Source of the DNA: Streptoalloteichus hindustanus
Lineage (GTDB): Bacteria; Actinomycetota; Actinomycetes; Mycobacteriales; Pseudonocardiaceae
Direction: 5' to 3'
NCBI RefSeq assembly: GCF_900129375.1
Contig: NZ_FQVN01000006.1
Span: 1 to 64,000 of the forward strand
Length of the DNA: 64,000 nt
Made by a program: the position numbers and the translations under genes. Within the stretch, counting starts at the first letter, position 1. Each line of letters starts with the position of its first letter. The notes beneath the pieces were generated by a model, which was given only the letters and a program-made list of their open reading frames with translations, was not told the DNA's origin and did no database searches. Positions 1-64,000 of this stretch are shown piece after piece.

Positions 1-890
1 GTGAAGTCGAGCCAGCCTTTCCAGGTGAAGTCCTCGATTTTGCCGGCGCCGAAGGTGTCGGTGTCGGGGTCGGCTTCCTCGAAGTTGAGGGGTTTACCCC
101 CACTCATCATCGGCTTCGCCGGGCCGAGTGCTACGGCGCCGTCGGCGTTCCGCTTGAAGTAGATGTTGAAGAACGCGGTGAACCGGTGCCACGCCACGCC
201 CATCGTCATGTTGAGCGAGATCGCGACGATGAAGGCCATGCCGCTGAGGATCTTGATCGCGGCGAGGACCGAGATCAGCGTGGTGCCGCTCGGCGCGACC
301 GCGCCCAGCGCGTGGGTGAGCGGCGCGGCCCAGACCGGCGGGTGGATCAGGCCGGCGGCGTGCTTGACCGCCCGGATGCACACCACGCCGAGGCCCTCGA
401 CGAGCACGATGCCCTCGATGAAGTAGGCCCGGCCCATGTGCGACCCGGCGAACCGGGACTGCCGGTCCGACCGGCGCGGGTGGTGGAACTGCCGGATGAC
501 GATCAGCGTCAGGATGCCGACGACGGTGGCCCAGCCCAGGACCTCCACCCACAGGTGCCACGGGGCCCACTCGCCGATGAGAGGCAGCTCGAAGCTCGGC
601 TGGAACACCTCGCCGTACGCCTCGGCGACGACCAGGAGCATGCCGAGGAAGCCCATCATCACGAACCAGTGGGCGATGCCCACCTTGGTCCACTTGAGCA
701 TCCGGGTGTGTCCGAGCACCTCCCTGACGGTGGTGACCACGCGGACGCCGATCGGGCCGTTGCGGGTCGAGTCCGGTTGGCCGAGGCGGACCGTGCGCAC
801 CATCTGGATCACGGTCCGCGCCAGCATCGCCACTGCGACGACAGTCACGGCGACGCAGATCAGCCCCAACGCGATCTGCAGAGCACCCAT
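1..890 (-). CDS. Membrane (Fe-S)-binding reductase, N-terminal part (runs off left edge)
   Basis: About 296 residues are visible, beginning at ATG 890 with a strong AGGAGG eight bases upstream. The N-terminus carries several hydrophobic segments (the first at residues 3-25, others near 70-90, 120-145, 165-185 and 215-240), with regularly placed His residues such as in FHHPRRSDR and VAWHRFTAFFNIYF, as in cytochrome b/NarI-like quinol-oxidising modules. This matches the N-terminal part of the actinobacterial heterodisulfide-reductase-like (Fe-S)-binding reductases (the Mycobacterium Rv0338c type, about 880 residues). In those, two 4Fe-4S sites and CCG domains follow; here they would lie outside the window. 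A membrane role in electron transfer is inferred from family. The family call is fairly sure, the substrate is unknown. Confidence 0.8.
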   Translation of the reverse strand, partial: MGALQIALGLICVAVTVVAVAMLARTVIQMVRTVRLGQPDSTRNGPIGVRVVTTVREVLGHTRMLKWTKVGIAHWFVMMGFLGMLLVVAEAYGEVFQPSFELPLIGEWAPWHLWVEVLGWATVVGILTLIVIRQFHHPRRSDRQSRFAGSHMGRAYFIEGIVLVEGLGVVCIRAVKHAAGLIHPPVWAAPLTHALGAVAPSGTTLISVLAAIKILSGMAFIVAISLNMTMGVAWHRFTAFFNIYFKRNADGAVALGPAKPMMSGGKPLNFEEADPDTDTFGAGKIEDFTWKGWLDF

Positions 891-1133
891 GCTCGCGGCC
901 TCCTGTGCGGAAAGTGTTGCCGAGGGAGACTACGACATATTACTCACCAGTAACCATCCGGTGTGGTTCGCGTCGCAGGCGCCACGGCCGATCTTGGCCG
1001 AAGTCGTCGCCCCAGGTCCGGCTCCCGACACGTCGGGCGGCCCACCTCCTCCCGGTCGGCAGCCGCCTGTCGGCGCCCGGGTCACCGACTAAGCGGTGGA
1101 CAACCCTCCGGAATCGACTCTAAAGTGGCGGCT

Positions 1134-1841
1134 ATGCCTCCGTTTGCCGCCGACTCGGACCGGCCGGACCGCGTGGAGGGCGCTGCCGTCCCCCGTGCGG
1201 ACGCCCGGCGCAACCGGTCGCGGTTGCTCGACGCCGCCCGCGCGGCGATCATCGAACGCGGACCCGACGTCCCGTTGGAGGAGGTCGCGCGCCGTGCCGG
1301 CGTCGGGATCGGCACGCTCTACCGGCACTTCGGCGACCGGTCCGGCCTGATCCGCCAGGTGGTGGCCGAGCACGGCCGGCTGGTGCTGGCCGAGGCCCAG
1401 CGGGCCTGGGTCGAGGAGCCCACGGCCTGGGCCGCGCTGCGCCGCTTCGTGCTGCGCGGCTACTCGGTGGGCCCCGGCGCCCTGCCGCCCGCGGTGGGCG
1501 GACACGTCCCCAGGGACCCGGAGGTGCTGGAGATCGTCGGTCAGATGTCCGAGCTCCTCGACCGCATGGTCACCGCGGCGCGGGCCGAGGGCGCGCTGCG
1601 GCCCGACGTCACGGTGGGAGACATCCGGCTGCTGCTGACGCTGCTCACCCGGCCGCTGCCCAGCGAGCCGTCCGAACTGCGCCGTGAGCTGACCCAGCGC
1701 CACCTCCAGCTCGTCCTCGACGGCATGGCGGCCACCGACGCCCCGGCCCTGCCCGGTCCCGCCCTCAGCGCCACGCAGCTCGACGAGCACTTCGTCCTCG
1801 AACCCGGGCGGAGTCGTCGGCTCCCGGAAAGACCCGACTGA
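1134..1841 (+). CDS. TetR/AcrR family transcriptional regulator
   Basis: The 235-residue product has an N-terminal TetR helix-turn-helix at about residues 22-68 (RLLDAARAAIIERG, then the recognition stretch VGIGTLYRHFGDRSGLI) and a variable C-terminal ligand domain. The start is taken at ATG 1134; GTG 1125 is an in-frame alternative. The C-terminus (ending near ALSATQLDEHF after LPGP) resembles that of the TetR at 5877-6557, so the two are probably paralogs. It precedes an LLM flavin oxidoreductase on the same strand by 83 bases and probably controls it. The ligand is unknown. Confidence 0.85.
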   Translation: MPPFAADSDRPDRVEGAAVPRADARRNRSRLLDAARAAIIERGPDVPLEEVARRAGVGIGTLYRHFGDRSGLIRQVVAEHGRLVLAEAQRAWVEEPTAWAALRRFVLRGYSVGPGALPPAVGGHVPRDPEVLEIVGQMSELLDRMVTAARAEGALRPDVTVGDIRLLLTLLTRPLPSEPSELRRELTQRHLQLVLDGMAATDAPALPGPALSATQLDEHFVLEPGRSRRLPERPD

Positions 1842-1924
1842 CGTCGAGAACCCGGGCGTGAGGTCCGCCCGGCAGTCCCGGCGACGACACCAAGCCGTTC
1901 CTCCCTCCCCGTAGGAGTTCCTCC

Positions 1925-2830
1925 GTGCTGCCTGAACTCGGCATCAACCACTCGTCCCTGACCGGAGCGGACGGCGCGGTCGCCCCTCCCGTGGCGGTCG
2001 CCAGGCACGTCGAGGACCTGGGCCTGGACTCGCTGTGGGTCGGAGACCACCTCGCCACCAACGCGCCGTTCCTGGAGAGCACCCTGACCCTGGCCGCCGC
2101 GGCGGCGGTGACCGAGCGGATCAGGCTCGGCTTCGCCGTCCTCCAGCTCGCGCTGCGTCCCGTGGCCTGGGTGGCCAAGCAGATCCAGACCCTGCAGACC
2201 CTGTCGGACAACCGGGTGCTGCTCGGCGTCGGCGTGGGCGGGGAGTGGGCGGACGAGTGGGCCGCGGCCGGCGTCCCCCGCGGCGAGCGGGGCAGGCGCA
2301 CCGACGCCGCCCTGCGGGCGCTTCCCGGGTTGTTGGCGGGGGAGCGGACCAAGGTGCCTTACGCCGAGGACGCCTCGATCTCCCTGCTTCCCGGAGTGCC
2401 CCCGGCGCCGGTGTGGGTGGGCGGCAACTCCCCGGTGGCGCTGCGGCGCACCGCCCGGTTCGGCGACGGGTGGCTGCCGGCGCTGGCCACCCCCGGCGAG
2501 ATCAGGCAGGGCGAGGACGAGCTGCGCGAGCTGGCGGAGGCGGCTGGCCGGCCCGCCCCCGAGGTGGGCGTCCAGCTCTTCGCGACGTTGGACGCGCACC
2601 TCGGCGGACTGCCGCACGAGCAGCTCGCGCGGCAACTCTCCGAGCAGTTCGGCCTGCCCTACGAGCACACGGACGCGCTGGTCGTCAGCGGCCCGCCGAG
2701 CGAGGTCGCCGAGCGGCTGGCCACCTTCGCCGAGGTCGGCGCCGAGCAGGTGGTGGTGTGCGCGTTCGGGGGCAACTGGCAGCTCCAGTGCGAGTTGCTG
2801 GCCGAGGCCCGGCGGATCCTCGCGGGCTGA
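1925..2830 (+). CDS. LLM-class (luciferase-like) flavin-dependent oxidoreductase
   Basis: This 301-residue protein has the (alpha/beta)8 barrel pattern of bacterial luciferase-like monooxygenases and F420 reductases: early DSLWVGDHLA, then ERIRLGFAVL, LRPVAWVAKQ, LLGVGVGGEW and a C-terminal GGNSPVALRRTARFGDGW region. Such enzymes use FMN or F420 for monooxygenation or hydride transfer in the cytoplasm. The substrate cannot be read from the sequence. The GTG start has AGGAG seven bases upstream. It follows a TetR gene. The gene at 3853-4764 is a clear paralog, sharing LRPVAWVAKQ and ERGRRTDAAL. The flavin/F420 choice is unresolved. Confidence 0.88.
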   Translation: MLPELGINHSSLTGADGAVAPPVAVARHVEDLGLDSLWVGDHLATNAPFLESTLTLAAAAAVTERIRLGFAVLQLALRPVAWVAKQIQTLQTLSDNRVLLGVGVGGEWADEWAAAGVPRGERGRRTDAALRALPGLLAGERTKVPYAEDASISLLPGVPPAPVWVGGNSPVALRRTARFGDGWLPALATPGEIRQGEDELRELAEAAGRPAPEVGVQLFATLDAHLGGLPHEQLARQLSEQFGLPYEHTDALVVSGPPSEVAERLATFAEVGAEQVVVCAFGGNWQLQCELLAEARRILAG

Positions 2831-3218
2831 CTCTCTCCGCTCCCGCCCTCGCCCGGGCAAGCACTGTCCTTTGTGGATGGACGGGAGCTTCGGTGGAACG
2901 GGGTGCTCTGCCGCCGAGTCCGCTCTCGCGACGTCAGGCCGCGGTGTGCCGTGAACCATGGGGCGGCGGGAACGGTGGGGGCCGGTTCGGCGCGATGTCG
3001 ATCAACAGACGCATTGACGTCGGAGCCGGCGCGAATACCCGGCACCGTATGTCTGCCGGGCGGGCGGACGAACGTTGTCGAGGTCGTTGTGGAAACAGTT
3101 CCCAGCAATGACAGGGAATTGGCGGCGGAGCGAGCCCGCGGAGGAGGGGTCGAAACTGCGCGGAGGTCCGCTGACCTGGCGGGGGAAGAAAAGGCTGGGC
3201 GGGCTCTTCCCGCGCGGT
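2831..3218. other. Gene-free stretch between LLM gene and soxR
   Basis: There is no convincing coding sequence here. The short plus-strand frames lack ribosome sites and family motifs. At 2866-2878 lies GTCCTTTGTGGAT, a loose member of the recurrent GTCCACWGTGGAC palindrome family. No clear terminator hairpin was found for the two converging genes. Confidence 0.6.
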
Positions 3219-3680
3219 TCAGGGATTGGTGAGCAGACGCCGGGCGCCGGGGCCGTGCGCGCCGAGGACGTCCTGGGGGTTGGCCAGTGCGCAGTCGTGC
3301 AGGGACAGGCACCCGCAGCCGATGCAGCTGGTCAGGTTGTCCCGCAGGCGAACGAGTTGCTCGATGCGCTCGTCCAGCTCGACCCGCCACTCGGTGGACA
3401 GTCGGGCCCAGTCGTCCGGGGTCGGTGTGCGGTCGGCCGGCAGTTCCGCCAGGGCCTCCCGCACGGCGGCCAGGGAGATCCCCACCCGCTGCGCCGCGCG
3501 GATGAACGCCACCCTGCGCAGCGTGTCCTGGCGAAATCGTCGTTGGTTTCCCGACGTGCGCCGGGAATGGATCAGCCCCTGGGCCTCGTAGAAGTGCAGC
3601 GCCGACACGGCGACCCCGCTGCGGGCCGCCAGTTGCCCCACGCTGAGTTCTTTCCGGCCCTGGTCCACGTCTTGGATCAT
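3219..3680 (-). CDS. soxR: Redox-sensitive transcriptional activator SoxR
   Basis: The 153-residue MerR-family protein has an N-terminal winged helix (LSVGQLAARSGVAVSALHFY, about residues 12-31), a dimerisation helix, and the SoxR iron-sulfur motif C-x2-C-x-C-x5-C at residues 119, 122, 124 and 130 (CIGCGCLSLHDC). These cysteines bind a [2Fe-2S] cluster whose oxidation by redox-cycling compounds activates transcription. ATG 3680 is chosen because upstream in-frame codons precede the conserved N-terminus with no ribosome site. In actinobacteria SoxR usually controls a few oxidoreductase or transporter genes. The two flavin oxidoreductases and the quinone-oxidoreductase-like gene nearby are plausible targets, but no canonical SoxR dyad was recognised. 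Confidence 0.95.
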   Translation of the reverse strand: MIQDVDQGRKELSVGQLAARSGVAVSALHFYEAQGLIHSRRTSGNQRRFRQDTLRRVAFIRAAQRVGISLAAVREALAELPADRTPTPDDWARLSTEWRVELDERIEQLVRLRDNLTSCIGCGCLSLHDCALANPQDVLGAHGPGARRLLTNP

Positions 3681-3773
3681 AACTGGAATCAATAAACTTT
3701 CGGGTCGCGCGCGAGTGCGCCGTGCCCGGCCGGCGGCTTCCGGCCGTTCGGGTGGCCGTGACTCCCCTTGACC

Positions 3774-3786
3774 GTCCACTGTGGAT
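3774..3786. repeat. Copy of the recurrent GTCCACWGTGGAC palindrome
   Basis: GTCCACTGTGGAT lies between soxR and the upstream LLM gene, matching the consensus at 12 of 13 positions. It is one of the few intergenic copies. Confidence 0.6.
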
Positions 3787-3852
3787 AGCAACGGTGTTCG
3801 TGCCGGGACCGCGCCCGCCCGCGCCCCGACGAGGGCGCGGGCGGGCGGGCGG

Positions 3853-4764
3853 TCACTGGAGGAGGGAACGCGCCTCGCCCAGGACGTCGTACTGGGGCTC
3901 CCAGGGTCCGACGTTCAGGCTGACGGCGATGTGGTCAGCGCCGGCCTCGGCGTACGCGGCGAAGCGCTCCGCGGCCTGGCGTGGGCCACCGGTCAACAGG
4001 ATGGACTCGGCGTGCTCCCGCGGAATGTGGTAGGCGTTCACGAGCGACGAGATCGCGGCGTCGGCGTCCGCGTCGCCGAGAGCGGCCATCACCCCCATCG
4101 TCACGCGGGGCGCGGGCCGTCCCCGCTCCGCGGCGAGCTCCCGCAGCCGCGCCACCTCCACGGCGAGGGTCTCGGGCGGCAGCGAGGAGGGGAACCACCC
4201 GTCGGCGTACTCCAGGACGCGGCGCTTCGCGACCCCGGAGTTGCCGCCGACCAGGATCGGCGGGACGGCCACCCCGGGCGAGAGCGTGATCACGGGCTGG
4301 TCCGGCTCCTGTGGGAGCCGGGTCGGCTCGCCGGCGATGAGCTGGGGCAGCACCGAGAGCGCCGCGTCGGTCCTGCGGCCGCGCTCCTCGGGGGGAACGC
4401 CGACCGCCTGCCAGGGCGCGAGGCCGTGCGGCGTCCCGCCCGAGCCGACGCCGAGCACCAGCCGGTCGCCGGACAGGTACTGGAGCGAGGCGGCCTGCTT
4501 GGCGACCCAGGCGACCGGGCGCAGCGGCAGGATCAGCACCCCGAAGCCGATCCGGACGCGTTCGGTCACGGCGGCGGCGGTGGCCAGGACCATGCCGCTG
4601 TGCAGCACGGGACCCTGGAACCCGGTGACGAGCTGGTCGCCGCTCCACACCGCGTCCAGGCCGACGTCCTCGGCGCGTCGCGCCGCCTCGCGGATGTACC
4701 CGTAGGGGGCGCCCGGCTGCTTGCCGAACGTGGGCAGGTGGACGCCGATCTCGATCGTGGCCAC
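3853..4764 (-). CDS. LLM-class flavin/F420-dependent oxidoreductase
   Basis: This 303-residue luciferase-fold enzyme carries DAVWSGDQLV, RVRIGFGVLILPLRP, LVLGVGSGG, and a C-terminal LTGGPRQAAERFAAYAEAGADH segment typical of the LLM superfamily. Two GTG codons compete as start: 4779 and 4764. The AAGGAG at 4771-4776 lies six bases before 4764, so 4764 is preferred. It sits 25 bases downstream of the alcohol-dehydrogenase-like gene on the same strand and is probably co-transcribed with it. Over long stretches it resembles the enzyme at 1925-2830, which points to a local duplication. The substrate is unknown. Confidence 0.88.
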   Translation of the reverse strand: MATIEIGVHLPTFGKQPGAPYGYIREAARRAEDVGLDAVWSGDQLVTGFQGPVLHSGMVLATAAAVTERVRIGFGVLILPLRPVAWVAKQAASLQYLSGDRLVLGVGSGGTPHGLAPWQAVGVPPEERGRRTDAALSVLPQLIAGEPTRLPQEPDQPVITLSPGVAVPPILVGGNSGVAKRRVLEYADGWFPSSLPPETLAVEVARLRELAAERGRPAPRVTMGVMAALGDADADAAISSLVNAYHIPREHAESILLTGGPRQAAERFAAYAEAGADHIAVSLNVGPWEPQYDVLGEARSLLQ

Positions 4765-4789
4765 GGAAATCTCCTTCACGCCGGCCGGG

Positions 4790-5758
4790 TCAGGGGAGGA
4801 GCAGGGTCTTGCCCACGGCGGCGCGCGCCTCGATCGTGGCGTGCGCGTCGGCGGCCCGCTCCAGGGGGAAGGTCTGGCCGATCACCGGCCGCAGCCGGCC
4901 GGACGCCGCCGCGTCGAGCGCGTCGACGATCAGCTGGCGGAACTCGGCGGGGCTGGGCGCCACCTGTGCCAGGCCCAGCAACCGGATTCCGCGCTCCTCG
5001 ACGTCGGGGGCGGAGGTGTCGGTCCACTGTCCACTCGCGAGGCCCGACCGCACGAACCGGCCGTTCCTGGCCACCAGGCGGAGGGCGGCGTTGCCCACCT
5101 CACCGCCGACGCCGTCGAACACGACGTCCACCCCGGCGCCCCCGGTCGCCCGGAGGACCTCGTCCGTCCACTTCGGATCCGAGTAGTTCACCGCGACCCG
5201 CGCGCCCAGATCCCGTGCCACGGCGAGCTTCCGCTCGCTGCCGGCGGCGGCGATCACGTTCGCGCCGGCGTCGACCGCGAGCTGAACCAGGAGGCTGCCG
5301 ACGCCGCCGCCCGCGGCCTCGACGAGCACCCACTCGCCCTCGGCGACGGCGGCGAGTCTGGCCAGGCCGATCGCCGTGCGCCCGTCCGCCAGCACCGCCG
5401 TCGCCACCTGGATGTCGAGCTGGTCGGGGACGGGCACGACGTCGCCGGCGTTCACCGCCACCAGCTCGGCGTAGCCGCCGGACCCTCCGGTGGTGCTGAC
5501 CACCTTCGTGCCGACCAGCGCCGGGTCGACGCCGTCGCCCACCGCGACCACGACGCCGCCCACGCCGTTGCCGGGGACGAACGGCGGTTCGGGCGTCGGG
5601 AACGGCGCGCGGCCGGCCCGGATCTGGGTCTCGACGAAGGTGATGTTGACGACGGCCACCCGGATCACGACCTGGCCGGCGCCGGGCGTCGGGTCCGGCG
5701 CCTCGCCGGGCACCAGGACGTCGGGCGCCCCGAACTCGTTCAACCGCACAACCCGCAT
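4790..5758 (-). CDS. Zinc-independent quinone oxidoreductase / MDR-type alcohol dehydrogenase
   Basis: The 322-residue medium-chain dehydrogenase/reductase has the N-terminal GroES-like half (PGAGQVVIRVAVVNI, FVPGNGVGGVVVAVGDGV) and a Rossmann half with the NADPH motif AAGGGVGSLLVQLA. The catalytic and structural zinc Cys clusters of true alcohol dehydrogenases are absent, as in the QOR (zeta-crystallin) branch, which reduces quinones or enones with NADPH. ATG 5758 has AAGGAG five bases upstream. The gene is first of a two-gene unit with the LLM oxidoreductase and diverges from a TetR gene, with two matching palindromes between them. Confidence 0.88.
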   Translation of the reverse strand: MRVVRLNEFGAPDVLVPGEAPDPTPGAGQVVIRVAVVNITFVETQIRAGRAPFPTPEPPFVPGNGVGGVVVAVGDGVDPALVGTKVVSTTGGSGGYAELVAVNAGDVVPVPDQLDIQVATAVLADGRTAIGLARLAAVAEGEWVLVEAAGGGVGSLLVQLAVDAGANVIAAAGSERKLAVARDLGARVAVNYSDPKWTDEVLRATGGAGVDVVFDGVGGEVGNAALRLVARNGRFVRSGLASGQWTDTSAPDVEERGIRLLGLAQVAPSPAEFRQLIVDALDAAASGRLRPVIGQTFPLERAADAHATIEARAAVGKTLLLP

Positions 5759-5811
5759 GGGAGCTCCTTCCCGCATGACCGCTCCGGCCTGTCCCCGGTG
5801 TGCCCACCTTC

Positions 5812-5856
5812 CGGAGCGAATCGCTCCGTTTAAACGTAGCGGAGTGATCCGCTCCG
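5812..5856. promoter_or_regulatory. Twin TetR-type operators in a divergent promoter
   Basis: Two 17-bp dyads share the arms CGGAG/CTCCG: CGGAGCGAATCGCTCCG (5812-5828, a perfect palindrome apart from its centre) and CGGAGTGATCCGCTCCG (5840-5856), with centres 28 bp apart. They occupy the short gap between the oxidoreductase gene (minus) and the TetR gene (plus). TAGGAT at 5865-5870 fits a -10 for the TetR gene. This layout suggests that the TetR represses both directions. Confidence 0.7.
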
Positions 5857-5876
5857 GTCGACGTAGGATGCGGAGT

Positions 5877-6557
5877 GTGACTGACGACGCCACCGCCGAC
5901 TGCTGCGCCGGCGCGCCGAGGGAGGGGGGCCGGCGCCGGGGGCGGCAGGCCGAGGCCGAGCTGAACGACCAGCGGGTGCTGGAGGCCGCGCGCGACGTGT
6001 TCGCGTGCGAGGGCGCCGACGCGCCGGTCTCGGCGGTCGCCAAGCGCGCGGGCGTGGGCATGGGGAGCCTCTACCGCCGCTACGGCAGCAAGGTGGAGTT
6101 GATCCAGCACCTGTGCCAGCTCTCCATGGAGCAGGCGGTCCTGGCCGCGGAGGAGGCCCTGGCGTCCACAGAGGACCCTTGGGCGGCCTTCGTCGAGTTC
6201 GTGCACCGGTGCGTGCGGGCGCGCTACGGCGCGCTCTCGCCGGTCGCCGGCACGATCCCGGTCTCGGAGGCGATGGACCGGACCTACCGTCGCAGTCGGG
6301 AGCTGCTCCAGGAGCTCGTCCAGCGAACGCAGGCCGAGGGCGGCCTGCGGCCCGACGTGAACACAGTGGACATCTCGCGGCTCATCGAGCTGTTCGGCCG
6401 CTCGTTCGGCTCACGCTGCCGGAACACCGCCGACGAGCAGGTCCAGCTCCGACTTCTCGCCCTCGCCCTGGCCGGCCTCCGCGTCACCGACGGCGACCCC
6501 CTCCCCGGCCCCAAGCCCAGCCTCGAAGACTACGAGAACCGCTGGTACCTCTCGTGA
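5877..6557 (+). CDS. TetR/AcrR family transcriptional regulator
   Basis: The 226-residue protein has a TetR DNA-binding domain at about residues 30-75 (RVLEAARDVFACEG, then VGMGSLYRRYGSKVELIQ). Its C-terminal ligand domain ends in LPGPKPSLEDYENRWYL, resembling the end of the TetR at 1134-1841. GTG 5877 is preferred over the in-frame ATG at 5868 because a TAGGAT -10 hexamer overlaps that ATG and would place the transcript start on the GTG (leaderless mRNA). It is divergent from the oxidoreductase/LLM pair and probably regulates it through the twin dyads. Confidence 0.88.
   Translation: MTDDATADCCAGAPREGGRRRGRQAEAELNDQRVLEAARDVFACEGADAPVSAVAKRAGVGMGSLYRRYGSKVELIQHLCQLSMEQAVLAAEEALASTEDPWAAFVEFVHRCVRARYGALSPVAGTIPVSEAMDRTYRRSRELLQELVQRTQAEGGLRPDVNTVDISRLIELFGRSFGSRCRNTADEQVQLRLLALALAGLRVTDGDPLPGPKPSLEDYENRWYLS
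6164..6176. repeat. Variant copy of the GTCCACWGTGGAC palindrome
   Basis: GTCCACAGAGGAC, one mismatch from the consensus, lies inside the TetR gene. It is read as TCC-ACA-GAG-GAC, the same codon phase as the other copies. Confidence 0.5.
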
Positions 6558-6713
6558 CCCCCGCGCCGTGACCCCGGCCAGCGGGACTCAGCGGATCGGC
6601 ATTCGCCTGGCTTTTCGTTCTGCGCAACGGAAAAGACGCTCGCTCGCCCCGGTTCCTGCCGACCTGGTCGCGAGTGTGTCACCAGGAAGCCGTTGTAGCC
6701 GCGTCCATTCCAG

Positions 6714-7373
6714 TCACGACCGACCGTCAATGGCCTCGTAACGACGTCGTGCCAGAGGCAGGGCGCGTCGCCAGACTGACCGCCACAGCCATCCGGGCAG
6801 CAACCGGCTCCGCTCCTCGTGCGCGACACGACCGCGAGGATGTCCCTTCCAGCCGCCGGGACCCGCGTCGTACTTGAGTCGATACTCCACCGCGCACACG
6901 TGCCGGACGCTCTTGTAGCCGTAATGCGCCGGCGCCACAAGACGAAGCGGTGCGCCCAGCTCCACCGTGAGCGGCCTTCCATCGAGGCTGTCGACCAAGA
7001 GGACGTCCTCGGCGAGAGCGTCGTCAAGCCGCAGGCAACTGCGGTATCCGTCCAGCCCGACGAACACCACCCACGCGCAACGGGGATGTGGCTTCACTTT
7101 CCCGGTCAGCCACTCGTGCGCTTCCCGGAAGGGGACGCCGCCCCACTTCAGCTCCGTGGCGCTCCACGTGGTGACGCAGTGCAGGTCGCTGAGCTGTTCC
7201 CGCCGCCCGGGCAGCCCGCTGATCGTGGCGACGTCGAACTGTGTCGGCCGGCGCACCGCTCCCGTCACCGTGACCACGGGGTGTGCGGGCACGGTCGGCA
7301 GAACGCCGGCGAACTGCGTCAGCCCGAACCTGCGGAGCGGAGCGATGGCCTGGCCTGGCGGCAACTGATCCAC
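6714..7373 (-). CDS. Molybdopterin-dependent oxidoreductase (sulfite-oxidase fold domain)
   Basis: The 219-residue protein resembles the single-domain SUOX-fold molybdoenzymes: a central LHCVTTWSATELKWGGV stretch with the probable molybdenum-ligating Cys66, followed by GLDGYRSCLRLDDALAEDVLL and a C-terminal GYKSVRHVCAVEY. No twin-arginine signal is apparent, so it is probably cytoplasmic. The GTG start 7373 has GGGAGG eight bases upstream. It is transcribed away from a TetR gene, with a perfect palindrome between. The substrate is unknown; related proteins are annotated only as oxidoreductases. Confidence 0.88.
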   Translation of the reverse strand: MDQLPPGQAIAPLRRFGLTQFAGVLPTVPAHPVVTVTGAVRRPTQFDVATISGLPGRREQLSDLHCVTTWSATELKWGGVPFREAHEWLTGKVKPHPRCAWVVFVGLDGYRSCLRLDDALAEDVLLVDSLDGRPLTVELGAPLRLVAPAHYGYKSVRHVCAVEYRLKYDAGPGGWKGHPRGRVAHEERSRLLPGWLWRSVWRRALPLARRRYEAIDGRS

Positions 7374-7404
7374 GCCGTCCGCCTCCCGTCTGTATTAGAG
7401 GGAC

Positions 7405-7416
7405 CGTTCTAGAACG
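7405..7416. promoter_or_regulatory. Perfect 12-bp palindrome, likely TetR operator
   Basis: CGTTCTAGAACG lies midway between the molybdoenzyme gene and the divergent TetR gene. It is just upstream of a TAGCAT -10 (7424-7429) that would start the TetR transcript on its GTG. The position is typical for autoregulation. Confidence 0.6.
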
Positions 7417-7436
7417 CGCAGACTAGCATCATCAGC

Positions 7437-8030
7437 GTGGCCCGACGACGCGTGCACAGCGACGACCAGATCCTCGACGCGGCCCGTGACCTCCTGGTCG
7501 CCCACGGCGCCGCGGCGGCCACCACCGGCGCCATCAGCGAGCGCAGTGGTGCCCCGGTCGGCTCGATCTACCACCATTTCGGCTCCCGCACGGCCCTCCT
7601 CGCCCGCCTCTGGACCCGAACCGTCCAGCGCTTCCAGGAGGACCTGCTCTCGGCCACCGCCGCCGCCCCTCCCGGCATCCCCCGCGCCGTCGCCGCTGCC
7701 GCCTCATCGGTCGACTTTGCCCTCACCCGCCCCGCCGACGCCCGCCTACTCCTCCTCGCGCGCCGCGACGACCTCCTCGGCTCCGACGAGGTCCCGCCCG
7801 GCACCAAGGCCACCCTCGCCACCCTCAACACGCCGGTGACCGCCCTCATCTCCCAACTCGCCACCGAGATCTACGGCTCCTCGTCCCCCGACCACCTGGA
7901 GCTGGTCACCCTCGCCGTCGTCGACCTCCCCTACGCCGTCATCCGCCGCCACCTCCTGGCCGACAACCTGACCCCCGCCCACCAAACCCTCGTCACCACC
8001 ACCACCCGCACCCTCCTCCGGTCTCGTTGA
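7437..8030 (+). CDS. TetR/AcrR family transcriptional regulator
   Basis: This 197-residue TetR protein has its DNA-binding domain at about residues 8-55 (QILDAARDLLVAHG, then APVGSIYHHFGSRTALLARL). The GTG start coincides with the transcript start predicted from TAGCAT seven bases upstream, so the mRNA is probably leaderless. It probably represses itself and the divergent molybdoenzyme gene through the 12-bp palindrome between them. The inducer is unknown. Downstream the base composition drops as the accessory island begins. Confidence 0.88.
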   Translation: MARRRVHSDDQILDAARDLLVAHGAAAATTGAISERSGAPVGSIYHHFGSRTALLARLWTRTVQRFQEDLLSATAAAPPGIPRAVAAAASSVDFALTRPADARLLLLARRDDLLGSDEVPPGTKATLATLNTPVTALISQLATEIYGSSSPDHLELVTLAVVDLPYAVIRRHLLADNLTPAHQTLVTTTTRTLLRSR

Positions 8031-8206
8031 GCTGTGCTCGTTGCGCTCGCGATATGTCACAACTAGCGCAGTTCTCATCTATCCAGGATGGCGACGCCGC
8101 CCAGTAAAGTGGGCTCTGGAGTTCGCTGCGTAAGCAATGTTGCGGGGAGTGGGCAGCCCACTTCCCCTGCACTGTGCCGATCTGAAGAACAGAATGCGGT
8201 TGAGCT

Positions 8207-9046
8207 TCAGCCGTCTTCTTGGAGCTTGGGTGGAGCTGTACGCCGGGAAATGCGCGGCATTTTTTCTCCCGGAGAACGCCTTAGCAGCTTCATTTCGCGC
8301 CCCTCTACCCAGGCGTTCCAGGATTTCAAGTAGTAGAGCAGGTGCTCCCGGGAGTCCTCACGCCTCCGGTGTGCCTTTCCGGCTGCCATGTTCAAAAGGG
8401 TGTTACGTAAGGTCAAACGTGGATCCCCGATACGGAGACCAGCGCCGGTAACTAGTCCGTCAAACCACGGCTGCTGGTCAATTTCCGGACGTTCACGAGA
8501 CGATATATACCAGCCGACGGCTGCGGCGGTAACAGTGATGCGGAACGCCTTGTTCATCGGGATGCCTTGACGTACGGCTTCCCGTATTCCGGGATGCTCG
8601 CGCAGGAGTGATAGAAGGAGTTCGTTGCTTACCACCGAACTCTGTCCGCTCCATGCGGTTTCTGGACTTGCCAAGTATAGGTGCAGACCGCGCAATGCAG
8701 GTGCCAAAAACGTGGGGTGCTCTTCGCCTACGAGGGCGAGAGCATCGCGGGCACCGCGCTTGCGTCCGGTATCCATAACCACAAACGCGGAGCGCGGAAC
8801 ATTTCGTGTCACGACAGACCGGACCGGAATGCCTGCTTTGACGATCGCCTCCAGGCGGTGCTGGCCGTCGCTTAGATGCCCGTCCTCGTCGAAGGCGATA
8901 CCTTGGTGGGTGAGCTGCCATTCGCCGCGCGTGATCTGTTGGGCCAGCTGCTGAACAAAGGTCTTGCTCAACGGCCTGTTGTGGACGTTGAGGAGGAGCC
9001 ACTGGCTAGCCAGCTCGGGAGTGATTAACTCGATCGTGCTATACAC
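8207..9046 (-). CDS. ParB/sulfiredoxin-fold DGQHRL protein, phage-like
   Basis: The 279-residue product has the core LSDGQHRLEAIVKAG (about residues 58-72) typical of ParB-N/sulfiredoxin-like phosphate-binding domains, preceded by VQQLAQQITRGEWQLTHQG and followed by a helical C-terminal half. Such proteins occur in actinophages and integrated elements, where their function is largely unassigned. GTG 9046 is chosen because GGAGG lies seven bases upstream; the longer frame to 9097 has no such site. Codon use is visibly less GC-biased than in flanking genes. Together with the gene-poor surroundings and the nearby integrase remnant, this points to horizontal origin. Confidence 0.7.
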   Translation of the reverse strand: MYSTIELITPELASQWLLLNVHNRPLSKTFVQQLAQQITRGEWQLTHQGIAFDEDGHLSDGQHRLEAIVKAGIPVRSVVTRNVPRSAFVVMDTGRKRGARDALALVGEEHPTFLAPALRGLHLYLASPETAWSGQSSVVSNELLLSLLREHPGIREAVRQGIPMNKAFRITVTAAAVGWYISSRERPEIDQQPWFDGLVTGAGLRIGDPRLTLRNTLLNMAAGKAHRRREDSREHLLYYLKSWNAWVEGREMKLLRRSPGEKMPRISRRTAPPKLQEDG

Positions 9047-10585
9047 GGTGGTACCTCCATCGCAGTGCGGCAAACCTGAGTGGCTGAGGAAGCACATCCC
9101 ACCAGAGGGTGGAGACGGTTGTCAAAAGGGTCACCAGTTGCTTTTGATGTGGTGTCAAGCAAATGGTCAGCGTTCGCTTCGGCTGCTGCTCCTGGCCTAG
9201 GGATCTTTCGCCTGAGCAACCTGGAGGAGGTGGCTCAGCTCCGCCGGGTGATCGCCGAGGGCGGGTAGATGGGGCAGTGTGAACGATTGACGCTGCCGCG
9301 GGTGATGGGCTCCTTCATGCTGGTGACGTGCGTGTTGACCTGGCAGTGGCCGGGCCGCGGTTGCCGACCACGGCTGGATCTCCTGGGCTCGCGACAGGAT
9401 GGACGCGGAGCCGTCGAGAGTGCTGTTCAAGTACGTCGCTAAGCCGCTTGGAGGTCGGCTACGCGTAGCTCGTGGCATCGGAGCTCGCCGACTGGCCAAC
9501 GTCCCACTGGCGTCCTGCACGCCCGGACGTGCTCTAGATACGGTGACTGACTGGGCTGGATCTCCTACGTTGTTGAGACCAGGACGTCCACGGTGTCGTC
9601 GTAGAAAGGGGGGAAGGCGCTCGCCCCCTACGATCGCTGTGAGAACCTTTTGGTCCTTCGGCACCCCGCGGCAGCCGGGGTTGGAGGCAGGTGGTCGAAC
9701 TCCGAAGGGCTCGTCACTCTAAAGAGATCACGTGATCATCGCCGTTGTGCGCCTCGGGATGAGCACCTACCGAATCACGGTGAACGGGTCGTCGCAGGTG
9801 CTTGGGGTCAGAGCCGGTATCCTTGAACCTGAACGACAGATCGTGGGTGTACAGCCGTAGGCCGGCGCTGTAGATCTCGTCTCGGGAGATCGGCGACGCA
9901 GCGCGCGGGCACAGTGCGGGAGCCGCGGGGCACCGCTGGGGCGGGCGACTACGAACGTCAGGTGGAGCAGGAATGCCGACTGCTGATCGACCGTGGCCTG
10001 GCGGCAGCGATCACCAGGCGATGGGAACGCCACGCTCGCTGGTCCGCCGTGCCCACCGCCCGGAGTAGCTCGGGTCCGGACGGACCTACGGCTACGGCCT
10101 TCCCCTGGGGTATCGGCCTGGTTGGCCCCGCTGGTCGCCGTTGAGGAGTGGGGCACTGGGGGCGAAGTCGCAGCTGAGAGCGGCGCACTCGTCCCGACCG
10201 TCCCAACTTCTTGGCTGTCGTTGCTGCAGAACCTTCCAGCAACGAAGAATTGCATCCGGGCTCAATTAATCGCGCTTCGCTCGCTGCGGTGCGAGCCCTT
10301 CCGGCTTGAGAGACGATCATCCACAAATCAAGGCTGTCTGATGGCGTGGATACTCATGTCATCCTCTCTTGCGCCGCCGTCATGGCTTTGACCTGCGACG
10401 ACAATCATCCTGCAGCCTCGAGAAAAGATGCTGTACGCGACTGTCGGTCGCGCGTAGGCATGTGTGTTGGTGTTGCCTCAGCTCCCTCAGATGCGGCATG
10501 ATGCTGACGTCCTGCCGCGAGGTGCAGCGACAAATGCCCCCGCGGCCGGCTCCTCATATGTAGGCCGGCTAGGAGTTTCATCCGT
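9047..10585. other. Gene-poor, lower-GC stretch of the accessory island
   Basis: No convincing gene was found in about 1.5 kb. The reading frames on both strands (for example minus 9197-9664 and 9767-10255) are short of conserved motifs, lack ribosome sites and have no third-position GC bias. Base composition is markedly lower in GC than the chromosome around it. The stretch is best read as decayed or non-coding DNA of the island. Confidence 0.6.
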
Positions 10586-10798
10586 ATGTGTCAATTTCTT
10601 CCACCTGTTCCGACCAATTACGGGCGGCCCCGGGGACGTGTCCTGGTCGTCACGGAGGTCCTGCAGGTCCGCCGCATCAACGCGCCCACCCCCGCGCTGG
10701 CCATCGTGGGAGGCACGGGATTACTCGCGGCCGAGATCGCCCGGCGGCTCCCGCCCGGATTGACCCCGCCGTCGAGGGGAGCGGGTGGCTCGTGCTGA
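10586..10798 (+). CDS. Small unidentified ORF coupled to the HTH gene
   Basis: This 70-codon frame starts at ATG 10586 with AGGAG ten bases upstream, and its stop overlaps the GTG of the next gene by seven bases. From about codon 14 onward nearly every third base is G or C, which the neighbouring non-coding DNA does not show. The translation includes PALAIVGGTGLLAAEIARRL, a hydrophobic/amphipathic stretch, but no family was recognised. The overlap suggests translational coupling to the HTH gene. It may be a real small protein or the tail of a lost gene. Confidence 0.4.
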   Translation: MCQFLPPVPTNYGRPRGRVLVVTEVLQVRRINAPTPALAIVGGTGLLAAEIARRLPPGLTPPSRGAGGSC

Positions 10799-11592
10799 CG
10801 CCCAACTCCCCCGAGCCCAGGGTGGACCTGGCAAGGCGGTTCGGACAGGAGCTGCATGACCTCCGGCGCCGCGCCCACCTGACGCCGGAGCGGATGGCGA
10901 CGCTGGTCGATTACAAGCTCAGGAGCATTTCCCACATCGAGAGCGGCCTGCACGTGCCGCGCTGGGACATCGTGGAGTGCTATCTCCGCGAGGCCCACGT
11001 GCCGGACCATCGGCACGGCGAGTACCAGATGCTGTGGGAGAAGGCTCGTGCACAGCAGCGGCAGAAGCGGAACGCCGTGCGGCAGCGGCAGGCGCGAAAG
11101 AAACACACTGTCTACACCTGCTGCCAAGCGCAGTACTCGCCCGTCGTCCTCCTGATCAAGCGCACCGCGGGGTTCTGGTCCCCGGGGACCATTAGCGTCG
11201 CTGAGTGCTGGTACTGCGACAAGGTCACAGCGCACCGCTGCTCCCCGGCGTCGGTTCCCGTAGAGCTCAGTCCCGGCGATATCGCACTCTGGCCGAACCC
11301 CGGTCAGATTGCCAGCTGGGAGGACCTGTCCCGGGCGTTACTGCAGATTAAGCAGCACATGGGCTTGTCCTACAAGGCGATCGCAGATCGAAGCCAGCTC
11401 CTCGGTGGGACGACGTTGTCCCACGGGTTGGCACACAAACTGTGTACGGCCGGTCAGGCTCCGCGGCGTTCCGCCTACGTCGCGACGTTTGTTCGCGCGT
11501 GTGGTGGCTCCGCCGCTCTCGCACGTCAGTGGTGGGACACCTGCGTACGCCTCCGCGGTTTTCGTGGGCAGGAGTATACCGAGGAACTTTGA
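10792..11592 (+). CDS. XRE-like protein with two HTH regions and a Cys-rich middle
   Basis: The 266-residue product has an N-terminal XRE-type helix-turn-helix (about residues 12-66, containing LTPERMATLVDYKLRSISHI). A basic helix with many Gln and Arg (85-104) follows. The middle segment holds cysteines at 110, 111, 139, 142 and 150, including CWYC, which could bind a metal. A second HTH-like region lies at about 174-250 (MGLSYKAIADRSQLLG). GTG 10792 is taken as start because AGGGGAG lies upstream and it overlaps the preceding small ORF. It sits in a lower-GC island and is followed by a clear terminator. A regulator of the mobile element is a guess; the exact family is not recognised. Confidence 0.65.
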   Translation: MLTPNSPEPRVDLARRFGQELHDLRRRAHLTPERMATLVDYKLRSISHIESGLHVPRWDIVECYLREAHVPDHRHGEYQMLWEKARAQQRQKRNAVRQRQARKKHTVYTCCQAQYSPVVLLIKRTAGFWSPGTISVAECWYCDKVTAHRCSPASVPVELSPGDIALWPNPGQIASWEDLSRALLQIKQHMGLSYKAIADRSQLLGGTTLSHGLAHKLCTAGQAPRRSAYVATFVRACGGSAALARQWWDTCVRLRGFRGQEYTEEL

Positions 11593-11632
11593 GGGGGAGG
11601 CTTTTGGGAACACCGCAAGCGTGCCCCCCCGA

Positions 11633-11662
11633 AACCGCCTCGGCCCTAAGGCCGGGGCGGTT
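11633..11662 (+). terminator. Intrinsic terminator after the HTH gene
   Basis: AACCGCC-TC-GGCC, a CTAA loop, then GGCC-GG-GGCGGTT form a 13-bp stem with one wobble pair, followed by the pyrimidine run CCTCTTCCC. It lies 40 bases after the HTH stop codon. Confidence 0.75.
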
Positions 11663-13187
11663 CCTCTTCCCATCTTTCGTCAGCCCCATGCCGATACCTC
11701 TTGCAGCCCCCTCACCATGGCCCTGCTGCCACTGGTGGACCGCGGGAGCGGTGATCCACAGCACGACGGTGTTGGTGGCGTTCGGGGCTGGGCAGGATGA
11801 CGGGCCATCGCAGCCCGTGACTCATCCAACGGACCCGCCCCGGGGCGAACTCGGGGTGGTCGCCGCGGTCACGAGGCGGCATTCCCAGGGCACCGTGGCT
11901 GACCAGCGTTGGAGCAGCTCGCACGGCAAATGTGAGTGGCTCGGCCCCCCAACCTCGCCGTGCTGGAGACGTTCGAGCCGGAGATGCCGGTGGAGGAGAC
12001 TGCGGGATCTACTGATCGACGAGGTCCGCGGCGCTGGTCTCGCCGCGGAGGCAAGCGAGACTCGACGCGGGATCGATTCGTGACCGACTGTTCGCCGGCT
12101 GCCGCGTCCACTTCGGAGGATCACCCGCGCACTCAGCTGTTGGACCGGCTCAAGGTGATCGACGACGTCCCCTGGAACGAGTATTGGCGATGGGGCGTCA
12201 CGGCGTGGCGTTCAGTTAGATGTTGCACCAGTACGAGGGTAAGCAGCAACATCTCCGTCGGTGACCGGCCGCCAGGTCAAGAACTACCCACGCAACGATC
12301 TCAGCGACGCCTCGAACCTCTCCACCGCGTCCTGTCCGAACCACGCTTTCCGAACACTGGTCCGGGCTGGGACGACTACCCCCACTGCGTGTGCTGATTA
12401 CCACCTGCGACGTTTGTATCTAGAAGACCAGGTCTACATGGTGGGCGAGCGGCACGAGCCGTTCAGGATCAAGCACTGGCGGAGAGGTTTGGGGTCTGAA
12501 ACCGTTGGTGCCCGTGGCAAGGACGAGGTGTGTGGCCTCGTGTCTGGTGCGGCGATGACGACCACGACGCAGGTAGAAGGACATGCGGCGGTCGTACTAC
12601 CGATGAACAGAGCCCGAGACGCCATCGCCGGTCACGATGGCGCTTCTCGTGACGGACATGGGAAAGCTGCGGGACGGCCTGTTTCGTTCGGCTTTGAGCC
12701 GCTGGGCCTTCGGCAGGGACGAAGCGAAGCTGTCTTGACTGACCAAAAAGGGAATCGGACTGTGCTGTGGCGGAACGCGGCGGAGTTCCAGCCCGCTGGG
12801 AAAGAATCCAAGGCTGTCCCTGAGATGGTGGCGGTAGTGGGCCATCGTCTGGTGGTGAATCCGGAGCTACGAACGTTGTTGTACGTGATTGGAGAAGACT
12901 GGTGGCTGGTGAGCGGGTTATCTACTTTGGTGCCTAGTACTTCAGAGCACTGTGGCCAGAACCTTCCCCGACAGGGTGGGGTTGGCTGCACCTGGCCGGC
13001 GCGGAGCCCTAGGTCGGGAGGGGCTGGACTGACAACGGGAAGACAGGGACGAGGGGGCGCTCAGGCAGCGAGGCCTGGGCGAAACGCGCGCCACGCCGAG
13101 CCCACCCCCGCTGACCGACCTCCTGAAGCGCCCACGTCCGAACGGGTGCCGTCCCGGTGGTAACTCAACACCAGGGAGCTTCCCAAG
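11663..13187. other. Gene-poor remainder of the accessory island
   Basis: About 1.5 kb has no gene that can be supported. The longest plus frame (12261-13163) has no recognisable motif, no ribosome site and irregular codon use. The stretch 12130-12215 reads as a short plausible peptide (LDRLKVIDDVPWNEYWRWG), but stops appear at once on both sides. It may be a gene relic. Composition is variable and mostly lower in GC than the chromosome. Confidence 0.55.
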
Positions 13188-13476
13188 CTCACGACTCTCC
13201 GGGCTTGGCGCAAGGCGCGGCAGATGGCCTTCGCTCCAGAGGTCGCAGCCACAGACCTGGGCTGCGTCGCCATACGACATGAGGCACGCTGGCATCTCGC
13301 TGTGGCTCAGCTCCGGCGTGCCGCCGAAGCAGGTCGCCGAGTGGGCTGGGCACTCCCTAGAGGTGCTGTTCAGGATCTACGCCCATGTGCTCAGTGGCTC
13401 CAACGACGCCGCCCGGGCGCTGGTCGAGAAGGGGCTCCAGGGGGCGTTGAACCACCCTGACATCAACACTGAGTGA
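13188..13476 (+). pseudogene. Tyrosine recombinase (integrase) C-terminal remnant, frameshifted
   Basis: Two frames together spell the end of an actinobacterial phage-type integrase. Frame one (13188 to about 13262) gives LRAWRKARQMAFAPEVAATD. After a one-base shift near 13262, frame two continues PYDMRHAGISLWLSSGVPP, AEWAGHS, and LFRIYAHVLSG, ending at TGA 13476. The catalytic Arg (of MRH), His (of AGHS) and Tyr (of IYAH) are all visible, but the N-terminal two thirds are missing and the frame is broken, so it cannot be functional. It points at the 3' end of tRNA-Arg(CCG) 190 bases away, the usual place for an integrase beside its attachment site. Confidence 0.85.
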
Positions 13477-13615
13477 CGTGACCGAGATCACTGCTGATGG
13501 GCCGTGGTTCGGGGCCTCAGCCGGGTTCGGCGGAATTTCGTCGGCACACCCTCGGCACAGACGCCCGAAAACGGCCGGGTTTCGCCGGTGTCAGCCGGAC
13601 AGGGCTGGAGATAGC

Positions 13616-13659
13616 AGAAGACCCGCTGGCCGGCATTGCTGCTGGTCAGCGGGTCTTCT
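13616..13659. terminator. Bidirectional terminator between integrase remnant and tRNA-Arg
   Basis: AGAAGACCCGCTG (13616-13628) and CAGCGGGTCTTCT (13647-13659) form a perfect 13-bp stem with an 18-base loop. It lies five bases beyond the 3' CCA end of the tRNA gene and would end transcripts arriving from either side. Confidence 0.8.
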
Positions 13660-13663
13660 GTGG

Positions 13664-13738
13664 TGGTGCCCCCGGCAGGATTCGAACCTGCGCACCCGCC
13701 TCCGGAGGGCGGTGCTCTATCCCCTGAGCTACGGGGGC
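13664..13738 (-). tRNA. tRNA-Arg (anticodon CCG)
   Basis: Read on the minus strand, the acceptor arms GCCCCCG/CGGGGGC pair over seven bases. The D arm GCTCAGGGGATAGAGC, an anticodon arm CCGCC-CTCCGGA-GGCGG with anticodon CCG, and a T arm containing GGTTCGAATCC follow, with an encoded CCA. The integrase remnant and gene-poor island abut its 3' end, so this tRNA gene was probably used as an integration site. Confidence 0.95.
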
Positions 13739-13844
13739 CCGTCTCGCGATCTCTCGCGGCGACGTGGAGAAGCTTAGCGCATGTTCGGAGGTGCTTCGCA
13801 CACCCCCCTGGTTCGGGGGCCCGGCTCGTCCCTAACGTGACGAG

Positions 13845-15584
13845 ATGGATTCGATACGTGAGCGTGTCGTTGAGTCGGGTGGGGTGCGGCTCGTGGTCCG
13901 CGAGGAGGGGGACCCCACGGGGCCGACGGTGCTGCTCGTGCACGGCTTCCCGGACAGTTCCCGCATGTGGGACGGGGTGGCCGAGCGTCTGCGTGAGCGG
14001 TTCCGGGTGGTCCGTTTCGACGTGCGCGGGGCGGGCCGGTCGGGTCGGCCGAAGGGTCGGGAGGGCTACCGGCTCGACCAGCTGGCGGCCGATGTGGTTT
14101 CCGTCATACGGGCGGTGAGCCCGCACGACCCGGTCCACCTGGTGGGGCACGACTGGGGGTCCATCCAGTCGTGGGAGGCGGTCACCGAGCCGGGGTACGC
14201 GCACCTGTTCGCGTCGTACACGTCGATCTCCGGGCCGTGTCTGGACCACCTGGGGCACTGGCTGCGGGAGCGGCTGCGGCGGCCGGGCGCGTGGCGCGAC
14301 GTGCTCCGCCAGGGGCTCCGTTCCTGGTACGTCTACGCGCTGCACCTCCCGGTGGTGCCGGAGCTCGCGCTGCGCCACGCGATCGGCCCCGCGTGGGCGA
14401 AGGCGCTGCGCCGCCGGGGAGTGACGGGTGCGGAGAGCCTTCCCCGGGACGCGGCGAACGGCGTCGAGCTGTACCGGGCGAACATCAGGGCGCGGCTGGG
14501 CGAGCCCCGGCAGCGGACCACGAAGGTGCCCGTGCAACTCCTGGTTCCGACGCGGGACCCGTACGTGGACCCGAGGTCGGTGGACGACACGCACCGGTGG
14601 TGCGACCGGCTCTGGCGGCGGGACATCCCGACCGGGCACTGGGCGCCCCGGACCGACCCCGGTCTGGTCGCCCGGGCGATCGCCGAGTTCGTCGACCACC
14701 TGTCGGGTGAGGCGGCGCCCCGGGAGCTGGCCCGGGCCAGGGTGGACGGGCCCCGTCGCCGGTTCGAGGGTCAGCTCATGCTGATCACTGGCGCGGGGAG
14801 CGGCATCGGCCGGGCGACGGCGCTGGCCGCGGCGGAGGCCGGAGCCGACGTCGTCGTGTGGGACATCGACGGCCCGGCGGCGGAGCGCACGGCTGAGCAG
14901 GTGCGGGAGCACGGCGTCCGCGCGTGGGCGAAGCGGGTGGACGTCAGCGACGCCGAGGCCGTGCGCGAGGCGGCGGCGACGGTCTGCGCCGAGCAGGGTG
15001 TGCCCGACGTGGTCATGGCGAACGCGGGCGTCGGGATGACGGGGCCGTTCGCGGCGACGAGCGAGGCCGACTGGCGGCGCACGGTGAACGTCAACCTCCT
15101 GGGCTCGGTCTGGACCCTGAACGCGTTCGTGCCGGAACTGCTGGCGCGAGGTCGGGGCGGCCACCTGGTGATCACCTCGTCGGCGGCGGCGCTCGCGCCG
15201 TCGTCCGGGCTCCCCGCCTACTCCGCGACCAAGGCCGCGCTCCTGGCGCTGGGGCGGAGCCTGCGGGACGAGGTCGTCGGGCAGGGGATCGACGTCTCGG
15301 TGGTGTGCCCGGGGTTCATCGACACCGGTTTCATCCAGGGGATGTCGTTCACCGGCGAGTCAGAGGCCGAGCGGGAGCGCGCGCGATCGGTGGTCGAGGA
15401 GCGGATGGGGCCCTGGGGACGTCCGCCGGCGCTCGTCGCGCGGGCCGTGCTGCGGGCGGTGGAGCGGCGGCGCTTCCTCGTCCTGGTGACCCCCGAGTCG
15501 CGGGTCATGTACGCGTTCTCCCGGATCGCGCCGGAGACGCTCTCCTGGGTGATGCGGGTCTTCGGTCAGCGCTACATGCCCTGA
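13845..15584 (+). CDS. ephD: EphD-like fusion: alpha/beta hydrolase + short-chain dehydrogenase
   Basis: The 579-residue protein fuses two enzymes. Residues 1-290 are an epoxide-hydrolase-type alpha/beta fold with the oxyanion HGFP (33-36), nucleophile Asp103 in GHDWGS and a probable catalytic His265. Residues 305-579 are a classical SDR with TGAGSGIG (315-322), NAGVG (392-396), Ser445/446 and the Y459-x3-K463 pair. The same order is known from mycobacterial EphD, proposed to act on epoxide or mycolate-type lipids. The substrate here is unknown. TAACGT lies six bases before ATG 13845, so the mRNA is probably leaderless. Both active sites look intact. Confidence 0.9.
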   Translation: MDSIRERVVESGGVRLVVREEGDPTGPTVLLVHGFPDSSRMWDGVAERLRERFRVVRFDVRGAGRSGRPKGREGYRLDQLAADVVSVIRAVSPHDPVHLVGHDWGSIQSWEAVTEPGYAHLFASYTSISGPCLDHLGHWLRERLRRPGAWRDVLRQGLRSWYVYALHLPVVPELALRHAIGPAWAKALRRRGVTGAESLPRDAANGVELYRANIRARLGEPRQRTTKVPVQLLVPTRDPYVDPRSVDDTHRWCDRLWRRDIPTGHWAPRTDPGLVARAIAEFVDHLSGEAAPRELARARVDGPRRRFEGQLMLITGAGSGIGRATALAAAEAGADVVVWDIDGPAAERTAEQVREHGVRAWAKRVDVSDAEAVREAAATVCAEQGVPDVVMANAGVGMTGPFAATSEADWRRTVNVNLLGSVWTLNAFVPELLARGRGGHLVITSSAAALAPSSGLPAYSATKAALLALGRSLRDEVVGQGIDVSVVCPGFIDTGFIQGMSFTGESEAERERARSVVEERMGPWGRPPALVARAVLRAVERRRFLVLVTPESRVMYAFSRIAPETLSWVMRVFGQRYMP

Positions 15585-15630
15585 CTCCGGGCGCCTGCCC
15601 CGACGCGGTCCACCCGGTGATCACCTTTGC

Positions 15631-15655
15631 ATGTATGCGCATGTCGCTATATGTT
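15631..15655 (+). promoter_or_regulatory. Promoter with palindrome upstream of the CDF exporter
   Basis: TATGTT (15650-15655) six bases before ATG 15662 fits a leaderless -10. Just upstream, ATGTATGCGCATGT (15631-15644) contains the palindrome ATGCGCAT, placed where a metal-sensing repressor could block RNA polymerase. The stretch is strikingly AT-rich for this window. Confidence 0.55.
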
Positions 15656-15661
15656 GGGGTC

Positions 15662-16585
15662 ATGGGGCACGGACACTCGCACGGAGTCGCGCCGGGGCAG
15701 GCGGGCAGCGCGTCCGGCCGGTACGTGGGCCGGCTGGTCGCCGCGCTGGTCATCGGCGCCGCGTTCATGGTGCTGGAGGTCGTGGTCGGCCTCGCGACGG
15801 GCTCGTTGGCGCTGGTCTCCGACGCCGCGCACATGCTCACCGACGTCCTCGGGGTGGGACTGGCGCTGTCGGCCATCCTCGTCGCCCGCAACGCCCGCGG
15901 CGCGGCCGACCGCACCTTCGGGCTCTACCGCGCCGAGGTGCTGGCGGCGCTGGCCAACGCGGTACTGCTGTTCGGGGTGGCCGGCTACGTCCTCTACGAG
16001 GCCGCTGGGCGGTGGAGCGCCCCGCCCGAGGTCCCCGGCCTGCCCGTGCTGCTCACGGCGGCGGTCGGCCTGCTCGGGAACCTGGTCTCCTTCGCGCTGC
16101 TGCGCAGCGGGGCCAAGGAGAGCCTGAACGTCCGCGGGGCCTACCTGGAGGTGCTGGCCGACCTCATCGGGTCGGTCGGCGTGCTGGTCAGCGGCGCCGT
16201 CACCCTGCTGTTCGGGTGGCGCTACGCCGACCCGGTGATCGGTGTGGCGATCGGCCTGTTCGTCCTGCCCCGCACCTGGCGGCTGGGCCGCCGCGCGGTC
16301 CGCATCCTCTTCCAGCACGCCCCGGAGGGCGTCGACGTGCCCGCGCTGCGGGCCGACCTCGCCGCCGTGGAGGGCGTCACCGAGGTCCACGACCTGCACG
16401 TGTGGACGCTGACCTCGGGCATGGAGGTGGCCTCGGCGCACCTGGCCACGAAGTCCGCCGCCGAGCACGACCGGGTGCTGGAGGCCGCGCAGCGCCTGCT
16501 GGCCGAGCGCTACCGGATCGAGCACGCCACGTTGCAGGTCGAGACGGTCGGGCGCGCCGCCCGGTGCCGCGAGCTGTCGTGGTGA
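15662..16585 (+). CDS. Cation diffusion facilitator (CDF) metal exporter
   Basis: This 307-residue protein has a His-rich N-terminus (GHGHSHG), six hydrophobic segments and the CDF metal site in TM2 (SDAAHMLTD, H-x3-D). In TM5 the usual H-x3-D appears as E-x3-D (LEVLADLIGSVG). A C-terminal cytoplasmic domain (VEGVTEVHDLHVWTLTSGM) completes the fold. It would exchange Zn2+ or a related divalent cation for protons across the membrane. The E-for-H change may affect metal choice. ATG 15662 sits at the predicted transcript start. No regulator gene is adjacent. Its stop lies one base from the end of the convergent permease gene. Confidence 0.92.
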   Translation: MGHGHSHGVAPGQAGSASGRYVGRLVAALVIGAAFMVLEVVVGLATGSLALVSDAAHMLTDVLGVGLALSAILVARNARGAADRTFGLYRAEVLAALANAVLLFGVAGYVLYEAAGRWSAPPEVPGLPVLLTAAVGLLGNLVSFALLRSGAKESLNVRGAYLEVLADLIGSVGVLVSGAVTLLFGWRYADPVIGVAIGLFVLPRTWRLGRRAVRILFQHAPEGVDVPALRADLAAVEGVTEVHDLHVWTLTSGMEVASAHLATKSAAEHDRVLEAAQRLLAERYRIEHATLQVETVGRAARCRELSW

Positions 16586-16586
16586 G

Positions 16587-17945
16587 TCAGGCGGGCAGCG
16601 GGCCGAAGGGCCACGTGCGCTGCCGCCGCGCCCACACCAGGAACGCCACGCCACCGGCGGCCAGCCAGGCCAGGGACAGCAGCACGGGGCGCGGGCCGGC
16701 CGAGTAGTAGACGAACGCCCAGCCGAGCAGGGCCACGACGCAGGGGAGCGGGTAGAGCCACTGCCGGTAGGGCCGAGGCAGGTCGGGGCGGCGTCGGCGC
16801 AGCACCACGAGGGCGACTACCTGGGCGACCGACTGGACGATCACGAACACCGCCGTCAGCACGTTGATCACGTCCTGGAGGGTGAACAACGAGCCGACCG
16901 CCGTCACCGCGCCCATGGCCAGCAACGCCGCGTGCGGGAAGCGCAGCCGGGGGTGCAACCGGCCGAACCAGGGCAGGAAGAGCCCGTCCCGCGCGGCGTG
17001 GAAGGGGATCCGGGAACCGCCGAGGAGTCCGGCGAACACGGAGCCGAAGGCGGTGACCACGATGCACGCGGTGAGCACCTGCGCGGTGGTCGTCCCCCAG
17101 CTCCGCTCCAGGACCAGCGAAGCGACCGACGACGACGAGGCCACCTCCTGCCAGGGCACGACGCCGAGCACGCCCAGGTTGAGCAGGAAGTACAACGCCA
17201 TGATCCCGGTGATGGACACCAGGATCGCCCTGGGCAGCGTGCGGCCCGGGTCCCGCACCTCGGCACCCAGGTACGCGGCGGTGTTGTAGCCGAGGTAGTC
17301 GTAGATCGCGATCACCAGGCCGGCGCCCAGACCGGTCCAGAACGGGCCGCCGGCGGCGAAGGCCCCGTCGGGGTAGGCGAAGGCGAGGTCGGCGTCGAAG
17401 TGGGTGTAGGCGGCCACCACGACGGAGAGCACCGAGACGAGCATGACCGCGAACAACACCGCGGTCAGCCGGGTGATCTCGCCGATCCGCCGGTACAGCA
17501 GGAGAACCGCGAGCGCGACGACCCCGACCCCGATCGCCCTCCCCGCCGCCGGGGTCAGCCCGGGGACGAGGTAGCCGAGGTAGGAGACCATGCCGATCAC
17601 CCCGGTCGACATGATCAGCGGGACGAACAGCATCGCCGTCCAGGCGAACAGGAACGGCATCAGCCGCCCGGTGCGGTGCTGGAACGCCTCGCGGAGGTAG
17701 ACGTAGCTGCCGCCGGCGCCCGGCAGCGCGGCGCCCAGCTCGGCCCAGACGAGGCCGTCGGCGAGCGCGACGAGCGCCCCGACCAGCCAGCCCAGCACGG
17801 CCTGCGGGCCGCCCATCACGGCGACCATCGTCGGGATGGTCACGAACGGCCCGATGCCGCACATCTGGGTCATGTTGATGGCGGTGGCCTGCCACGGGCC
17901 GATCCGCCGCTCGAAGCCCCGGGCCGTGGTCGCCGTTCCGGTCAC
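16587..17945 (-). CDS. APC-superfamily amino acid permease
   Basis: The 452-residue protein has about twelve hydrophobic segments. It opens with the APC signature region MTQMCGIGPFVTIPTM (the unwound G-I-G-P part of TM1) and GLVWAELGAALPGAGGSY. Such carriers import amino acids or related amines by proton symport; the substrate is not evident. GTG 17945 has GGAGG six bases upstream. It is divergent from a ROK regulator, with a ROK-type operator between them, so it may be controlled by a sugar or amino-sugar signal. It converges with the CDF gene with one base between stop codons. Confidence 0.88.
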   Translation of the reverse strand: MTGTATTARGFERRIGPWQATAINMTQMCGIGPFVTIPTMVAVMGGPQAVLGWLVGALVALADGLVWAELGAALPGAGGSYVYLREAFQHRTGRLMPFLFAWTAMLFVPLIMSTGVIGMVSYLGYLVPGLTPAAGRAIGVGVVALAVLLLYRRIGEITRLTAVLFAVMLVSVLSVVVAAYTHFDADLAFAYPDGAFAAGGPFWTGLGAGLVIAIYDYLGYNTAAYLGAEVRDPGRTLPRAILVSITGIMALYFLLNLGVLGVVPWQEVASSSSVASLVLERSWGTTTAQVLTACIVVTAFGSVFAGLLGGSRIPFHAARDGLFLPWFGRLHPRLRFPHAALLAMGAVTAVGSLFTLQDVINVLTAVFVIVQSVAQVVALVVLRRRRPDLPRPYRQWLYPLPCVVALLGWAFVYYSAGPRPVLLSLAWLAAGGVAFLVWARRQRTWPFGPLPA

Positions 17946-17973
17946 GCCGCACCTCCGCCCGCGCGGAACCAGG

Positions 17974-17992
17974 GTTAGTAAAGTTTCTTAAC
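17974..17992. promoter_or_regulatory. ROK/NagC-type operator
   Basis: GTTAGTAAAGTTTCTTAAC is a 19-bp near-palindrome (8 of 9 arm positions close to matching). It is similar to the TTAGGAAAGTTTCCTAA-type sites of actinobacterial ROK regulators, and lies between the permease (minus) and ROK (plus) genes. Confidence 0.7.
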
Positions 17993-18047
17993 ACAGCGCT
18001 CGTGGGGTGGGAACCCCGCGCGACGGCCGGACGGTGGGGGCGGGGCG

Positions 18048-19244
18048 GTGGAGGCACGGACGCCACGGGCGGGCAACCCGGCGAGCATGCGGGAGTGGAA
18101 CCAGCGGCTGGTGCTGGACCTCCTGCGCGGAGAGGGCGTCGCGACCCGTCCCCAGATCGCGCGGAGAACGGGGTTGTCCAAGCCGACCGTGGGGCAGGCC
18201 CTGCTCGGTCTGGCGGAGGCGGGTCTGGTGCGCGCGGTCGGGCGGCAGGCGGAGGGTCCGGGCCGCGCCGCGCTCCGCTACGAGGCCGACCCGACGGCCG
18301 GTCACGTGCTCGCCGTCGACATCGGCCGGGAGCGGCTCCGGTTGGCCGTGGCCGATCTCGGCGGGAATATCGTGTCCAAAGTGGACGAACGCAACCGGTG
18401 CCGGTCGGGTGCCGCGCTGGTTCGCGCGGTGCGCGAGTTGGCGGAGCGCGTCGTCGCGCTGGCGGGGCTGGCTGAGGGTCAGGTGGTCACGACGGTCGTG
18501 GGGAGCCCGGGCGTGACGGACCGGCGGAACCGGGCCGTGCAGCTCGCGCCGAACCTGCCGGGCTGGGGGCGCACGGGGTTGCTCGACGAGCTCGCCGCGG
18601 TGCTGGGTCCCGACCTGTTGGTGGAGAACGACGCCAACCTCGCCGCGGTCGGCGAGCGGGAGCGCGGCGCGGCTCGCGGCGTCGACGATTTCGCTTATCT
18701 GAGCGTGGGAACCGGGTTGGGACTCGGCCTGGTGGTCGGTGGCGAGCTGTTCCGGGGCGCGCACGGCGCGGCGGGCGAGATCGGCTACCTCCCCTTCGCG
18801 GGCGTGGCCGGGGAGGCGGCGGAGCACGGCCAGATGGAGGACGCCGCGGCCGCGCGGTCGGTCCTCGCGCTGGCGGAGCGGCACGGCCTGAGCGGGATGC
18901 GCTCGGCCAGGGACGTCTTCGCGGCGGCTCGCGACGGCGACGCGCGGGCGTCGCTGGTGGTGCGGGAGGAGGCGGCGCGGCTGGCGTACGTGGTGGCCTC
19001 CGTCGCCGCCGTGGTCGACCCGGAGCTGGTGGTCCTGGGTGGGGGCGTCGGCGGGAACGCGGACCTGTTGCTGCCGTCGATGACGGAGTCCCTGCGCCGG
19101 ACGACCCCGTTGGCGCCGCGGGTCGTCCCCGGCGAACTGGGGGAGGACGCCGTGCTCGTCGGGGCGGTCACGACCGGCACGGCGGTCGCCCGGGAGGCCG
19201 TGTTCGACCGGCGACTTCGTGCCGTCCGGGCCTCGTTCACCTGA
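18048..19244 (+). CDS. ROK family transcriptional regulator
   Basis: The 398-residue protein has an N-terminal winged helix (RPQIARRTGLSKPTVGQALL, about residues 34-53) and a ROK kinase-like domain: phosphate loop VLAVDIGRERLRLAVADL, catalytic-type VENDANLAAVGE, and SVGTGLGLGLVVGG. The CxCGxxGC zinc motif that normally follows GEIGY is missing (GAAGEIGYLPFAGVAGEAAEHG), so it is unlikely to be a sugar kinase and its ligand site may be altered. It probably binds the dyad at 17974-17992 and controls itself and the divergent permease. Confidence 0.9.
   Translation: MEARTPRAGNPASMREWNQRLVLDLLRGEGVATRPQIARRTGLSKPTVGQALLGLAEAGLVRAVGRQAEGPGRAALRYEADPTAGHVLAVDIGRERLRLAVADLGGNIVSKVDERNRCRSGAALVRAVRELAERVVALAGLAEGQVVTTVVGSPGVTDRRNRAVQLAPNLPGWGRTGLLDELAAVLGPDLLVENDANLAAVGERERGAARGVDDFAYLSVGTGLGLGLVVGGELFRGAHGAAGEIGYLPFAGVAGEAAEHGQMEDAAAARSVLALAERHGLSGMRSARDVFAAARDGDARASLVVREEAARLAYVVASVAAVVDPELVVLGGGVGGNADLLLPSMTESLRRTTPLAPRVVPGELGEDAVLVGAVTTGTAVAREAVFDRRLRAVRASFT
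18374..18386. repeat. Copy of the GTCCACWGTGGAC palindrome family
   Basis: GTCCAAAGTGGAC inside the ROK gene keeps both GTCCA/TGGAC arms. It is read as TCC-AAA-GTG-GAC; AAA is an unusual Lys codon in this genome. Confidence 0.6.
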
Positions 19245-19287
19245 ACGGGGTAGTGATTGCTACGACGTGCTGAGCATTCGGCGCGTT

Positions 19288-19386
19288 CTCTTGATCAAGA
19301 GTGGTCAATTTTCACCCGAAAGGGTGAGGTTGCTGGATCGGTGTTGGGGCTTAGCGTTACGAGACCTCCTCCCTGGAGGAGGGTCC
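19288..19386. terminator. Cluster of three hairpins between convergent genes
   Basis: The 359-base gap between the ROK gene and the acyl-CoA dehydrogenase has no gene but three dyads. CTCTTGATCAAGAG (19288-19301) is a perfect palindrome. TCACCC-GAAA-GGGTGA (19312-19327) is a GNRA-capped hairpin. GACCTCCTCC-CT-GGAGGAGGGTC (19363-19385) is followed by CTTTCC. The last is the best terminator for the plus-strand ROK gene. The rest of the gap up to 19571 shows nothing further. Confidence 0.65.
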
Positions 19387-19571
19387 TTTCCGTCGCGGGG
19401 GGAACGTACGGGAACGGCGGCACAGGGGACGTGCCTCCTCCGGCCCGCGTGACGACGGGGACCAGTTGCGGGACGGCACCGCGCCAGCCACACCAGTCCG
19501 TCCCGCAGCCTGCCCGGCTCCCGGGATGTCGGACCCGCGGGGACGGCCCGGGCCGCGTCGCCGCGAGTCCA

Positions 19572-19613
19572 GTCCTCAGTGGTCAGTCCTCAGTGGCCAG
19601 TCTTCAGTGGACA
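19572..19613. repeat. Three tandem 14-bp repeats across a stop codon
   Basis: GTCCTCAGTGGTCA, GTCCTCAGTGGCCA and GTCTTCAGTGGACA stand head to tail. The third unit contains the stop codon (TGA, complement of 19604-19606) of the acyl-CoA dehydrogenase gene, so the array spans the end of the coding sequence. Confidence 0.85.
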
Positions 19614-21580
19614 GTGCGGTGCACGTCCTGGCAGGTCGAGTCCCCCGGTTCGCCGTCGGCGATCCACGGGCCGTCGAGCGACGCGTCGAGCACTCCCTCC
19701 TCCAGCCAGGTGTGTTGCCCCGCGAGGACACTCCTCGCCAACGACCGGTCGGTGGCATCGGTGTTCGACCACAACCGGCGGAACAACTCCGTCACCCGGC
19801 GCTCAGCCTGACGGCAGAACGCGTCAGCCAGCTCGTAGGCCGACCGGCCCCGCTCCGGGACGTCCGGGTGCTCCTGGCGCAGCGCCTCGGCGCGCACGCA
19901 GCTCGCGCTCATCGCGAACAGCTCCGCCCCGATGTCGACCACCCGGCCGAGGAACCGCTGGCGGCGCTCCAACCCGCCCCGCCATCGCGCCATCGCGTAG
20001 AACGTCTGCCGGGCCAGACGGCGGCTCGCCCGCTCCACGAACCGCAGGTGCCCGGCCAACGGCCCGAACTCGCCGTACCCGCCGGGCGCCTGCCCCCGGC
20101 CCACGACGAGGGTGGGCAGCCAGCGCGCGTAGAAGCCGCCCGCCCTGGCCGCGGCGCGAACCCGCCGCGCGGCGTCGGCCCCGGGGTCGACCAGGTCGCC
20201 GGCCACCGCGAGGTGCGTGTCGACGGCCTCCCTGGCCACCAGCAACCGCATGATCTCCGAGGAGCCCTCGAAGATCCGGTTGATCCGCAGGTCGCGCAGG
20301 AGCTGCTCGGCGGGCACGCCCCGCTCGCCCCTGGCCGCCTGCGACGCCGCCGTCTCGTACCCGCGGCCGCCCCGGATCTGCACCAGCTCGTCGGCCACCA
20401 GCCAGGCCAGCTCCGAGCCGTGCAGCTTGGCCAGCGCCGCCTCGATCCGGATGTCGTGCCCGCCGGCGTCGGCCAGCTCGCCGGCCAGCTCCAGCACCGA
20501 CTCCAGGGCGAAGGCGGTGGCCGCGACGAACGCCACCTTCCCGGCGACCGCCTCGTGCTCGCCCACCGGCCGGCCCCACTGCACCCGGGCCGCCGACCAC
20601 TCGCGGGCGATCCGCAGGCACCACTTCGCCGCCCCGGCGCACAGGGCGGGCAGGGCCAGCCGCCCGGTGTTCAACGTGGTCAACGCGATCCGCAGGCCCT
20701 GCCCCTCGGCGCCGATCCGGTTCTCCGCCGGCACGAGCACCCCGTGCAGCCGGGTCACGCCGTTCTCGATGCCCCGCAACCCCATGAACTCGTTGCGGTG
20801 CTCCACGGTGATGCCCGGCGAGTCGGCCTCGACCACGAACGCCGTGATCCCACCGGGATGCCCCTCGGACGTCGGCACGCGGGCCATGACAACCAGCAGG
20901 TCGGCCACGACACCGTTGGTGGTCCACAACTTCACGCCGTCGAGCACGTAACCCGCACCGACAGCGCCATCCACAGTGGGCACGGCGGTGGCACCCAACC
21001 GGGCCGGGTCGCTGCCCACGTCGGGCTCGGTCAACAGGAAGGCGCTGATCTCACCGCGGGCGCAGCGGGGCAGGAAGCGCCGCTTCTGCTCCGGCGTGCC
21101 GAAGAGCGTGACCGGTTGCGGCACCCCGATGGACTGGTGCGCGGACAGCAACGCGCCGACGGCGGGGTGCGCGGAGCCGGCGAGCATCAACGCGCGGTTG
21201 TAGTAGACCTGCGACAACCCGAGCCCGCCGTACTCCGGGTCGATGCGCATCCCCAGCGCGCCCAACTCCCGCAGACCCCGCACGACGTCGTCCGGGACGC
21301 GCGCGGTGCGTTCGATCTGCTGCGCGTCGACCCGCGTCCGGCAGAACTCCCGCAGCCGGTCGAGGAACTCCTCGCCGCGCCGCCGCGTCTCCTCGTCGCT
21401 CCTCGGGTAGGGGTGCACGAGGTCGAGGCGGAGCCGGCCCAGGAACAGCTCCCTGCCGAAGCTCGGCCGGCGCCAGTGGGTCTCCCGAGCCGCCTCGGCG
21501 ACCCGTCGGGCCTCCCGCTCGTCCACCGTCGTCGGCGCGCCGCGGGACGCGCCCCGCCTGGCCGGATCCACTGCGGTCAT
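19604..21580 (-). CDS. Long acyl-CoA dehydrogenase (ACAD9/VLCAD-like)
   Basis: The 658-residue flavoprotein has the acyl-CoA dehydrogenase domains: N-terminal helices, the FAD/substrate segment LTEPDVGSDPARL (about 180-192), KLWTTNGVVADLLVVMARV, and a C-terminal FEGSSEIMRLLVARE containing the catalytic-glutamate region. An extra domain of roughly 180 residues follows, as in VLCAD/ACAD9. It would introduce the first double bond of fatty acyl-CoA beta-oxidation using an electron-transfer flavoprotein. It is the last of three minus-strand genes but is separated from DUF305 by 167 bases. The start codon 21580 is kept because the family N-terminus begins shortly after. Confidence 0.9.
   Translation of the reverse strand: MTAVDPARRGASRGAPTTVDEREARRVAEAARETHWRRPSFGRELFLGRLRLDLVHPYPRSDEETRRRGEEFLDRLREFCRTRVDAQQIERTARVPDDVVRGLRELGALGMRIDPEYGGLGLSQVYYNRALMLAGSAHPAVGALLSAHQSIGVPQPVTLFGTPEQKRRFLPRCARGEISAFLLTEPDVGSDPARLGATAVPTVDGAVGAGYVLDGVKLWTTNGVVADLLVVMARVPTSEGHPGGITAFVVEADSPGITVEHRNEFMGLRGIENGVTRLHGVLVPAENRIGAEGQGLRIALTTLNTGRLALPALCAGAAKWCLRIAREWSAARVQWGRPVGEHEAVAGKVAFVAATAFALESVLELAGELADAGGHDIRIEAALAKLHGSELAWLVADELVQIRGGRGYETAASQAARGERGVPAEQLLRDLRINRIFEGSSEIMRLLVAREAVDTHLAVAGDLVDPGADAARRVRAAARAGGFYARWLPTLVVGRGQAPGGYGEFGPLAGHLRFVERASRRLARQTFYAMARWRGGLERRQRFLGRVVDIGAELFAMSASCVRAEALRQEHPDVPERGRSAYELADAFCRQAERRVTELFRRLWSNTDATDRSLARSVLAGQHTWLEEGVLDASLDGPWIADGEPGDSTCQDVHRTVH
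20969..20981. repeat. Degenerate copy of the GTCCACWGTGGAC palindrome
   Basis: ATCCACAGTGGGC in the acyl-CoA dehydrogenase gene is two bases from consensus. On the coding strand it is read CCC-ACT-GTG-GAT, the usual phase. Confidence 0.4.
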
Positions 21581-21747
21581 GGCAGACCCCCTGCCGCGTC
21601 GGACTGCCCCGACGGTACGACCGCGCGGACGCCGACGCGACCCGCCGGAGCGCGCCCCCGCTCACGCTCCGCGTTCACGGTCCGCAGCGCTCACCCACCC
21701 CGGTCAGCGCGCCCCGAGGGGCGGTGGGACGACTGACGCGACGCCGG

Positions 21748-22539
21748 TCAGTTCGGTGGGAGGGGCTGGCCGCCGCGCTCGGTCAGCAGGGACTGGAGGG
21801 TCTCGGTCTCCTTGCTCTGGGTGCTGAGCATGCTGGCTGCGAGGTTGCGGACCACGGGCTGTCCGGCGCGCTCCGCCGCGTAGCGCAACATCGACTCGCC
21901 GCCCTTGTGGTGGCGCAGCATCAGCTGCAGGAAGAAGACGTCCAGATCCTTGCCGGACAGCGACCGCAGCGAGGTCAGCTCCTGCTGGGACGCCATGCCG
22001 GGCATGGTCGGCGAGCGGCGGTCGGCGCCGGCCGAGGAGGCGCCGGTCGAGGAGGCGCCGGTCGAAGGAGCACCGTGCCCGGAGTGCCCGCTCCCCGCGT
22101 CGGTCATCCACGCCATGTAGCCGCCGTAGGGCACCTCGGGCTGGTTCCACAGCGCCAGCCAGCCCTTCATCCGGCCGACCTGCTCCTGCTGGGTGCTCTC
22201 GATGTCGTAGGCGATCTGCCGGACCACCGGGTCAGCGGTGTGCTCACGCGCCCAGCCGGCCATCTGCACCGCCTGGAGGTGGTGCACGCTCATGTCCTGC
22301 GCGAAGCCGACGTCGACCGACTCGGCCGAGGGCGCCGACTGGTCCCTGAGCTGGGGCAGGCCGATCAGCATCCCGCCGGCGGCCCCGAGCAGCAGCACGG
22401 CCAGCACCGCCGCGCTGATCATGACGACCCTGGCCACCGGGTTCGGCGCCGCCGGGGTGACGCCGGCGGTGTCCCCACCGCCGGCGCCGGTCCCGCCCGG
22501 GGCGCCGCTGCCGGCGTCGCCGCTGCCGGGCGTGCTCAT
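21748..22539 (-). CDS. DUF305 membrane-anchored protein
   Basis: The 263-residue protein has a Gly/Ala-rich cytoplasmic N-terminus, one membrane anchor (about 36-58) and an extracytoplasmic four-helix DUF305 domain. The domain carries its paired motifs FAQDMSVHHLQAVQMA and FLQLMLRHHKGGESML. The conserved His, Met and Asp suggest metal handling, and DUF305 proteins are often linked with copper, but this is family association only. A low-complexity GASSTGASSAGA linker lies near the middle. Its ATG overlaps the stop of the DUF3105 gene (ATGA), so the two are translationally coupled. Confidence 0.9.
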   Translation of the reverse strand: MSTPGSGDAGSGAPGGTGAGGGDTAGVTPAAPNPVARVVMISAAVLAVLLLGAAGGMLIGLPQLRDQSAPSAESVDVGFAQDMSVHHLQAVQMAGWAREHTADPVVRQIAYDIESTQQEQVGRMKGWLALWNQPEVPYGGYMAWMTDAGSGHSGHGAPSTGASSTGASSAGADRRSPTMPGMASQQELTSLRSLSGKDLDVFFLQLMLRHHKGGESMLRYAAERAGQPVVRNLAASMLSTQSKETETLQSLLTERGGQPLPPN

Positions 22540-23324
22540 CCGGCCTGGCCCATGCCGCCCGGCTGCTGGTTGGCGTCCACACCGCCGTTCATCGGCACCG
22601 CGTCCGGACCGGGCGGGGCCGGGTCGAAGGCCGGCGGGTTGTCCGGGTCGAACTGGCCGGGGCCGAGCGCGTCGCAGGAGGCGCCGATCTCCGGGTAGGT
22701 GAACTGGTTGCGCCGCAGCGAGCGGACGAAGTGGTCGATGCGCTCGTCGCCGGCGTTGTCGAGCTTGAGCTGGTGCCCCCACGACTGGAGCGAGATCGGC
22801 CGGTCCAGACCGGGGTAGGGCGACATCACCATGAACTGCTGGCCCTCGACCTTCTTGCGCAGCGCGTCGAGCGCCTCACCCCTGACCTGGTCCGGGTTGT
22901 AGGCGATCCACACCGCGCCGTGCTCCAGCGAGTGGACCAGGTTCTCGGTGCGCACGGCCCGGTCGTAGACCACGCCGTTGCAGGCCGCCCAGAACCCGTC
23001 GTGCGGACCGCCGAAGGCCGGGGTCCTGTCGTAGGCGACCCGCTGCGCGGCCGAGACGTGCCGCTGCGCTGCGTAGTCGTGGGTCTCGACACCGGGGATC
23101 TGCTTGGCCGGGTCCTTGTTGGAGTCCGACGGCGTCCACTGCGCGAGCTTGGCCTCGCGCTCCTGGTTGTCGGAGTGCTTCGAGTAGACGTAGCCGAAGA
23201 CGCCACCGGCGAAGAGCAGGACGGCCACGACGGCGGCCACCGCGCCCCACGGCTTGGGTTTGGTCGACCCCATCGACGACCGTGCGGCTGTCACCGCTCT
23301 GTTGCTGTTCTTGCCTTTCGGCAT
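22536..23324 (-). CDS. DUF3105 membrane-anchored protein
   Basis: The 262-residue protein begins MPKGKNSNRA, has one membrane anchor (about residues 27-48, AVAAVVAVLLFAGGVFGYVY) and an extracytoplasmic DUF3105 domain. Its hallmarks are HVSAAQRVAYDRTPAFGGPH, NLVHSLEHGAVWIAYNP and VMSPYPGLDRPI. The conserved HSLEHG resembles a metal-binding site; function is not established. A proline-rich tail ends at the overlap with the DUF305 gene. Pairing with DUF305 on one transcript is a recurrent actinobacterial arrangement as far as known and implies a shared envelope role. Confidence 0.9.
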   Translation of the reverse strand: MPKGKNSNRAVTAARSSMGSTKPKPWGAVAAVVAVLLFAGGVFGYVYSKHSDNQEREAKLAQWTPSDSNKDPAKQIPGVETHDYAAQRHVSAAQRVAYDRTPAFGGPHDGFWAACNGVVYDRAVRTENLVHSLEHGAVWIAYNPDQVRGEALDALRKKVEGQQFMVMSPYPGLDRPISLQSWGHQLKLDNAGDERIDHFVRSLRRNQFTYPEIGASCDALGPGQFDPDNPPAFDPAPPGPDAVPMNGGVDANQQPGGMGQAG

Positions 23325-23710
23325 GTTCGTCCGACCTCTTCTCCCCGCGCCGATTGCCGCCGCAAGTTTAGGGAGCCGACATAAGGAACACGTCAACCCG
23401 CGAAACGGTGGGTCACGTTCCGCCGCAGGTCAGCGGGGCCGAGTGGCGCAGCCGGGGCTACTCGGCAGGCCCTCGTGGGGTGCCGGTCCTCACAGGTGCG
23501 GGCTGTGGATCTCTCTCAGGGTTCACTCCGCCCCCTGGAGAAACACCAGAAACACGCGTCGCGCCCGTCGCGGAGAGGGCGGGGCGCCAGAGCTGCGGAA
23601 GAGGCTGGGCAGGTGGGGTGCGGCGGGCGTCCGTGTCCACCCCGTCCCAGTTTTCGGGAGACTGTCGGCCCCGTCAGGACCAGCGCTAACGCCCCCCTAG
23701 ACTGCGTCAG
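23325..23710. other. 386-bp divergent intergenic region with argS promoter
   Basis: No gene is supported here. TAGACT at 23698-23703 lies seven bases before the GTG of argS and fits a -10 for a leaderless argS mRNA. The remaining sequence has no dyad strong enough to call, and no tRNA or T-box-like element was recognised. Confidence 0.5.
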
Positions 23711-25378
23711 GTGACTCCTGCCGCGCTCGCTGACCTGGTTCGCTCCACCGCCGTTGACGTGCTGGCCTCCCGAGGGCTGGACGCCACCGCGCTCCCGGAG
23801 ACCGTCACGGTCGAGCGTCCGCGCAATCCCGAGCACGGCGACTACGCGACGAACCTGGCGCTGCAGATCGGCAAGAAGCTGGGCGTGAACCCGCGGGAGC
23901 TGGCCGGGTGGCTGGCCGAGGCGCTGGGCGCCCGGCAGGGGATCGCCTCCGCCGAGGTCGCCGGCCCCGGCTTCCTCAACCTGCGGCTGGCCGCCGACGC
24001 CCAGGGCCAGATCGTGCGCGAGGTGCGCGTCGCCGGCGCCGACTACGGTCGGGGCGACCGGCACGCCGGCCTGAAGGTCAACCTGGAGTTCGTCTCGGCC
24101 AACCCGACCGGCCCGATCCACCTCGGCGGGACCCGGTGGGCCGCCGTCGGCGACGCGCTCGGCCGGGTGCTGGCCGCGCAGGGCGCCGAGGTGACCCGCG
24201 AGTACTACTTCAACGACGCCGGGGCCCAGATCGACCGGTTCGTGCGGTCCCTGGTCGCCGCCGCGCAGGGCGAGCCGGCCCCGGAGGACGGCTACGGCGG
24301 CGCCTACATCGCCGACATCGCCGCCGACGTGCTGCGCGCCGAGCCGGGCGCGCTGGACCTGCCGGAGGCCGAGCGGAACGAGACCTTCCGCCGGGTCGGC
24401 GTCGGCCTGATGTTCGAGCAGATCAAGAAGAGCCTGCACGACTTCGGCACCGACTTCGACGTCTACTTCCACGAGGACTCGCTGCACAGGTCCGGTGCGG
24501 TGGAGCGGTCGGTGGAGGAGCTGAAGAAGCACGGCCACCTCTACGAGGCCGACGGCGCGTGGTGGCTGCGCTCCAGCGAGTTCGGCGACGACAAGGACCG
24601 CGTCGTCATCAAGAGCGACGGCGCCCCCGCCTACATCGCGGGCGACATCGCCTACCTCCGTGACAAGCGGGAGCGCGGGTTCGACCTGTGCATCTACATG
24701 CTCGGCGCGGACCACCACGGGTACGTCGCGCGGCTCAAGGCCGTCGCGGCGGCTTTCGACGACGACCCCGACGTCGTCGAGGTGCTGATCGGCCAGATGG
24801 TGAACCTGGTCAAGGACGGCAGGCCGGTGCGGATGAGCAAGCGCGCCGGCACCGTCGTCACGCTGGAGGACCTGGTCGAGGCGGTCGGCGTCGACGCGGC
24901 GCGGTACTCGCTGATCCGGTCCTCTGTAGACTCCTCCGTCGACATCGACCTGGACCTGTTGGTCAAGCGCAGCAACGACAACCCCGTCTTCTACGTGCAG
25001 TACGCGCACGCCAGGATCTCCAGCGTGCTGCGCGCGGCCAAGGACCTCGACATCCCGGTCGACGTGGACCTGGACGGCGTGGACTTCGGACTGCTGACCC
25101 ACGAGCGCGAGGGTGTCCTCATCCGCACGCTCGGCGACTTCCCCAAGGTCGTGGCCTCCGCCGCGGAACTGCGCGAGCCGCACCGCATCGCGCGGTACCT
25201 GGAGGAGGACCTGGCAACCGCCTACCACAAGTTCTACGACTCGTGCCGGGTCCTGCCGCAGGGCGACGAGCCGGCCACCCCGTTGACCACTGCCCGACTC
25301 CAGCTGTGCGCCGCGTCCCGGCAGGTGTTGGCCAACGGCCTCGGCCTGCTCGGCGTGAGCGCCCCAGAGCGGATGTGA
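23711..25378 (+). CDS. argS: Arginyl-tRNA synthetase
   Basis: The 555-residue class I synthetase charges tRNA-Arg with arginine. It shows the N-terminal Add1 domain, the HIGH-equivalent [19 protein letters not shown] (about 134-152), [14 protein letters not shown], and the KMSKR-equivalent [12 protein letters not shown]. The C-terminal anticodon-binding helices are rich in Arg and end at [12 protein letters not shown] 23711 probably coincides with the transcript start (TAGACT seven bases upstream). It is followed by lysA after nine bases, the common actinobacterial argS-lysA arrangement. Confidence 0.97.
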
Positions 25379-25387
25379 GACAAGCCC

Positions 25388-26821
25388 ATGAGCGCACACC
25401 CGGCCGGACCAAGACACGCGGACGTGCTGGTGCCCGTGAACACCGCGGGCCAGCGTCCGTCCACTTCGGACGATCTGAACCGACTGCACGAGCGGGTGTG
25501 GCCGCGCAACGCGCGTCGTGACGACGACGGCGTGACGCGGGTCGCCGGCGTGGACGTGCGCGACCTCGCCGAGCGCTACGGCACACCGCTGTTCGTCGTC
25601 GACGAGGCGGACTTCCGGTCGCGGTGCGCCGAGTACGCCGAGGCGTTCGGCGACCCGGTGCTCGTGCACTACGCGTCCAAGGCGTTCCTGTCCACGGCGA
25701 TCGCCCGGTGGGTCGCGGAGGAGGGGCTGTCGCTGGACGTGTGCAGCGGCGGCGAGCTGGCGATCGCGCTGCGCGCCGAGTTCCCGCCCGAGCGGATCAC
25801 CTTCCACGGCAACAACAAGTCGGTCGAGGAGCTGGTCGCGGCGGTGGAGGCGGGTGTGGGCACGGTCGTGCTCGACTCGTTCTTCGAGATCGCCCGGCTG
25901 GACCAGGTCGCGCGGGAGCGCGGCGTCCGGCAGGCGGTGCTGATCCGGGTGACCGTGGGCGTGGAGGCGCACACGCACGAGTTCATCGCCACCGCGCACG
26001 AGGACCAGAAGTTCGGCTTCTCGCTGGCCTCCGGCGACGCGGCCGAGGCCGTGCGCCGGGTGCTGCGCGCGCCGGGGCTGGACCTGGTCGGCCTGCACAG
26101 CCACATCGGCTCGCAGATCTTCGACGCCGACGGCTTCGAGGTCGCGGCGCACCGCATGGTGGGGCTGCTGGCCGCGATCAGGGACGAGCACGGCGAGGAC
26201 ACCGTGGCCCAACTGTCCACTGTGGACCTCGGTGGCGGCCTCGGCATCGCCTACACCCCCGACGACGACCCGCCGCCGCCGGCCGCCCTGGCCGAGCAGC
26301 TCCGGGCGATCGTGCGCAGGGAGTGCGAGAACGCCGGCCTGCCCGTGCCGAGGGTGGCGGTCGAGCCCGGCCGCGCGATCGTCGGGCCGGGCACGGTCAC
26401 CCTCTACGAGGTCGGCACCGTCAAGGACATCACGCTGGGCGGCAGCGCCCGTCGGCGCTACGTCTCGGTCGACGGCGGCATGAGCGACAACATCCGCACG
26501 GCCCTGTACGACGCGGTCTACGACTGCCGCCTCGTCTCCAGGGCCTCGGCGGCCGACGTGGAGCCGGTGCTGAGCCGGGTCGTGGGCAAGCACTGCGAGT
26601 CCGGCGACGTCGTGGTCCGCGACGCCTGGCTGCCCGGCGACGTCGCGCCCGGCGACCTGCTCGCGGTGGCCGCCACCGGCGCGTACTGCTACTCGATGTC
26701 GAGCCGGTACAACCAGCTCCCCCGTCCGGCCGTGGTCGCCGTCGACAACGGCAAGTCGCGGCTGCTGCTGCGGAGGGAGTCCGTCGAGGACCTGTTGCGC
26801 CTGGAGGTGCTCGAACCGTGA
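25388..26821 (+). CDS. lysA: Diaminopimelate decarboxylase
   Basis: The 477-residue PLP enzyme converts meso-diaminopimelate to lysine. Its alanine-racemase-like barrel starts with VHYASKAFL, whose Lys forms the PLP Schiff base. [20 protein letters not shown] and the glycine-rich GGGLGIAY phosphate site follow, then the beta domain with [15 protein letters not shown] and CESGDV, where the Cys is catalytic across the dimer. It lies between argS and hom in a run of overlapping genes, so lysine and threonine branches are produced together. Confidence 0.97.
26215..26227. repeat. Exact copy of the GTCCACWGTGGAC palindrome
   Basis: GTCCACTGTGGAC inside lysA is read as TCC-ACT-GTG-GAC (Ser-Thr-Val-Asp). 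ACT is a rare Thr codon in these genes. Confidence 0.75.
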
Positions 26822-28131
26822 GTGAGCGGAAACCGGCCGGCCGGCCGGTCCGGGTGGCGTTGCTCGGCTGTGGCACCGTGGGCACCGAGGTCGTCCGGTT
26901 GCTCCACGAGCAGGCCGACGACCTGACCGCCCGGGTCGGAGCACCGGTCGAGCTGGTCGGCGTGGCGGTTCGGCGGCCCAACAAGCACCGCGAGGTGCCC
27001 GCCGAGCTGCTCACGACCGACGCCGCCGGGCTGATCGACTCCGACGTGGACGTCGTGGTCGAGGTGATCGGCGGCATCGAGCCGGCCCGCACGCTCCTGC
27101 TCGCGGCGCTGCGCGCCGGCAAGTCCGTGGTGACGGCGAACAAGGCGCTGCTCGCCGAGCACGGCGGCGAGCTGTTCGAGGCGGCCGACGCCTCGGGCGC
27201 CGACCTGTACTTCGAGGCCGCGGTGGCCGGCGCGATCCCGTTGCTGCGCCCGCTGCGCGAGTCGCTGGCCGGCGACCGGATCACCCGGGTCATGGGGATC
27301 GTCAACGGCACCACCAACTTCATCCTCTCGGCGATGGACGGCACCGGCGCCAGCTACGCCGAGACGCTGGAGGAGGCCACCCAGCTCGGCTACGCGGAGG
27401 CCGACCCCACCGCCGACGTCGACGGCTTCGACGCCGCGGCCAAGGCCGCGATCCTGGCCTCGCTGGCGTTCCACACCCGGGTCACCGCCGCCGACGTGCA
27501 CCGCGAGGGCATCGCCTCGGTGACCGCCGCCGACGTGGCCGCGGCCCGCGAGCTCGGCCGCGCGGTCAAGCTGCTGGCGATCTGCGAGCGCGAGGTGGAC
27601 GAGACGGGCGGCGAGGCCGTGTCCGTGCGCGTCCACCCCGCGATGATCCCGCGGAGCCACCCGCTCGCCGGCGTCAACGGCGCCTTCAACGCGGTGTTCG
27701 TGGAGGCGGAGGCGGCCGGCCAGCTCATGTTCTACGGCCAGGGCGCCGGCGGCGCGCCCACCGCGAGCGCCGTGCTCGGGGACCTGGTCGCGGTGGCCCG
27801 CAACCGGGTGGTCGGGGGCCGGGGGCCCCGAGAGTCGGCCTACGCCGACCTGTCGGTGCGGCCGATGGGGCAGACCCCCACCCGCTACCACGTGAGCCTG
27901 GACGTCGCCGACCGCTCCGGCGTGCTGGCCCAGGTCGCGGCGGTGTTCGCCGAGCACGACGTGAGCATCGCCGTCGTGCGGCAGCAGGGCAGGGGCGAGG
28001 ACGCGAGCTTGGTCGTGGTCACGCACTCGGCGCAGGACTCCGCGCTGCAGTCCACTGTGGACAAGATCGCCGGGCTGCCCGTGGTCCGCGAGGTCGTCAG
28101 CGTGATGCGCGTCGAAGGAGAGGAATCGTGA
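26818..28131 (+). CDS. hom: Homoserine dehydrogenase
   Basis: The 437-residue NAD(P)H enzyme reduces aspartate semialdehyde to homoserine. It has the Rossmann motif [12 protein letters not shown] near the N-terminus, the catalytic region [36 protein letters not shown] and [19 protein letters not shown], and a C-terminal ACT domain (about 350-430, [18 protein letters not shown]) that senses threonine. GTG 26818 overlaps the lysA stop by four bases, so translation is coupled. The next gene is thrC, again with GTGA overlap. Confidence 0.97.
28050..28062. repeat. Exact copy of the GTCCACWGTGGAC palindrome
   Basis: GTCCACTGTGGAC in the ACT domain of hom is read TCC-ACT-GTG-GAC, the same phase and codons as in lysA. 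Confidence 0.75.
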
Positions 28132-29252
28132 GCTCCCACCGGACGGGCTCGGCCGCGGCGCGCGCCCACGCCGGCGGCGGTGTCGGAACCGGGGCCGGGG
28201 CCGGCTGGCCGGGCGTCATCCTGGCCTACCGCGACCGGATCGCGCTGCCCGCCGACGCCGCCGTGGTCACCCTGCACGAGGGCAACACCCCGCTGGTCGC
28301 CGCGCGGCACCTGTCCGAGCTGACCGGCTGCGAGGTGTTCCTCAAGGTCGAGGGCGCGAACCCGACCGGCTCGTTCAAGGACCGCGGCATGACCGCGGCC
28401 ATCACCGCCGCGGTCGCCGAGGGCAGCAGGGCCGTCATCTGCGCCTCCACCGGCAACACCTCGGCCTCGGCCGCCGCCTACGCGGCGAGGGCCGGGCTGA
28501 CCAGCGCGGTGCTGGTGCCGCGCGGCAAGATCGCCCTGGGCAAGCTCGCCCAGGCCGTCGCGCACGGCGCGCGCATCCTCCAGGTCGACGGCAACTTCGA
28601 CGACTGCCTCGAACTGGCCCGCAAGACGGCCGCCGAGCACCCGGTCACCCTGGTGAACTCGGTGAACCCGGTGCGCATCGAGGGGCAGAAGACCGCCGCC
28701 TTCGAGATCTGCGACGCGCTCGGCCGCGCGCCGGACGTGCACTGCCTGCCGGTCGGCAACGCCGGCAACATCACCGCCTACTGGCGGGGCTACCGGGAGT
28801 ACGCCGCCGACGGCGTCGTGCCCGCCGCCCCGCGCATGTTCGGCTTCCAGGCGGCCGGAGCCGCCCCGCTCGTGCTCGGCCGGCCGGTGGCCGACCCGGA
28901 GACGGTCGCCACCGCGATCCGCATCGGCAGCCCGGCCTCCTGGGCCGGCGCCGTCGCCGCGCGGGACGAGTCCGACGGGCTGTTCCACGCCGTCACCGAC
29001 AAGGACATCCTGGCCGCGTACCGCCTGCTCGCCCGCAAGGAGGGCGTGTTCGTCGAGCCGGCGTCGGCGGCCAGCGTGGCCGGTCTGCTCGCCACCGCGT
29101 CCGACGGCCGGCTGCCGGCTGGCTCGCTCGTGGTCTGCACGGTCACCGGGCACGGCCTGAAGGACCCGGACACCGCCTTGCTGGGGATGCCCGAGGTCGA
29201 GCCGCTGCCGGTCGACCCCGGCGCGATCGCCGCCGCGCTGGAGCTGGTGTGA
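28128..29252 (+). CDS. thrC: Threonine synthase
   Basis: The 374-residue fold-type-II PLP enzyme forms threonine from phosphohomoserine. It shows LHEGNTPLV, the PLP-lysine motif [28 protein letters not shown], and the glycine-rich [14 protein letters not shown] loop. The GTG start overlaps the hom stop (GTGA). A Gly/Ala-rich N-terminal extension (about 25 residues) precedes the conserved part. It sits between hom and thrB in the expected order. Confidence 0.97.
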
Positions 29253-30175
29253 GCCGCGGGGCCGTGCCCGTCGGCCGCGGGGTGCGGGTGACCGTGCCCG
29301 CCTCCACGGCGAACCTGGGCTCGGGTTTCGACGCCCTCGGCATGGCGCTGGGGATGCACGACGTCGTCCGGGTCGAGACGACCCGGCGGGGCGTGACCGT
29401 CGAGGTGGCCGGCCAGGGCGCCGGGCGGGTGCCCGGGGACGAGCGCCACCTCGTGGTGAGCGCCGTGCACGCCGCCTGGGAGGCGCTGGGCGTCCCGCCG
29501 ACCGGGCTGGCGCTGCGGTGCGAGAACGCGATCCCGCACTCGCGCGGCCTCGGCTCGTCCGCCGCGGCGGCCGTCGCCGGCGTCGCAGCGGGATTCGCGC
29601 TCGCCGGCGCCGACCTCGCGGACGCGGTGCACGCCGAGCGGGCGTTGCAGGTGGCCGCCGAGCTGGAGGGGCACGCCGACAACGCGGCGGCCAGCCTCTT
29701 CGGCGGTGTGGTCGTCGCATGGGCCGAGGGCGCGGACTACCGCCCGGCCTACCGCGCGGTGCGGCTGGAGCCGCACCCGGACCTGGCTCCGGTCGCGCTG
29801 GTCCCTGCGGAGGAGTCGTCGACCGCGACCACCCGGGGGCTGCTGCCCGACCAGGTGCCGCATGCCGACGCGGCGTTCGCCGCCGGCCGGGCGGCGCTGG
29901 CCGTGCACGCCCTGACCAGCCGACCCGACCTGCTCCTGCCGGCGACGGCGGACCGGCTGCACCAGGGCTACCGGGAGCCGGCGTGGCCGGCCACGGCGCG
30001 GCTCGTGCGCGCGCTGCGGGTGGCCGGGGTGCCGGCGGCGGTCTCGGGGGCGGGGCCCACGGTGCTGGCGTTCCCGGCGAAGGGCGTGCTGCCGGAGGGC
30101 GTCGACGTCACCGGGTTCACTCCGCTCGCCCTGCCGGTCGATCTCGCCGGCGTGCGGGTCGAACACCTCGACTGA
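29249..30175 (+). CDS. thrB: Homoserine kinase
   Basis: The 308-residue GHMP kinase phosphorylates homoserine, supplying ThrC. It has the N-terminal [19 protein letters not shown], the ATP-binding [20 protein letters not shown] (P-x3-G-L-G-S-S-A), and the C-terminal [12 protein letters not shown] motif. The GTG start overlaps the thrC stop by four bases, making it the last of five closely packed genes (argS-lysA-hom-thrC-thrB). A long non-coding stretch follows before rho. Confidence 0.97.
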
Positions 30176-31259
30176 GGCCTTCCGGCTCTCGCGGAGCGGC
30201 CGCCGGCTGGGCGCGGGCGGTCGGGTGCTCTCGGACGGGTGATCACCCGCTCGGCGGTTTCTCGATCGAACCAACCAGTGGGGTACGCCCGTGTGCCCGG
30301 TTCTGTCGGTCCGCCGTGAGATGTTCGAAGTGGGGGGTCCCCCAAGAACCAGAACCTGGAGCGAACAGGGCTGTTCGGTTCAGTGGGGAATGGCCCAACA
30401 TGGGGACGGCAGGTGCCGTCGGCGCTCCGAGGCGGCCTGCCCGCGCCGCGCGGAGGCCGGGGCCAAATGATCACGAGCTGATGCCGTTCCGGGAACGTCC
30501 TGCGCACGAAGCCGGCGCCACTCGGGCCGGCGATTCTGACAACCACCTCCAACGGCGGGAACGCCCCGGTGAGCCGGAACCCTTTCGGGGTTCTGGTGGT
30601 CCACGTCGCTCGATTTCCCCGCGGCCAGGCCGAGGCCGGGACCCGTCAACGCGCGTTGAACGCGGGCGCGACGCGCCACGGGCGTGGCCGCGAGATGCGC
30701 GCTCCGCGCGTCGGGACGTGGTGGCCAGTACCGCCGAACGGGTCGTTCGCCGCACACGAGCAGCCCTCACGTCCCCCGGAACGTCAGCGTCGGATGGGAC
30801 AGATGGGACGGGAGTGCTCTTCCCGGACGATTCCCTGGGCCGGTGGAGTGGCGGTGGCGACACGCCCGACTCCGGGGGAATTGCGAGGTGGGGAAGGTTG
30901 TTGAGCTGTTCGGCGCGCCGGGTACCCGGTTGTTGCACGGGTGCGGCGCGACGTCTACCCTCGGGGGCGATCAGTCACCGCGCGCACGGGCGCCGGTGCC
31001 GTCTCCGGGCAATCGTCCCGGGTCGCATCCCCTGTTGCGAGTCAATCCCGCGCCACTGCGCAGGGTTGTCGTTGGCGGACATCCGCCGACGTGGTGACCG
31101 ACGAGAAGTCCCGTGCCGGCGGTCCTGCCCTCGTAGCGCACTCCTCGCCCTACGCGTCAGGTCCGCCCCCACCGGACGACTTTTGCCGCCCCGGCGTCCC
31201 GCCGGGCGGCAGGTCCGCTGGTTCGCGTAGGAGGCGCGGACCGGTCAGGAAGGACATTC
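30176..31259 (+). other. 1.08-kb gene-free leader between thrB and rho
   Basis: No coding sequence is supported. Several dyads are present. GGTTCTG (30299-30305) can pair with CAGAACC (30350-30356), enclosing the self-complementary GGGGGGTCCCCC (30332-30343). GAACAGGGCTGTTC (30363-30376) is a perfect inverted repeat. GAACCC-TTTC-GGGGTTC lies near 30590. The stretch may hold the thrB terminator, the rho promoter and a long structured 5' leader. Autoregulation of rho through such a leader is an inference. Confidence 0.5.
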
Positions 31260-33254
31260 GTGAGCGACACCAATCTGTTGAGCAGCGAGGCGCCGAGCGC
31301 CACAGCCCGCGCCGAGCGCGGGTCCGACCAGGCGGGCTCGGCGAGCCCGGCCAAGAACGGCACCGCGGCGCGTCGCCGCGGCCTGTCCGGGATGGTCCTC
31401 GCCGAGCTGCGCGAGCTGGCCAAGGAGTTGGGCATCACCGGCACCACGGGCATGCGCAAGGGCGACCTGATCGCTGCCATCAAGGAGCGGCAGGGCGGTG
31501 GGGCCCCGAGCCGCGGCGGGCGTGCCAGCGCCAGCGGTGACGCCGCGCAACTGCCGCTGACCGGCGTGGAGGGCGCCGGTGAGAAGGCCCAGCCCGCCGC
31601 CGAGCGGCCGACCGAGGAGGAGCCGGCCCGTCGTGGCCGCCGCCGCCGCGCGGCCACCCGGCCCGTGGGCAGCCCGGAGGCCGGCGAGCAGCCGGCGGAG
31701 CAGCCGGCCGCCGCGGAGCGGGCCGAGCAGCCGGCCGGGACCGCCGAGCGGGTGGAGAAGGCCGAGACCGAGCGCCCGGAGCGCCGGGAGCGGGCCGAGC
31801 GCGGTGAGCGCCGCGAGCGGGGCGACCGCGCTGAGCGTGCGGAGCGCGGTGACCGTGCCGAGCGGGCCGAGCGCGGCGACCGGGCTGACCGCGCGGAGCG
31901 CGGCGACCGGGCCGACCGGGCCGACCGGGCCGACCGGGCCGACCGGGACGCCGGCAAGCAGGGCGACCAGTCCAGGGGCGGCGCCAGGGACGCGGCCAGG
32001 GACGACGAGGACGACGAGGCCGGCGGCCGGCGTCGGGGTCGTCGCTTCCGCGACCGCCGCCGCAGCCGCGGCCGCGGCGAGGGCGGCGGCAACGAGCCGG
32101 AGGTCCGCGAGGACGACGTGCTGCTGCCGGTGGCCGGCGTCCTGGACGTGCTGGAGAACTACGCGTTCGTCCGCACCTCGGGCTACCTGTCCGGGCCCAA
32201 CGACGTCTACGTCTCGCTGTCCCTGGTGCGCAAGTACGGGCTGCGCCGCGGTGACGCGATCACCGGCGCGGTGCGCCAGCCGCGTGAGGGCGAGCAGCAG
32301 CGGCAGAAGTTCAACCCGCTGGTGCGCGTGGACTCGATCAACGGCCTGGAGCCGGAGCAGGCCCGCAACCGGCCGGAGTTCCACAAGCTGACCCCGCTCT
32401 ACCCGAACGAGCGGCTGCGCCTGGAGACCGAGCCGAACATCCTCACCACCCGGGTCATCGACCTGGTCATGCCGATCGGCAAGGGCCAGCGCGCGTTGAT
32501 CGTCTCCCCGCCGAAGGCGGGCAAGACCTCGGTGCTGCAGTCGATCGCCAACGCGATCACGAAGAACAACCCCGAGGTCTGGCTGATGGTCGTGCTCGTC
32601 GACGAGCGGCCGGAGGAGGTCACCGACATGCAGCGGTCGGTGAAGGGCGAGGTCATCGCCTCGACCTTCGACCGCCCGCCGTCGGACCACACCACGGTCG
32701 CCGAGCTGTCGATCGAGCGGGCCAAGCGGCTGGTGGAGATGGGCCACGACGTTGTCGTGCTGCTCGACTCGATCACCCGTCTGGGCCGGGCCTACAACCT
32801 GGCGGCCCCGGCCTCCGGCCGGATCCTGTCCGGTGGTGTCGACTCGACCGCCCTGTACCCGCCGAAGCGGTTCCTGGGCGCGGCGCGCAACATCGAGGGT
32901 GGCGGCTCGCTGACCATCTTCGCGACCGCGCTGGTCGAGACCGGCTCCACCATGGACACGGTGATCTTCGAGGAGTTCAAGGGCACCGGCAACGCCGAGC
33001 TCAAGCTCGACCGCAAGATCGCCGACCGCCGGGTGTTCCCGGCGGTGGACGTCAACCCGTCCGGCACCCGCAAGGAGGAGCTGCTGCTCTCGCCGGACGA
33101 GCTGGCGGTCACGCACAAGCTGCGCAGGGTGCTCCAGGCCCTGGACAGCCAGCAGGCCATCGACCTGCTGCTCGACCGGCTGCGCAAGACGCGCACCAAC
33201 ATCGAGTTCCTCATGCAGGTGGCCAAGACGGCGCCGGGCGCCGACAACGACTGA
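31260..33254 (+). CDS. rho: Transcription termination factor Rho
   Basis: The 664-residue hexameric RNA helicase ends transcription. Residues 43-78 form the Rho N-terminal helix bundle (MVLAELRELAKELGI). A long disordered insertion follows (about 80-280), Arg/Glu/Asp-rich and including ERGDRAERA-type repeats at 173-230. The cold-shock RNA-binding fold (286-360), Walker A PPKAGKTS (417-424), Walker B VVVLLDS (498-504) and the Q/R-loop region GTGNAELKLDRKIADRR complete the protein. Actinobacterial Rho proteins commonly carry such insertions, which add RNA binding. GTG 31260 is preceded by AGGAAGG. Confidence 0.97.
   Translation: MSDTNLLSSEAPSATARAERGSDQAGSASPAKNGTAARRRGLSGMVLAELRELAKELGITGTTGMRKGDLIAAIKERQGGGAPSRGGRASASGDAAQLPLTGVEGAGEKAQPAAERPTEEEPARRGRRRRAATRPVGSPEAGEQPAEQPAAAERAEQPAGTAERVEKAETERPERRERAERGERRERGDRAERAERGDRAERAERGDRADRAERGDRADRADRADRADRDAGKQGDQSRGGARDAARDDEDDEAGGRRRGRRFRDRRRSRGRGEGGGNEPEVREDDVLLPVAGVLDVLENYAFVRTSGYLSGPNDVYVSLSLVRKYGLRRGDAITGAVRQPREGEQQRQKFNPLVRVDSINGLEPEQARNRPEFHKLTPLYPNERLRLETEPNILTTRVIDLVMPIGKGQRALIVSPPKAGKTSVLQSIANAITKNNPEVWLMVVLVDERPEEVTDMQRSVKGEVIASTFDRPPSDHTTVAELSIERAKRLVEMGHDVVVLLDSITRLGRAYNLAAPASGRILSGGVDSTALYPPKRFLGAARNIEGGGSLTIFATALVETGSTMDTVIFEEFKGTGNAELKLDRKIADRRVFPAVDVNPSGTRKEELLLSPDELAVTHKLRRVLQALDSQQAIDLLLDRLRKTRTNIEFLMQVAKTAPGADND
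31776..31950 (+). repeat. Imperfect 27/12-bp repeats within rho
   Basis: The DNA repeats units of GAGCGCGGCGACCGGGCCGA type. They encode ERGDRAERA repeated about three times and then (DRA)n, in the disordered insertion of Rho. Such arrays are prone to length change. Confidence 0.75.
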
Positions 33255-33290
33255 CGGTCGGTCGGCACCGGTTCCACCGCACAGCGGTCC

Positions 33291-33321
33291 GGGGGTGGTT
33301 CCCAGCACGGGAACCACCCCC
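33291..33321 (+). terminator. Intrinsic terminator after rho
   Basis: GGGGGTGGTTCCC and GGGAACCACCCCC form a perfect 13-bp stem with a five-base loop (AGCAC), followed by a pyrimidine-rich GGTTCGTCTTCC tail. It separates rho from the convergent membrane-protein gene. Confidence 0.85.
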
Positions 33322-33391
33322 GGTTCGTCTTCCCGGCCTCCCGCGGCGGCCCGACGGGGCGCGGTCGGCCCCGCGTTCGGCCACGGCCGGG

Positions 33392-33742
33392 TCAGAGCCG
33401 GTAGGGGCGGACGCAGGAGGTCCGCTGGAGCCGGCGGACCAGCACGGTGAGCACCGCGGCCGAGGGCAGGCCGACGACCGCGACCACCGGCGCGGGCAGG
33501 GTGACGCCGTCCAGGCTCACGCCCACCGCGCCGAGACCGGCCAGGTACAGCCACCGCAGCCAGTTCCGCTGCCACTCGGCGCGCCAGGCGATCTCGTCGC
33601 TGGTGGCGAAGCCGATGGCGACGGCGGCGCCGAACACCGCGCCGTACAGCTCCACCGCGTGGTCGAGGACCAGCATCGGGACCGAGACCAGCCCCAGCAC
33701 CGCCGCGACGAACAACACGGGCAACGCCAGCCACGTCCGCAC
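33392..33742 (-). CDS. Small membrane protein, unidentified
   Basis: The 116-residue product has four hydrophobic stretches (about 4-22, 27-45, 68-82 and 88-105) with a charged loop EIAWRAEWQRNWLRW in the middle. No family was recognised. The GTG at 33742 is chosen because GGGAG lies six bases upstream and the first hydrophobic segment begins at once. It lies 137 bases downstream of another small membrane protein on the same strand, between rho and rpmE. Confidence 0.6.
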   Translation of the reverse strand: MRTWLALPVLFVAAVLGLVSVPMLVLDHAVELYGAVFGAAVAIGFATSDEIAWRAEWQRNWLRWLYLAGLGAVGVSLDGVTLPAPVVAVVGLPSAAVLTVLVRRLQRTSCVRPYRL

Positions 33743-33879
33743 GGGAAGCTCCCGGCCGAGAGCGCACAGCACGACGACAGGATGGGGCGTCGCCGGCCAC
33801 GGGCAAGCCGTGTCGCGGCGATCGGTCCTGGACCGGCGACGAGTGGGTGGCCCGCTGCGCCGAACGGTCGACGGTCGGC

Positions 33880-34302
33880 TCAGCCCCAGGAGTCGGACTC
33901 GACCGGCGCGGGCGGTCGCCACGGCGCCCGCCGCCGCAGCGAGACGACCGCGCCGCCGAGCCCGACCGCGGCCATGCCGCTGACCACCACGACCCCCACC
34001 CCCTGGACCGGGACCGGCCACACCGCCGACAGCGCCGACCCGCCGACGAACAGCGCCACCGGCAGGCCCCACCGCGCGAGCATCCGGTGCAGCCGTCGGG
34101 GCAGCGCGGGGGCGCGCAGCGCGACCAGCGTCAGGAACCCGCCGACCCAGAGCAGGACGCCGAGCGTCGCCGGCCGCCACCCCGCCGCCTCGGTGCACAG
34201 CGCTCTGAGGAACAGGGGCAGGTCCACCAGGAACAACGCGCTCAGCACCCACGGCAGCGGTGGGATCAGCGGAGCGCCGGGGGCGCCGATCCGGTCGGAC
34301 AT
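33880..34302 (-). CDS. Small membrane protein, unidentified
   Basis: The 140-residue product has four predicted membrane segments (about 15-35, 48-63, 76-95 and 100-120) and a Pro/Arg-rich C-terminus. No conserved catalytic motif is visible. ATG 34302 gives a compact start before the first segment. It diverges from rpmE and precedes the other small membrane protein; the two may form a unit. The function is unknown. Confidence 0.6.
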   Translation of the reverse strand: MSDRIGAPGAPLIPPLPWVLSALFLVDLPLFLRALCTEAAGWRPATLGVLLWVGGFLTLVALRAPALPRRLHRMLARWGLPVALFVGGSALSAVWPVPVQGVGVVVVSGMAAVGLGGAVVSLRRRAPWRPPAPVESDSWG

Positions 34303-34457
34303 GACCGGGAGAGTAGCCAGGGGAACACCGGCGCCACCGGGCGCGTTGTAGCTCTGGCCAGGGCATCTGGCACACTGGACAGCCGAGTCCGGCACCGGTT
34401 CACCCCTACGTGTAGTAGCCCGGGGACCCGGCGGCCACGAGGAGAGGACAGGACACG

Positions 34458-34670
34458 GTGAAGACGGGAATCCACCCCGAGTACGTGGTCACCGAGGTGA
34501 CCTGCGGCTGCGGCAACACCTTCACGACCCGCAGCGCCAAGAAGAGCGGCTCCATCCACGTCGAGGTCTGCTCCAACTGCCACCCGTTCTACACGGGCAA
34601 GCAGAAGATCCTGGACACCGGCGGCCGGGTGGCCCGCTTCGAGGCCCGCTACGGCAAGCGGAAGAAGTAG
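34458..34670 (+). CDS. rpmE: 50S ribosomal protein L31 (zinc-binding type)
   Basis: The 70-residue protein begins [20 protein letters not shown] and has the Cys pairs C16/C18 and C37/C40 (CSNC) of the zinc-containing C+ L31. A basic tail GKRKK ends it. The GTG start has GAGGAG upstream. It lies after rho and before prfA, as in many actinobacteria. A strong terminator separates it from prfA. The zinc-binding form implies that a Cys-lacking paralog may exist elsewhere for zinc shortage; none is in this window. Confidence 0.97.
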
Positions 34671-34755
34671 CTTCGGCGGTGTTGGTGCGGGACACCCGCA
34701 CCCGGTCGCGGTCCGCGGGTGGAAGAAGACCATGATCACCCACGGACAGCTCCGT

Positions 34756-34790
34756 GGCGCCCGCCCTGGGAATAATCCCGGGCGGGCGCC
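34756..34790 (+). terminator. Terminator between rpmE and prfA
   Basis: GGCGCCCGCCC (34756-34766) pairs perfectly with GGGCGGGCGCC (34780-34790). The inner GGGA/TCCC pairs extend the stem past a bulged T, and an ATAA-type loop caps it. It lies 85 bases after rpmE. Confidence 0.85.
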
Positions 34791-34843
34791 GTCGTCATGT
34801 CCAGGTCGGGTGACCCGCGGTACGGGGTGGAGGTGCGTGTTCC

Positions 34844-35935
34844 GTGGCGATGGACGCGGCGGCGCTGGGTGAGCTGCTCGCCGAGTACGCCGAGCTGGAG
34901 CGGCGGCTCGCCGATCCCGGCGTGCACGCCGAGGCGGGCACGGCCCGCCGGCTGGGGCGCCGGTACGCCGAGCTGACCCCGGTCGTGCGCACCGTCCGCG
35001 AGCTGGAGCAGGCCAGGTCCGACCTGGAGGCCGCGCGCGAGCTGGCCGCCGAGGACGCCGCGTTCGCCGCCGAGGCCGCGCAGCTGGCCGAGGACATCCC
35101 CCGGCTGGAGGAGCGGCTGGCCGAGCTGCTGCTGCCCAGGGACCCGCACGACGGCTCCGACGTCATCGTGGAGATCAAGTCCGGCGAGGGCGGCGAGGAG
35201 TCCGCGCTGTTCGCCGGCTCGCTGCTCCGGATGTACCTGCGCTACGCCGAGCGGCGGGGCTGGCGGGCCGAGGTCCTCGACGCCACCGACTCCGACCTGG
35301 GCGGCTACAAGGACGTGACGGTCGCCGTGAAGAGCAGGGCCGGCGACACCGCCCCGGACGGCGTGTGGGCCCGGCTGAAGTTCGAGGGCGGGGTGCACCG
35401 CGTGCAGCGCGTGCCCGTCACCGAGTCGCAGGGCCGCATCCACACCTCGGCGGCCGGGGTGCTGGTCTACCCCGAGCCCGAGGACGTCGAGGTGGACATC
35501 GACGAGAAGGACCTGCGGATCGACGTGTTCCGGTCCTCCGGCCACGGCGGCCAGAGCGTGAACACCACCGACTCCGCCGTGCGCATCACGCACCTGCCGA
35601 CCGGCATCGTCGTGAGCTGCCAGAACGAGCGCAGCCAGCTCCAGAACAAGGCCCGCGCCATGGAGGTGCTGCGGGCCAGGCTGCTCGCGGCGGCCGAGGA
35701 GGAGGCGCAGCGCAGGGCCTCCGAGGACCGGCGCAGCCAGGTCCGCACCGTCGACCGGTCGGAGCGGGTCCGCACCTACAACTTCCCGGAGAACCGGATC
35801 TCCGACCACCGGGTGAACTACAAGGCGTACAACCTCGACCAGGTGCTCGACGGCGACCTCGACGGGGTGCTCGACGCGCTCGTCACGGCGGACCGCGCGG
35901 AGCGGCTGGCGCTGACCGCGGGCACCGGCGCCTAG
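34844..35935 (+). CDS. prfA: Peptide chain release factor 1
   Basis: The 363-residue factor recognises UAA/UAG stops. Visible are the N-terminal coiled helices, the [20 protein letters not shown] region, the peptidyl-hydrolysis motif [20 protein letters not shown] (GGQ near residue 231), and [16 protein letters not shown]. The stop-codon-reading region differs between RF1 and RF2; the [13 protein letters not shown] context (P-x-T-like) favours RF1. Its own stop TAG overlaps the predicted -10 of prmC, which methylates the GGQ glutamine. Confidence 0.96.
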
Positions 35936-35944
35936 GTTGGTGCC

Positions 35945-36808
35945 ATGACCCGACAGCCGCTGCGGTTGGCCGTGCTGGAGGCCGAGCGCGCCCTCGCCGC
36001 CGCCGGGGTCGCCAGCCCGCGGGTGGACGCGGAGCTGCTGGCCGCGCACGTGCTGGGCGTGGAGCGGACCCGGCTGCCCCTCGTGCCGCTGGTCGACGCG
36101 GTCGTCGTCGAGGCGATTCGCCAGCTGGTCGAGCAGCGCGTGCGTCGCGTGCCGCTCCAGCACCTGCTGGGCACCGCCGTCCTGGGGCGGGTCACGCTGG
36201 CCGTCGGCCCCGGCGTGTTCGTGCCGCGGCCCGAGACCGAGTTGCTCCTCGAATGGGGGCTCGGGGCGCTCCGCGGCCGGAGCGCGCCGGTTGTCGTCGA
36301 CCTGTGCACCGGGTCCGGCGCGCTGGCGCTGGCGCTGGCGCACGAGCGCCCGGACGCCGTCGTCCACGCCGTGGAACGCGACCCGGCCGCGCTCGCCTGG
36401 GCGCGGCGCAACGCCGACGCGCAGGTCGAGGCCGGGGACACCCCGATCCGGCTGCACGCGGGCGACGTGGCCGACCCCGAGCTGCTCTCCGACCTCGACG
36501 GCACCGTCGACCTGCTCGTGTGCAACCCGCCGTACGTGCCGGAGGGCACGCCGGTGCCGCCCGAGGTGGCCGACCACGACCCGCACCACGCCGTGTTCGC
36601 CCCGGGAGCGGGGTTGGACGTGATCCGCCACGTCGTGGACTGCGCCGTGCGGCTGCTGCGGAGCGGGGGAGCGCTCGCGATCGAGCACGACGACACGCAC
36701 GGCGAGTCGGCGCCGGCGCTGCTCAGCGCGCGCCGCGCCCTGACCGACGTCGTCGACCACCCGGACCTGACCGGACGCCCCCGCTTCGTCACCGCGCGCC
36801 GCCGCTGA
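35945..36808 (+). CDS. prmC: Release factor glutamine methyltransferase
   Basis: The 287-residue SAM-dependent enzyme methylates the GGQ glutamine of release factors. It has the N-terminal helical domain, FVPRPETELLLEW, the SAM site VVDLCTGSGALALALA and the catalytic LVCNPPYVPEG (N-P-P-Y). It follows prfA by nine bases. TAGGTT (35933-35938), built on the prfA stop codon, lies six bases before ATG 35945 and could give an additional leaderless transcript. Confidence 0.96.
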   Translation: MTRQPLRLAVLEAERALAAAGVASPRVDAELLAAHVLGVERTRLPLVPLVDAVVVEAIRQLVEQRVRRVPLQHLLGTAVLGRVTLAVGPGVFVPRPETELLLEWGLGALRGRSAPVVVDLCTGSGALALALAHERPDAVVHAVERDPAALAWARRNADAQVEAGDTPIRLHAGDVADPELLSDLDGTVDLLVCNPPYVPEGTPVPPEVADHDPHHAVFAPGAGLDVIRHVVDCAVRLLRSGGALAIEHDDTHGESAPALLSARRALTDVVDHPDLTGRPRFVTARRR

Positions 36809-36912
36809 CGGGGCCGCGGCCCGGGCCGTTGACGGGGACGCTGGGCGGGCTGGTCGGCTCCCGAGGGGGCCGGTTGCCCCGCCGGTCGCCGCGCCGTGCC
36901 AGGATCGGGGCC

Positions 36913-37563
36913 GTGAGCACCGTCTACGACTGCAGTCAGCCGGAGACCCGGCAGGCCGGCCTCGCCGCCGCGGCCGGTGTGGTGCGGTCCGGTCAGCTCG
37001 TCGTGCTGCCGACCGACACCGTCTACGGCCTCGGCTGCGACGCCTTCGACTCGGCCGCCGTCGACTCCCTGCTCGCAGCCAAGGGGCGCGGCCGGGACAT
37101 GCCGGTCCCGGTGCTCGTCGGCTCCTGGACGACCATCGACGGGCTCGTCATGTCGGTGCCCGCCCAGGCCCGGCGGCTCATCGAGGCGTTCTGGCCGGGT
37201 GGGCTGTCGCTCGTGCTCCAGCACGCGCCCTCGCTCGCCTGGGACCTCGGCGACACCCGGGGCACGGTGATGCTGCGGATGCCGCTGCACCCGGTCGCGT
37301 TGGAGCTGCTGCGCGAGGTCGGCCCGATGGCGGTCTCCAGCGCCAACCGCTCCGGCCAGCCGCCGGCCGCCACCGCCGCCGAGGCGCTCGCCCAGCTCGG
37401 CGACTCCGTGCCGGTCTACCTGGACGGCGGCCCGTCCGGCGAGCCGGTCGCCTCGACGATCGTCGACCTCACCGGCGCCCAGCCCCGACTCCTCCGCGAG
37501 GGGGCGATCAGCCGGGCCGACGTGGCCGACGCGCTGGAGATCGACGCCGACCAGCTGATCTGA
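36913..37563 (+). CDS. L-threonylcarbamoyladenylate synthase (YrdC/Sua5 family)
   Basis: The 216-residue YrdC-fold enzyme makes threonylcarbamoyl-AMP for t6A37 in tRNAs. It shows LPTDTVYGLGCDAFD, AAKGRGRDMPVPVLV (the K-x-R loop), FWPGGLSLVL, and VSSANRSGQPPAAT. It lacks the Sua5 C-terminal domain, so it is the short form. GTG 36913 is taken as start, with CAGGAT seven bases upstream as a possible -10. The position after prfA-prmC is the usual actinobacterial order. Confidence 0.94.
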   Translation: MSTVYDCSQPETRQAGLAAAAGVVRSGQLVVLPTDTVYGLGCDAFDSAAVDSLLAAKGRGRDMPVPVLVGSWTTIDGLVMSVPAQARRLIEAFWPGGLSLVLQHAPSLAWDLGDTRGTVMLRMPLHPVALELLREVGPMAVSSANRSGQPPAATAAEALAQLGDSVPVYLDGGPSGEPVASTIVDLTGAQPRLLREGAISRADVADALEIDADQLI

Positions 37564-37640
37564 AACGCGAGGCCCGCTCACGGAGTTGCCGGGCTCCGAC
37601 CCGCCTGACCACACTGGCGCCCGTTCGAGGGGGCGATCAG

Positions 37641-38240
37641 GTGGCCGGCTCCGTCGACCTGTCGTTCGACCCGCTCGCCGAGTTCGCCGGCAGGTGGGAC
37701 ACCCGTCTCGCCGAGCGCTACCTCCCGGTCGAGGGCCTGGAGGAGGCGAGGTACGAGTGCCTCGACGGGAGGTTGGTGTTGAGGCCGTACTGCGGCGCGG
37801 CCGCTGTGCACGCGGGATTCGTCCTGGGCGTGCTGATGCGTTCGCCAGCGCGGGAATCCGGACACGTGGTGTACGGCGGCCCGCTCAACCTGTGCTTTTC
37901 GCCTTCCGACTGGATTGAGTCGGATGTCAGCGTGCTCCGTGAATCGGCGGAAGACGCTGTGTGGGTGCCGGCGGACAAGTTCGCGATGCCGGTGGAATGC
38001 GTGACGCCGGCCAGTCGCGGTCGTGATCGCATCGACAAACCCGCTTTGTGCGCTGCTGCGGAAATTCCGTACTTCCTGCGGGTGGAGGTGGATCACGCAG
38101 GAGGTAGGGCTGTTGTCACCCAGCTCCGCTTGCGGCACGGCGGGTACCGTTTGTTGACCTTGGCCACGAGCGGAGGCGTGTTCGAGACCGAGGTTCCTTT
38201 CCCGATCCGATGTGACCTGGCTGAGCTCCTGGTGTCGTGA
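37641..38240 (+). CDS. Uma2-family (DUF820) PD-(D/E)xK nuclease-like protein
   Basis: The 199-residue protein fits the Uma2 restriction-endonuclease-like family: YECLDGRLVL, IESDVSVLRE (the metal-binding Asp), PVECVTPASRGRDRIDKPALCA (Glu plus downstream Lys) and YFLRVEV. Uma2 proteins are abundant in actinobacteria and cyanobacteria, and their biological role is unclear. GTG 37641 is preceded by a weak GAGGGGG. A damaged paralog follows 155 bases downstream, which marks a tandem duplication between yrdC and glyA. Confidence 0.82.
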   Translation: MAGSVDLSFDPLAEFAGRWDTRLAERYLPVEGLEEARYECLDGRLVLRPYCGAAAVHAGFVLGVLMRSPARESGHVVYGGPLNLCFSPSDWIESDVSVLRESAEDAVWVPADKFAMPVECVTPASRGRDRIDKPALCAAAEIPYFLRVEVDHAGGRAVVTQLRLRHGGYRLLTLATSGGVFETEVPFPIRCDLAELLVS

Positions 38241-38395
38241 TTGACGAGCGTGGGACTCACCGATCATCCGAGTGAGGTTTCCGGCTCACCCTTCCAGGCG
38301 AGGGGTTCAGCTGGCACACCGGACGCGAGGGAGTTCCGGGAAGTTGATGCTCGTCCCCGCCGTGACGACAATGACGGACCTGAGAGGGGGGAGCC

Positions 38396-38868
38396 ATGGC
38401 CGCACCGGCGGACACGAGCTTCGATCCGTTGGTCGAGTTCGCTGGCATGTGGGACACACATCTCGCCGAGCGTCACCTGCCGTACGAAGGTCTCGGGGCT
38501 GCCAAGTACGACTGTCTGGGCGGGAGGCTCATTTTGAGCCTGTACGAGTCCGCAGCCAATGCTCATGCGGCGGGCAAGCTGTACAAGCTGTTGGACAACA
38601 CGGCCGAGACGGTTGGGTACCGGGCGTACCTGACGCTGAACCTCCAGTTTTCGTCGAATCGCTGGATTCAGCCTGACGTCAGTGTTCTGAGCGCCCCCGC
38701 GAAGGGCGAGCTGTGGGTTCCGGCGGCCAAGTTCGTCGTGCCCGTCGAGTGCGTGTCGCCGTCGAGCCGAAGGCGGGACCGGATCGACAAGCCTGCCCTG
38801 TGTGCCAGTTCGTGACCGAGGTGCCCTTCCCCTTCTCGTTCGACACCGTCGAGTTGCTGGACGACTGA
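38396..38868 (+). pseudogene. Uma2-family gene broken by internal deletion/frameshift
   Basis: From ATG 38396 the translation follows the neighbouring Uma2 protein closely (SFDPLVEFAGMWDTHLAERH, QPDVSVL, PVECVSPSSRRRDRIDKPA). It then hits a stop at 38815, right after LCASS. The family C-terminus reappears at once in another frame (VTEVPFPFSFDTVELLDD, ending at TGA 38868). Alignment with the intact copy shows that about 45 residues, including the YFLRVEV strand, are missing at the junction. The protein would lack part of the nuclease core, so the gene is most likely dead. Confidence 0.8.
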
Positions 38869-38948
38869 GGGCGCCGGTCGCTCGCGCCGGTGGCGGTCGC
38901 AGGCGGTAGCGTGAAGATCACCGCCAGCCGAGAGGGAGCCGACGAGTC

Positions 38949-40232
38949 GTGAGCACGCCGTTCTGGGGGCCGGACTTCGCCGCCCTCCGGGCCACCGATC
39001 CCGAGATCGCCGAGGTGGTGTTGGGCGAGCTGGACCGGCTGCGGGGCGGGTTGCAGCTCATCGCGAGCGAGAACCTGACCAGCCCCGCCGTGCTGGCCGC
39101 GCTCGGGTCGACCCTGTCGAACAAGTACGCCGAGGGCTACCCCGGCCACCGCTACTACGGCGGGTGCGAGCAGGTGGACCGTGCGGAGGAACTGGCGGTG
39201 AGCCGCGCGAAGGAGCTGTTCGGCGCCGAGCACGCCAACGCGCAGCCGCACTCGGGCGCGTCGGCCAACCTCGCGGCGTACGCCGCGTTCCTCCAGCCGG
39301 GCGACCGCGTGCTGGCGATGGACCTGCGCCAGGGCGGCCACCTGACCCACGGTTCCCGGGTCAACTTCTCCGGCAAGTGGTTCCAGTCGGTCTCCTACAC
39401 GGTCCGGCACGACACCGAGCTGATCGACTACGACCAGGTCCGCGACCTGGCGCTGGGCTACGAGCCCCGGATGATCATCGCCGGCGCCACCGCCTACCCC
39501 CGGCTCGTCGACTTCGCCGCGTTCCGGGAGATCGCCGACGAGGTCGGCGCGGTCCTGATGGTCGACGCGGCGCACTTCGTCGGCCTGGTCGCCGGCGGGG
39601 CGATCCCGTCGCCCGTGCCGCACGCCGACGTCGTCACGTTCACCACGCACAAGGTCCTGCGCGGCCCGCGGGGCGGGATGATCCTCTGCCGGTCCGAGCA
39701 CGCCAGGGCGGTCGACAAGGCGGTGTTCCCGTTCGTCCAGGGCGGGCCGCAGATGCACACCGTGGCCGCCAAGGCGGTGGCGTTGCGGGAGGCCGCGCGT
39801 CCGGAGTACGCCGCCTACGCCCGCCAGGTGGTCGCGAACGCGCGGGCCCTGGCCGACGCGCTGGCCGGGCACGGGCTGCGCCCGGTCTCCGGCGGCACCG
39901 ACACCCACCTGGCGCTGCTCGACCTCCGCGCCCTCGACGTGACCGGCGCGGAGGCCGAGACCCGGTGTGAGCTCGCTCGCATCACGCTCAACAAGAACCT
40001 CGTCCCGTACGACCCGCGCACCCCCGGCACCGCCTCGGGCATCCGGGTGGGCACGCCGTGCGCGACCACGCAGGGCATGGCCGAGCCCGAGATGGCGGTG
40101 GTCGCGCGGCTGGTCGCGCGGGCCGTGCGGGCCGACCACACCACGGGCGCGGGGGAGCGGGAGCTGGCCGCGGTCGCCGCCGAGGTGGCCGAGCTCGTGG
40201 CCGAGCACCCCGCATACCCCCGTACGTCGTAG
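38949..40232 (+). CDS. glyA: Serine hydroxymethyltransferase
   Basis: The 427-residue PLP enzyme interconverts serine and glycine with tetrahydrofolate. It has LIASENLTSPAVL, NKYAEGYPGHRYYGG, AHANAQPHSG-type residues (HANAQPHSGASAN), VDAAHFVGLVAGG and the PLP lysine in FTTHKVLRGPRGGMIL. GTG 38949 has GAGGGAG upstream. A second glyA is common in actinobacteria; this one lies before the WecA/ATP synthase block. No glycine riboswitch fits in the 80-base upstream gap. Confidence 0.96.
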   Translation: MSTPFWGPDFAALRATDPEIAEVVLGELDRLRGGLQLIASENLTSPAVLAALGSTLSNKYAEGYPGHRYYGGCEQVDRAEELAVSRAKELFGAEHANAQPHSGASANLAAYAAFLQPGDRVLAMDLRQGGHLTHGSRVNFSGKWFQSVSYTVRHDTELIDYDQVRDLALGYEPRMIIAGATAYPRLVDFAAFREIADEVGAVLMVDAAHFVGLVAGGAIPSPVPHADVVTFTTHKVLRGPRGGMILCRSEHARAVDKAVFPFVQGGPQMHTVAAKAVALREAARPEYAAYARQVVANARALADALAGHGLRPVSGGTDTHLALLDLRALDVTGAEAETRCELARITLNKNLVPYDPRTPGTASGIRVGTPCATTQGMAEPEMAVVARLVARAVRADHTTGAGERELAAVAAEVAELVAEHPAYPRTS

Positions 40233-40249
40233 GGCTTAGGGTGGAATCC

Positions 40250-41416
40250 GTGGGCCCGTTGCCTACCAATGTCCCCGGTCTGCCGATTCGGGAGTACGCC
40301 CTCGTCTGCCTCGTCACCGCCGCGGTGACGTTCCTGCTCACCGGCCTGGTGCGGTTGCTCGCCATCCGGGTGGGCGCGGTGGCCTACCCGCGGAAGCGCG
40401 ACGTGCACGTCAAACCCATGCCCAGGATGGGCGGGGTGGCGATGTTCGGCGGCGTGGTCGCCGGCCTCTGGCTGGCGCACCAGCTCCCCGTGCTGCGACG
40501 GGCCTTCGAGTACACCTTCGACATCCAGGCGGTGCTGATCGCCGGCGCGGTGATCGTGCTGGTCGGCGCGCTGGACGACCGGTTCGAGCTGGACTCGCTG
40601 ACCAAGGCGGCCGGGCAGACCACCTCCGCCGGCGTCCTGGTGCTCCTCGGCGTCCAGTGGTTCGCCTTCTGGCTGCCGTGGGGTGGCAGCGAGAACAGCC
40701 TGGGCTCGGTGCTGCTGCTGTCCGGGAACCAGGGCGGCCTGCTCACCGTGCTGCTGGTGCTCACGATGGTCAACGCGATGAACTTCGTGGACGGCCTGGA
40801 CGGGCTGGCCGCCGGCATCGGGATGATCGCCGCCGCCGCGACCTGCGCCTTCTCCCTCGGTCTGCTGGTCGACCGGGGCGGCGACGTCGGCACGTACCCG
40901 CCGGCGCTGATCGCGGCCACGCTGGCCGGCGCCTGCCTGGGCTTCCTGCCGCACAACTTCCAGCCGGCCAGGATCTTCATGGGCGACTCCGGCTCGATGC
41001 TGATCGGCCTGATGCTGGCCGCGGCGTCCACCACGGCCTCCGGCCGGCTGGACTACGTCAACGCCGGGGTCGGGGCCAAGGACGCCATCGCGCTGCTCTC
41101 GCCCCTGCTGGTGGTGGCCGCGGTGCTGTTCGTCCCGCTGCTCGACCTGCTGATGGCGGTCGTGCGCCGCACCCGCGCGGGCCGCAGCCCGTTCGCGCCG
41201 GACAAGATGCACCTGCACCACCGGCTGGTGGAGATCGGCCACTCGCAGCGCAGGGCCGTCCTGCTCATCTACCTGTGGGCCGCGGTGCTCGCCTTCGGCG
41301 CGGTCGCCCTGACGCTGTTCGACGCCTTCGTGGTCGGCTGGGGCGTGGGTCTCGGCCTGCTGCTCGCCCTGCTGGCCTCCGCCATCCCGCGCCTCCGCGA
41401 GGCGCGGCGCACCTGA
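40250..41416 (+). CDS. WecA/MraY-type undecaprenyl-phosphate sugar-1-phosphate transferase
   Basis: The 388-residue polytopic protein has about eleven membrane segments and the family motifs RDVHVKPMPRMGGVAMFGG, LVGALDDRFELDSL, the catalytic VNAMNFVDGLDGLAAG, FMGDSGSMLIG, and the cytoplasmic HLHHRL loop characteristic of the WecA/Rfe branch rather than MraY. It would move a sugar-1-phosphate (usually GlcNAc-1-P) from UDP-sugar to a polyprenyl phosphate, starting cell-wall glycan (arabinogalactan-type) assembly. GTG 40250 is used because TAGGGT lies seven bases upstream; GTG 40241 is an alternative. The same gene precedes atp genes in mycobacteria. Confidence 0.92.
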   Translation: MGPLPTNVPGLPIREYALVCLVTAAVTFLLTGLVRLLAIRVGAVAYPRKRDVHVKPMPRMGGVAMFGGVVAGLWLAHQLPVLRRAFEYTFDIQAVLIAGAVIVLVGALDDRFELDSLTKAAGQTTSAGVLVLLGVQWFAFWLPWGGSENSLGSVLLLSGNQGGLLTVLLVLTMVNAMNFVDGLDGLAAGIGMIAAAATCAFSLGLLVDRGGDVGTYPPALIAATLAGACLGFLPHNFQPARIFMGDSGSMLIGLMLAAASTTASGRLDYVNAGVGAKDAIALLSPLLVVAAVLFVPLLDLLMAVVRRTRAGRSPFAPDKMHLHHRLVEIGHSQRRAVLLIYLWAAVLAFGAVALTLFDAFVVGWGVGLGLLLALLASAIPRLREARRT

Positions 41417-41472
41417 CCGCGTGGGTGTACCCGGATCGGGCGATGCGGGCCACGTGGGTGAGAATCGGATAT

Positions 41473-41928
41473 ATGGCGACGACGACGATTTCCGACGCGC
41501 TGCGCTCCGCGCTCCGGCAGGCGGGGCTGGCCCTCGTGGTCGGCGCGGTGGTGGCGGCGCTCGTCGGGTGGCTGGTCCAGGGCGGCCCCGGTCTGTGGGG
41601 CGCGCTGGTGGGCGCCGCGACCGCCGGCGGGTTCCTGCTGATCACGGCGGTGGTCATGCTGGCCACCGTGCACGCGCCGCCGAGCACCACGGCGGCGGCG
41701 GTGCTCGGGTCGTGGCTGCTCAAGATGGTGGTGCTGCTCCTGCTGCTGATGGCCCTGCGGGACCAGCAGTTCATGAGCAAGGCGGTGTTCGGCGTCGTCT
41801 CCGCCGTCGCCCTGGTGGGCGTGCTCGCGGTGGAGACCCGCGCCGTGCTGAAGGCCCGTGTCCCGTACGTGGACCCGAGCGGCGGCGGCGCCCAGGGTGG
41901 CTCAGTCGAGCGACCCGAACAGCCCTAG
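41473..41928 (+). CDS. AtpI-like membrane protein preceding the ATP synthase operon
   Basis: The 151-residue protein has four hydrophobic segments (about 17-38, 42-63, 80-97 and 104-120) and a hydrophilic Gly/Pro-rich tail. Its place between the WecA-type gene and atpB matches the mycobacterial Rv1303-like ATP synthase protein I. AtpI-type proteins help c-ring assembly or Mg2+ uptake in some bacteria. There is little conserved sequence, so the call rests on topology and location. ATG 41473 is used; an upstream in-frame GTG (41458) is possible. Confidence 0.7.
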   Translation: MATTTISDALRSALRQAGLALVVGAVVAALVGWLVQGGPGLWGALVGAATAGGFLLITAVVMLATVHAPPSTTAAAVLGSWLLKMVVLLLLLMALRDQQFMSKAVFGVVSAVALVGVLAVETRAVLKARVPYVDPSGGGAQGGSVERPEQP

Positions 41929-41990
41929 GTGAAAGAGTCCACCCCTGCCGTTCGAGGTTCGGTCAACCGGTTGGTAAGGTGCGCGCTGAG

Positions 41991-42200
41991 ATGAGTGACG
42001 AGACGGACAAAACCACCTCAACGGGTGACGGCGACGTCTGGAGGCTCATCAGCACCCTCGTTGCCGGCCCCGTGGTGTGGGGCGGCATCGGGTACCTCGT
42101 GGACTGGGCGAACGACAGCCGGATCTTCCTCCCGATCGGGCTGGGGTTCGGCTTCGTCCTCGGGTTCTACATCGTGTACGTCCGTCACGGCCGGGGCTGA
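41991..42200 (+). CDS. AtpZ/AtpI-family small membrane protein
   Basis: The 69-residue protein has a polar N-terminus and two membrane hairpin segments (WRLISTLVAGPVVWGGIGYL and FLPIGLGFGFVLGFYIVYV), ending in a basic tail. This is the AtpZ-like pattern (gly-rich first helix, WxxD between helices). Such proteins accompany F1Fo operons and may aid assembly or form a Mg/Ca channel with AtpI. TAAGGT at 41975-41980 fits a -10 and could start the main atp transcript. atpB follows after 31 bases. Confidence 0.8.
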   Translation: MSDETDKTTSTGDGDVWRLISTLVAGPVVWGGIGYLVDWANDSRIFLPIGLGFGFVLGFYIVYVRHGRG

Positions 42201-42231
42201 CCAGCCTGGCCGCGAGTGCAGGGAGACCACA

Positions 42232-43041
42232 CTGAACGCGCAGTGGGTGGCCTCGAGTGTGCTGGCCGCGAGCGAGGGCGGCTTCCACAAGCCGTCCATC
42301 GATGAGTTCTTCCCGGGCGCCCTGCTCTTCGCGGGCACGCCGTTCGAGATCAACCGGATCATGCTCATCCGGCTGGTGATGACCGTGGTCGTCGCCGCGT
42401 TCTTCCTGATCGCGATGCGCCGGCCGAAGCTGGTGCCCAGGGGCGTCCAGAACCTCGGTGAGTACGCGCTGGACTTCGTGCGCGTCCACATCGCCGAGGA
42501 GGTCATGGGACGGGAGAACGGCCGCCGGTTCCTGCCGCTGCTGACCACGTTCTTCTTCCTGGTCTGGGCCTGCAACCTCGCCGGTGTCATCCCGCTGTTC
42601 AACATCGCGGGCAGCGCCGTCGTGGGTCTGCCCCTCGTGCTGTCGGTCGTGACCTACGTGGTCTTCAACTACGCCGGCATCAAGTCCCAGGGCTTCGGGC
42701 GCTACCTGAAGAACCAGCTCATCCCGTCCGGCGTGCCGGTCTACATGCTGCCGCTGGTCCTGCCGATCGAGCTGGTCTCCACCTTCATCCTCCGGCCGTT
42801 CACGCTGACGGTGCGGCTGCTGGCCAACATGATGGCCGGCCACCTCATGCTGGTGCTGTTCTTCAGCGCCACCAGCTTCCTGCTGTTCGAGGCGACCGCC
42901 CTGTTCAAGCCGGTCGGTGTGCTCAGCTTCGCCATGGGCTTCGTGTTCACCCTGTTCGAGCTCCTGGTGCAGTTCCTGCAGGCCTACATCTTCACCATGC
43001 TCACCGCCGTGTACATCGACCTCGCGATGCACGAGCACTGA
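42232..43041 (+). CDS. atpB: F1Fo ATP synthase subunit a (probable CTG start)
   Basis: Subunit a forms the proton half-channels of Fo. The sequence has the family helices and the essential Arg in FTLTVRLLANMMAGHLML, plus the C-terminal FELLVQFLQAYIFTMLTAVY. The usual N-terminus begins near LNAQWVASSVLAASEGGF. The only well-placed ribosome site, AGGGAG at 42220-42225, lies six bases before CTG 42232. The first GTG in frame (42247) would be 21 bases away. CTG 42232 is therefore preferred, giving 269 residues. GTG 42247 remains possible. Confidence 0.9.
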   Translation: MNAQWVASSVLAASEGGFHKPSIDEFFPGALLFAGTPFEINRIMLIRLVMTVVVAAFFLIAMRRPKLVPRGVQNLGEYALDFVRVHIAEEVMGRENGRRFLPLLTTFFFLVWACNLAGVIPLFNIAGSAVVGLPLVLSVVTYVVFNYAGIKSQGFGRYLKNQLIPSGVPVYMLPLVLPIELVSTFILRPFTLTVRLLANMMAGHLMLVLFFSATSFLLFEATALFKPVGVLSFAMGFVFTLFELLVQFLQAYIFTMLTAVYIDLAMHEH

Positions 43042-43350
<309 letters not shown>

Positions 43351-43375
43351 CCTCACTCGACCTCGACACTAGGCG

Positions 43376-43927
43376 GTGACCACCGTGAACAGCCAGACCG
43401 TGATCGCGGCGGGGAACAACGTTCTCCTGCCCGCGACCTACGACATCGTCTGGTCCACGGTCTGCTTGGTGATCATCGGCCTCGTCTTCTGGAAGAAGGT
43501 GCTCCCGCTCTTCCAGAAGGTGTTGGCCGAGCGCACCGAGAAGATCGAGGGCGGGATCGCCAAGGCCGAGGCGGCCCAGGCCGAGGCCCAGCGGACGCTG
43601 GAGCAGTACAAGGCCCAGCTCGCGGAGGCGCGGGCCGAGGCGGCCCGCATCCGGGACGACGCGCGGGCCGAGGGCCAGCGCATCGTCGACGAGATGCGGG
43701 AGCAGGCCCAGGCCGAGTCCAACCGGATCGTGGCCCAGGGCCAGGCGGCGCTGGCCGCGCAGAAGGCGCAGATCGTCGCCGAGCTGCGGGCCGACCTGGG
43801 CCGGGTCGCGGTGGACCTGGCCGGCCGCGTGGTCGGCGAGTCCCTGGAGGACGAGGCTCGGCGCCGCGGCACCGTGGACCGGTTCCTCGACGAGCTGGAC
43901 GCGGTCTCCGCTCCGGCGGCGAAGTGA
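43376..43927 (+). CDS. atpF: F1Fo ATP synthase subunit b
   Basis: The 183-residue peripheral-stalk subunit has one N-terminal membrane helix (about 20-40, [16 protein letters not shown]) followed by a long Ala/Glu/Gln-rich coiled coil (45-160) and the short C-terminal segment that binds delta. GTG 43376 and GTG 43385 are both possible starts. It is 22 bases upstream of atpH. Confidence 0.96.
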
Positions 43928-43949
43928 CACGGGTGGGGGATGACAGTCG

Positions 43950-44783
43950 ATGACACTGCACGCCGCGAGCCGGGACGCCCTCGCCGCCGCTGAGCAGCGG
44001 CTGCAGGAGGTCGTCAGCGCCGACTCCGGGCTGGACAGCGCGGCGCTGGGTCAGCTCGGCGACGAGCTGTTCGCCGTCGCCGGGCTGCTCACCCGGCAGC
44101 CGACGTTGCGTCGCGCCGTCGCCGACGCCTCCACGGAGCCGGGCCGCCGCGAGCGGCTGGTCCGGAACCTGTTGGAGGGCAAGGTCGGCGGGACCGCCCT
44201 GGACGTGCTCGCCTCGGTGGTGGCCGCCCGCTGGTCCAGCCCCCGTGAGCTGGTGACCGGGGTGGAGACCCTCGCCCGCACCGCGCTGCTGGTTCGCGCG
44301 GAGCGGGACGAGCGGCTGGACGCGGTCGAGGACGAGCTGTTCCGGCTCGCCCGGATCGTGTCGGGGCAACCGGAGCTGGACCGACTGGTGTCCGACCCGG
44401 TCGCGCCGGCGGCCGGCAAGGTCGACCTGGTCCGGCGGCTGCTCGCCGACCGGGTCGAGCCGGTCACGCTGACCCTGGTGGAGCAGCTGGTGAGCCAGCC
44501 GCGCGGGGTCGACGTGGTCGACGGGCTCGACGAGCTGGCCGCCATGGCGGCGAAGCGCAGGGAGCGGTCGGTGGCCCACGTGCGGACCGCCGTGGCGCTG
44601 AGCGAGGCCCAGCAGGAGCGGCTGTCCGCCGTCCTGCGCCGGATCTACAACCGGCCGATCGCCCTGCACGTCGAGCTGGACCCGTCGCTCGTCGGCGGCC
44701 TGGTGGTGCGGGTCGGCGACGAGATCGTCGACGGCAGCGTCGTCGGCAGGTTGCGGGCACTGGGCCGCGAGCTGGCCCGGTAG
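43950..44783 (+). CDS. atpH: F1Fo ATP synthase subunit delta
   Basis: The 277-residue subunit links F1 to the b stalk. The C-terminal half has the canonical OSCP/delta pattern ([42 protein letters not shown]). At 277 residues it is longer than the about 180 of enteric delta, as is usual in actinobacteria, with an extended helical N-terminal domain. It is not fused to b, unlike the mycobacterial b-delta protein. Confidence 0.96.
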
Positions 44784-44842
44784 GTCCCCGCCCAGCCCAC
44801 TCCGAGCCCCTTTCCCAAGTACGAACCGAGAGCAGGAACGAC

Positions 44843-46489
<1,647 letters not shown>

Positions 46490-46497
46490 CGTGAGCC

Positions 46498-48859
<2,362 letters not shown>

Positions 48860-48877
48860 GCTGGTAGGCCGGACGGC

Positions 48878-48915
48878 GCGAGGGCCGGGCTCCCATCAGG
48901 GAGCCCGGCCCTCGC
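48878..48915. terminator. Very strong bidirectional terminator after atpD
   Basis: GCGAGGGCCGGGCTCCC and GGGAGCCCGGCCCTCGC form a perfect 17-bp stem around an ATCA loop. It lies 18 bases after atpD and 34 bases past the end of the minus-strand gene at 48950, so it can stop both. Confidence 0.92.
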
Positions 48916-48949
48916 CGTTCGGGTGCCCGCCGCCGGCGGGCGCCGGTCG

Positions 48950-50311
48950 CTAGCGGTTCAGGGAGGCCAGTCGCGGCGTCTCGTTGGTGGGCTGGACCTC
49001 GACGACGATCCGCTGGCTCCGGTCGAGCACGATGCCGGCGTCCCGACCGAGCAGCGCCCACTGCTGCTCGTCCGTGGAGTAGCTCAGCCTGGCGTCCAGC
49101 CTGGCGATGATCCAGCCCCGCCCGTCGGGGAGCGGGACCCGCACCGGCAGGTCGGCGCCGCGGTCCGTCGGTCCGAGGTGGTGGACGCCCTCGACCTTGC
49201 CGTCGAGGTCCTGCGTGACGACGTAGAGCTGGCTGGGCTCGTCGCCGGCCTGGTGCTCGCCGATGAGGAACGTGCGGTTGTCGACGCCGGCGACGATGAG
49301 CCAGCGCGGCACCGACTGCTGACTGGGGTACGGGTCGTACGCCCGGGCCTGCCGCAACGCCTTCTCGAAGTCCTCCATGACCTGGGCCGTGGACCTTCCC
49401 GTCCGCGGGTCCCCGAGCCAGAGCGCCCCGGACCGCTGCCAGCCCAGGCTGTTGTCCCTGGCTTGCGTTCTCGGCTCCCTGCCGAGGTAGCTCCCCGAGC
49501 GCAGGAGGGGCACCCGGGTGTCGAAGCTCTCCCCGTTCGCCTCGGGTTTGGCGTCCACGGCGACCGTCGCCGCCCTGGTGCCGCGCGGGAGCTCCGCGAT
49601 CTGGACGCCGCCCTCGGAGCGCATGGGCTGCCAGTCCCGCACCGACCGGTTCGTCTCGAACCTTGGGTTGCCCGAGACGGACAGCGGGGCGCCGCGGTCC
49701 AGGACGAGCACGGTGCGGTCCTCGGGTCCGAACTGGAAGCCCGCCGTGTCGCGGCCCTTGGACGGGAAGTCGTCCCCGAGGAGCTTCAGCCGGCCGTCCA
49801 CCGGGTCGACGCCGACGAGGCCGACGAGGGTGGTCTCCCGGTTGGCGTCGGAGGGGGCGAGGTTGTCGTGCGGGTGGAGGAACGCCCGCTGGAGGATGAC
49901 CGCGGTCCGGCCCGCCGGCGTCTCGCCCGCCCAGTACACGTGCGGGGCGCCCCTGCGGTCGTCGAAGACGCCCCGGTCCCGGTTCCATGACCGCGACAGG
50001 CCCTCCTCCCACGCCCGCACGGCGGCCGACAGGAAGTCCTGGTCGTCGGCGAGGTCGCCACGGGTGGGCTGGGTGAGCCGGTGGTCGGTGGCGGCGGCCG
50101 TGGTGGTGGACCAGGGGTGCGCGTCGGGCCACAGCGTGGTCGCGCCGACGCTGACGATCGTGGTGACCGCCGCGGTGGCGCTGACGAGCAGCACGCGTCG
50201 GCGGGCGCGCCGGCGGCGCGCGCCGCGCAGCACCGCGTCGGGGAAACCGGGCCGGACGTCCACAGTGGACGCCGCGTCCCGCAGGGATCGGCTCAACAGC
50301 TCGGTGTCCAA
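48950..50311 (-). CDS. Membrane-anchored partner of the ECF sigma factor (putative anti-sigma)
   Basis: The 453-residue protein has an Arg-rich cytoplasmic N-terminus, one membrane segment (about 40-60, VLLVSATAAVTTIVSVGATTL) and a large extracytoplasmic domain with no recognised fold. Start assignment: TTG 50311 lies four bases after the sigma stop codon with AGGAAGG ten bases upstream; no ATG or GTG fits better. Tight linkage to an ECF sigma gene and single-span topology suggest a role in sensing or anti-sigma control. There is no zinc anti-sigma motif (H-x3-C-x2-C), so this stays an inference. Confidence 0.72.
   Translation of the reverse strand: MDTELLSRSLRDAASTVDVRPGFPDAVLRGARRRRARRRVLLVSATAAVTTIVSVGATTLWPDAHPWSTTTAAATDHRLTQPTRGDLADDQDFLSAAVRAWEEGLSRSWNRDRGVFDDRRGAPHVYWAGETPAGRTAVILQRAFLHPHDNLAPSDANRETTLVGLVGVDPVDGRLKLLGDDFPSKGRDTAGFQFGPEDRTVLVLDRGAPLSVSGNPRFETNRSVRDWQPMRSEGGVQIAELPRGTRAATVAVDAKPEANGESFDTRVPLLRSGSYLGREPRTQARDNSLGWQRSGALWLGDPRTGRSTAQVMEDFEKALRQARAYDPYPSQQSVPRWLIVAGVDNRTFLIGEHQAGDEPSQLYVVTQDLDGKVEGVHHLGPTDRGADLPVRVPLPDGRGWIIARLDARLSYSTDEQQWALLGRDAGIVLDRSQRIVVEVQPTNETPRLASLNR
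50258..50270. repeat. Exact copy of the GTCCACWGTGGAC palindrome
   Basis: GTCCACAGTGGAC lies near the start of the membrane-anchored gene. On its coding strand it is read TCC-ACT-GTG-GAC, as in lysA and hom. Confidence 0.75.
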
Positions 50312-50315
50312 CGGT

Positions 50316-50843
50316 TCAACGCCTTCCTGGGGTGACGAGTTGTGGTTCTCCGAGCAGTTCCCGGAGCCGGGCCAGGCCGCGCGAGGTCTGGCTCTTGACG
50401 GTTCCGAGGCCGCAGCCGAGCGCGGCGGCGGTCTGTGCCTCCGACAGGTCGTCGAAGAAGCGCAGCACCAGCACGGCCCGCATGCGGGGCGGGAGCTGCG
50501 CGAGCGCGGTGACCACGCGGTCGCGGTCGGCCACCGAGTCCTCCGGCCCGCGGTCGGCCGGTTCCGGGGCGAGGTCCAGCGGGGCCTCGCGCACCCGGCG
50601 GGCGCGGCGGCGCCACCGGTTGGCCGCCGCGTTGGCCAGCGCCGCCCGGACGTAGGGCTCCACGTCCCCCCGGATGCGGTTCCAGCGCGCGAAGACGCGT
50701 TCCAGGACCTCCTGGAGCATGTCCTCCGCCGCGTGCCGGTCTCCGCCGCAGAGCAGGTACGCGGTGCGGAGCAGTGCGTGGGATCTGTGTCGGACGAAGT
50801 CGCCGAAGTCGCTGAAGTCGGCGTCGCGGTCGGCCACCACCAC
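50316..50843 (-). CDS. SigE-family ECF RNA polymerase sigma factor
   Basis: The 175-residue ECF sigma has region 2 ([32 protein letters not shown]) and region 4 ([44 protein letters not shown]), matching the actinobacterial SigE-family type. Three consecutive GTG codons (50843, 50840, 50837) can serve as start; the outermost is listed. It heads a two-gene unit with the membrane-anchored protein and is inserted, in reverse orientation, between atpD and atpC. A perfect inverted repeat lies just upstream. Target genes are unknown. Confidence 0.88.
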
Positions 50844-50861
50844 CCCCGTCGCTCGTTGTTC

Positions 50862-50877
50862 GTCACCGGTCGGTGAC
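50862..50877. promoter_or_regulatory. Perfect inverted repeat upstream of the sigma gene
   Basis: GTCACCG-GT-CGGTGAC has 7-bp perfect arms. It lies 20-34 bases before the sigma start and about 53 bases upstream of the predicted atpC -10. It could be an operator shared by the divergent transcripts. Confidence 0.5.
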
Positions 50878-50929
50878 CTGACGTCCTCCGGGACACCGGG
50901 AGGGCCGCCAGGGTTGTCACGGCACCGTC

Positions 50930-50935
50930 TAGACT
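50930..50935 (+). promoter_or_regulatory. Candidate -10 of a separate atpC promoter
   Basis: TAGACT, the same hexamer as before argS, lies 29 bases before the atpC start, leaving room for the AAGGAG ribosome site at 50953-50958. A separate promoter is needed because the strong terminator after atpD and the reversed sigma unit cut atpC off from the operon. Confidence 0.5.
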
Positions 50936-50964
50936 GCGCGAGAGGACCGACGAAGGAGATGCGC

Positions 50965-51330
50965 GTGGCCGAGATGTCCGTCCAGCTTGTCGCCGTCGAG
51001 CGCCGCCTGTGGTCCGGCAGGGCGACGGCCGTGGTGGCCCAGACCACCGAGGGCGAGATCGGCATCCTCCCGGGGCACGAGCCGCTGCTCGGCCAGCTCG
51101 TGGAGGGTGGCGTCGTGCGGATCACCAGCGCCGACGGCGACGTGACCACGGCCGCGGTCCACGGCGGCTTCCTCTCGGTGACCGGCGAGGGCGTGAGCGT
51201 GCTCGCCGAGGCCGCCGAGCTGGCCCACGAGATCGACGTGGAGCAGGCCAAGGAGGACCTGCACCGCGGCGACGACGAGGCCCGAGCACGAGCCATCGCA
51301 CGGTTGCGGGCCGCCGGACACGCCGCCTGA
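50965..51330 (+). CDS. atpC: F1Fo ATP synthase subunit epsilon
   Basis: The 121-residue subunit has the N-terminal beta sandwich ([56 protein letters not shown]) and the C-terminal helical region. GTG 50965 is chosen because AAGGAG ends six bases upstream; the ATG at 50959 touches it. Epsilon restrains ATP hydrolysis by F1. Here it is separated from atpD by a strong terminator and two reversed genes, so its expression must come from its own promoter. Confidence 0.97.
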
Positions 51331-51352
51331 TCCGGCACGGGCGGGCCGGGCC

Positions 51353-51784
51353 GTGTGGATCGCCGAAGTCGTCGGGGTGGTCCTCTTCGCGGCGGCTGTC
51401 GTGCTCGCCCTGCTCGCCTGGCGACGGCTGCGCCTGCTCCGCCAGGGCGGTGTGGACGTGGCCCTGCGGTCCCGGCTGGACGAGTCCGGCCGGGGCTGGC
51501 ACCTCGGGATCGGCCGCTACCGCGGCGACGAGTTCGCCTGGTACCGCATCCTGAGCGTCCGGTCCGGCCCGGACCGGATCATCCGCCGGGACGGCCTGGA
51601 GATCGCCACCCGGCGGGAGCCCACCGGCACCGAGACCTACGCCATGCCGCTCAGCTCCACGGTGCTGACGTGTCGCGCCGCGGGCGACGAGGTCGAGCTG
51701 GCGATGGGGCCGGACGCCCTCACCGGCTTCCTGTCCTGGCTGGAGTCGGCCCCGCCCGGCCGCCAGGTGCCCTGGGCCTCCTGA
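51353..51784 (+). CDS. DUF2550 membrane protein
   Basis: The 143-residue protein has one N-terminal membrane helix (IAEVVGVVLFAAAVVLALLAW) and a DUF2550 domain (GGVDVALRSR, GWHLGIGRYRGDEFAWYRI). Such proteins follow atpC in mycobacteria and relatives. The function is unknown. GTG 51353 comes 22 bases after atpC, so the two are co-transcribed. A terminator lies downstream. Confidence 0.9.
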   Translation: MWIAEVVGVVLFAAAVVLALLAWRRLRLLRQGGVDVALRSRLDESGRGWHLGIGRYRGDEFAWYRILSVRSGPDRIIRRDGLEIATRREPTGTETYAMPLSSTVLTCRAAGDEVELAMGPDALTGFLSWLESAPPGRQVPWAS

Positions 51785-51847
51785 CGCCCCTCCGCGGCCC
51801 CTGGGGCGGCGCTGGGGCCCTCTGACCCGGCCCTCCGACAACACCTC

Positions 51848-51871
51848 AGGCCCGGCCTTCCAGCCGGGCCT
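51848..51871. terminator. Terminator after atpC-DUF2550
   Basis: AGGCCCGGC and GCCGGGCCT form a perfect 9-bp stem with a six-base loop, followed by TCTGCCTTCC. It lies between two convergent units. Confidence 0.85.
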
Positions 51872-52036
51872 TCTGCCTTCCCGGCCCCGGGGCCGCCGCT
51901 CCGGAGCCGCAACGCCGGGACCGGCCCTCCGTGACCGTCGCAGCCCACCCGGTCGTCGCGCGACGGGTGGGCGGGCGCTCGTCGTCCCTCGGGGGCGGCG
52001 TCTTTCAGAGGAGGCGTCTTCCGGGGAAGGCGCCTC

Positions 52037-52609
52037 TCAGGCGTTGGCGGCCGGCTTCCAGAGCACGTCGCCGTCCGGGTTGGCGACCCTGGCCAGGATG
52101 AACAGCAGGTCGGAGAGCCGGTTCAGGTACTTCGCCGTCAGGACGTTCGTCCGCTCCTCGTCGGCCTCCAGCAGCGCCCAGGTGTTGCGCTCCGCGCGGC
52201 GGGTGACCGTGCGCGCCTGGTGCAGCAGCGCGGCGCCGGGGGTGCCGCCGGGCAGGATGAACGAGTTCAGCTTCGACAGGCGGGCGTTGTACTCGTCGCA
52301 CCAGCCCTCCAGTCGGTCGACGTAGGCCTGGGTGACCCGCAGCGGCGGGTACTTGGGGTCCGGCGCGATCGGCGTGCACAGGTCGGCGCCCACGTCGAAC
52401 AGGTCGTTCTGCACCCGCCGGAGCACGGTGGCCACGTCGTCGGCCAGCCCGCCCAGCGCGAGCGCGACGCCGATGGCCGAGTTCGCCTCGTCGACGTCGG
52501 CGTAGGCGACCAGGCGGGGATCGGTCTTGCGGACCCGGCTGCCGTCGCCGAGGGCGGTGGTGCCGTTGTCGCCGACGCGGGTGTAGATCTTGGTCAGATG
52601 CACGGCCAT
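52037..52609 (-). CDS. Cob(I)alamin adenosyltransferase, PduO type
   Basis: The 190-residue enzyme adenosylates cob(I)alamin to coenzyme B12. It has the PduO N-terminal ATP motif KIYTRVGDNGTTALGDGSRV, the conserved VDEANSAIGVALAL, and the C-terminal RTVTRRAERNTWALLEADE and LNRLSDLLFILARVAN. TACCCT lies six bases before ATG 52609, which suggests a leaderless mRNA. It is 2 kb from an AdoCbl-dependent mutase (54471-56492) that would use its product. No cobalamin riboswitch is present. Confidence 0.94.
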   Translation of the reverse strand: MAVHLTKIYTRVGDNGTTALGDGSRVRKTDPRLVAYADVDEANSAIGVALALGGLADDVATVLRRVQNDLFDVGADLCTPIAPDPKYPPLRVTQAYVDRLEGWCDEYNARLSKLNSFILPGGTPGAALLHQARTVTRRAERNTWALLEADEERTNVLTAKYLNRLSDLLFILARVANPDGDVLWKPAANA

Positions 52610-52692
52610 GGCCGCAGGGTAGCCCCGCCGGGTGTGAGCGTGGTCGCCGCGCGTACCGGGGCACCGGCCGAGCCGTGTCATGCTGGGGGGTG

Positions 52693-52899
52693 ATGAGCGA
52701 CCTTCCCGACAGCGGCGCGGCACGTCCGGCCCCCGTGCACAGCCTGGACACCGTCTGCCCGACGTGTCAGGGCAACCACGAGATCACTGTCTCGAAGCTG
52801 TCCGTGACCGACGACGTCGGCATGAGCCTGAGCGGGTCGTTGGAGTGCCCCCAGTGCGGCGGGGAGGGCCGACTGACCGGTTTCGTGCCGCCGGTCTAG
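52693..52899 (+). CDS. Small zinc-ribbon protein, function unknown
   Basis: The 68-residue product has two Cys pairs, CPTC (about 22-25) and CPQC (about 52-55), spaced as in a zinc ribbon. The intervening NHEITVSKLSVTDDVGMSLSGS strand region and a GGEGRLTGF tail complete it. Purine-rich GGGGGG precedes ATG 52693. It lies between the adenosyltransferase (divergent) and murA. The family was not recognised by name. Confidence 0.7.
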   Translation: MSDLPDSGAARPAPVHSLDTVCPTCQGNHEITVSKLSVTDDVGMSLSGSLECPQCGGEGRLTGFVPPV

Positions 52900-52942
52900 C
52901 CGGTGCGGAACCGATTCCGCGGCGCGCATACGATGACTCGTC

Positions 52943-54223
52943 GTGAGCGAGCACTTCCGGGTACAGGGCGGCGCGCGCCTCGTCGGTGAGGTCGAGGTCG
53001 TCGGCGCGAAGAACAGCGTGCTGAAGTTGATGGCCGCCGCGCTGTTGGCCGAGGGTACGACCACACTCACCAACTGCCCCGAGATCCTGGACGTGCCGCT
53101 GATGGCCGACGTCCTGCGGAATCTGGGCTGCGAGGTGACCGTCGAGCACGACGTGGTCGCCATCACCACTCCCGCGGAGCTCAGCCACCGCGCGGACTTC
53201 GCCTCCATGAGCAAGCTGCGGGCCTCGGTGTGCGTGCTGGGGCCGCTGGTGGGTCGGCTGCGGCGGGCGGTGGTGGCGCTGCCCGGCGGCGACGCCATCG
53301 GCTCCCGCCCGCTGGACATGCACCAGAACGGCCTGCGCCAGCTCGGGGCGCGCAGCGAGATCGAGCACGGGTGCGTGGTGGCCGAGGCCGAGGGGCTGCA
53401 CGGCGCGCAGATCTGGCTGGACTTCCCCAGCGTGGGCGCGACCGAGAACATCCTGATGGCCGCGGTGCTGGCCGACGGGACGACGGTCATCGACAACGCC
53501 GCGCGCGAGCCGGAGATCGTCGACCTGTGCACGATGCTCCAGCAGATGGGCGCCAAGATCGAGGGCGCCGGCACGTCGACGCTCACGGTGCACGGCGTCA
53601 CGTCGCTGCGGCCCACCCAGCACCGGGTGATCGGCGACCGGATCGTCGGCGCGACCTGGGCGATGGCCGGGGCGATGACCAGGGGCGACATCACGGTGCG
53701 CGGCGTCGACCCGCACCACCTGGACCTGGTGCTGGAGAAGCTGCGGCTGGCCGGCGCGGACGTCACCCTGCTGGACGCGCCCGGCGAGCAGGGCTTCCGG
53801 GTGCGGATGAGCGGCCGGCCGCGGTCGGTCGACTTCGTCACGCTGCCCTACCCGGGCTTCGCCACCGACCTGCAGCCGTTCGCGGTGGCGCTGGCCGCGG
53901 TGTCCGACGGCGTCTCGATGATCACCGAGAACGTGTTCGAGGCGCGGTTCCGGTTCATCGAGGAGATGGTCCGGCTGGGCGCGGACGCGCGGACCGACGG
54001 CCACCACGCGGTGATCCGCGGGGTGGAGCGGCTGTCCAGCGCGCCGGTGTGGGCCTCGGACATCCGGGCCGGCGCTGGCCTGGTGCTGGCCGGGCTGTGC
54101 GCCGAGGGCGTGACGGAGGTGTGGGACGTCTTCCACATCGACCGGGGCTACCCGTGCTTCGTGGAGAACCTGAACCGGTTGGGCGCTGACGTCCAGCGGG
54201 TGGCCGCGCCACCGGCCCGGTGA
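52943..54223 (+). CDS. murA: UDP-GlcNAc enolpyruvyl transferase with Asp117
   Basis: The 426-residue enzyme starts peptidoglycan precursor synthesis by adding enolpyruvate to UDP-GlcNAc. It has [39 protein letters not shown] and [19 protein letters not shown]. The catalytic loop carries Asp at residue 117 (codon 53291-53293) where most bacteria have the fosfomycin-alkylated Cys. This is the same change, at the same number, that makes mycobacterial MurA fosfomycin-insensitive. GTG 52943 lies eight bases after TACGAT. A repeat and a terminator follow the gene. Confidence 0.97.
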
Positions 54224-54277
54224 GCACGGCGTTCCCAGTACCGCGTTCTGAGCACCGCGTTCCAGGTACCGCGTTCG
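54222..54277. repeat. Tandem 28-bp duplication at the murA 3' end
   Basis: Two adjacent 28-bp units match at 24 positions. Each contains GCGTTCC and GTACCGCGTTC. The first unit begins inside the murA stop codon. Confidence 0.8.
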
Positions 54278-54323
54278 CTCCGGTCTGACCTGGCCGAACG
54301 CGTCAGGAGCGGGGAAGTGGGCC

Positions 54324-54353
54324 AGCCGGTCCGTCCTGGTGGGCGGGCCGGCT
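54324..54353 (+). terminator. Probable terminator after murA
   Basis: AGCCGGTCCG pairs with CGGGCCGGCT (one G-T wobble) across a ten-base loop. It lies 100 bases past murA and before the mutase gene. Confidence 0.6.
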
Positions 54354-54470
54354 GTCCGCTGTTCACACCTCTGGGCGGCACCCTGTCGAGTGTGAGCAAC
54401 AGCATGCTCCGGTGAGGTTACTCGTCAGTACGCTGGCCGCACACATCCGGAGTGTGAGCGGGAGGTCGCC

Positions 54471-56492
54471 ATGCCGTACCCCTCCGACCGCGAGCGCGAC
54501 CGTCCGTGGGTGATGCGGACGTACGCCGGCCACTCCTCCGCGGCCGCGTCGAACGCCCTGTACCGCCGGAACCTGGCCAAGGGCCAGACCGGTCTCTCGG
54601 TGGCCTTCGACCTGCCGACGCAGACCGGCTACGACTCCGACCACGAGCTGGCCCGCGGCGAAGTGGGCAAGGTCGGGGTGCCGGTCGGCCACCTCGGCGA
54701 CGTGCGCCGCCTCTTCGAGGGCATCCCGCTGGACGGGGCCAACACCTCGATGACGATCAACGCGACGGCCATGTGGCTGCTCGCGCTCTACGTGACCGTC
54801 GCGGAGGAGCAGGCCGCGGAGCGCGGGGTCGGGCGGGCCGAGGCCCTGGCCGGGCTGGCCGGCACCACCCAGAACGACATCATCAAGGAGTACCTGTCCC
54901 GGGGGACCTACGTCTTCCCGCCGGGGCCGAGCCTGCGGCTGATCACCGACATGGTCGCCTGGACGGTGCGTCACGTCCCGCGGTGGAACCCGATCAACAT
55001 CTGCTCGTACCACCTGCAGGAGGCGGGGGCGACCCCGACGCAGGAGGTCGCCTACGCGATGTGCACGGCGATCGCGGTGCTGGACGCGGTGTTCGGCTCG
55101 GGGCAGGTGCCGGAGGACCGGCGCGGCGAGGTGGTCGCGCGCATCTCCTTCTTCGTCAACGCCGGGGTGCGGTTCGTCGAGGAGATGTGCAAGATGCGGG
55201 CCTTCGCCGCGCTCTGGGACGAGATCACCCGCGACCGGTACGGGATCGCGAACCCGAAGCACCGGCGCTTCCGCTACGGGGTGCAGGTCAACTCGCTGGG
55301 GCTGACCGAGGCCCAGCCGGAGAACAACGTCCAGCGCATCGTGCTGGAGATGCTCGCGGTGTCGTTGTCCCGCAACGCCCGCGCGCGGGCGATCCAGCTC
55401 CCGGCCTGGAACGAGGCGCTCGGCCTGCCCCGGCCGTGGGACCAGCAGTGGGCGCTGCGGATGCAGCAGGTGCTGGCCTACGAGACGGACCTGCTGGAGT
55501 ACGAGGACCTCTTCGACGGCTCCCCCGTGGTCCGGGCGAAGGTCGACGAGATCCTGGCCGGGGCGCGGGCCGAGATCGACCGGGTGCAGGCCATGGGCGG
55601 CGCGGTGGCCGCCGTGGAGAGCGGGTACATGAAGTCCCGGCTCGTCGCCTCGCTGGCCGAGCGGCGCCGGCGGATGGAGGCGGGCGAGGACGTCGTCGTC
55701 GGCGTCAACCAGTTCACCAGCACCGAGCCGAGCCCGTTGCAGGCCGAGGGCGCCAACGCGGTCGAGACCGTGGACCCGGCGGTGGAGCGGCAGGCCGTCG
55801 AGGCGGTCCGGCGGTGGCGGGACGGGCGGGACGCGGCCGCCGCCGACGCCGCCCTGCGGGAGCTGCGGGACGCGGCGAAGACCGACGCCAACCTGATGGA
55901 GGCGACGTTGGCCTGCGCCAGGGCCGGGGTGACGACCGGGGAGTGGGCGGGCGCGCTGCGCGAGGTGTTCGGCGAGTACCGGGCGCCCACCGGGGTGTCG
56001 GCGGCGGCCGCCGCCGGGGAGGCCGGGGCGGAGCTGGGCCGCGTGCGGGAGAAGGTGCGGGCGACCGGCGACGAGCTGGGCGAGCGGCTGCGGATGCTGG
56101 TGGGCAAGCCCGGGCTCGACGGTCACTCCAACGGGGCCGAGCAGGTGGCGGTGCGCGCCCGCGACGTCGGGTTCGAGGTGGTGTACCAGGGCATCCGGCT
56201 GACCCCGGCGCAGATCGTGGCGGCGGCGGTGCAGGAGGGCGTGCACGTCGTGGGCCTGTCGGTGCTGTCCGGGTCGCACCTGGAGGTGGTGCCGGCGGTG
56301 GTCGACGGCCTGCGCGCGGCGGGCGCGGCGGACGTCCCGGTGATCGTCGGCGGCATCATCCCGCCGGAGGACGCCGTCCGGCTGCGCGAGCGCGGGGTGG
56401 CCAGGGTGTTCACGCCCAAGGACTACGCGCTGACCGAGATCATGGCCGAGATCGTCGACGTCGTCCGCGAGGCCCACGGCCTGTCGCGCTGA
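54471..56492 (+). CDS. AdoCbl-dependent acyl-CoA mutase, MeaA/ethylmalonyl-CoA mutase type
   Basis: The 673-residue single-chain enzyme has the mutase barrel N-terminus (TYAGHSSAAASNALYRRNLA, LSVAFDLPTQTGYDSDH, GANTSMTINATAMWLLALY, TTQNDIIKEYLSRGTYVFPP) and a C-terminal B12 domain with the base-off motif LDGHSNG (D-x-H-x2-G, about 546-552). The length and N-terminus fit the MeaA/Ecm branch (ethylmalonyl-CoA to methylsuccinyl-CoA) better than methylmalonyl-CoA mutase. The crotonyl-CoA carboxylase/reductase that usually accompanies it is not in the window. AdoCbl could be supplied by the nearby PduO-type enzyme. Confidence 0.9.
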   Translation: MPYPSDRERDRPWVMRTYAGHSSAAASNALYRRNLAKGQTGLSVAFDLPTQTGYDSDHELARGEVGKVGVPVGHLGDVRRLFEGIPLDGANTSMTINATAMWLLALYVTVAEEQAAERGVGRAEALAGLAGTTQNDIIKEYLSRGTYVFPPGPSLRLITDMVAWTVRHVPRWNPINICSYHLQEAGATPTQEVAYAMCTAIAVLDAVFGSGQVPEDRRGEVVARISFFVNAGVRFVEEMCKMRAFAALWDEITRDRYGIANPKHRRFRYGVQVNSLGLTEAQPENNVQRIVLEMLAVSLSRNARARAIQLPAWNEALGLPRPWDQQWALRMQQVLAYETDLLEYEDLFDGSPVVRAKVDEILAGARAEIDRVQAMGGAVAAVESGYMKSRLVASLAERRRRMEAGEDVVVGVNQFTSTEPSPLQAEGANAVETVDPAVERQAVEAVRRWRDGRDAAAADAALRELRDAAKTDANLMEATLACARAGVTTGEWAGALREVFGEYRAPTGVSAAAAAGEAGAELGRVREKVRATGDELGERLRMLVGKPGLDGHSNGAEQVAVRARDVGFEVVYQGIRLTPAQIVAAAVQEGVHVVGLSVLSGSHLEVVPAVVDGLRAAGAADVPVIVGGIIPPEDAVRLRERGVARVFTPKDYALTEIMAEIVDVVREAHGLSR

Positions 56493-56497
56493 CCCGT

Positions 56498-56570
56498 CGT
56501 GGGTCCCCCGCGCGGCGCCGAACAGCGTCGAGCAGCGCCGAACAGCGCCGAACATTGGGGGGGACCCACG
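56498..56570 (+). terminator. Terminator whose loop holds four tandem 10-bp repeats
   Basis: CGTGGGTCCCCC (56498-56509) pairs perfectly over 12 bp with GGGGGACCCACG (56559-56570). The 49-base loop contains GCGCCGAACA, GCGTCGAGCA, GCGCCGAACA and GCGCCGAACA head to tail (56515-56554). It lies between the mutase gene and the convergent DinB-like gene. Confidence 0.8.
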
Positions 56571-56588
56571 GGCGGTCCGCGTGGTGGG

Positions 56589-57101
56589 TCAGACGCCGGT
56601 GGCCCCGTCGATCCGCTCCCGGACCAGGTCGGCGTGGCCGTTGTGCCTGGCGTACTCCTCGATCATGTGGACGTAGATCCACCGCAGGCTGACCGGGGTG
56701 GCGGACTCGCCGTCCCCGTGCCACCCGGTGTCGGTCAGGTCGCGGTCGGCGGCGACGGCCCTGGCGTGGGCGATCTCCGCCTCCCAGGTGGCGAACACCT
56801 CGGCGGCGCCGGCCTCCGCGCCGCCGGTGAAGCCGCTCCGGTCGACGCCGTCGTCCGGGTAGATCTGGCCGGCCGGCTCACCGGCCAGCACCCGGCGGAA
56901 CCAGTTCCGCTCCACCTCCGCCATGTGCCGGACGAGGCCGAGCAGCGAGATCGGGGAGGGCGGAGTGGACGCGGTCCGCAACTGTTCCTCGTCGAGGCCG
57001 GCGCACTTGAGCGCGAGCGTGGCGCGGTGGAAGTCCAGCCAGCTCTCCAGCATCACGCGTTCGTCGGCCTCGAAGGGCGGGGCGGGGCGGTCAGCCGTCA
57101 T
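56589..57101 (-). CDS. DinB/DUF664-family four-helix protein
   Basis: The 170-residue protein fits the DinB/DUF664 (mycothiol-dependent-like) fold: ESWLDFHRATLALKCAGLDEEQLR, LGLVRHMAEVERNWFRRVLAG, and YVHMIEEYARHNGHADLVRE, giving the His triad expected for a metal site (H in VRHM, H in IYVHM, H in RHNGH). Activity is unknown; relatives act as thiol transferases or isomerases. It lies 26 bases downstream of the isochorismatase-like gene and is likely co-transcribed. Confidence 0.88.
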   Translation of the reverse strand: MTADRPAPPFEADERVMLESWLDFHRATLALKCAGLDEEQLRTASTPPSPISLLGLVRHMAEVERNWFRRVLAGEPAGQIYPDDGVDRSGFTGGAEAGAAEVFATWEAEIAHARAVAADRDLTDTGWHGDGESATPVSLRWIYVHMIEEYARHNGHADLVRERIDGATGV

Positions 57102-57127
57102 GGCCGCCAGTATCGGCGGCGCCCCTG

Positions 57128-57694
57128 TCAGGAACCGGCGCCCTGGAGCGCGGCCAGCACGGCGGCGGTGGTCGTGACCTCGGCGAAGTGGCCGTGCAGG
57201 TTCGTCGCGGTCGCCCTGGTGAACTCCTCGGCGGTCACGACCGTGCCGTCCGGCGCCTGCTCGTCGAAGGTGTGGGTGGCGTCGAGCGCGACGCGCACGC
57301 GGTAGCCGAGGTCGCCGCCGACCCGGCTGGTCGTCTCCACGCAGCGGTTGGTCTGGATGCCGCACACCACGAGGTCGCGGATGCCGTGCCGGGTCAGCCA
57401 CGCGTGCAGGTCGACCTCGCCGTGGAAGGCCGAGTGCACGCTCTTGGGCACCAGCAGGTCGGGGCGGACGCCGTCCAGCTCGGGCTTGAACGCGTTGCCC
57501 GGCTGACCGGGGGCCAGCACCGAGTCCGGGGACACCGAGTCGTGGCGCACGAGCACGACCGGCTGGCCGGCGTCCAGCCAGCCGTCCAGCAACGCGCGCA
57601 CGTTGGTCTCGCAGTCGGGGTTGTTCCGCCGGCCGAGGGTGGGGGACTCGAAACCCCGCTGGACGTCGATCACGATCAGAGCGGTCTTGGTCAT
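57128..57694 (-). CDS. Cysteine hydrolase (isochorismatase-like)
   Basis: The 188-residue protein has the isochorismatase-fold triad: Asp in LIVIDVQRGFESPT, Lys in LLVPKSVHSAFHG and Cys in LVVCGIQTNRCVETTSR. The family includes nicotinamidases and N-carbamoyl hydrolases; the substrate is not evident. ATG 57694 directly precedes the conserved strand. It diverges from a GlxA-type regulator 72 bases away, which probably controls it, and is followed by the DinB-like gene. Confidence 0.9.
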   Translation of the reverse strand: MTKTALIVIDVQRGFESPTLGRRNNPDCETNVRALLDGWLDAGQPVVLVRHDSVSPDSVLAPGQPGNAFKPELDGVRPDLLVPKSVHSAFHGEVDLHAWLTRHGIRDLVVCGIQTNRCVETTSRVGGDLGYRVRVALDATHTFDEQAPDGTVVTAEEFTRATATNLHGHFAEVTTTAAVLAALQGAGS

Positions 57695-57766
57695 GGCGTC
57701 GAGCCTGCCGGCCGCCCTGCCCGCCGGAGGAGTGGCGGAAACGGCGCCTTGCGGTACTTTCCCGCC

Positions 57767-58720
57767 ATGCGGGTCGTGGGGCTGGTGGTGCTGCCCGGCA
57801 GTCGGATGTTCGACGTGGCCGTGGCCACCGAGGTGTGGGGCGTCGATCGAACCTCCAGTGGGGTGGGCGTGTTCGAGCTGCGGATCTGCGCTCCTGGCCG
57901 GCGCGGCGTGGACCTGAGCCCCGCCGGCGCGATGCGCGCCACCCACGGCCTGGACGGGCTGGCCGACTGCGACCTGGTCGTGGTTCCCGGGCGGGAGGAC
58001 CCGCACGCGGCCGTTCCCCCGTCGGTCCTGGCGGCGCTCCGGGCGGCGCACGAGCGGGGCGCGGTGGTGGCGTCGCTGTGCTCCGGCGCGTTCACGGTGG
58101 CGGCCGCGGGCCTGCTCGACGGCCGTCCCGCCACCACCCACTGGCTGCTGCTCGACGAGCTGGAGCGGGCGGCTCCCCGGGTCGAGGTCCGCCGCGACGT
58201 GCTGTTCACCGAGGCGGACGGGGTGTTCACCTCGGCGGGAGTGGCCGGCGGGGTGGACCTGTGCCTGCACCTGGTCCGCCAGGCGTGGGGCACCGAGGTG
58301 GCCTCGGCCCTCGCGCGCCGGATGGTCACGCCCCCGGTGCGCGAGGGCGGCCAGCACCAGTACGTGGAGGCGCCGCTGCCGCGCCGGCCGGATCGCCCGG
58401 ACATCGCGTCCATTGTGGACTGGGCGGTGCGGCGGCTCGACGAGCCGATCGGGGTCGCCGACCTCGCCGCGCGCAGCGGGATGAGCGAGCGCACGTTCCA
58501 CCGGGCGTTCCGCGCCGCGACCGGCAGCACGCCGGGCCGATGGCTTCTGCTGCAACGACTTCGGCACGCGCAGCGGCTGCTGGAGACGACGGACCTGTCC
58601 GTCGAGCGGATCGCCGGGCGGGCGGGCCTGGGCACGGCGGCCAACCTCCGGCGCCGGATGCGCGCCGAGTTCGGCGTCGGCCCCGCCGCCTACCGCCGCA
58701 CCTTCCGGCCCGCCGCCTGA
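57767..58720 (+). CDS. GlxA/AraC family transcriptional regulator with DJ-1/PfpI domain
   Basis: The 317-residue regulator joins an N-terminal DJ-1/PfpI-like domain (VVVPGREDPHAAVPP, then ASLCSGAFTVAAAGLLDGRPATTHW with the nucleophile-elbow Cys) to a C-terminal AraC domain with two helix-turn-helices (DLAARSGMSERTFHRAFRAAT and IAGRAGLGTAANLRRRMRAE). TACTTT six bases before ATG 57767 suggests a leaderless mRNA. It probably activates the divergent cysteine-hydrolase/DinB pair. The ligand is unknown. Confidence 0.92.
   Translation: MRVVGLVVLPGSRMFDVAVATEVWGVDRTSSGVGVFELRICAPGRRGVDLSPAGAMRATHGLDGLADCDLVVVPGREDPHAAVPPSVLAALRAAHERGAVVASLCSGAFTVAAAGLLDGRPATTHWLLLDELERAAPRVEVRRDVLFTEADGVFTSAGVAGGVDLCLHLVRQAWGTEVASALARRMVTPPVREGGQHQYVEAPLPRRPDRPDIASIVDWAVRRLDEPIGVADLAARSGMSERTFHRAFRAATGSTPGRWLLLQRLRHAQRLLETTDLSVERIAGRAGLGTAANLRRRMRAEFGVGPAAYRRTFRPAA
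58408..58420. repeat. Copy of the GTCCACWGTGGAC palindrome family
   Basis: GTCCATTGTGGAC in the GlxA-type gene is read TCC-ATT-GTG-GAC. ATT is an uncommon Ile codon here. Confidence 0.6.
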
Positions 58721-58727
58721 CCCGGCG

Positions 58728-60074
58728 TCAGGTCGCCGACCGGGAGCCGAGTTTCTCCACCATCAGCCGGTAGAGCTGACGCGGCCGGCCGGGCCCCACG
58801 GTGCGCACCGGCGGGAGCTGCCAGGCCAGGCCCATCTCCGCCAGGGTCTGCAGCAGGCGGCGCGCCGTCCTGGGCGTGATCGCCAGCAGGTCGGCGACCC
58901 GGCCGGCGTCGACCACCGGCGGAGCGGGGAAGGACTCGGCCTCGCGCAGCGCGGTGACCAGGCGGTCCAAAGTGGACATCGCTTTGGCCATGGCTTCGGC
59001 CTGCGTGGGCGGCGCGGCGCACGCGAGCGCCGGCAGCGGGAGGACCTCCCCGTCGTGGCCGACGACGTGGCTGCCGCCGTCGCCGGCGGCCCGGCCGTGG
59101 GCCAGCGCGGCCCGCGCGTGGGCGTCGGCCTCCCGCGCCGTGCGGCCGAGCCCGATGCCCAGGTCGACGTCCAGGCCCAGGTCGCAGCGGACCCGCTCGA
59201 CGAACGGGGCCACCCGGAAGTCCTCGGTCGCGGCGACGAGGCCGCCGAGCGTGGCCACGACGTAGTAGCTGTCCTCGTCCCTGGGCACCACCGTCGCGCC
59301 CACCCGGCGCGCCTCCTCCCACAGGGCGCGGTACACGGCCAGTCGGCGGTCGTGCTGGCAGTGCGGGTCGGACACGTCGACGGCCGACGGCGGCAGCTCC
59401 ACGATGCCGATCGCGACCTGCGTCTCCTCCAGCCGGCTGTCGACGCCCAGCAGGGCCGCCGCGCGCAGGGACTCGCGGATGGTCGCGGTGGTCGGGCGCA
59501 TCAGCAGCACCGGCACGCCGGAGGCGGCGAGGCAGTGCGCCACGGCCTGCGCGCTGGTGACCGCCAGCGTCGTCCGGCCCTCGCGCCAGAGCCGCTCGTG
59601 GAAGGCCACGAACTCGCCGGGTGACTCGGGGCCGCGGTACTCCATCACGTGCACGTCCCGGACCGGCACGTCGATGTCCTGGTAGGCGTCGGTGATCTCG
59701 GCCTCGCACAGCGTGTCCACGCTGACCCGGCTGACGTCGCAGCGGTCGGTCAGGGTGGCGCGCAACAGGGTGCTGTGGAGCGCCGCGCCGGACAGCGGGA
59801 TGTAGGTCGAGGGCACGGTGACGACGCCGGACCGCCGCGCCAGGTCGTAGGGCAGCGGGCCGGCGAACAGGCACGCGTCGATCTCGCCCGTTGCCCGGGA
59901 CAGCCGGTGCGCCACGTCGTGCTCGTCGGTGTAGGCGATGCCGGCCAGGCACCAGTCGGCCAGGCCGCGGGTGAGGCCGGCCCCCAGTTCGATGATCTGC
60001 TTGACCAGGTCGGCCGGCCCCACGACGCCGACCACCGGGTGGTGCGGGACGACCGCCTCCACGGACTCGGTCAC
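58728..60074 (-). CDS. Three-domain regulator: sensor, cyclase-like fold, winged helix
   Basis: The 448-residue protein is not a family I can name. Residues 1-190 form an alpha/beta region (VVGVVGPADLVKQIIELG, DACLFAGPLPYDLARR) resembling a ligand sensor. Residues 195-350 look like a GGDEF/GTP-cyclohydrolase-III-type fold, ending in LGIGLGRTAREADAHARAAL, the helix-glycine pattern of such domains; no GGDEF or catalytic Asp pair is obvious. Residues 365-440 are a winged helix (ADLLAITPRTARRLLQTLAE, then PGRPRQLYRL). GTG 60074 has AGGGGGG six bases upstream. It converges with the GlxA-type gene eight bases away. Confidence 0.7.
   Translation of the reverse strand: MTESVEAVVPHHPVVGVVGPADLVKQIIELGAGLTRGLADWCLAGIAYTDEHDVAHRLSRATGEIDACLFAGPLPYDLARRSGVVTVPSTYIPLSGAALHSTLLRATLTDRCDVSRVSVDTLCEAEITDAYQDIDVPVRDVHVMEYRGPESPGEFVAFHERLWREGRTTLAVTSAQAVAHCLAASGVPVLLMRPTTATIRESLRAAALLGVDSRLEETQVAIGIVELPPSAVDVSDPHCQHDRRLAVYRALWEEARRVGATVVPRDEDSYYVVATLGGLVAATEDFRVAPFVERVRCDLGLDVDLGIGLGRTAREADAHARAALAHGRAAGDGGSHVVGHDGEVLPLPALACAAPPTQAEAMAKAMSTLDRLVTALREAESFPAPPVVDAGRVADLLAITPRTARRLLQTLAEMGLAWQLPPVRTVGPGRPRQLYRLMVEKLGSRSAT
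58965..58977. repeat. Copy of the GTCCACWGTGGAC palindrome family
   Basis: GTCCAAAGTGGAC lies in the three-domain regulator gene. On its coding strand it is read TCC-ACT-TTG-GAC; TTG is an uncommon Leu codon here. Confidence 0.6.
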
Positions 60075-60758
60075 CGTAGGCCCCCCTGACTCGCTCTGGT
60101 GTCCCTCCGCGCATGTCTCGCTGGGTCAATTGTGCTCTTGTCCCGCCCCCTCGGGTGTGGGGGCTGTCCCCCGCGCCCGAACCGGCTGCTCCGCCGCCCT
60201 GCGAGCCGGGGGCCTGGCTCGGCGTTCCCGCGACCGGGACATGGGCGGTTGCCCGTCATCTCGGTCTGTCCACAGTGAACATCCACAATGGACGCAGGTG
60301 GGAAGCTGGCCCGTGGGATTCTGTCCGCTTTCTGTCGCAGGCGGGCCGGGACCTCCGTGTGGTACCGAGGTTTTCCGTCGCCTCCTCGGTCAGAGCGACG
60401 CGAAACGCGGTGGTGCCAGGGGAATTCAGGTGAGGGCCAGGGCAGGTGGGTGGGCCGGGGCGCCGCTGCGCGGGGGAGCGACGGCGCCCCGGCCCGGGCC
60501 GACGTCGAGGGTGTGGGCCGCCTCGGCGTCGACCGGCCCCGGAGCCCGGGGTCGCGTGGGGAAACGGAGAGCCACACGAGATCCGGGCTCCGGAGGGCTC
60601 GTCCGCGAGCCGGGCTGACCTTCGGCCCTGTCCGCCGTGGCATGCAAGCGAATCATCGTCGCAAGTTTCGGTGTTCAGCCGATCGAGGGAGAGATCGACT
60701 AGGCCGAAATCCGTAGGCTTCCGGCCACCACCACCGTCGTTCAGGTCGAGGAGTTGCC
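60075..60758. other. 684-bp gene-free divergent region
   Basis: No gene is supported. It contains GGGGG-CTGT-CCCCC (60159-60172) and two imperfect palindrome-family copies placed head to tail (60268-60293). A GAGGAG ribosome site precedes the GTG of the downstream regulator. It is divergent between two regulators. Confidence 0.5.
60268..60293. repeat. Two adjacent copies of the palindrome family
   Basis: GTCCACAGTGAAC (60268-60280) and ATCCACAATGGAC (60281-60293) abut exactly. Each is one or two bases from GTCCACAGTGGAC. They are the only tandem pair seen and lie outside any gene. Confidence 0.55.
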
Positions 60759-61625
60759 GTGGCGGAGGCGTTCAGGGCCAGTGTGCGGTTGCGCCGGGTC
60801 GGTCGGGTTCTGCGGCAGTGGCGCGAGCGCGCCGGCATGAAGGGCAGGGGGCTGGAGGTCGCGCGCAGCCTCGGCTGGTCACAGGCGAAGCTGAGCCGGT
60901 TGGAGAACGCGACCCAGCCCATCAACCCGGTCGACGTGCTCGCGCTCGGGCTGGTCTACCGGATTCCCGAGGACGAGCGCGACGCCCTGTTCCTCACCAC
61001 GCAGAGCGCCCAGCAGCGGGGCTGGTGGGCCGAGATCGGGCCGTACGCGCTGGTCGAGGCGGCACAGGACTTCGTCGAGCTGGAGTCCGAGGCGTCGCTG
61101 CTGCGGTCGTACAAGGCCGACCTGATACCCGGGCTGCTCCAGACCGAGGAGTACGCCATCGCGCTCGCCGTGGTGGACCTCCCCCGGGTCACGGAGGAGA
61201 CGGCGCGGCAGCGGGCCGCCGTGCGCATGACGCGGCAGAAGCGGTTGCACGGCGACCGGCCCATCCGGGTGGAGGCGGTGATCAGCGAGGCGGCGTTGCG
61301 CCAGGTGGTGGGCGGCCCCGAGGTGGCGCGCGGGCAGCTCCGCCGGTTGGTCGACCTCTCCGAGATGCCCAACGTCCTGATCCAGGTCATCCCGTTCGGC
61401 GTGGGCGCCTACCCGGCGATGGGCTCCACCTTCGACGTCCTGTCCTTCGACCAGGACCACTACGACGACGTCGTGTACCTGGAGAGCCTCGCGCAGGGCT
61501 CCTACATGGAGGACGTGGAGATCGTTTCGGGCTACACGCTCAACTTCGCCGGCCTGCAGGAGTTCGCGCTGGACCGGGACGCGTCGGTCAAGATGATCAC
61601 GGAGATCGCCGCCGGGATCGGGTAG
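60759..61625 (+). CDS. XRE/DUF5753 transcriptional regulator
   Basis: The 288-residue protein has an N-terminal XRE helix-turn-helix (about 13-66, KGRGLEVARSLGWSQAKLSR) and a DUF5753 domain (YKADLIPGLLQTEEYAIAL, VEAVISEAALRQVVGG, NVLIQVIPFGVGAYPAM). Such regulators are numerous in actinomycetes and usually stand next to a small DUF397 protein. None follows here within 180 bases, nor precedes. The GTG start has GAGGAG five bases upstream. Targets are unknown. Confidence 0.92.
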   Translation: MAEAFRASVRLRRVGRVLRQWRERAGMKGRGLEVARSLGWSQAKLSRLENATQPINPVDVLALGLVYRIPEDERDALFLTTQSAQQRGWWAEIGPYALVEAAQDFVELESEASLLRSYKADLIPGLLQTEEYAIALAVVDLPRVTEETARQRAAVRMTRQKRLHGDRPIRVEAVISEAALRQVVGGPEVARGQLRRLVDLSEMPNVLIQVIPFGVGAYPAMGSTFDVLSFDQDHYDDVVYLESLAQGSYMEDVEIVSGYTLNFAGLQEFALDRDASVKMITEIAAGIG

Positions 61626-61810
61626 GAGGGGAGCGAGGTCGTCGCGGTCGAGGCCCGGTGTCTCGGTCCTGGTTGATCCCGCGACATCCCGCCTGACGCG
61701 GAACCCTTGCGCTGTAAGGGGATCTGCGTCGCGACCCACGCCAGGCCCGGTGCGGGAGATCTTCCGTCCCGGCCGCCGAGCGGGGAAACCACTGGGGAGG
61801 GAGCGCGTGC

Positions 61811-62455
61811 TCAGGACTGGTCGAGCGCCACCCGCACGCCGAGGGCGACCAGCACGCCGCCGGTCAGGCGCTCCAGGGTGAGCCGCACCCGGTCGCGGGT
61901 GAGGGCGCGGCCCAGCGCGCCGACCGCGAACGAGAAGACCCGCCACCACAGGACGGCGCTGACCAGGAACACCACCGCGAGCACGGCCGAGGTCGTCGCG
62001 CGCGGCTCGTCGGCCGCGACGAACTGCGGCAGCAGGGTGAGGAACAACAGCGCGATCTTGGGGTTGAGCAGGTTGTTCAGCACTCCCTGGCGGAACGCCG
62101 CCCCGCGCGTGACCGGCTCGCCCGCCTCCGCCGCGACCTCCGGCGCTGGCGCGGAACCGGCCCCGATCCCGCGCCTGGCGTGCCAGAGCGCGGTCACCCC
62201 GAGGTAGACGAGGTAGGCCGCGCCCGCCAGTTTCACCACCGTGTAGGCGGTGGCCGAGGCGGCGAGCAGCGCGGAGAGCCCGAGGACCGCCGCGGCGGCG
62301 TGCGCCGCGATGCCCGTGCAGCAACCGAGTCCGGTCCACCAGGCGAGGCTCGCCCCGCCGCGCATCCCGTTGCGCAGCACGATCGCCCAGTCCGGTCCGG
62401 GCGTGACGGTGAGGACGGCGACGACGAGCAGGAAGGGGAGGATCAGTTCGGGCAT
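61811..62455 (-). CDS. LysE/RhtB family amino-acid exporter
   Basis: The 214-residue membrane protein has six hydrophobic segments and the LysE signature at its N-terminus (LLVVAVLTVTPGPDWAIVLRNGMRGG), followed by CTGIAAHAAAAVLGLSALL and FRQGVLNNLLNPKIALLFL. Proteins of this type export amino acids or homoserine lactone-like compounds. TAGCAT six bases before ATG 62455 suggests leaderless transcription, back to back with the enoyl-CoA hydratase gene. The substrate is unknown. Confidence 0.92.
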   Translation of the reverse strand: MPELILPFLLVVAVLTVTPGPDWAIVLRNGMRGGASLAWWTGLGCCTGIAAHAAAAVLGLSALLAASATAYTVVKLAGAAYLVYLGVTALWHARRGIGAGSAPAPEVAAEAGEPVTRGAAFRQGVLNNLLNPKIALLFLTLLPQFVAADEPRATTSAVLAVVFLVSAVLWWRVFSFAVGALGRALTRDRVRLTLERLTGGVLVALGVRVALDQS

Positions 62456-62519
62456 TTAGCCATGCTAAGAGCTTTTCGGCGCCAGACAAGGGCCGCACAA
62501 GGGGCGTACCGTCGCGACG

Positions 62520-63293
62520 GTGAGCGACTACCAGCACATTCTCGTCTCCCGCGAGGCCGGCGTCGTGCGGGTCACCATGAACCGGCCGGAGCGGCGCAAC
62601 GCGTTGTCGGCCGCGATGCTCACCGAGTTGCGGGCGGCGTTCGAGGAGATCGCCGCGACCGACGCCAGCGGCGTGGTGCTGGCCGGCAACGGCCCGGTCT
62701 TCTCCGCCGGCCACGACTTCGCCGACGTGGTCGCCAGGAACGCCGACGAGGTGCGGGAACTGCTCGCGCTCTGCACCGATCTGATGCGCGCCATCCAGTT
62801 CGCGCCCCAGGTCGTCGTCGCGAGGGTGCACGGCCTGGCCACCGCGGCCGGCTGTCAGCTCGTGGCCTCCTGCGACCTCGCGGTCGCCGCCGAGTCCGCC
62901 GGTTTCGCCCTGCCCGGCGGCAAGGGCGGCTGGTTCTGCCACACCCCGGCGGTGCCGGTGGCACGGGCGATCGGGCGCAAGCGGCTGATGGAGATGGCGT
63001 TGACCGGCGACGTCGTCGACGCCGCGACGGCGGGCGAGTGGGGACTGGTGAACCGGGTCGTCCCGGACGCCGGGCTGGACACCGCGGTGGACGAGTTGCT
63101 CGCCCGCGCCACCAGGGGCAGCCGGGACAGCAAGGCGATGGGCAAGGCCACGCTCTACTCGCAGCTCGACCGGCCGGAAACCGACGCCTACGAGATCGCG
63201 GTCCAGGTCATGGCGGCGACCTCGCAGTCGCCGGCGGCCAAGGAGGGCATGACGGCGTTCCTGGAGAAGCGGCCCCCGGTCTGGCCCGACTAG
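62520..63293 (+). CDS. Enoyl-CoA hydratase/isomerase family protein
   Basis: The 257-residue crotonase-fold protein has VTMNRPERRNALSAAML, the oxyanion-hole stretch GNGPVFSAGHDFADV and VHGLATAAGCQLVASCDLAVA. The first catalytic Glu of hydratases (in the ATAAG region) is replaced by Ala (ATAAGCQLV), so hydratase activity is doubtful and an isomerase or other crotonase reaction is possible. TACCGT seven bases before GTG 62520 implies a leaderless mRNA. It diverges from the LysE gene and precedes an aldehyde dehydrogenase. Confidence 0.9.
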   Translation: MSDYQHILVSREAGVVRVTMNRPERRNALSAAMLTELRAAFEEIAATDASGVVLAGNGPVFSAGHDFADVVARNADEVRELLALCTDLMRAIQFAPQVVVARVHGLATAAGCQLVASCDLAVAAESAGFALPGGKGGWFCHTPAVPVARAIGRKRLMEMALTGDVVDAATAGEWGLVNRVVPDAGLDTAVDELLARATRGSRDSKAMGKATLYSQLDRPETDAYEIAVQVMAATSQSPAAKEGMTAFLEKRPPVWPD

Positions 63294-63420
63294 CAGCGCG
63301 CCCGCGCCGCGCGCCGTTGCCGCCCGCCCTCGCCGAGCGGGAACGCCGATCGGGATCGCCAACCGGACCGGCCGCCCGGTTCCGGGGCTCCCGCGAACCC
63401 CGCCGCGCCGGCACAATCCC

Positions 63421-63440
63421 TTAACGGAACGAAGCGTTAA
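63421..63440. promoter_or_regulatory. Inverted repeat upstream of the aldehyde dehydrogenase
   Basis: TTAACG-N8-CGTTAA forms a 6-bp perfect dyad in an AT-rich patch 36 bases before the preferred start. The downstream arm is followed by a repeat of TTAACGGAA. It is a candidate operator. Confidence 0.5.
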
Positions 63441-63475
63441 CGGAAATGGTCGGCACCGGCGAACGGAGCGCGCGG

Positions 63476-64000
63476 ATGGACGAGACGAACCTCCCGGCTG
63501 ACCGGGCACGCCACCTGCTGCGCCGGGTGGTCGCCAGCGGCGCCAGCGAGCCCGCCGTCGCGCCGTTCACCGGTCGGCCGTTCACCGACCTGCCCCAGTC
63601 CACGCCGGAGGACGTGGCCACCGCCCTCGGGCGCGCGGCCGAGGCCCAGCGCGCCTGGGCGGACGTCCCGGTCCGGGACCGCGCGGCGGTGCTGCTCCGG
63701 TTCCACGACCTGGTGCTGCGGTGCCAGGACGAGATCCTGGACCTGCTCCAGCTGGAGACCGGCAAGGCCCGGTGGCACGCCTACGAGGAGATCGCCATCG
63801 CGGCGATCAACGCCCGCTACTACGGCCGGCGCGCCCCCGGGCTGCTGGCCCGCCGCCGGCGGGGCGGGGTGATCCCCGGGCTCACCTCCGCGCGGGAACT
63901 GCGCCACCCCAAGGGCGTCGTCGGCCTGGTCTCGCCGTGGAACTACCCGGTGGCGCTGGGCGTCTCGGACGGTCTGGCCGCGCTCGTCGCCGGCAACGCG
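63476..64000 (+). CDS. Aldehyde dehydrogenase (succinate-semialdehyde type), N-terminal part
   Basis: The first 175 residues are visible before the window ends. They show the ALDH N-terminus (PFTGRPFTDLPQSTPEDV, RAWADVPVRDRAAVLLRFHDLVL, LQLETGKARWHAYEEI) and the cofactor-binding start HPKGVVGLVSPWNYPVALG. The wording resembles actinobacterial succinate-semialdehyde dehydrogenases (GabD2). The catalytic Cys and Glu lie beyond the edge, so activity cannot be judged. ATG 63476 is preferred because GGAG lies seven bases upstream; ATG 63446 is the alternative. Confidence 0.85.
   Translation, partial: MDETNLPADRARHLLRRVVASGASEPAVAPFTGRPFTDLPQSTPEDVATALGRAAEAQRAWADVPVRDRAAVLLRFHDLVLRCQDEILDLLQLETGKARWHAYEEIAIAAINARYYGRRAPGLLARRRRGGVIPGLTSARELRHPKGVVGLVSPWNYPVALGVSDGLAALVAGNA

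What the first reader, a model, noticed from the sequence alone, without database searches (positions are those of the whole stretch)
8031..13738. Decayed integrative element at tRNA-Arg(CCG)
A 5.6-kb lower-GC, gene-poor island ends at the 3' end of tRNA-Arg(CCG). It holds a frameshifted integrase C-terminus with R, H and Y still visible, a ParB/DGQHRL phage-like protein and a double-HTH regulator. The layout matches actinomycete integrative elements or prophages that use tRNA genes, now largely erased (established pattern plus inference). No second att copy was spotted by eye.
Basis: partly seen in the sequence, partly recalled or inferred. Interest (0 to 1): 0.52.

Follow-up and report, generated by a model that had tools for sequence, protein, structure and literature searches.

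The report
Wrecked mobile element at tRNA-Arg gene
A 5.5-kb stretch of foreign, mostly ruined DNA sits against a tRNA-Arg gene of an actinomycete; it is the remains of a mobile element of a known kind, of interest mainly because one gene, related to genes kept beside anti-phage systems, has stayed intact in the wreck.

Summary
Confirmed and, in kind, ordinary. Window 8031-13553 is 63.6% GC against 72.9% (sd 1.4) elsewhere in the window and has almost no normal coding sequence. It ends at tRNA-Arg(CCG). Next to the tRNA lies about the last three quarters of a tyrosine integrase, broken into several frames with an internal loss. Intact integrases of this type sit against the same tRNA in other genomes of the family, in two of them inside elements closed by a second copy of 50-52 bases of the tRNA 3' end. 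No second copy exists here, so normal excision is not possible. The other held genome of the genus lacks the island but keeps about 110 bp of the integrase-side end, with its hairpin; this suggests insertion before the two diverged. Two ORFs remain whole: an HTH regulator and a ParB-fold DGQHRL protein. The latter's nearest relatives stand beside type I restriction genes in Streptomyces. Decayed AICEs and accretion at tRNA-Arg are in print (PMC9513070). Possibly new: the defence-linked ParB-fold family, and the element's hairpin outliving the element.

The parts
13664..13738 (-). tRNA-Arg(CCG), the integration target
   Evidence: ARAGORN; Rfam RF00005
13664..13715 (-). inferred att core: last 52 bases of the tRNA gene
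   Evidence: repeated at the far end of related elements: G010 50 bp (13666-13715) 100%, G048 52 bp 98%; also a G022 copy of 55 bp 96%. No second copy in this window
13614..13661 (.). hairpin between the integrase remnant and the tRNA (22 pairs here, 19 in G001), likely a terminator brought by the element
   Evidence: the stem differences between G000 and G001 keep pairing; nhmmer with a model of four integrase-bearing elements; role inferred
13541..13563 (.). direct repeat TCGGCACA-CCC-TCGGCACA, inferred arm-type site of the integrase
   Evidence: present with a few changes beside the integrases of G142 and G022, in part of G048 and G010; role inferred
12601..13476 (+). tyrosine integrase pseudogene: matches run from about residue 110-137 of intact proteins to their end, in several frames, with about 90 residues missing near 12720-12819
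   Evidence: blastx; three-frame reading; PHROG
10792..11592 (+). HTH regulator ORF (266 aa from a likely GTG at 10792; the open frame begins at 10588)
   Evidence: HTH_31 1.9e-12; coding periodicity 0.34 over 10700-11299 (0.14 after that) and GC3 0.81
8207..9046 (-). intact ParB/sulfiredoxin-fold DGQHRL gene (279 aa from a likely GTG at 9046 with GGAGG at 9054-9058; the open frame begins at 9097)
   Evidence: phrog_5931; alignment; dN/dS; fold
9245..9346 (-). possible scrap of a further gene: 34 residues, 59% identical to a 529-aa ORF of unknown function about 0.9 kb from a partial tRNA copy in G022
   Evidence: blastx E 8.7e-5, nothing in the reversed control; the ORF has no Pfam match over its cut-off and no PHROG match
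9098..10585 (.). eroded DNA without recognisable genes, apart from the scrap at 9245-9346
11593..12600 (.). eroded DNA; its right part is where the integrase N-terminus would be expected
8031..13553 (.). whole low-GC island; left edge set by composition (stop codon of a TetR gene with normal GC), right edge where homology with G001 resumes

Best explanation
[quoted passage not shown] The element supplied the 3' end of the tRNA gene, a hairpin just beyond it and a convergent integrase gene. Afterwards the far end with the second att copy was lost, the integrase decayed by frameshifts and an internal deletion, and the middle eroded beyond recognition. A ParB-fold DGQHRL gene and an HTH gene stayed open; the ParB-fold gene bears the mark of purifying selection. 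Shown: composition, broken integrase, same tRNA and same integrase type in other elements, no second att copy, absence of the island in the relative. Inferred: order of events, terminator role of the hairpin, arm-site role of the repeat, AICE type.
For: GC and coding loss. Integrase remnant. DNA match of 75% from 13025 to 13739 (integrase end, junction and tRNA) with G142. Repeats of 50 and 52 bp of the tRNA 3' end closing elements of about 20.7 and 13.5 kb at the same tRNA in G010 and G048; both carry an FtsK/SpoIIIE-like gene (G048 Pfam; G010 phrog_1358 E 1.2e-17) and G048 also a GntR gene, an AICE-like set. Several partial copies of this tRNA in G022. Island absent from G001, whose homology stops at window 6852 and resumes at 13553. 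A model built only from four integrase-bearing elements finds the junction in G000 (E 1.4e-16) and G001 (E 8.3e-8), and in none of the opposite flanks or shuffles.
Against: No second att copy, so the left end is fixed only by composition. No tra, rep or virion gene recognised in the island. No clean empty site in the genus: G001 has about 890 bp of unrelated filler. Only two genomes of the genus are held. The ParB-fold gene's GC3 of 65%, against 76-91% in 26 homologous ORFs, could mean a separate arrival. Weaker junction matches also lie beside four tRNA-Arg genes with no integrase detected near them, so the junction might in part be host sequence.
Confidence: 0.9

Rival explanations
1. The remains are those of a prophage, not of a conjugative element.
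For: 86 phage records hold a tblastn match to the ParB-fold protein, many of them phages of Mycobacterium, Rhodococcus and Gordonia (26.7-32.2% identity in the 20 listed); tyrosine integrases and tRNA 3' ends are used by both kinds (recalled).
Against: No virion gene match among the ORFs scanned. The two closed elements with this integrase type that were looked at (G010, G048) carry FtsK/SpoIIIE-like genes. The ParB-fold copy is far closer to chromosomal Streptomyces genes (72-77%) than to any phage copy (under 60%).
Confidence: 0.25
2. The island is a composite: an old integrase stump, with the ParB-fold and HTH genes brought by later, separate events at a hot spot (accretion).
For: The integrase is badly broken while the ParB-fold gene shows no excess of changes at conserved sites (5 lone changes of 109, against 3, 4 and 7 in three rows of like divergence). 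Several partial tRNA copies in G022 point to accretion at this tRNA, and accretion at a tRNA-Arg is published for Streptomyces (PMC9513070, passages). The ParB-fold gene's GC3 stands apart.
Against: No internal att copies; selection on one gene alone explains different decay.
Confidence: 0.35
3. The 13553-13663 junction with its hairpin is the host's own tRNA flank, which elements captured into attP, so G001 need never have held the element.
For: Matches to the junction model lie beside tRNA-Arg genes without a detected integrase nearby in G038 (E 1.4e-9), G024, G036 and G020 (E 1.5e-4 to 2e-3).
Against: In G022 the junction lies at an integrase about 112 kb from the full-length tRNA match, next to only 17 bases of tRNA 3'-end sequence, while the full-length tRNA has another flank. 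22 of 30 tRNA flanks show no match to the model at E up to 10 (two of the 30 flanks were only 24 and 320 bp long).
Confidence: 0.25
4. Not a mobile element, merely a variable AT-richer intergenic stretch.
For: No second att; few genes.
Against: Integrase remnant in the right place and orientation; sporadic ParB-fold gene; 5.5 kb; GC more than six standard deviations off.
Confidence: 0.03

Closest known systems
Decayed AICEs (DAICEs) and accretion in Streptomyces, PMC9513070 (passages and section 14 read)
   Same: partial integrase, leftover cargo, a tRNA-Arg hot spot with an old remnant shared between strains
   Different: the remnants with partial integrases shown in section 14 keep both direct repeats and sit in another gene; here the far repeat is gone and no tra or rep gene can be recognised
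   Same: same tRNA, convergent integrase of the same type, similar junction with hairpin
   Different: closed by two att copies with open integrase genes; no match to the ParB-fold gene in the stretches read (none in the G010 genome)
phrog_5931 proteins of phages, and chromosomal relatives in defence loci
   Same: ParB/sulfiredoxin-like N-terminal domain with DGQHRL and a helical C-terminal part
   Different: here alone in a dead element; no trace of restriction partners
DndB / DGQHR domain (TIGR03187/PF14072; passages in PMC4619093 and PMC12704722; DndB also in a search listing, PMC4507180)
   Same: DGQHR signature, ParB/Srx relation, location beside DNA modification or restriction genes
   Different: no Pfam or NCBIfam match at E up to 1, so likeness only, not membership

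Membership tests
tRNA-targeted integrative element (general) | integrase gene adjacent to the 3' end of a tRNA gene | tested here: met
   broken integrase 12601-13476, 187 bp from the tRNA
tRNA-targeted integrative element (general) | direct repeat of the tRNA 3' end at the far end | tested here: not met
   no copy in 6300-13600 above shuffles, expected of a decayed end; present in the G010 and G048 elements
tRNA-targeted integrative element (general) | sporadic presence among relatives | tested here: met
   absent in G001; ParB-fold gene in 11 of 149 other family genomes
AICE | FtsK/TraB-like translocase gene | tested here: not met
   blastx of the island against ORFs from G010, G048, G022, G142 and G115 stretches gives only integrase and junction matches, plus 34 residues at 9245-9346 to an ORF of unknown function
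AICE | replication initiator gene | tested here: inconclusive
   no match in the island; candidate rep ORFs of the reference elements had themselves no Pfam or PHROG match
prophage | virion genes | tested here: inconclusive
   five ORFs were scanned against PHROGs: integrase, phrog_5931 and weak regulator or unknown matches only
ParB/sulfiredoxin fold | N-terminal ParB/Srx domain | tested here: met
   the first 12 rows are ParB, Noc, PadC and Srx structures, Z 5.0-6.4, rmsd 3.0-5.3 A over 80-93 residues within model residues 8-125, unrelated rows at 2.8; phrog_12305 ParB-like at E 0.0026. Caution: Z under 8 is middling by the tool's own note, and Foldseek alone had no match at E up to 0.001
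DndB | match to the DGQHR/DndB family model | tested here: not met
   no Pfam or NCBIfam family at E up to 1 for this protein

The most novel reading that the evidence does not exclude
Two linked readings. (1) The intact gene belongs to a little-noticed family of ParB-fold DGQHRL proteins that act as DndB-like nucleotide-binding regulators of unrelated restriction/defence modules: in 19 of 26 relatives fetched it is transcribed away from a restriction or helicase-nuclease gene on its upstream side. Here it has outlived both its partner and its element and may still act on its own, for instance by holding down or countering restriction. (2) The integrase-side hairpin that the element gave to tRNA-Arg(CCG) has become the tRNA's only nearby terminator and is therefore kept by selection after the element is gone, in both genomes of this genus and perhaps in several others.
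Probability: 0.25. Interest if true: 0.55.

Novelty: new member of a known kind. Interest (0 to 1): 0.3.

Why it matters
As an element it is one more dead AICE-like insertion. It matters a little more as an example of what survives decay: one cargo gene of a defence-linked family that bears the mark of purifying selection, and the element end that may serve the host tRNA. If the ParB-fold family proves to regulate defence modules, the Streptomyces loci would offer ready test cases.

Tried and rejected
Remnants of the restriction/AIPR or helicase/GmrSD neighbours of the ParB-fold relatives in 6000-13800: none at E up to 0.5; the same search finds the ParB-fold gene 27 times, and a reversed control gives nothing. 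Homologues of the eroded stretch 9098-10790: 18 of 149 other family genomes match at E up to 1e-3, only over 28-92 bp (one more such match in the own genome). The stretch 11593-13480: 52 of 149 other genomes match, mostly over the conserved integrase end; some short matches elsewhere in it were not followed up. Close relatives of the HTH ORF: 42 of 149 other family genomes match at E up to 1e-3, but only at 24-41% identity; none confirmed in viral contigs, none in phages, one weak plasmid match. The small ORF 10586-10798 overlapping the HTH start: 8 of 149 other genomes, at best E 3.9e-5, inside other long frames; not pursued. ParB-fold protein in viral contigs: 6 loci at 27-48% identity, not examined further. 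Foldseek against PDB: no match at E up to 0.001; the second look gave the ParB/Srx rows. PADLOC: no model for the ParB-fold protein at E up to 0.01. Second att copy in G001: none above shuffles. A first blastn test of the junction found it only in G000 and G001 of 30 tRNA loci and used an integrase set read on one strand; it was replaced by the model search with 30 integrases. The ParB-fold copies of L105 (a stop in the frame) and L111 (partly out of frame) were left out of the tree and of the constraint count; the count also left out L112, L113 and L064-L067 as too distant. Literature: four searches; these listings showed no paper on phrog_5931 as a defence regulator, which is not proof of absence.
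Full report
Observation. Window 8031-13553 has 63.6% GC, against a mean of 72.9% (sd 1.4, minimum 69.4%) for 190 windows of the same size outside it, and no script-called ORF with GC3 above 0.8, while such ORFs cover 77% of the rest. The genes on either side (a TetR gene ending at 8030, a hydrolase/SDR-like ORF from 13845) have GC3 0.91 and 0.93. The right end is tRNA-Arg(CCG), 13664-13738 on the minus strand. The window starts at base 1 of its contig, but a left flank syntenic with G001 (3833-6852) lies between the contig end and the island, so the island's left end is in view.

Integrase. The ORF 13279-13476 matches PHROG integrases (E 3.5e-7). Against intact integrases from the same family of genomes, matches run from 12601 to 13461 in several frames; about 90 residues are missing between 12720 and 12819, and the first 110-137 residues were not found. 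The gene points at the tRNA and is broken. The DNA matches G142 at 75% from 13025 to 13739, that is through the integrase end, the junction and the tRNA, and G022 at 74.6% over 13175-13680. Integrases of this type were found in 46 of 100 family genomes at E up to 1e-30; the window's own remnant does not reach that threshold.

What a closed one looks like. In G010, 50 bases of the tRNA 3' end are repeated exactly about 20.7 kb away; in G048, 52 bases are repeated at 98% about 13.5 kb away. The G048 element holds an integrase, an FtsK/SpoIIIE protein and a GntR regulator; the G010 element has an FtsK/SpoIIIE-like protein by PHROG (E 1.2e-17) though not by Pfam. This is the set expected of an actinomycete integrative and conjugative element (recalled definition). 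In G022 a full-length tRNA match and three partial copies lie within about 220 kb, which suggests accretion. The window has no second copy, so excision by the normal route is not possible.

The relative. Only one other genome of the genus is held (G001). It matches the window up to 6852 and again from 13553 on, with about 890 bp of other sequence between, which includes two copies of a CRISPR-repeat-like palindrome. It has no match to the ParB-fold gene, and of 6500-8060 (the end of the molybdopterin-oxidoreductase-domain gene and the TetR gene) only 6601-6852 matches there, plus a 54-bp match on another contig. It is therefore not a clean empty site. It keeps the 13553-13663 segment at 80.5% identity. 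A profile built only from four integrase-bearing elements (G142, G022, G048, G010; the last is found by construction) matches G000 at E 1.4e-16 and G001 at E 8.3e-8; in all, 8 of 30 tRNA 3' flanks, 0 of the opposite flanks and no shuffled sequence gave a match on the element's strand (one further weak hit is the reverse strand of the G010 hairpin). In G022 the segment lies at the integrase and not at the full-length tRNA, so it travels with the element. Together this suggests that insertion preceded the G000/G001 split.

Hairpin. 13614-13661 folds into a 22-pair hairpin, G001 into 19 pairs; the stem differences between the two keep pairing, among them one A-T to G-C change, one G-T to A-T change and one inserted pair. 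With two sequences this is suggestive only. tRNA-Arg genes without this junction have hairpins of their own (five looked at). Matches to the junction model without a tyrosine integrase found near them occur in G038, G024, G036 and G020 (E 1.4e-9 to 2e-3); the weaker ones may be chance likeness of terminators. In G009 the integrase beside such a junction carries stop codons, a second decayed element of the kind.

The surviving ParB-fold gene. ORF 8207-9097, with a likely GTG start at 9046 and GGAGG seven bases before it. It matches phrog_5931 (E 1.2e-59). Its predicted structure (mean pLDDT 84.5) aligns within residues 8-125 with ParB, Noc, PadC and sulfiredoxin, Z 5.0-6.4 in the first 12 rows, a middling score. 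tblastn or six-frame matches occur in 11 of 149 other family genomes, 86 phage records and 18 plasmid records, in the last two always under 60% identity. The closest relatives found are four Streptomyces copies (72-77% identity), with which it forms one clade (support 100/99). These four stand beside type I methyltransferase genes and an AIPR/AbiU-like gene. Of 31 loci examined, 17 share a GmrSD-like gene (15 of all 31 a helicase with an MTES_1575 nuclease domain), 4 the restriction/AIPR set and 1 (G126) Druantia-like, UvrD and type IIG genes: 22 of 31 in all; the other 9 showed no shared set. Clusters rest on script-called ORFs, and domain searches were made on representatives only; four neighbours of the remaining loci (in L064, L066 and L110) had no PADLOC match. 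In 19 of the 26 loci the gene runs away from the restriction or helicase gene upstream of it. No trace of these partners was found in the window. dN/dS against L090 is 0.155/1.63, about 0.1, with silent sites near saturation, and lone changes at otherwise invariant sites number 5 of 109, like rows of similar divergence (4, 7 and 3): no sign of relaxed constraint. Its GC3 of 0.65 is below the 0.76-0.91 of 26 homologous ORFs, which I cannot explain well; a lower-GC donor or drift at silent sites are the options.

A further scrap. 9245-9346 (minus strand) encodes 34 residues 59% identical to a 529-aa ORF beside a partial tRNA copy in G022 (E 8.7e-5; no match in the reversed control). That ORF has no Pfam match over its cut-off and no PHROG match. 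It may be the remains of another element gene.

How it most likely works. It no longer works as a mobile element: the integrase is broken and one att site is lost. The hairpin probably still ends the tRNA transcript (inferred). The ParB-fold protein is probably made and, by likeness to DndB (an ATP-dependent repressor of the dnd operon according to passages of PMC12704722) and by its position beside restriction genes in relatives, is most likely a nucleotide-binding regulator of a defence module that is now missing (inferred, about 0.3).

Comparison with print. PMC9513070 (passages and section 14 read) describes AICE decay with partial integrases, leftover cargo and direct repeats, and accretion with a remnant at a tRNA-Arg. 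PMC3218068 (passages) reports most tyrosine-recombinase AICEs in tRNA 3' ends. PMC4619093 (passages) links DGQHR, GmrS and the ParB/Srx fold. The find is therefore a new member of a known kind.

Noticed in passing
L190 (own genome, contig C32) 5942-10886: tRNA-Arg(CCT) with a near-copy (33-34 bp, 94% to the query tRNA) of its 3' end about 4.9 kb away; GC between them is 65-68% against 70-77% outside. No Pfam integrase in the 5 ORFs scanned: probably a second small island of the same kind.
   Followed up: partly
L031 15764-15840 (relative G001): Two exact copies of CCCCGCGTGCGCGGGG, 61 bp apart, in the filler that replaces the island: look like remains of a type I-E CRISPR array (type recalled).
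   Followed up: no
17 of the loci L092-L111 (Streptomyces and Actinacidiphila): Recurring set: UvrD-like protein, about 2000-aa helicase with MTES_1575 nuclease domain, ParB-fold DGQHRL protein, GmrSD-like protein with a 6-O-methylguanine methyltransferase DNA-binding domain; possibly one defence system. Domains read on L099 only.
   Followed up: partly
G009 C4:463952-464979: Integrase with stop codons next to a tRNA-Arg-like gene (92% to the query) and an element-type junction: another decayed element.
   Followed up: partly
window 6714-7373 and L031 15392-15642: Of the molybdopterin-oxidoreductase-domain gene left of the island only the end has a match in the relative G001, as if the loss of the island there took part of this gene too.
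   Followed up: partly
G022 C1:4134831-4357127: Full-length tRNA-Arg(CCG) match and three partial copies over about 220 kb: looks like a long accretion array.
   Followed up: no
window 9245-9346: 34-residue match (59%) to a 529-aa ORF of unknown function beside a partial tRNA copy in G022.
   Followed up: partly
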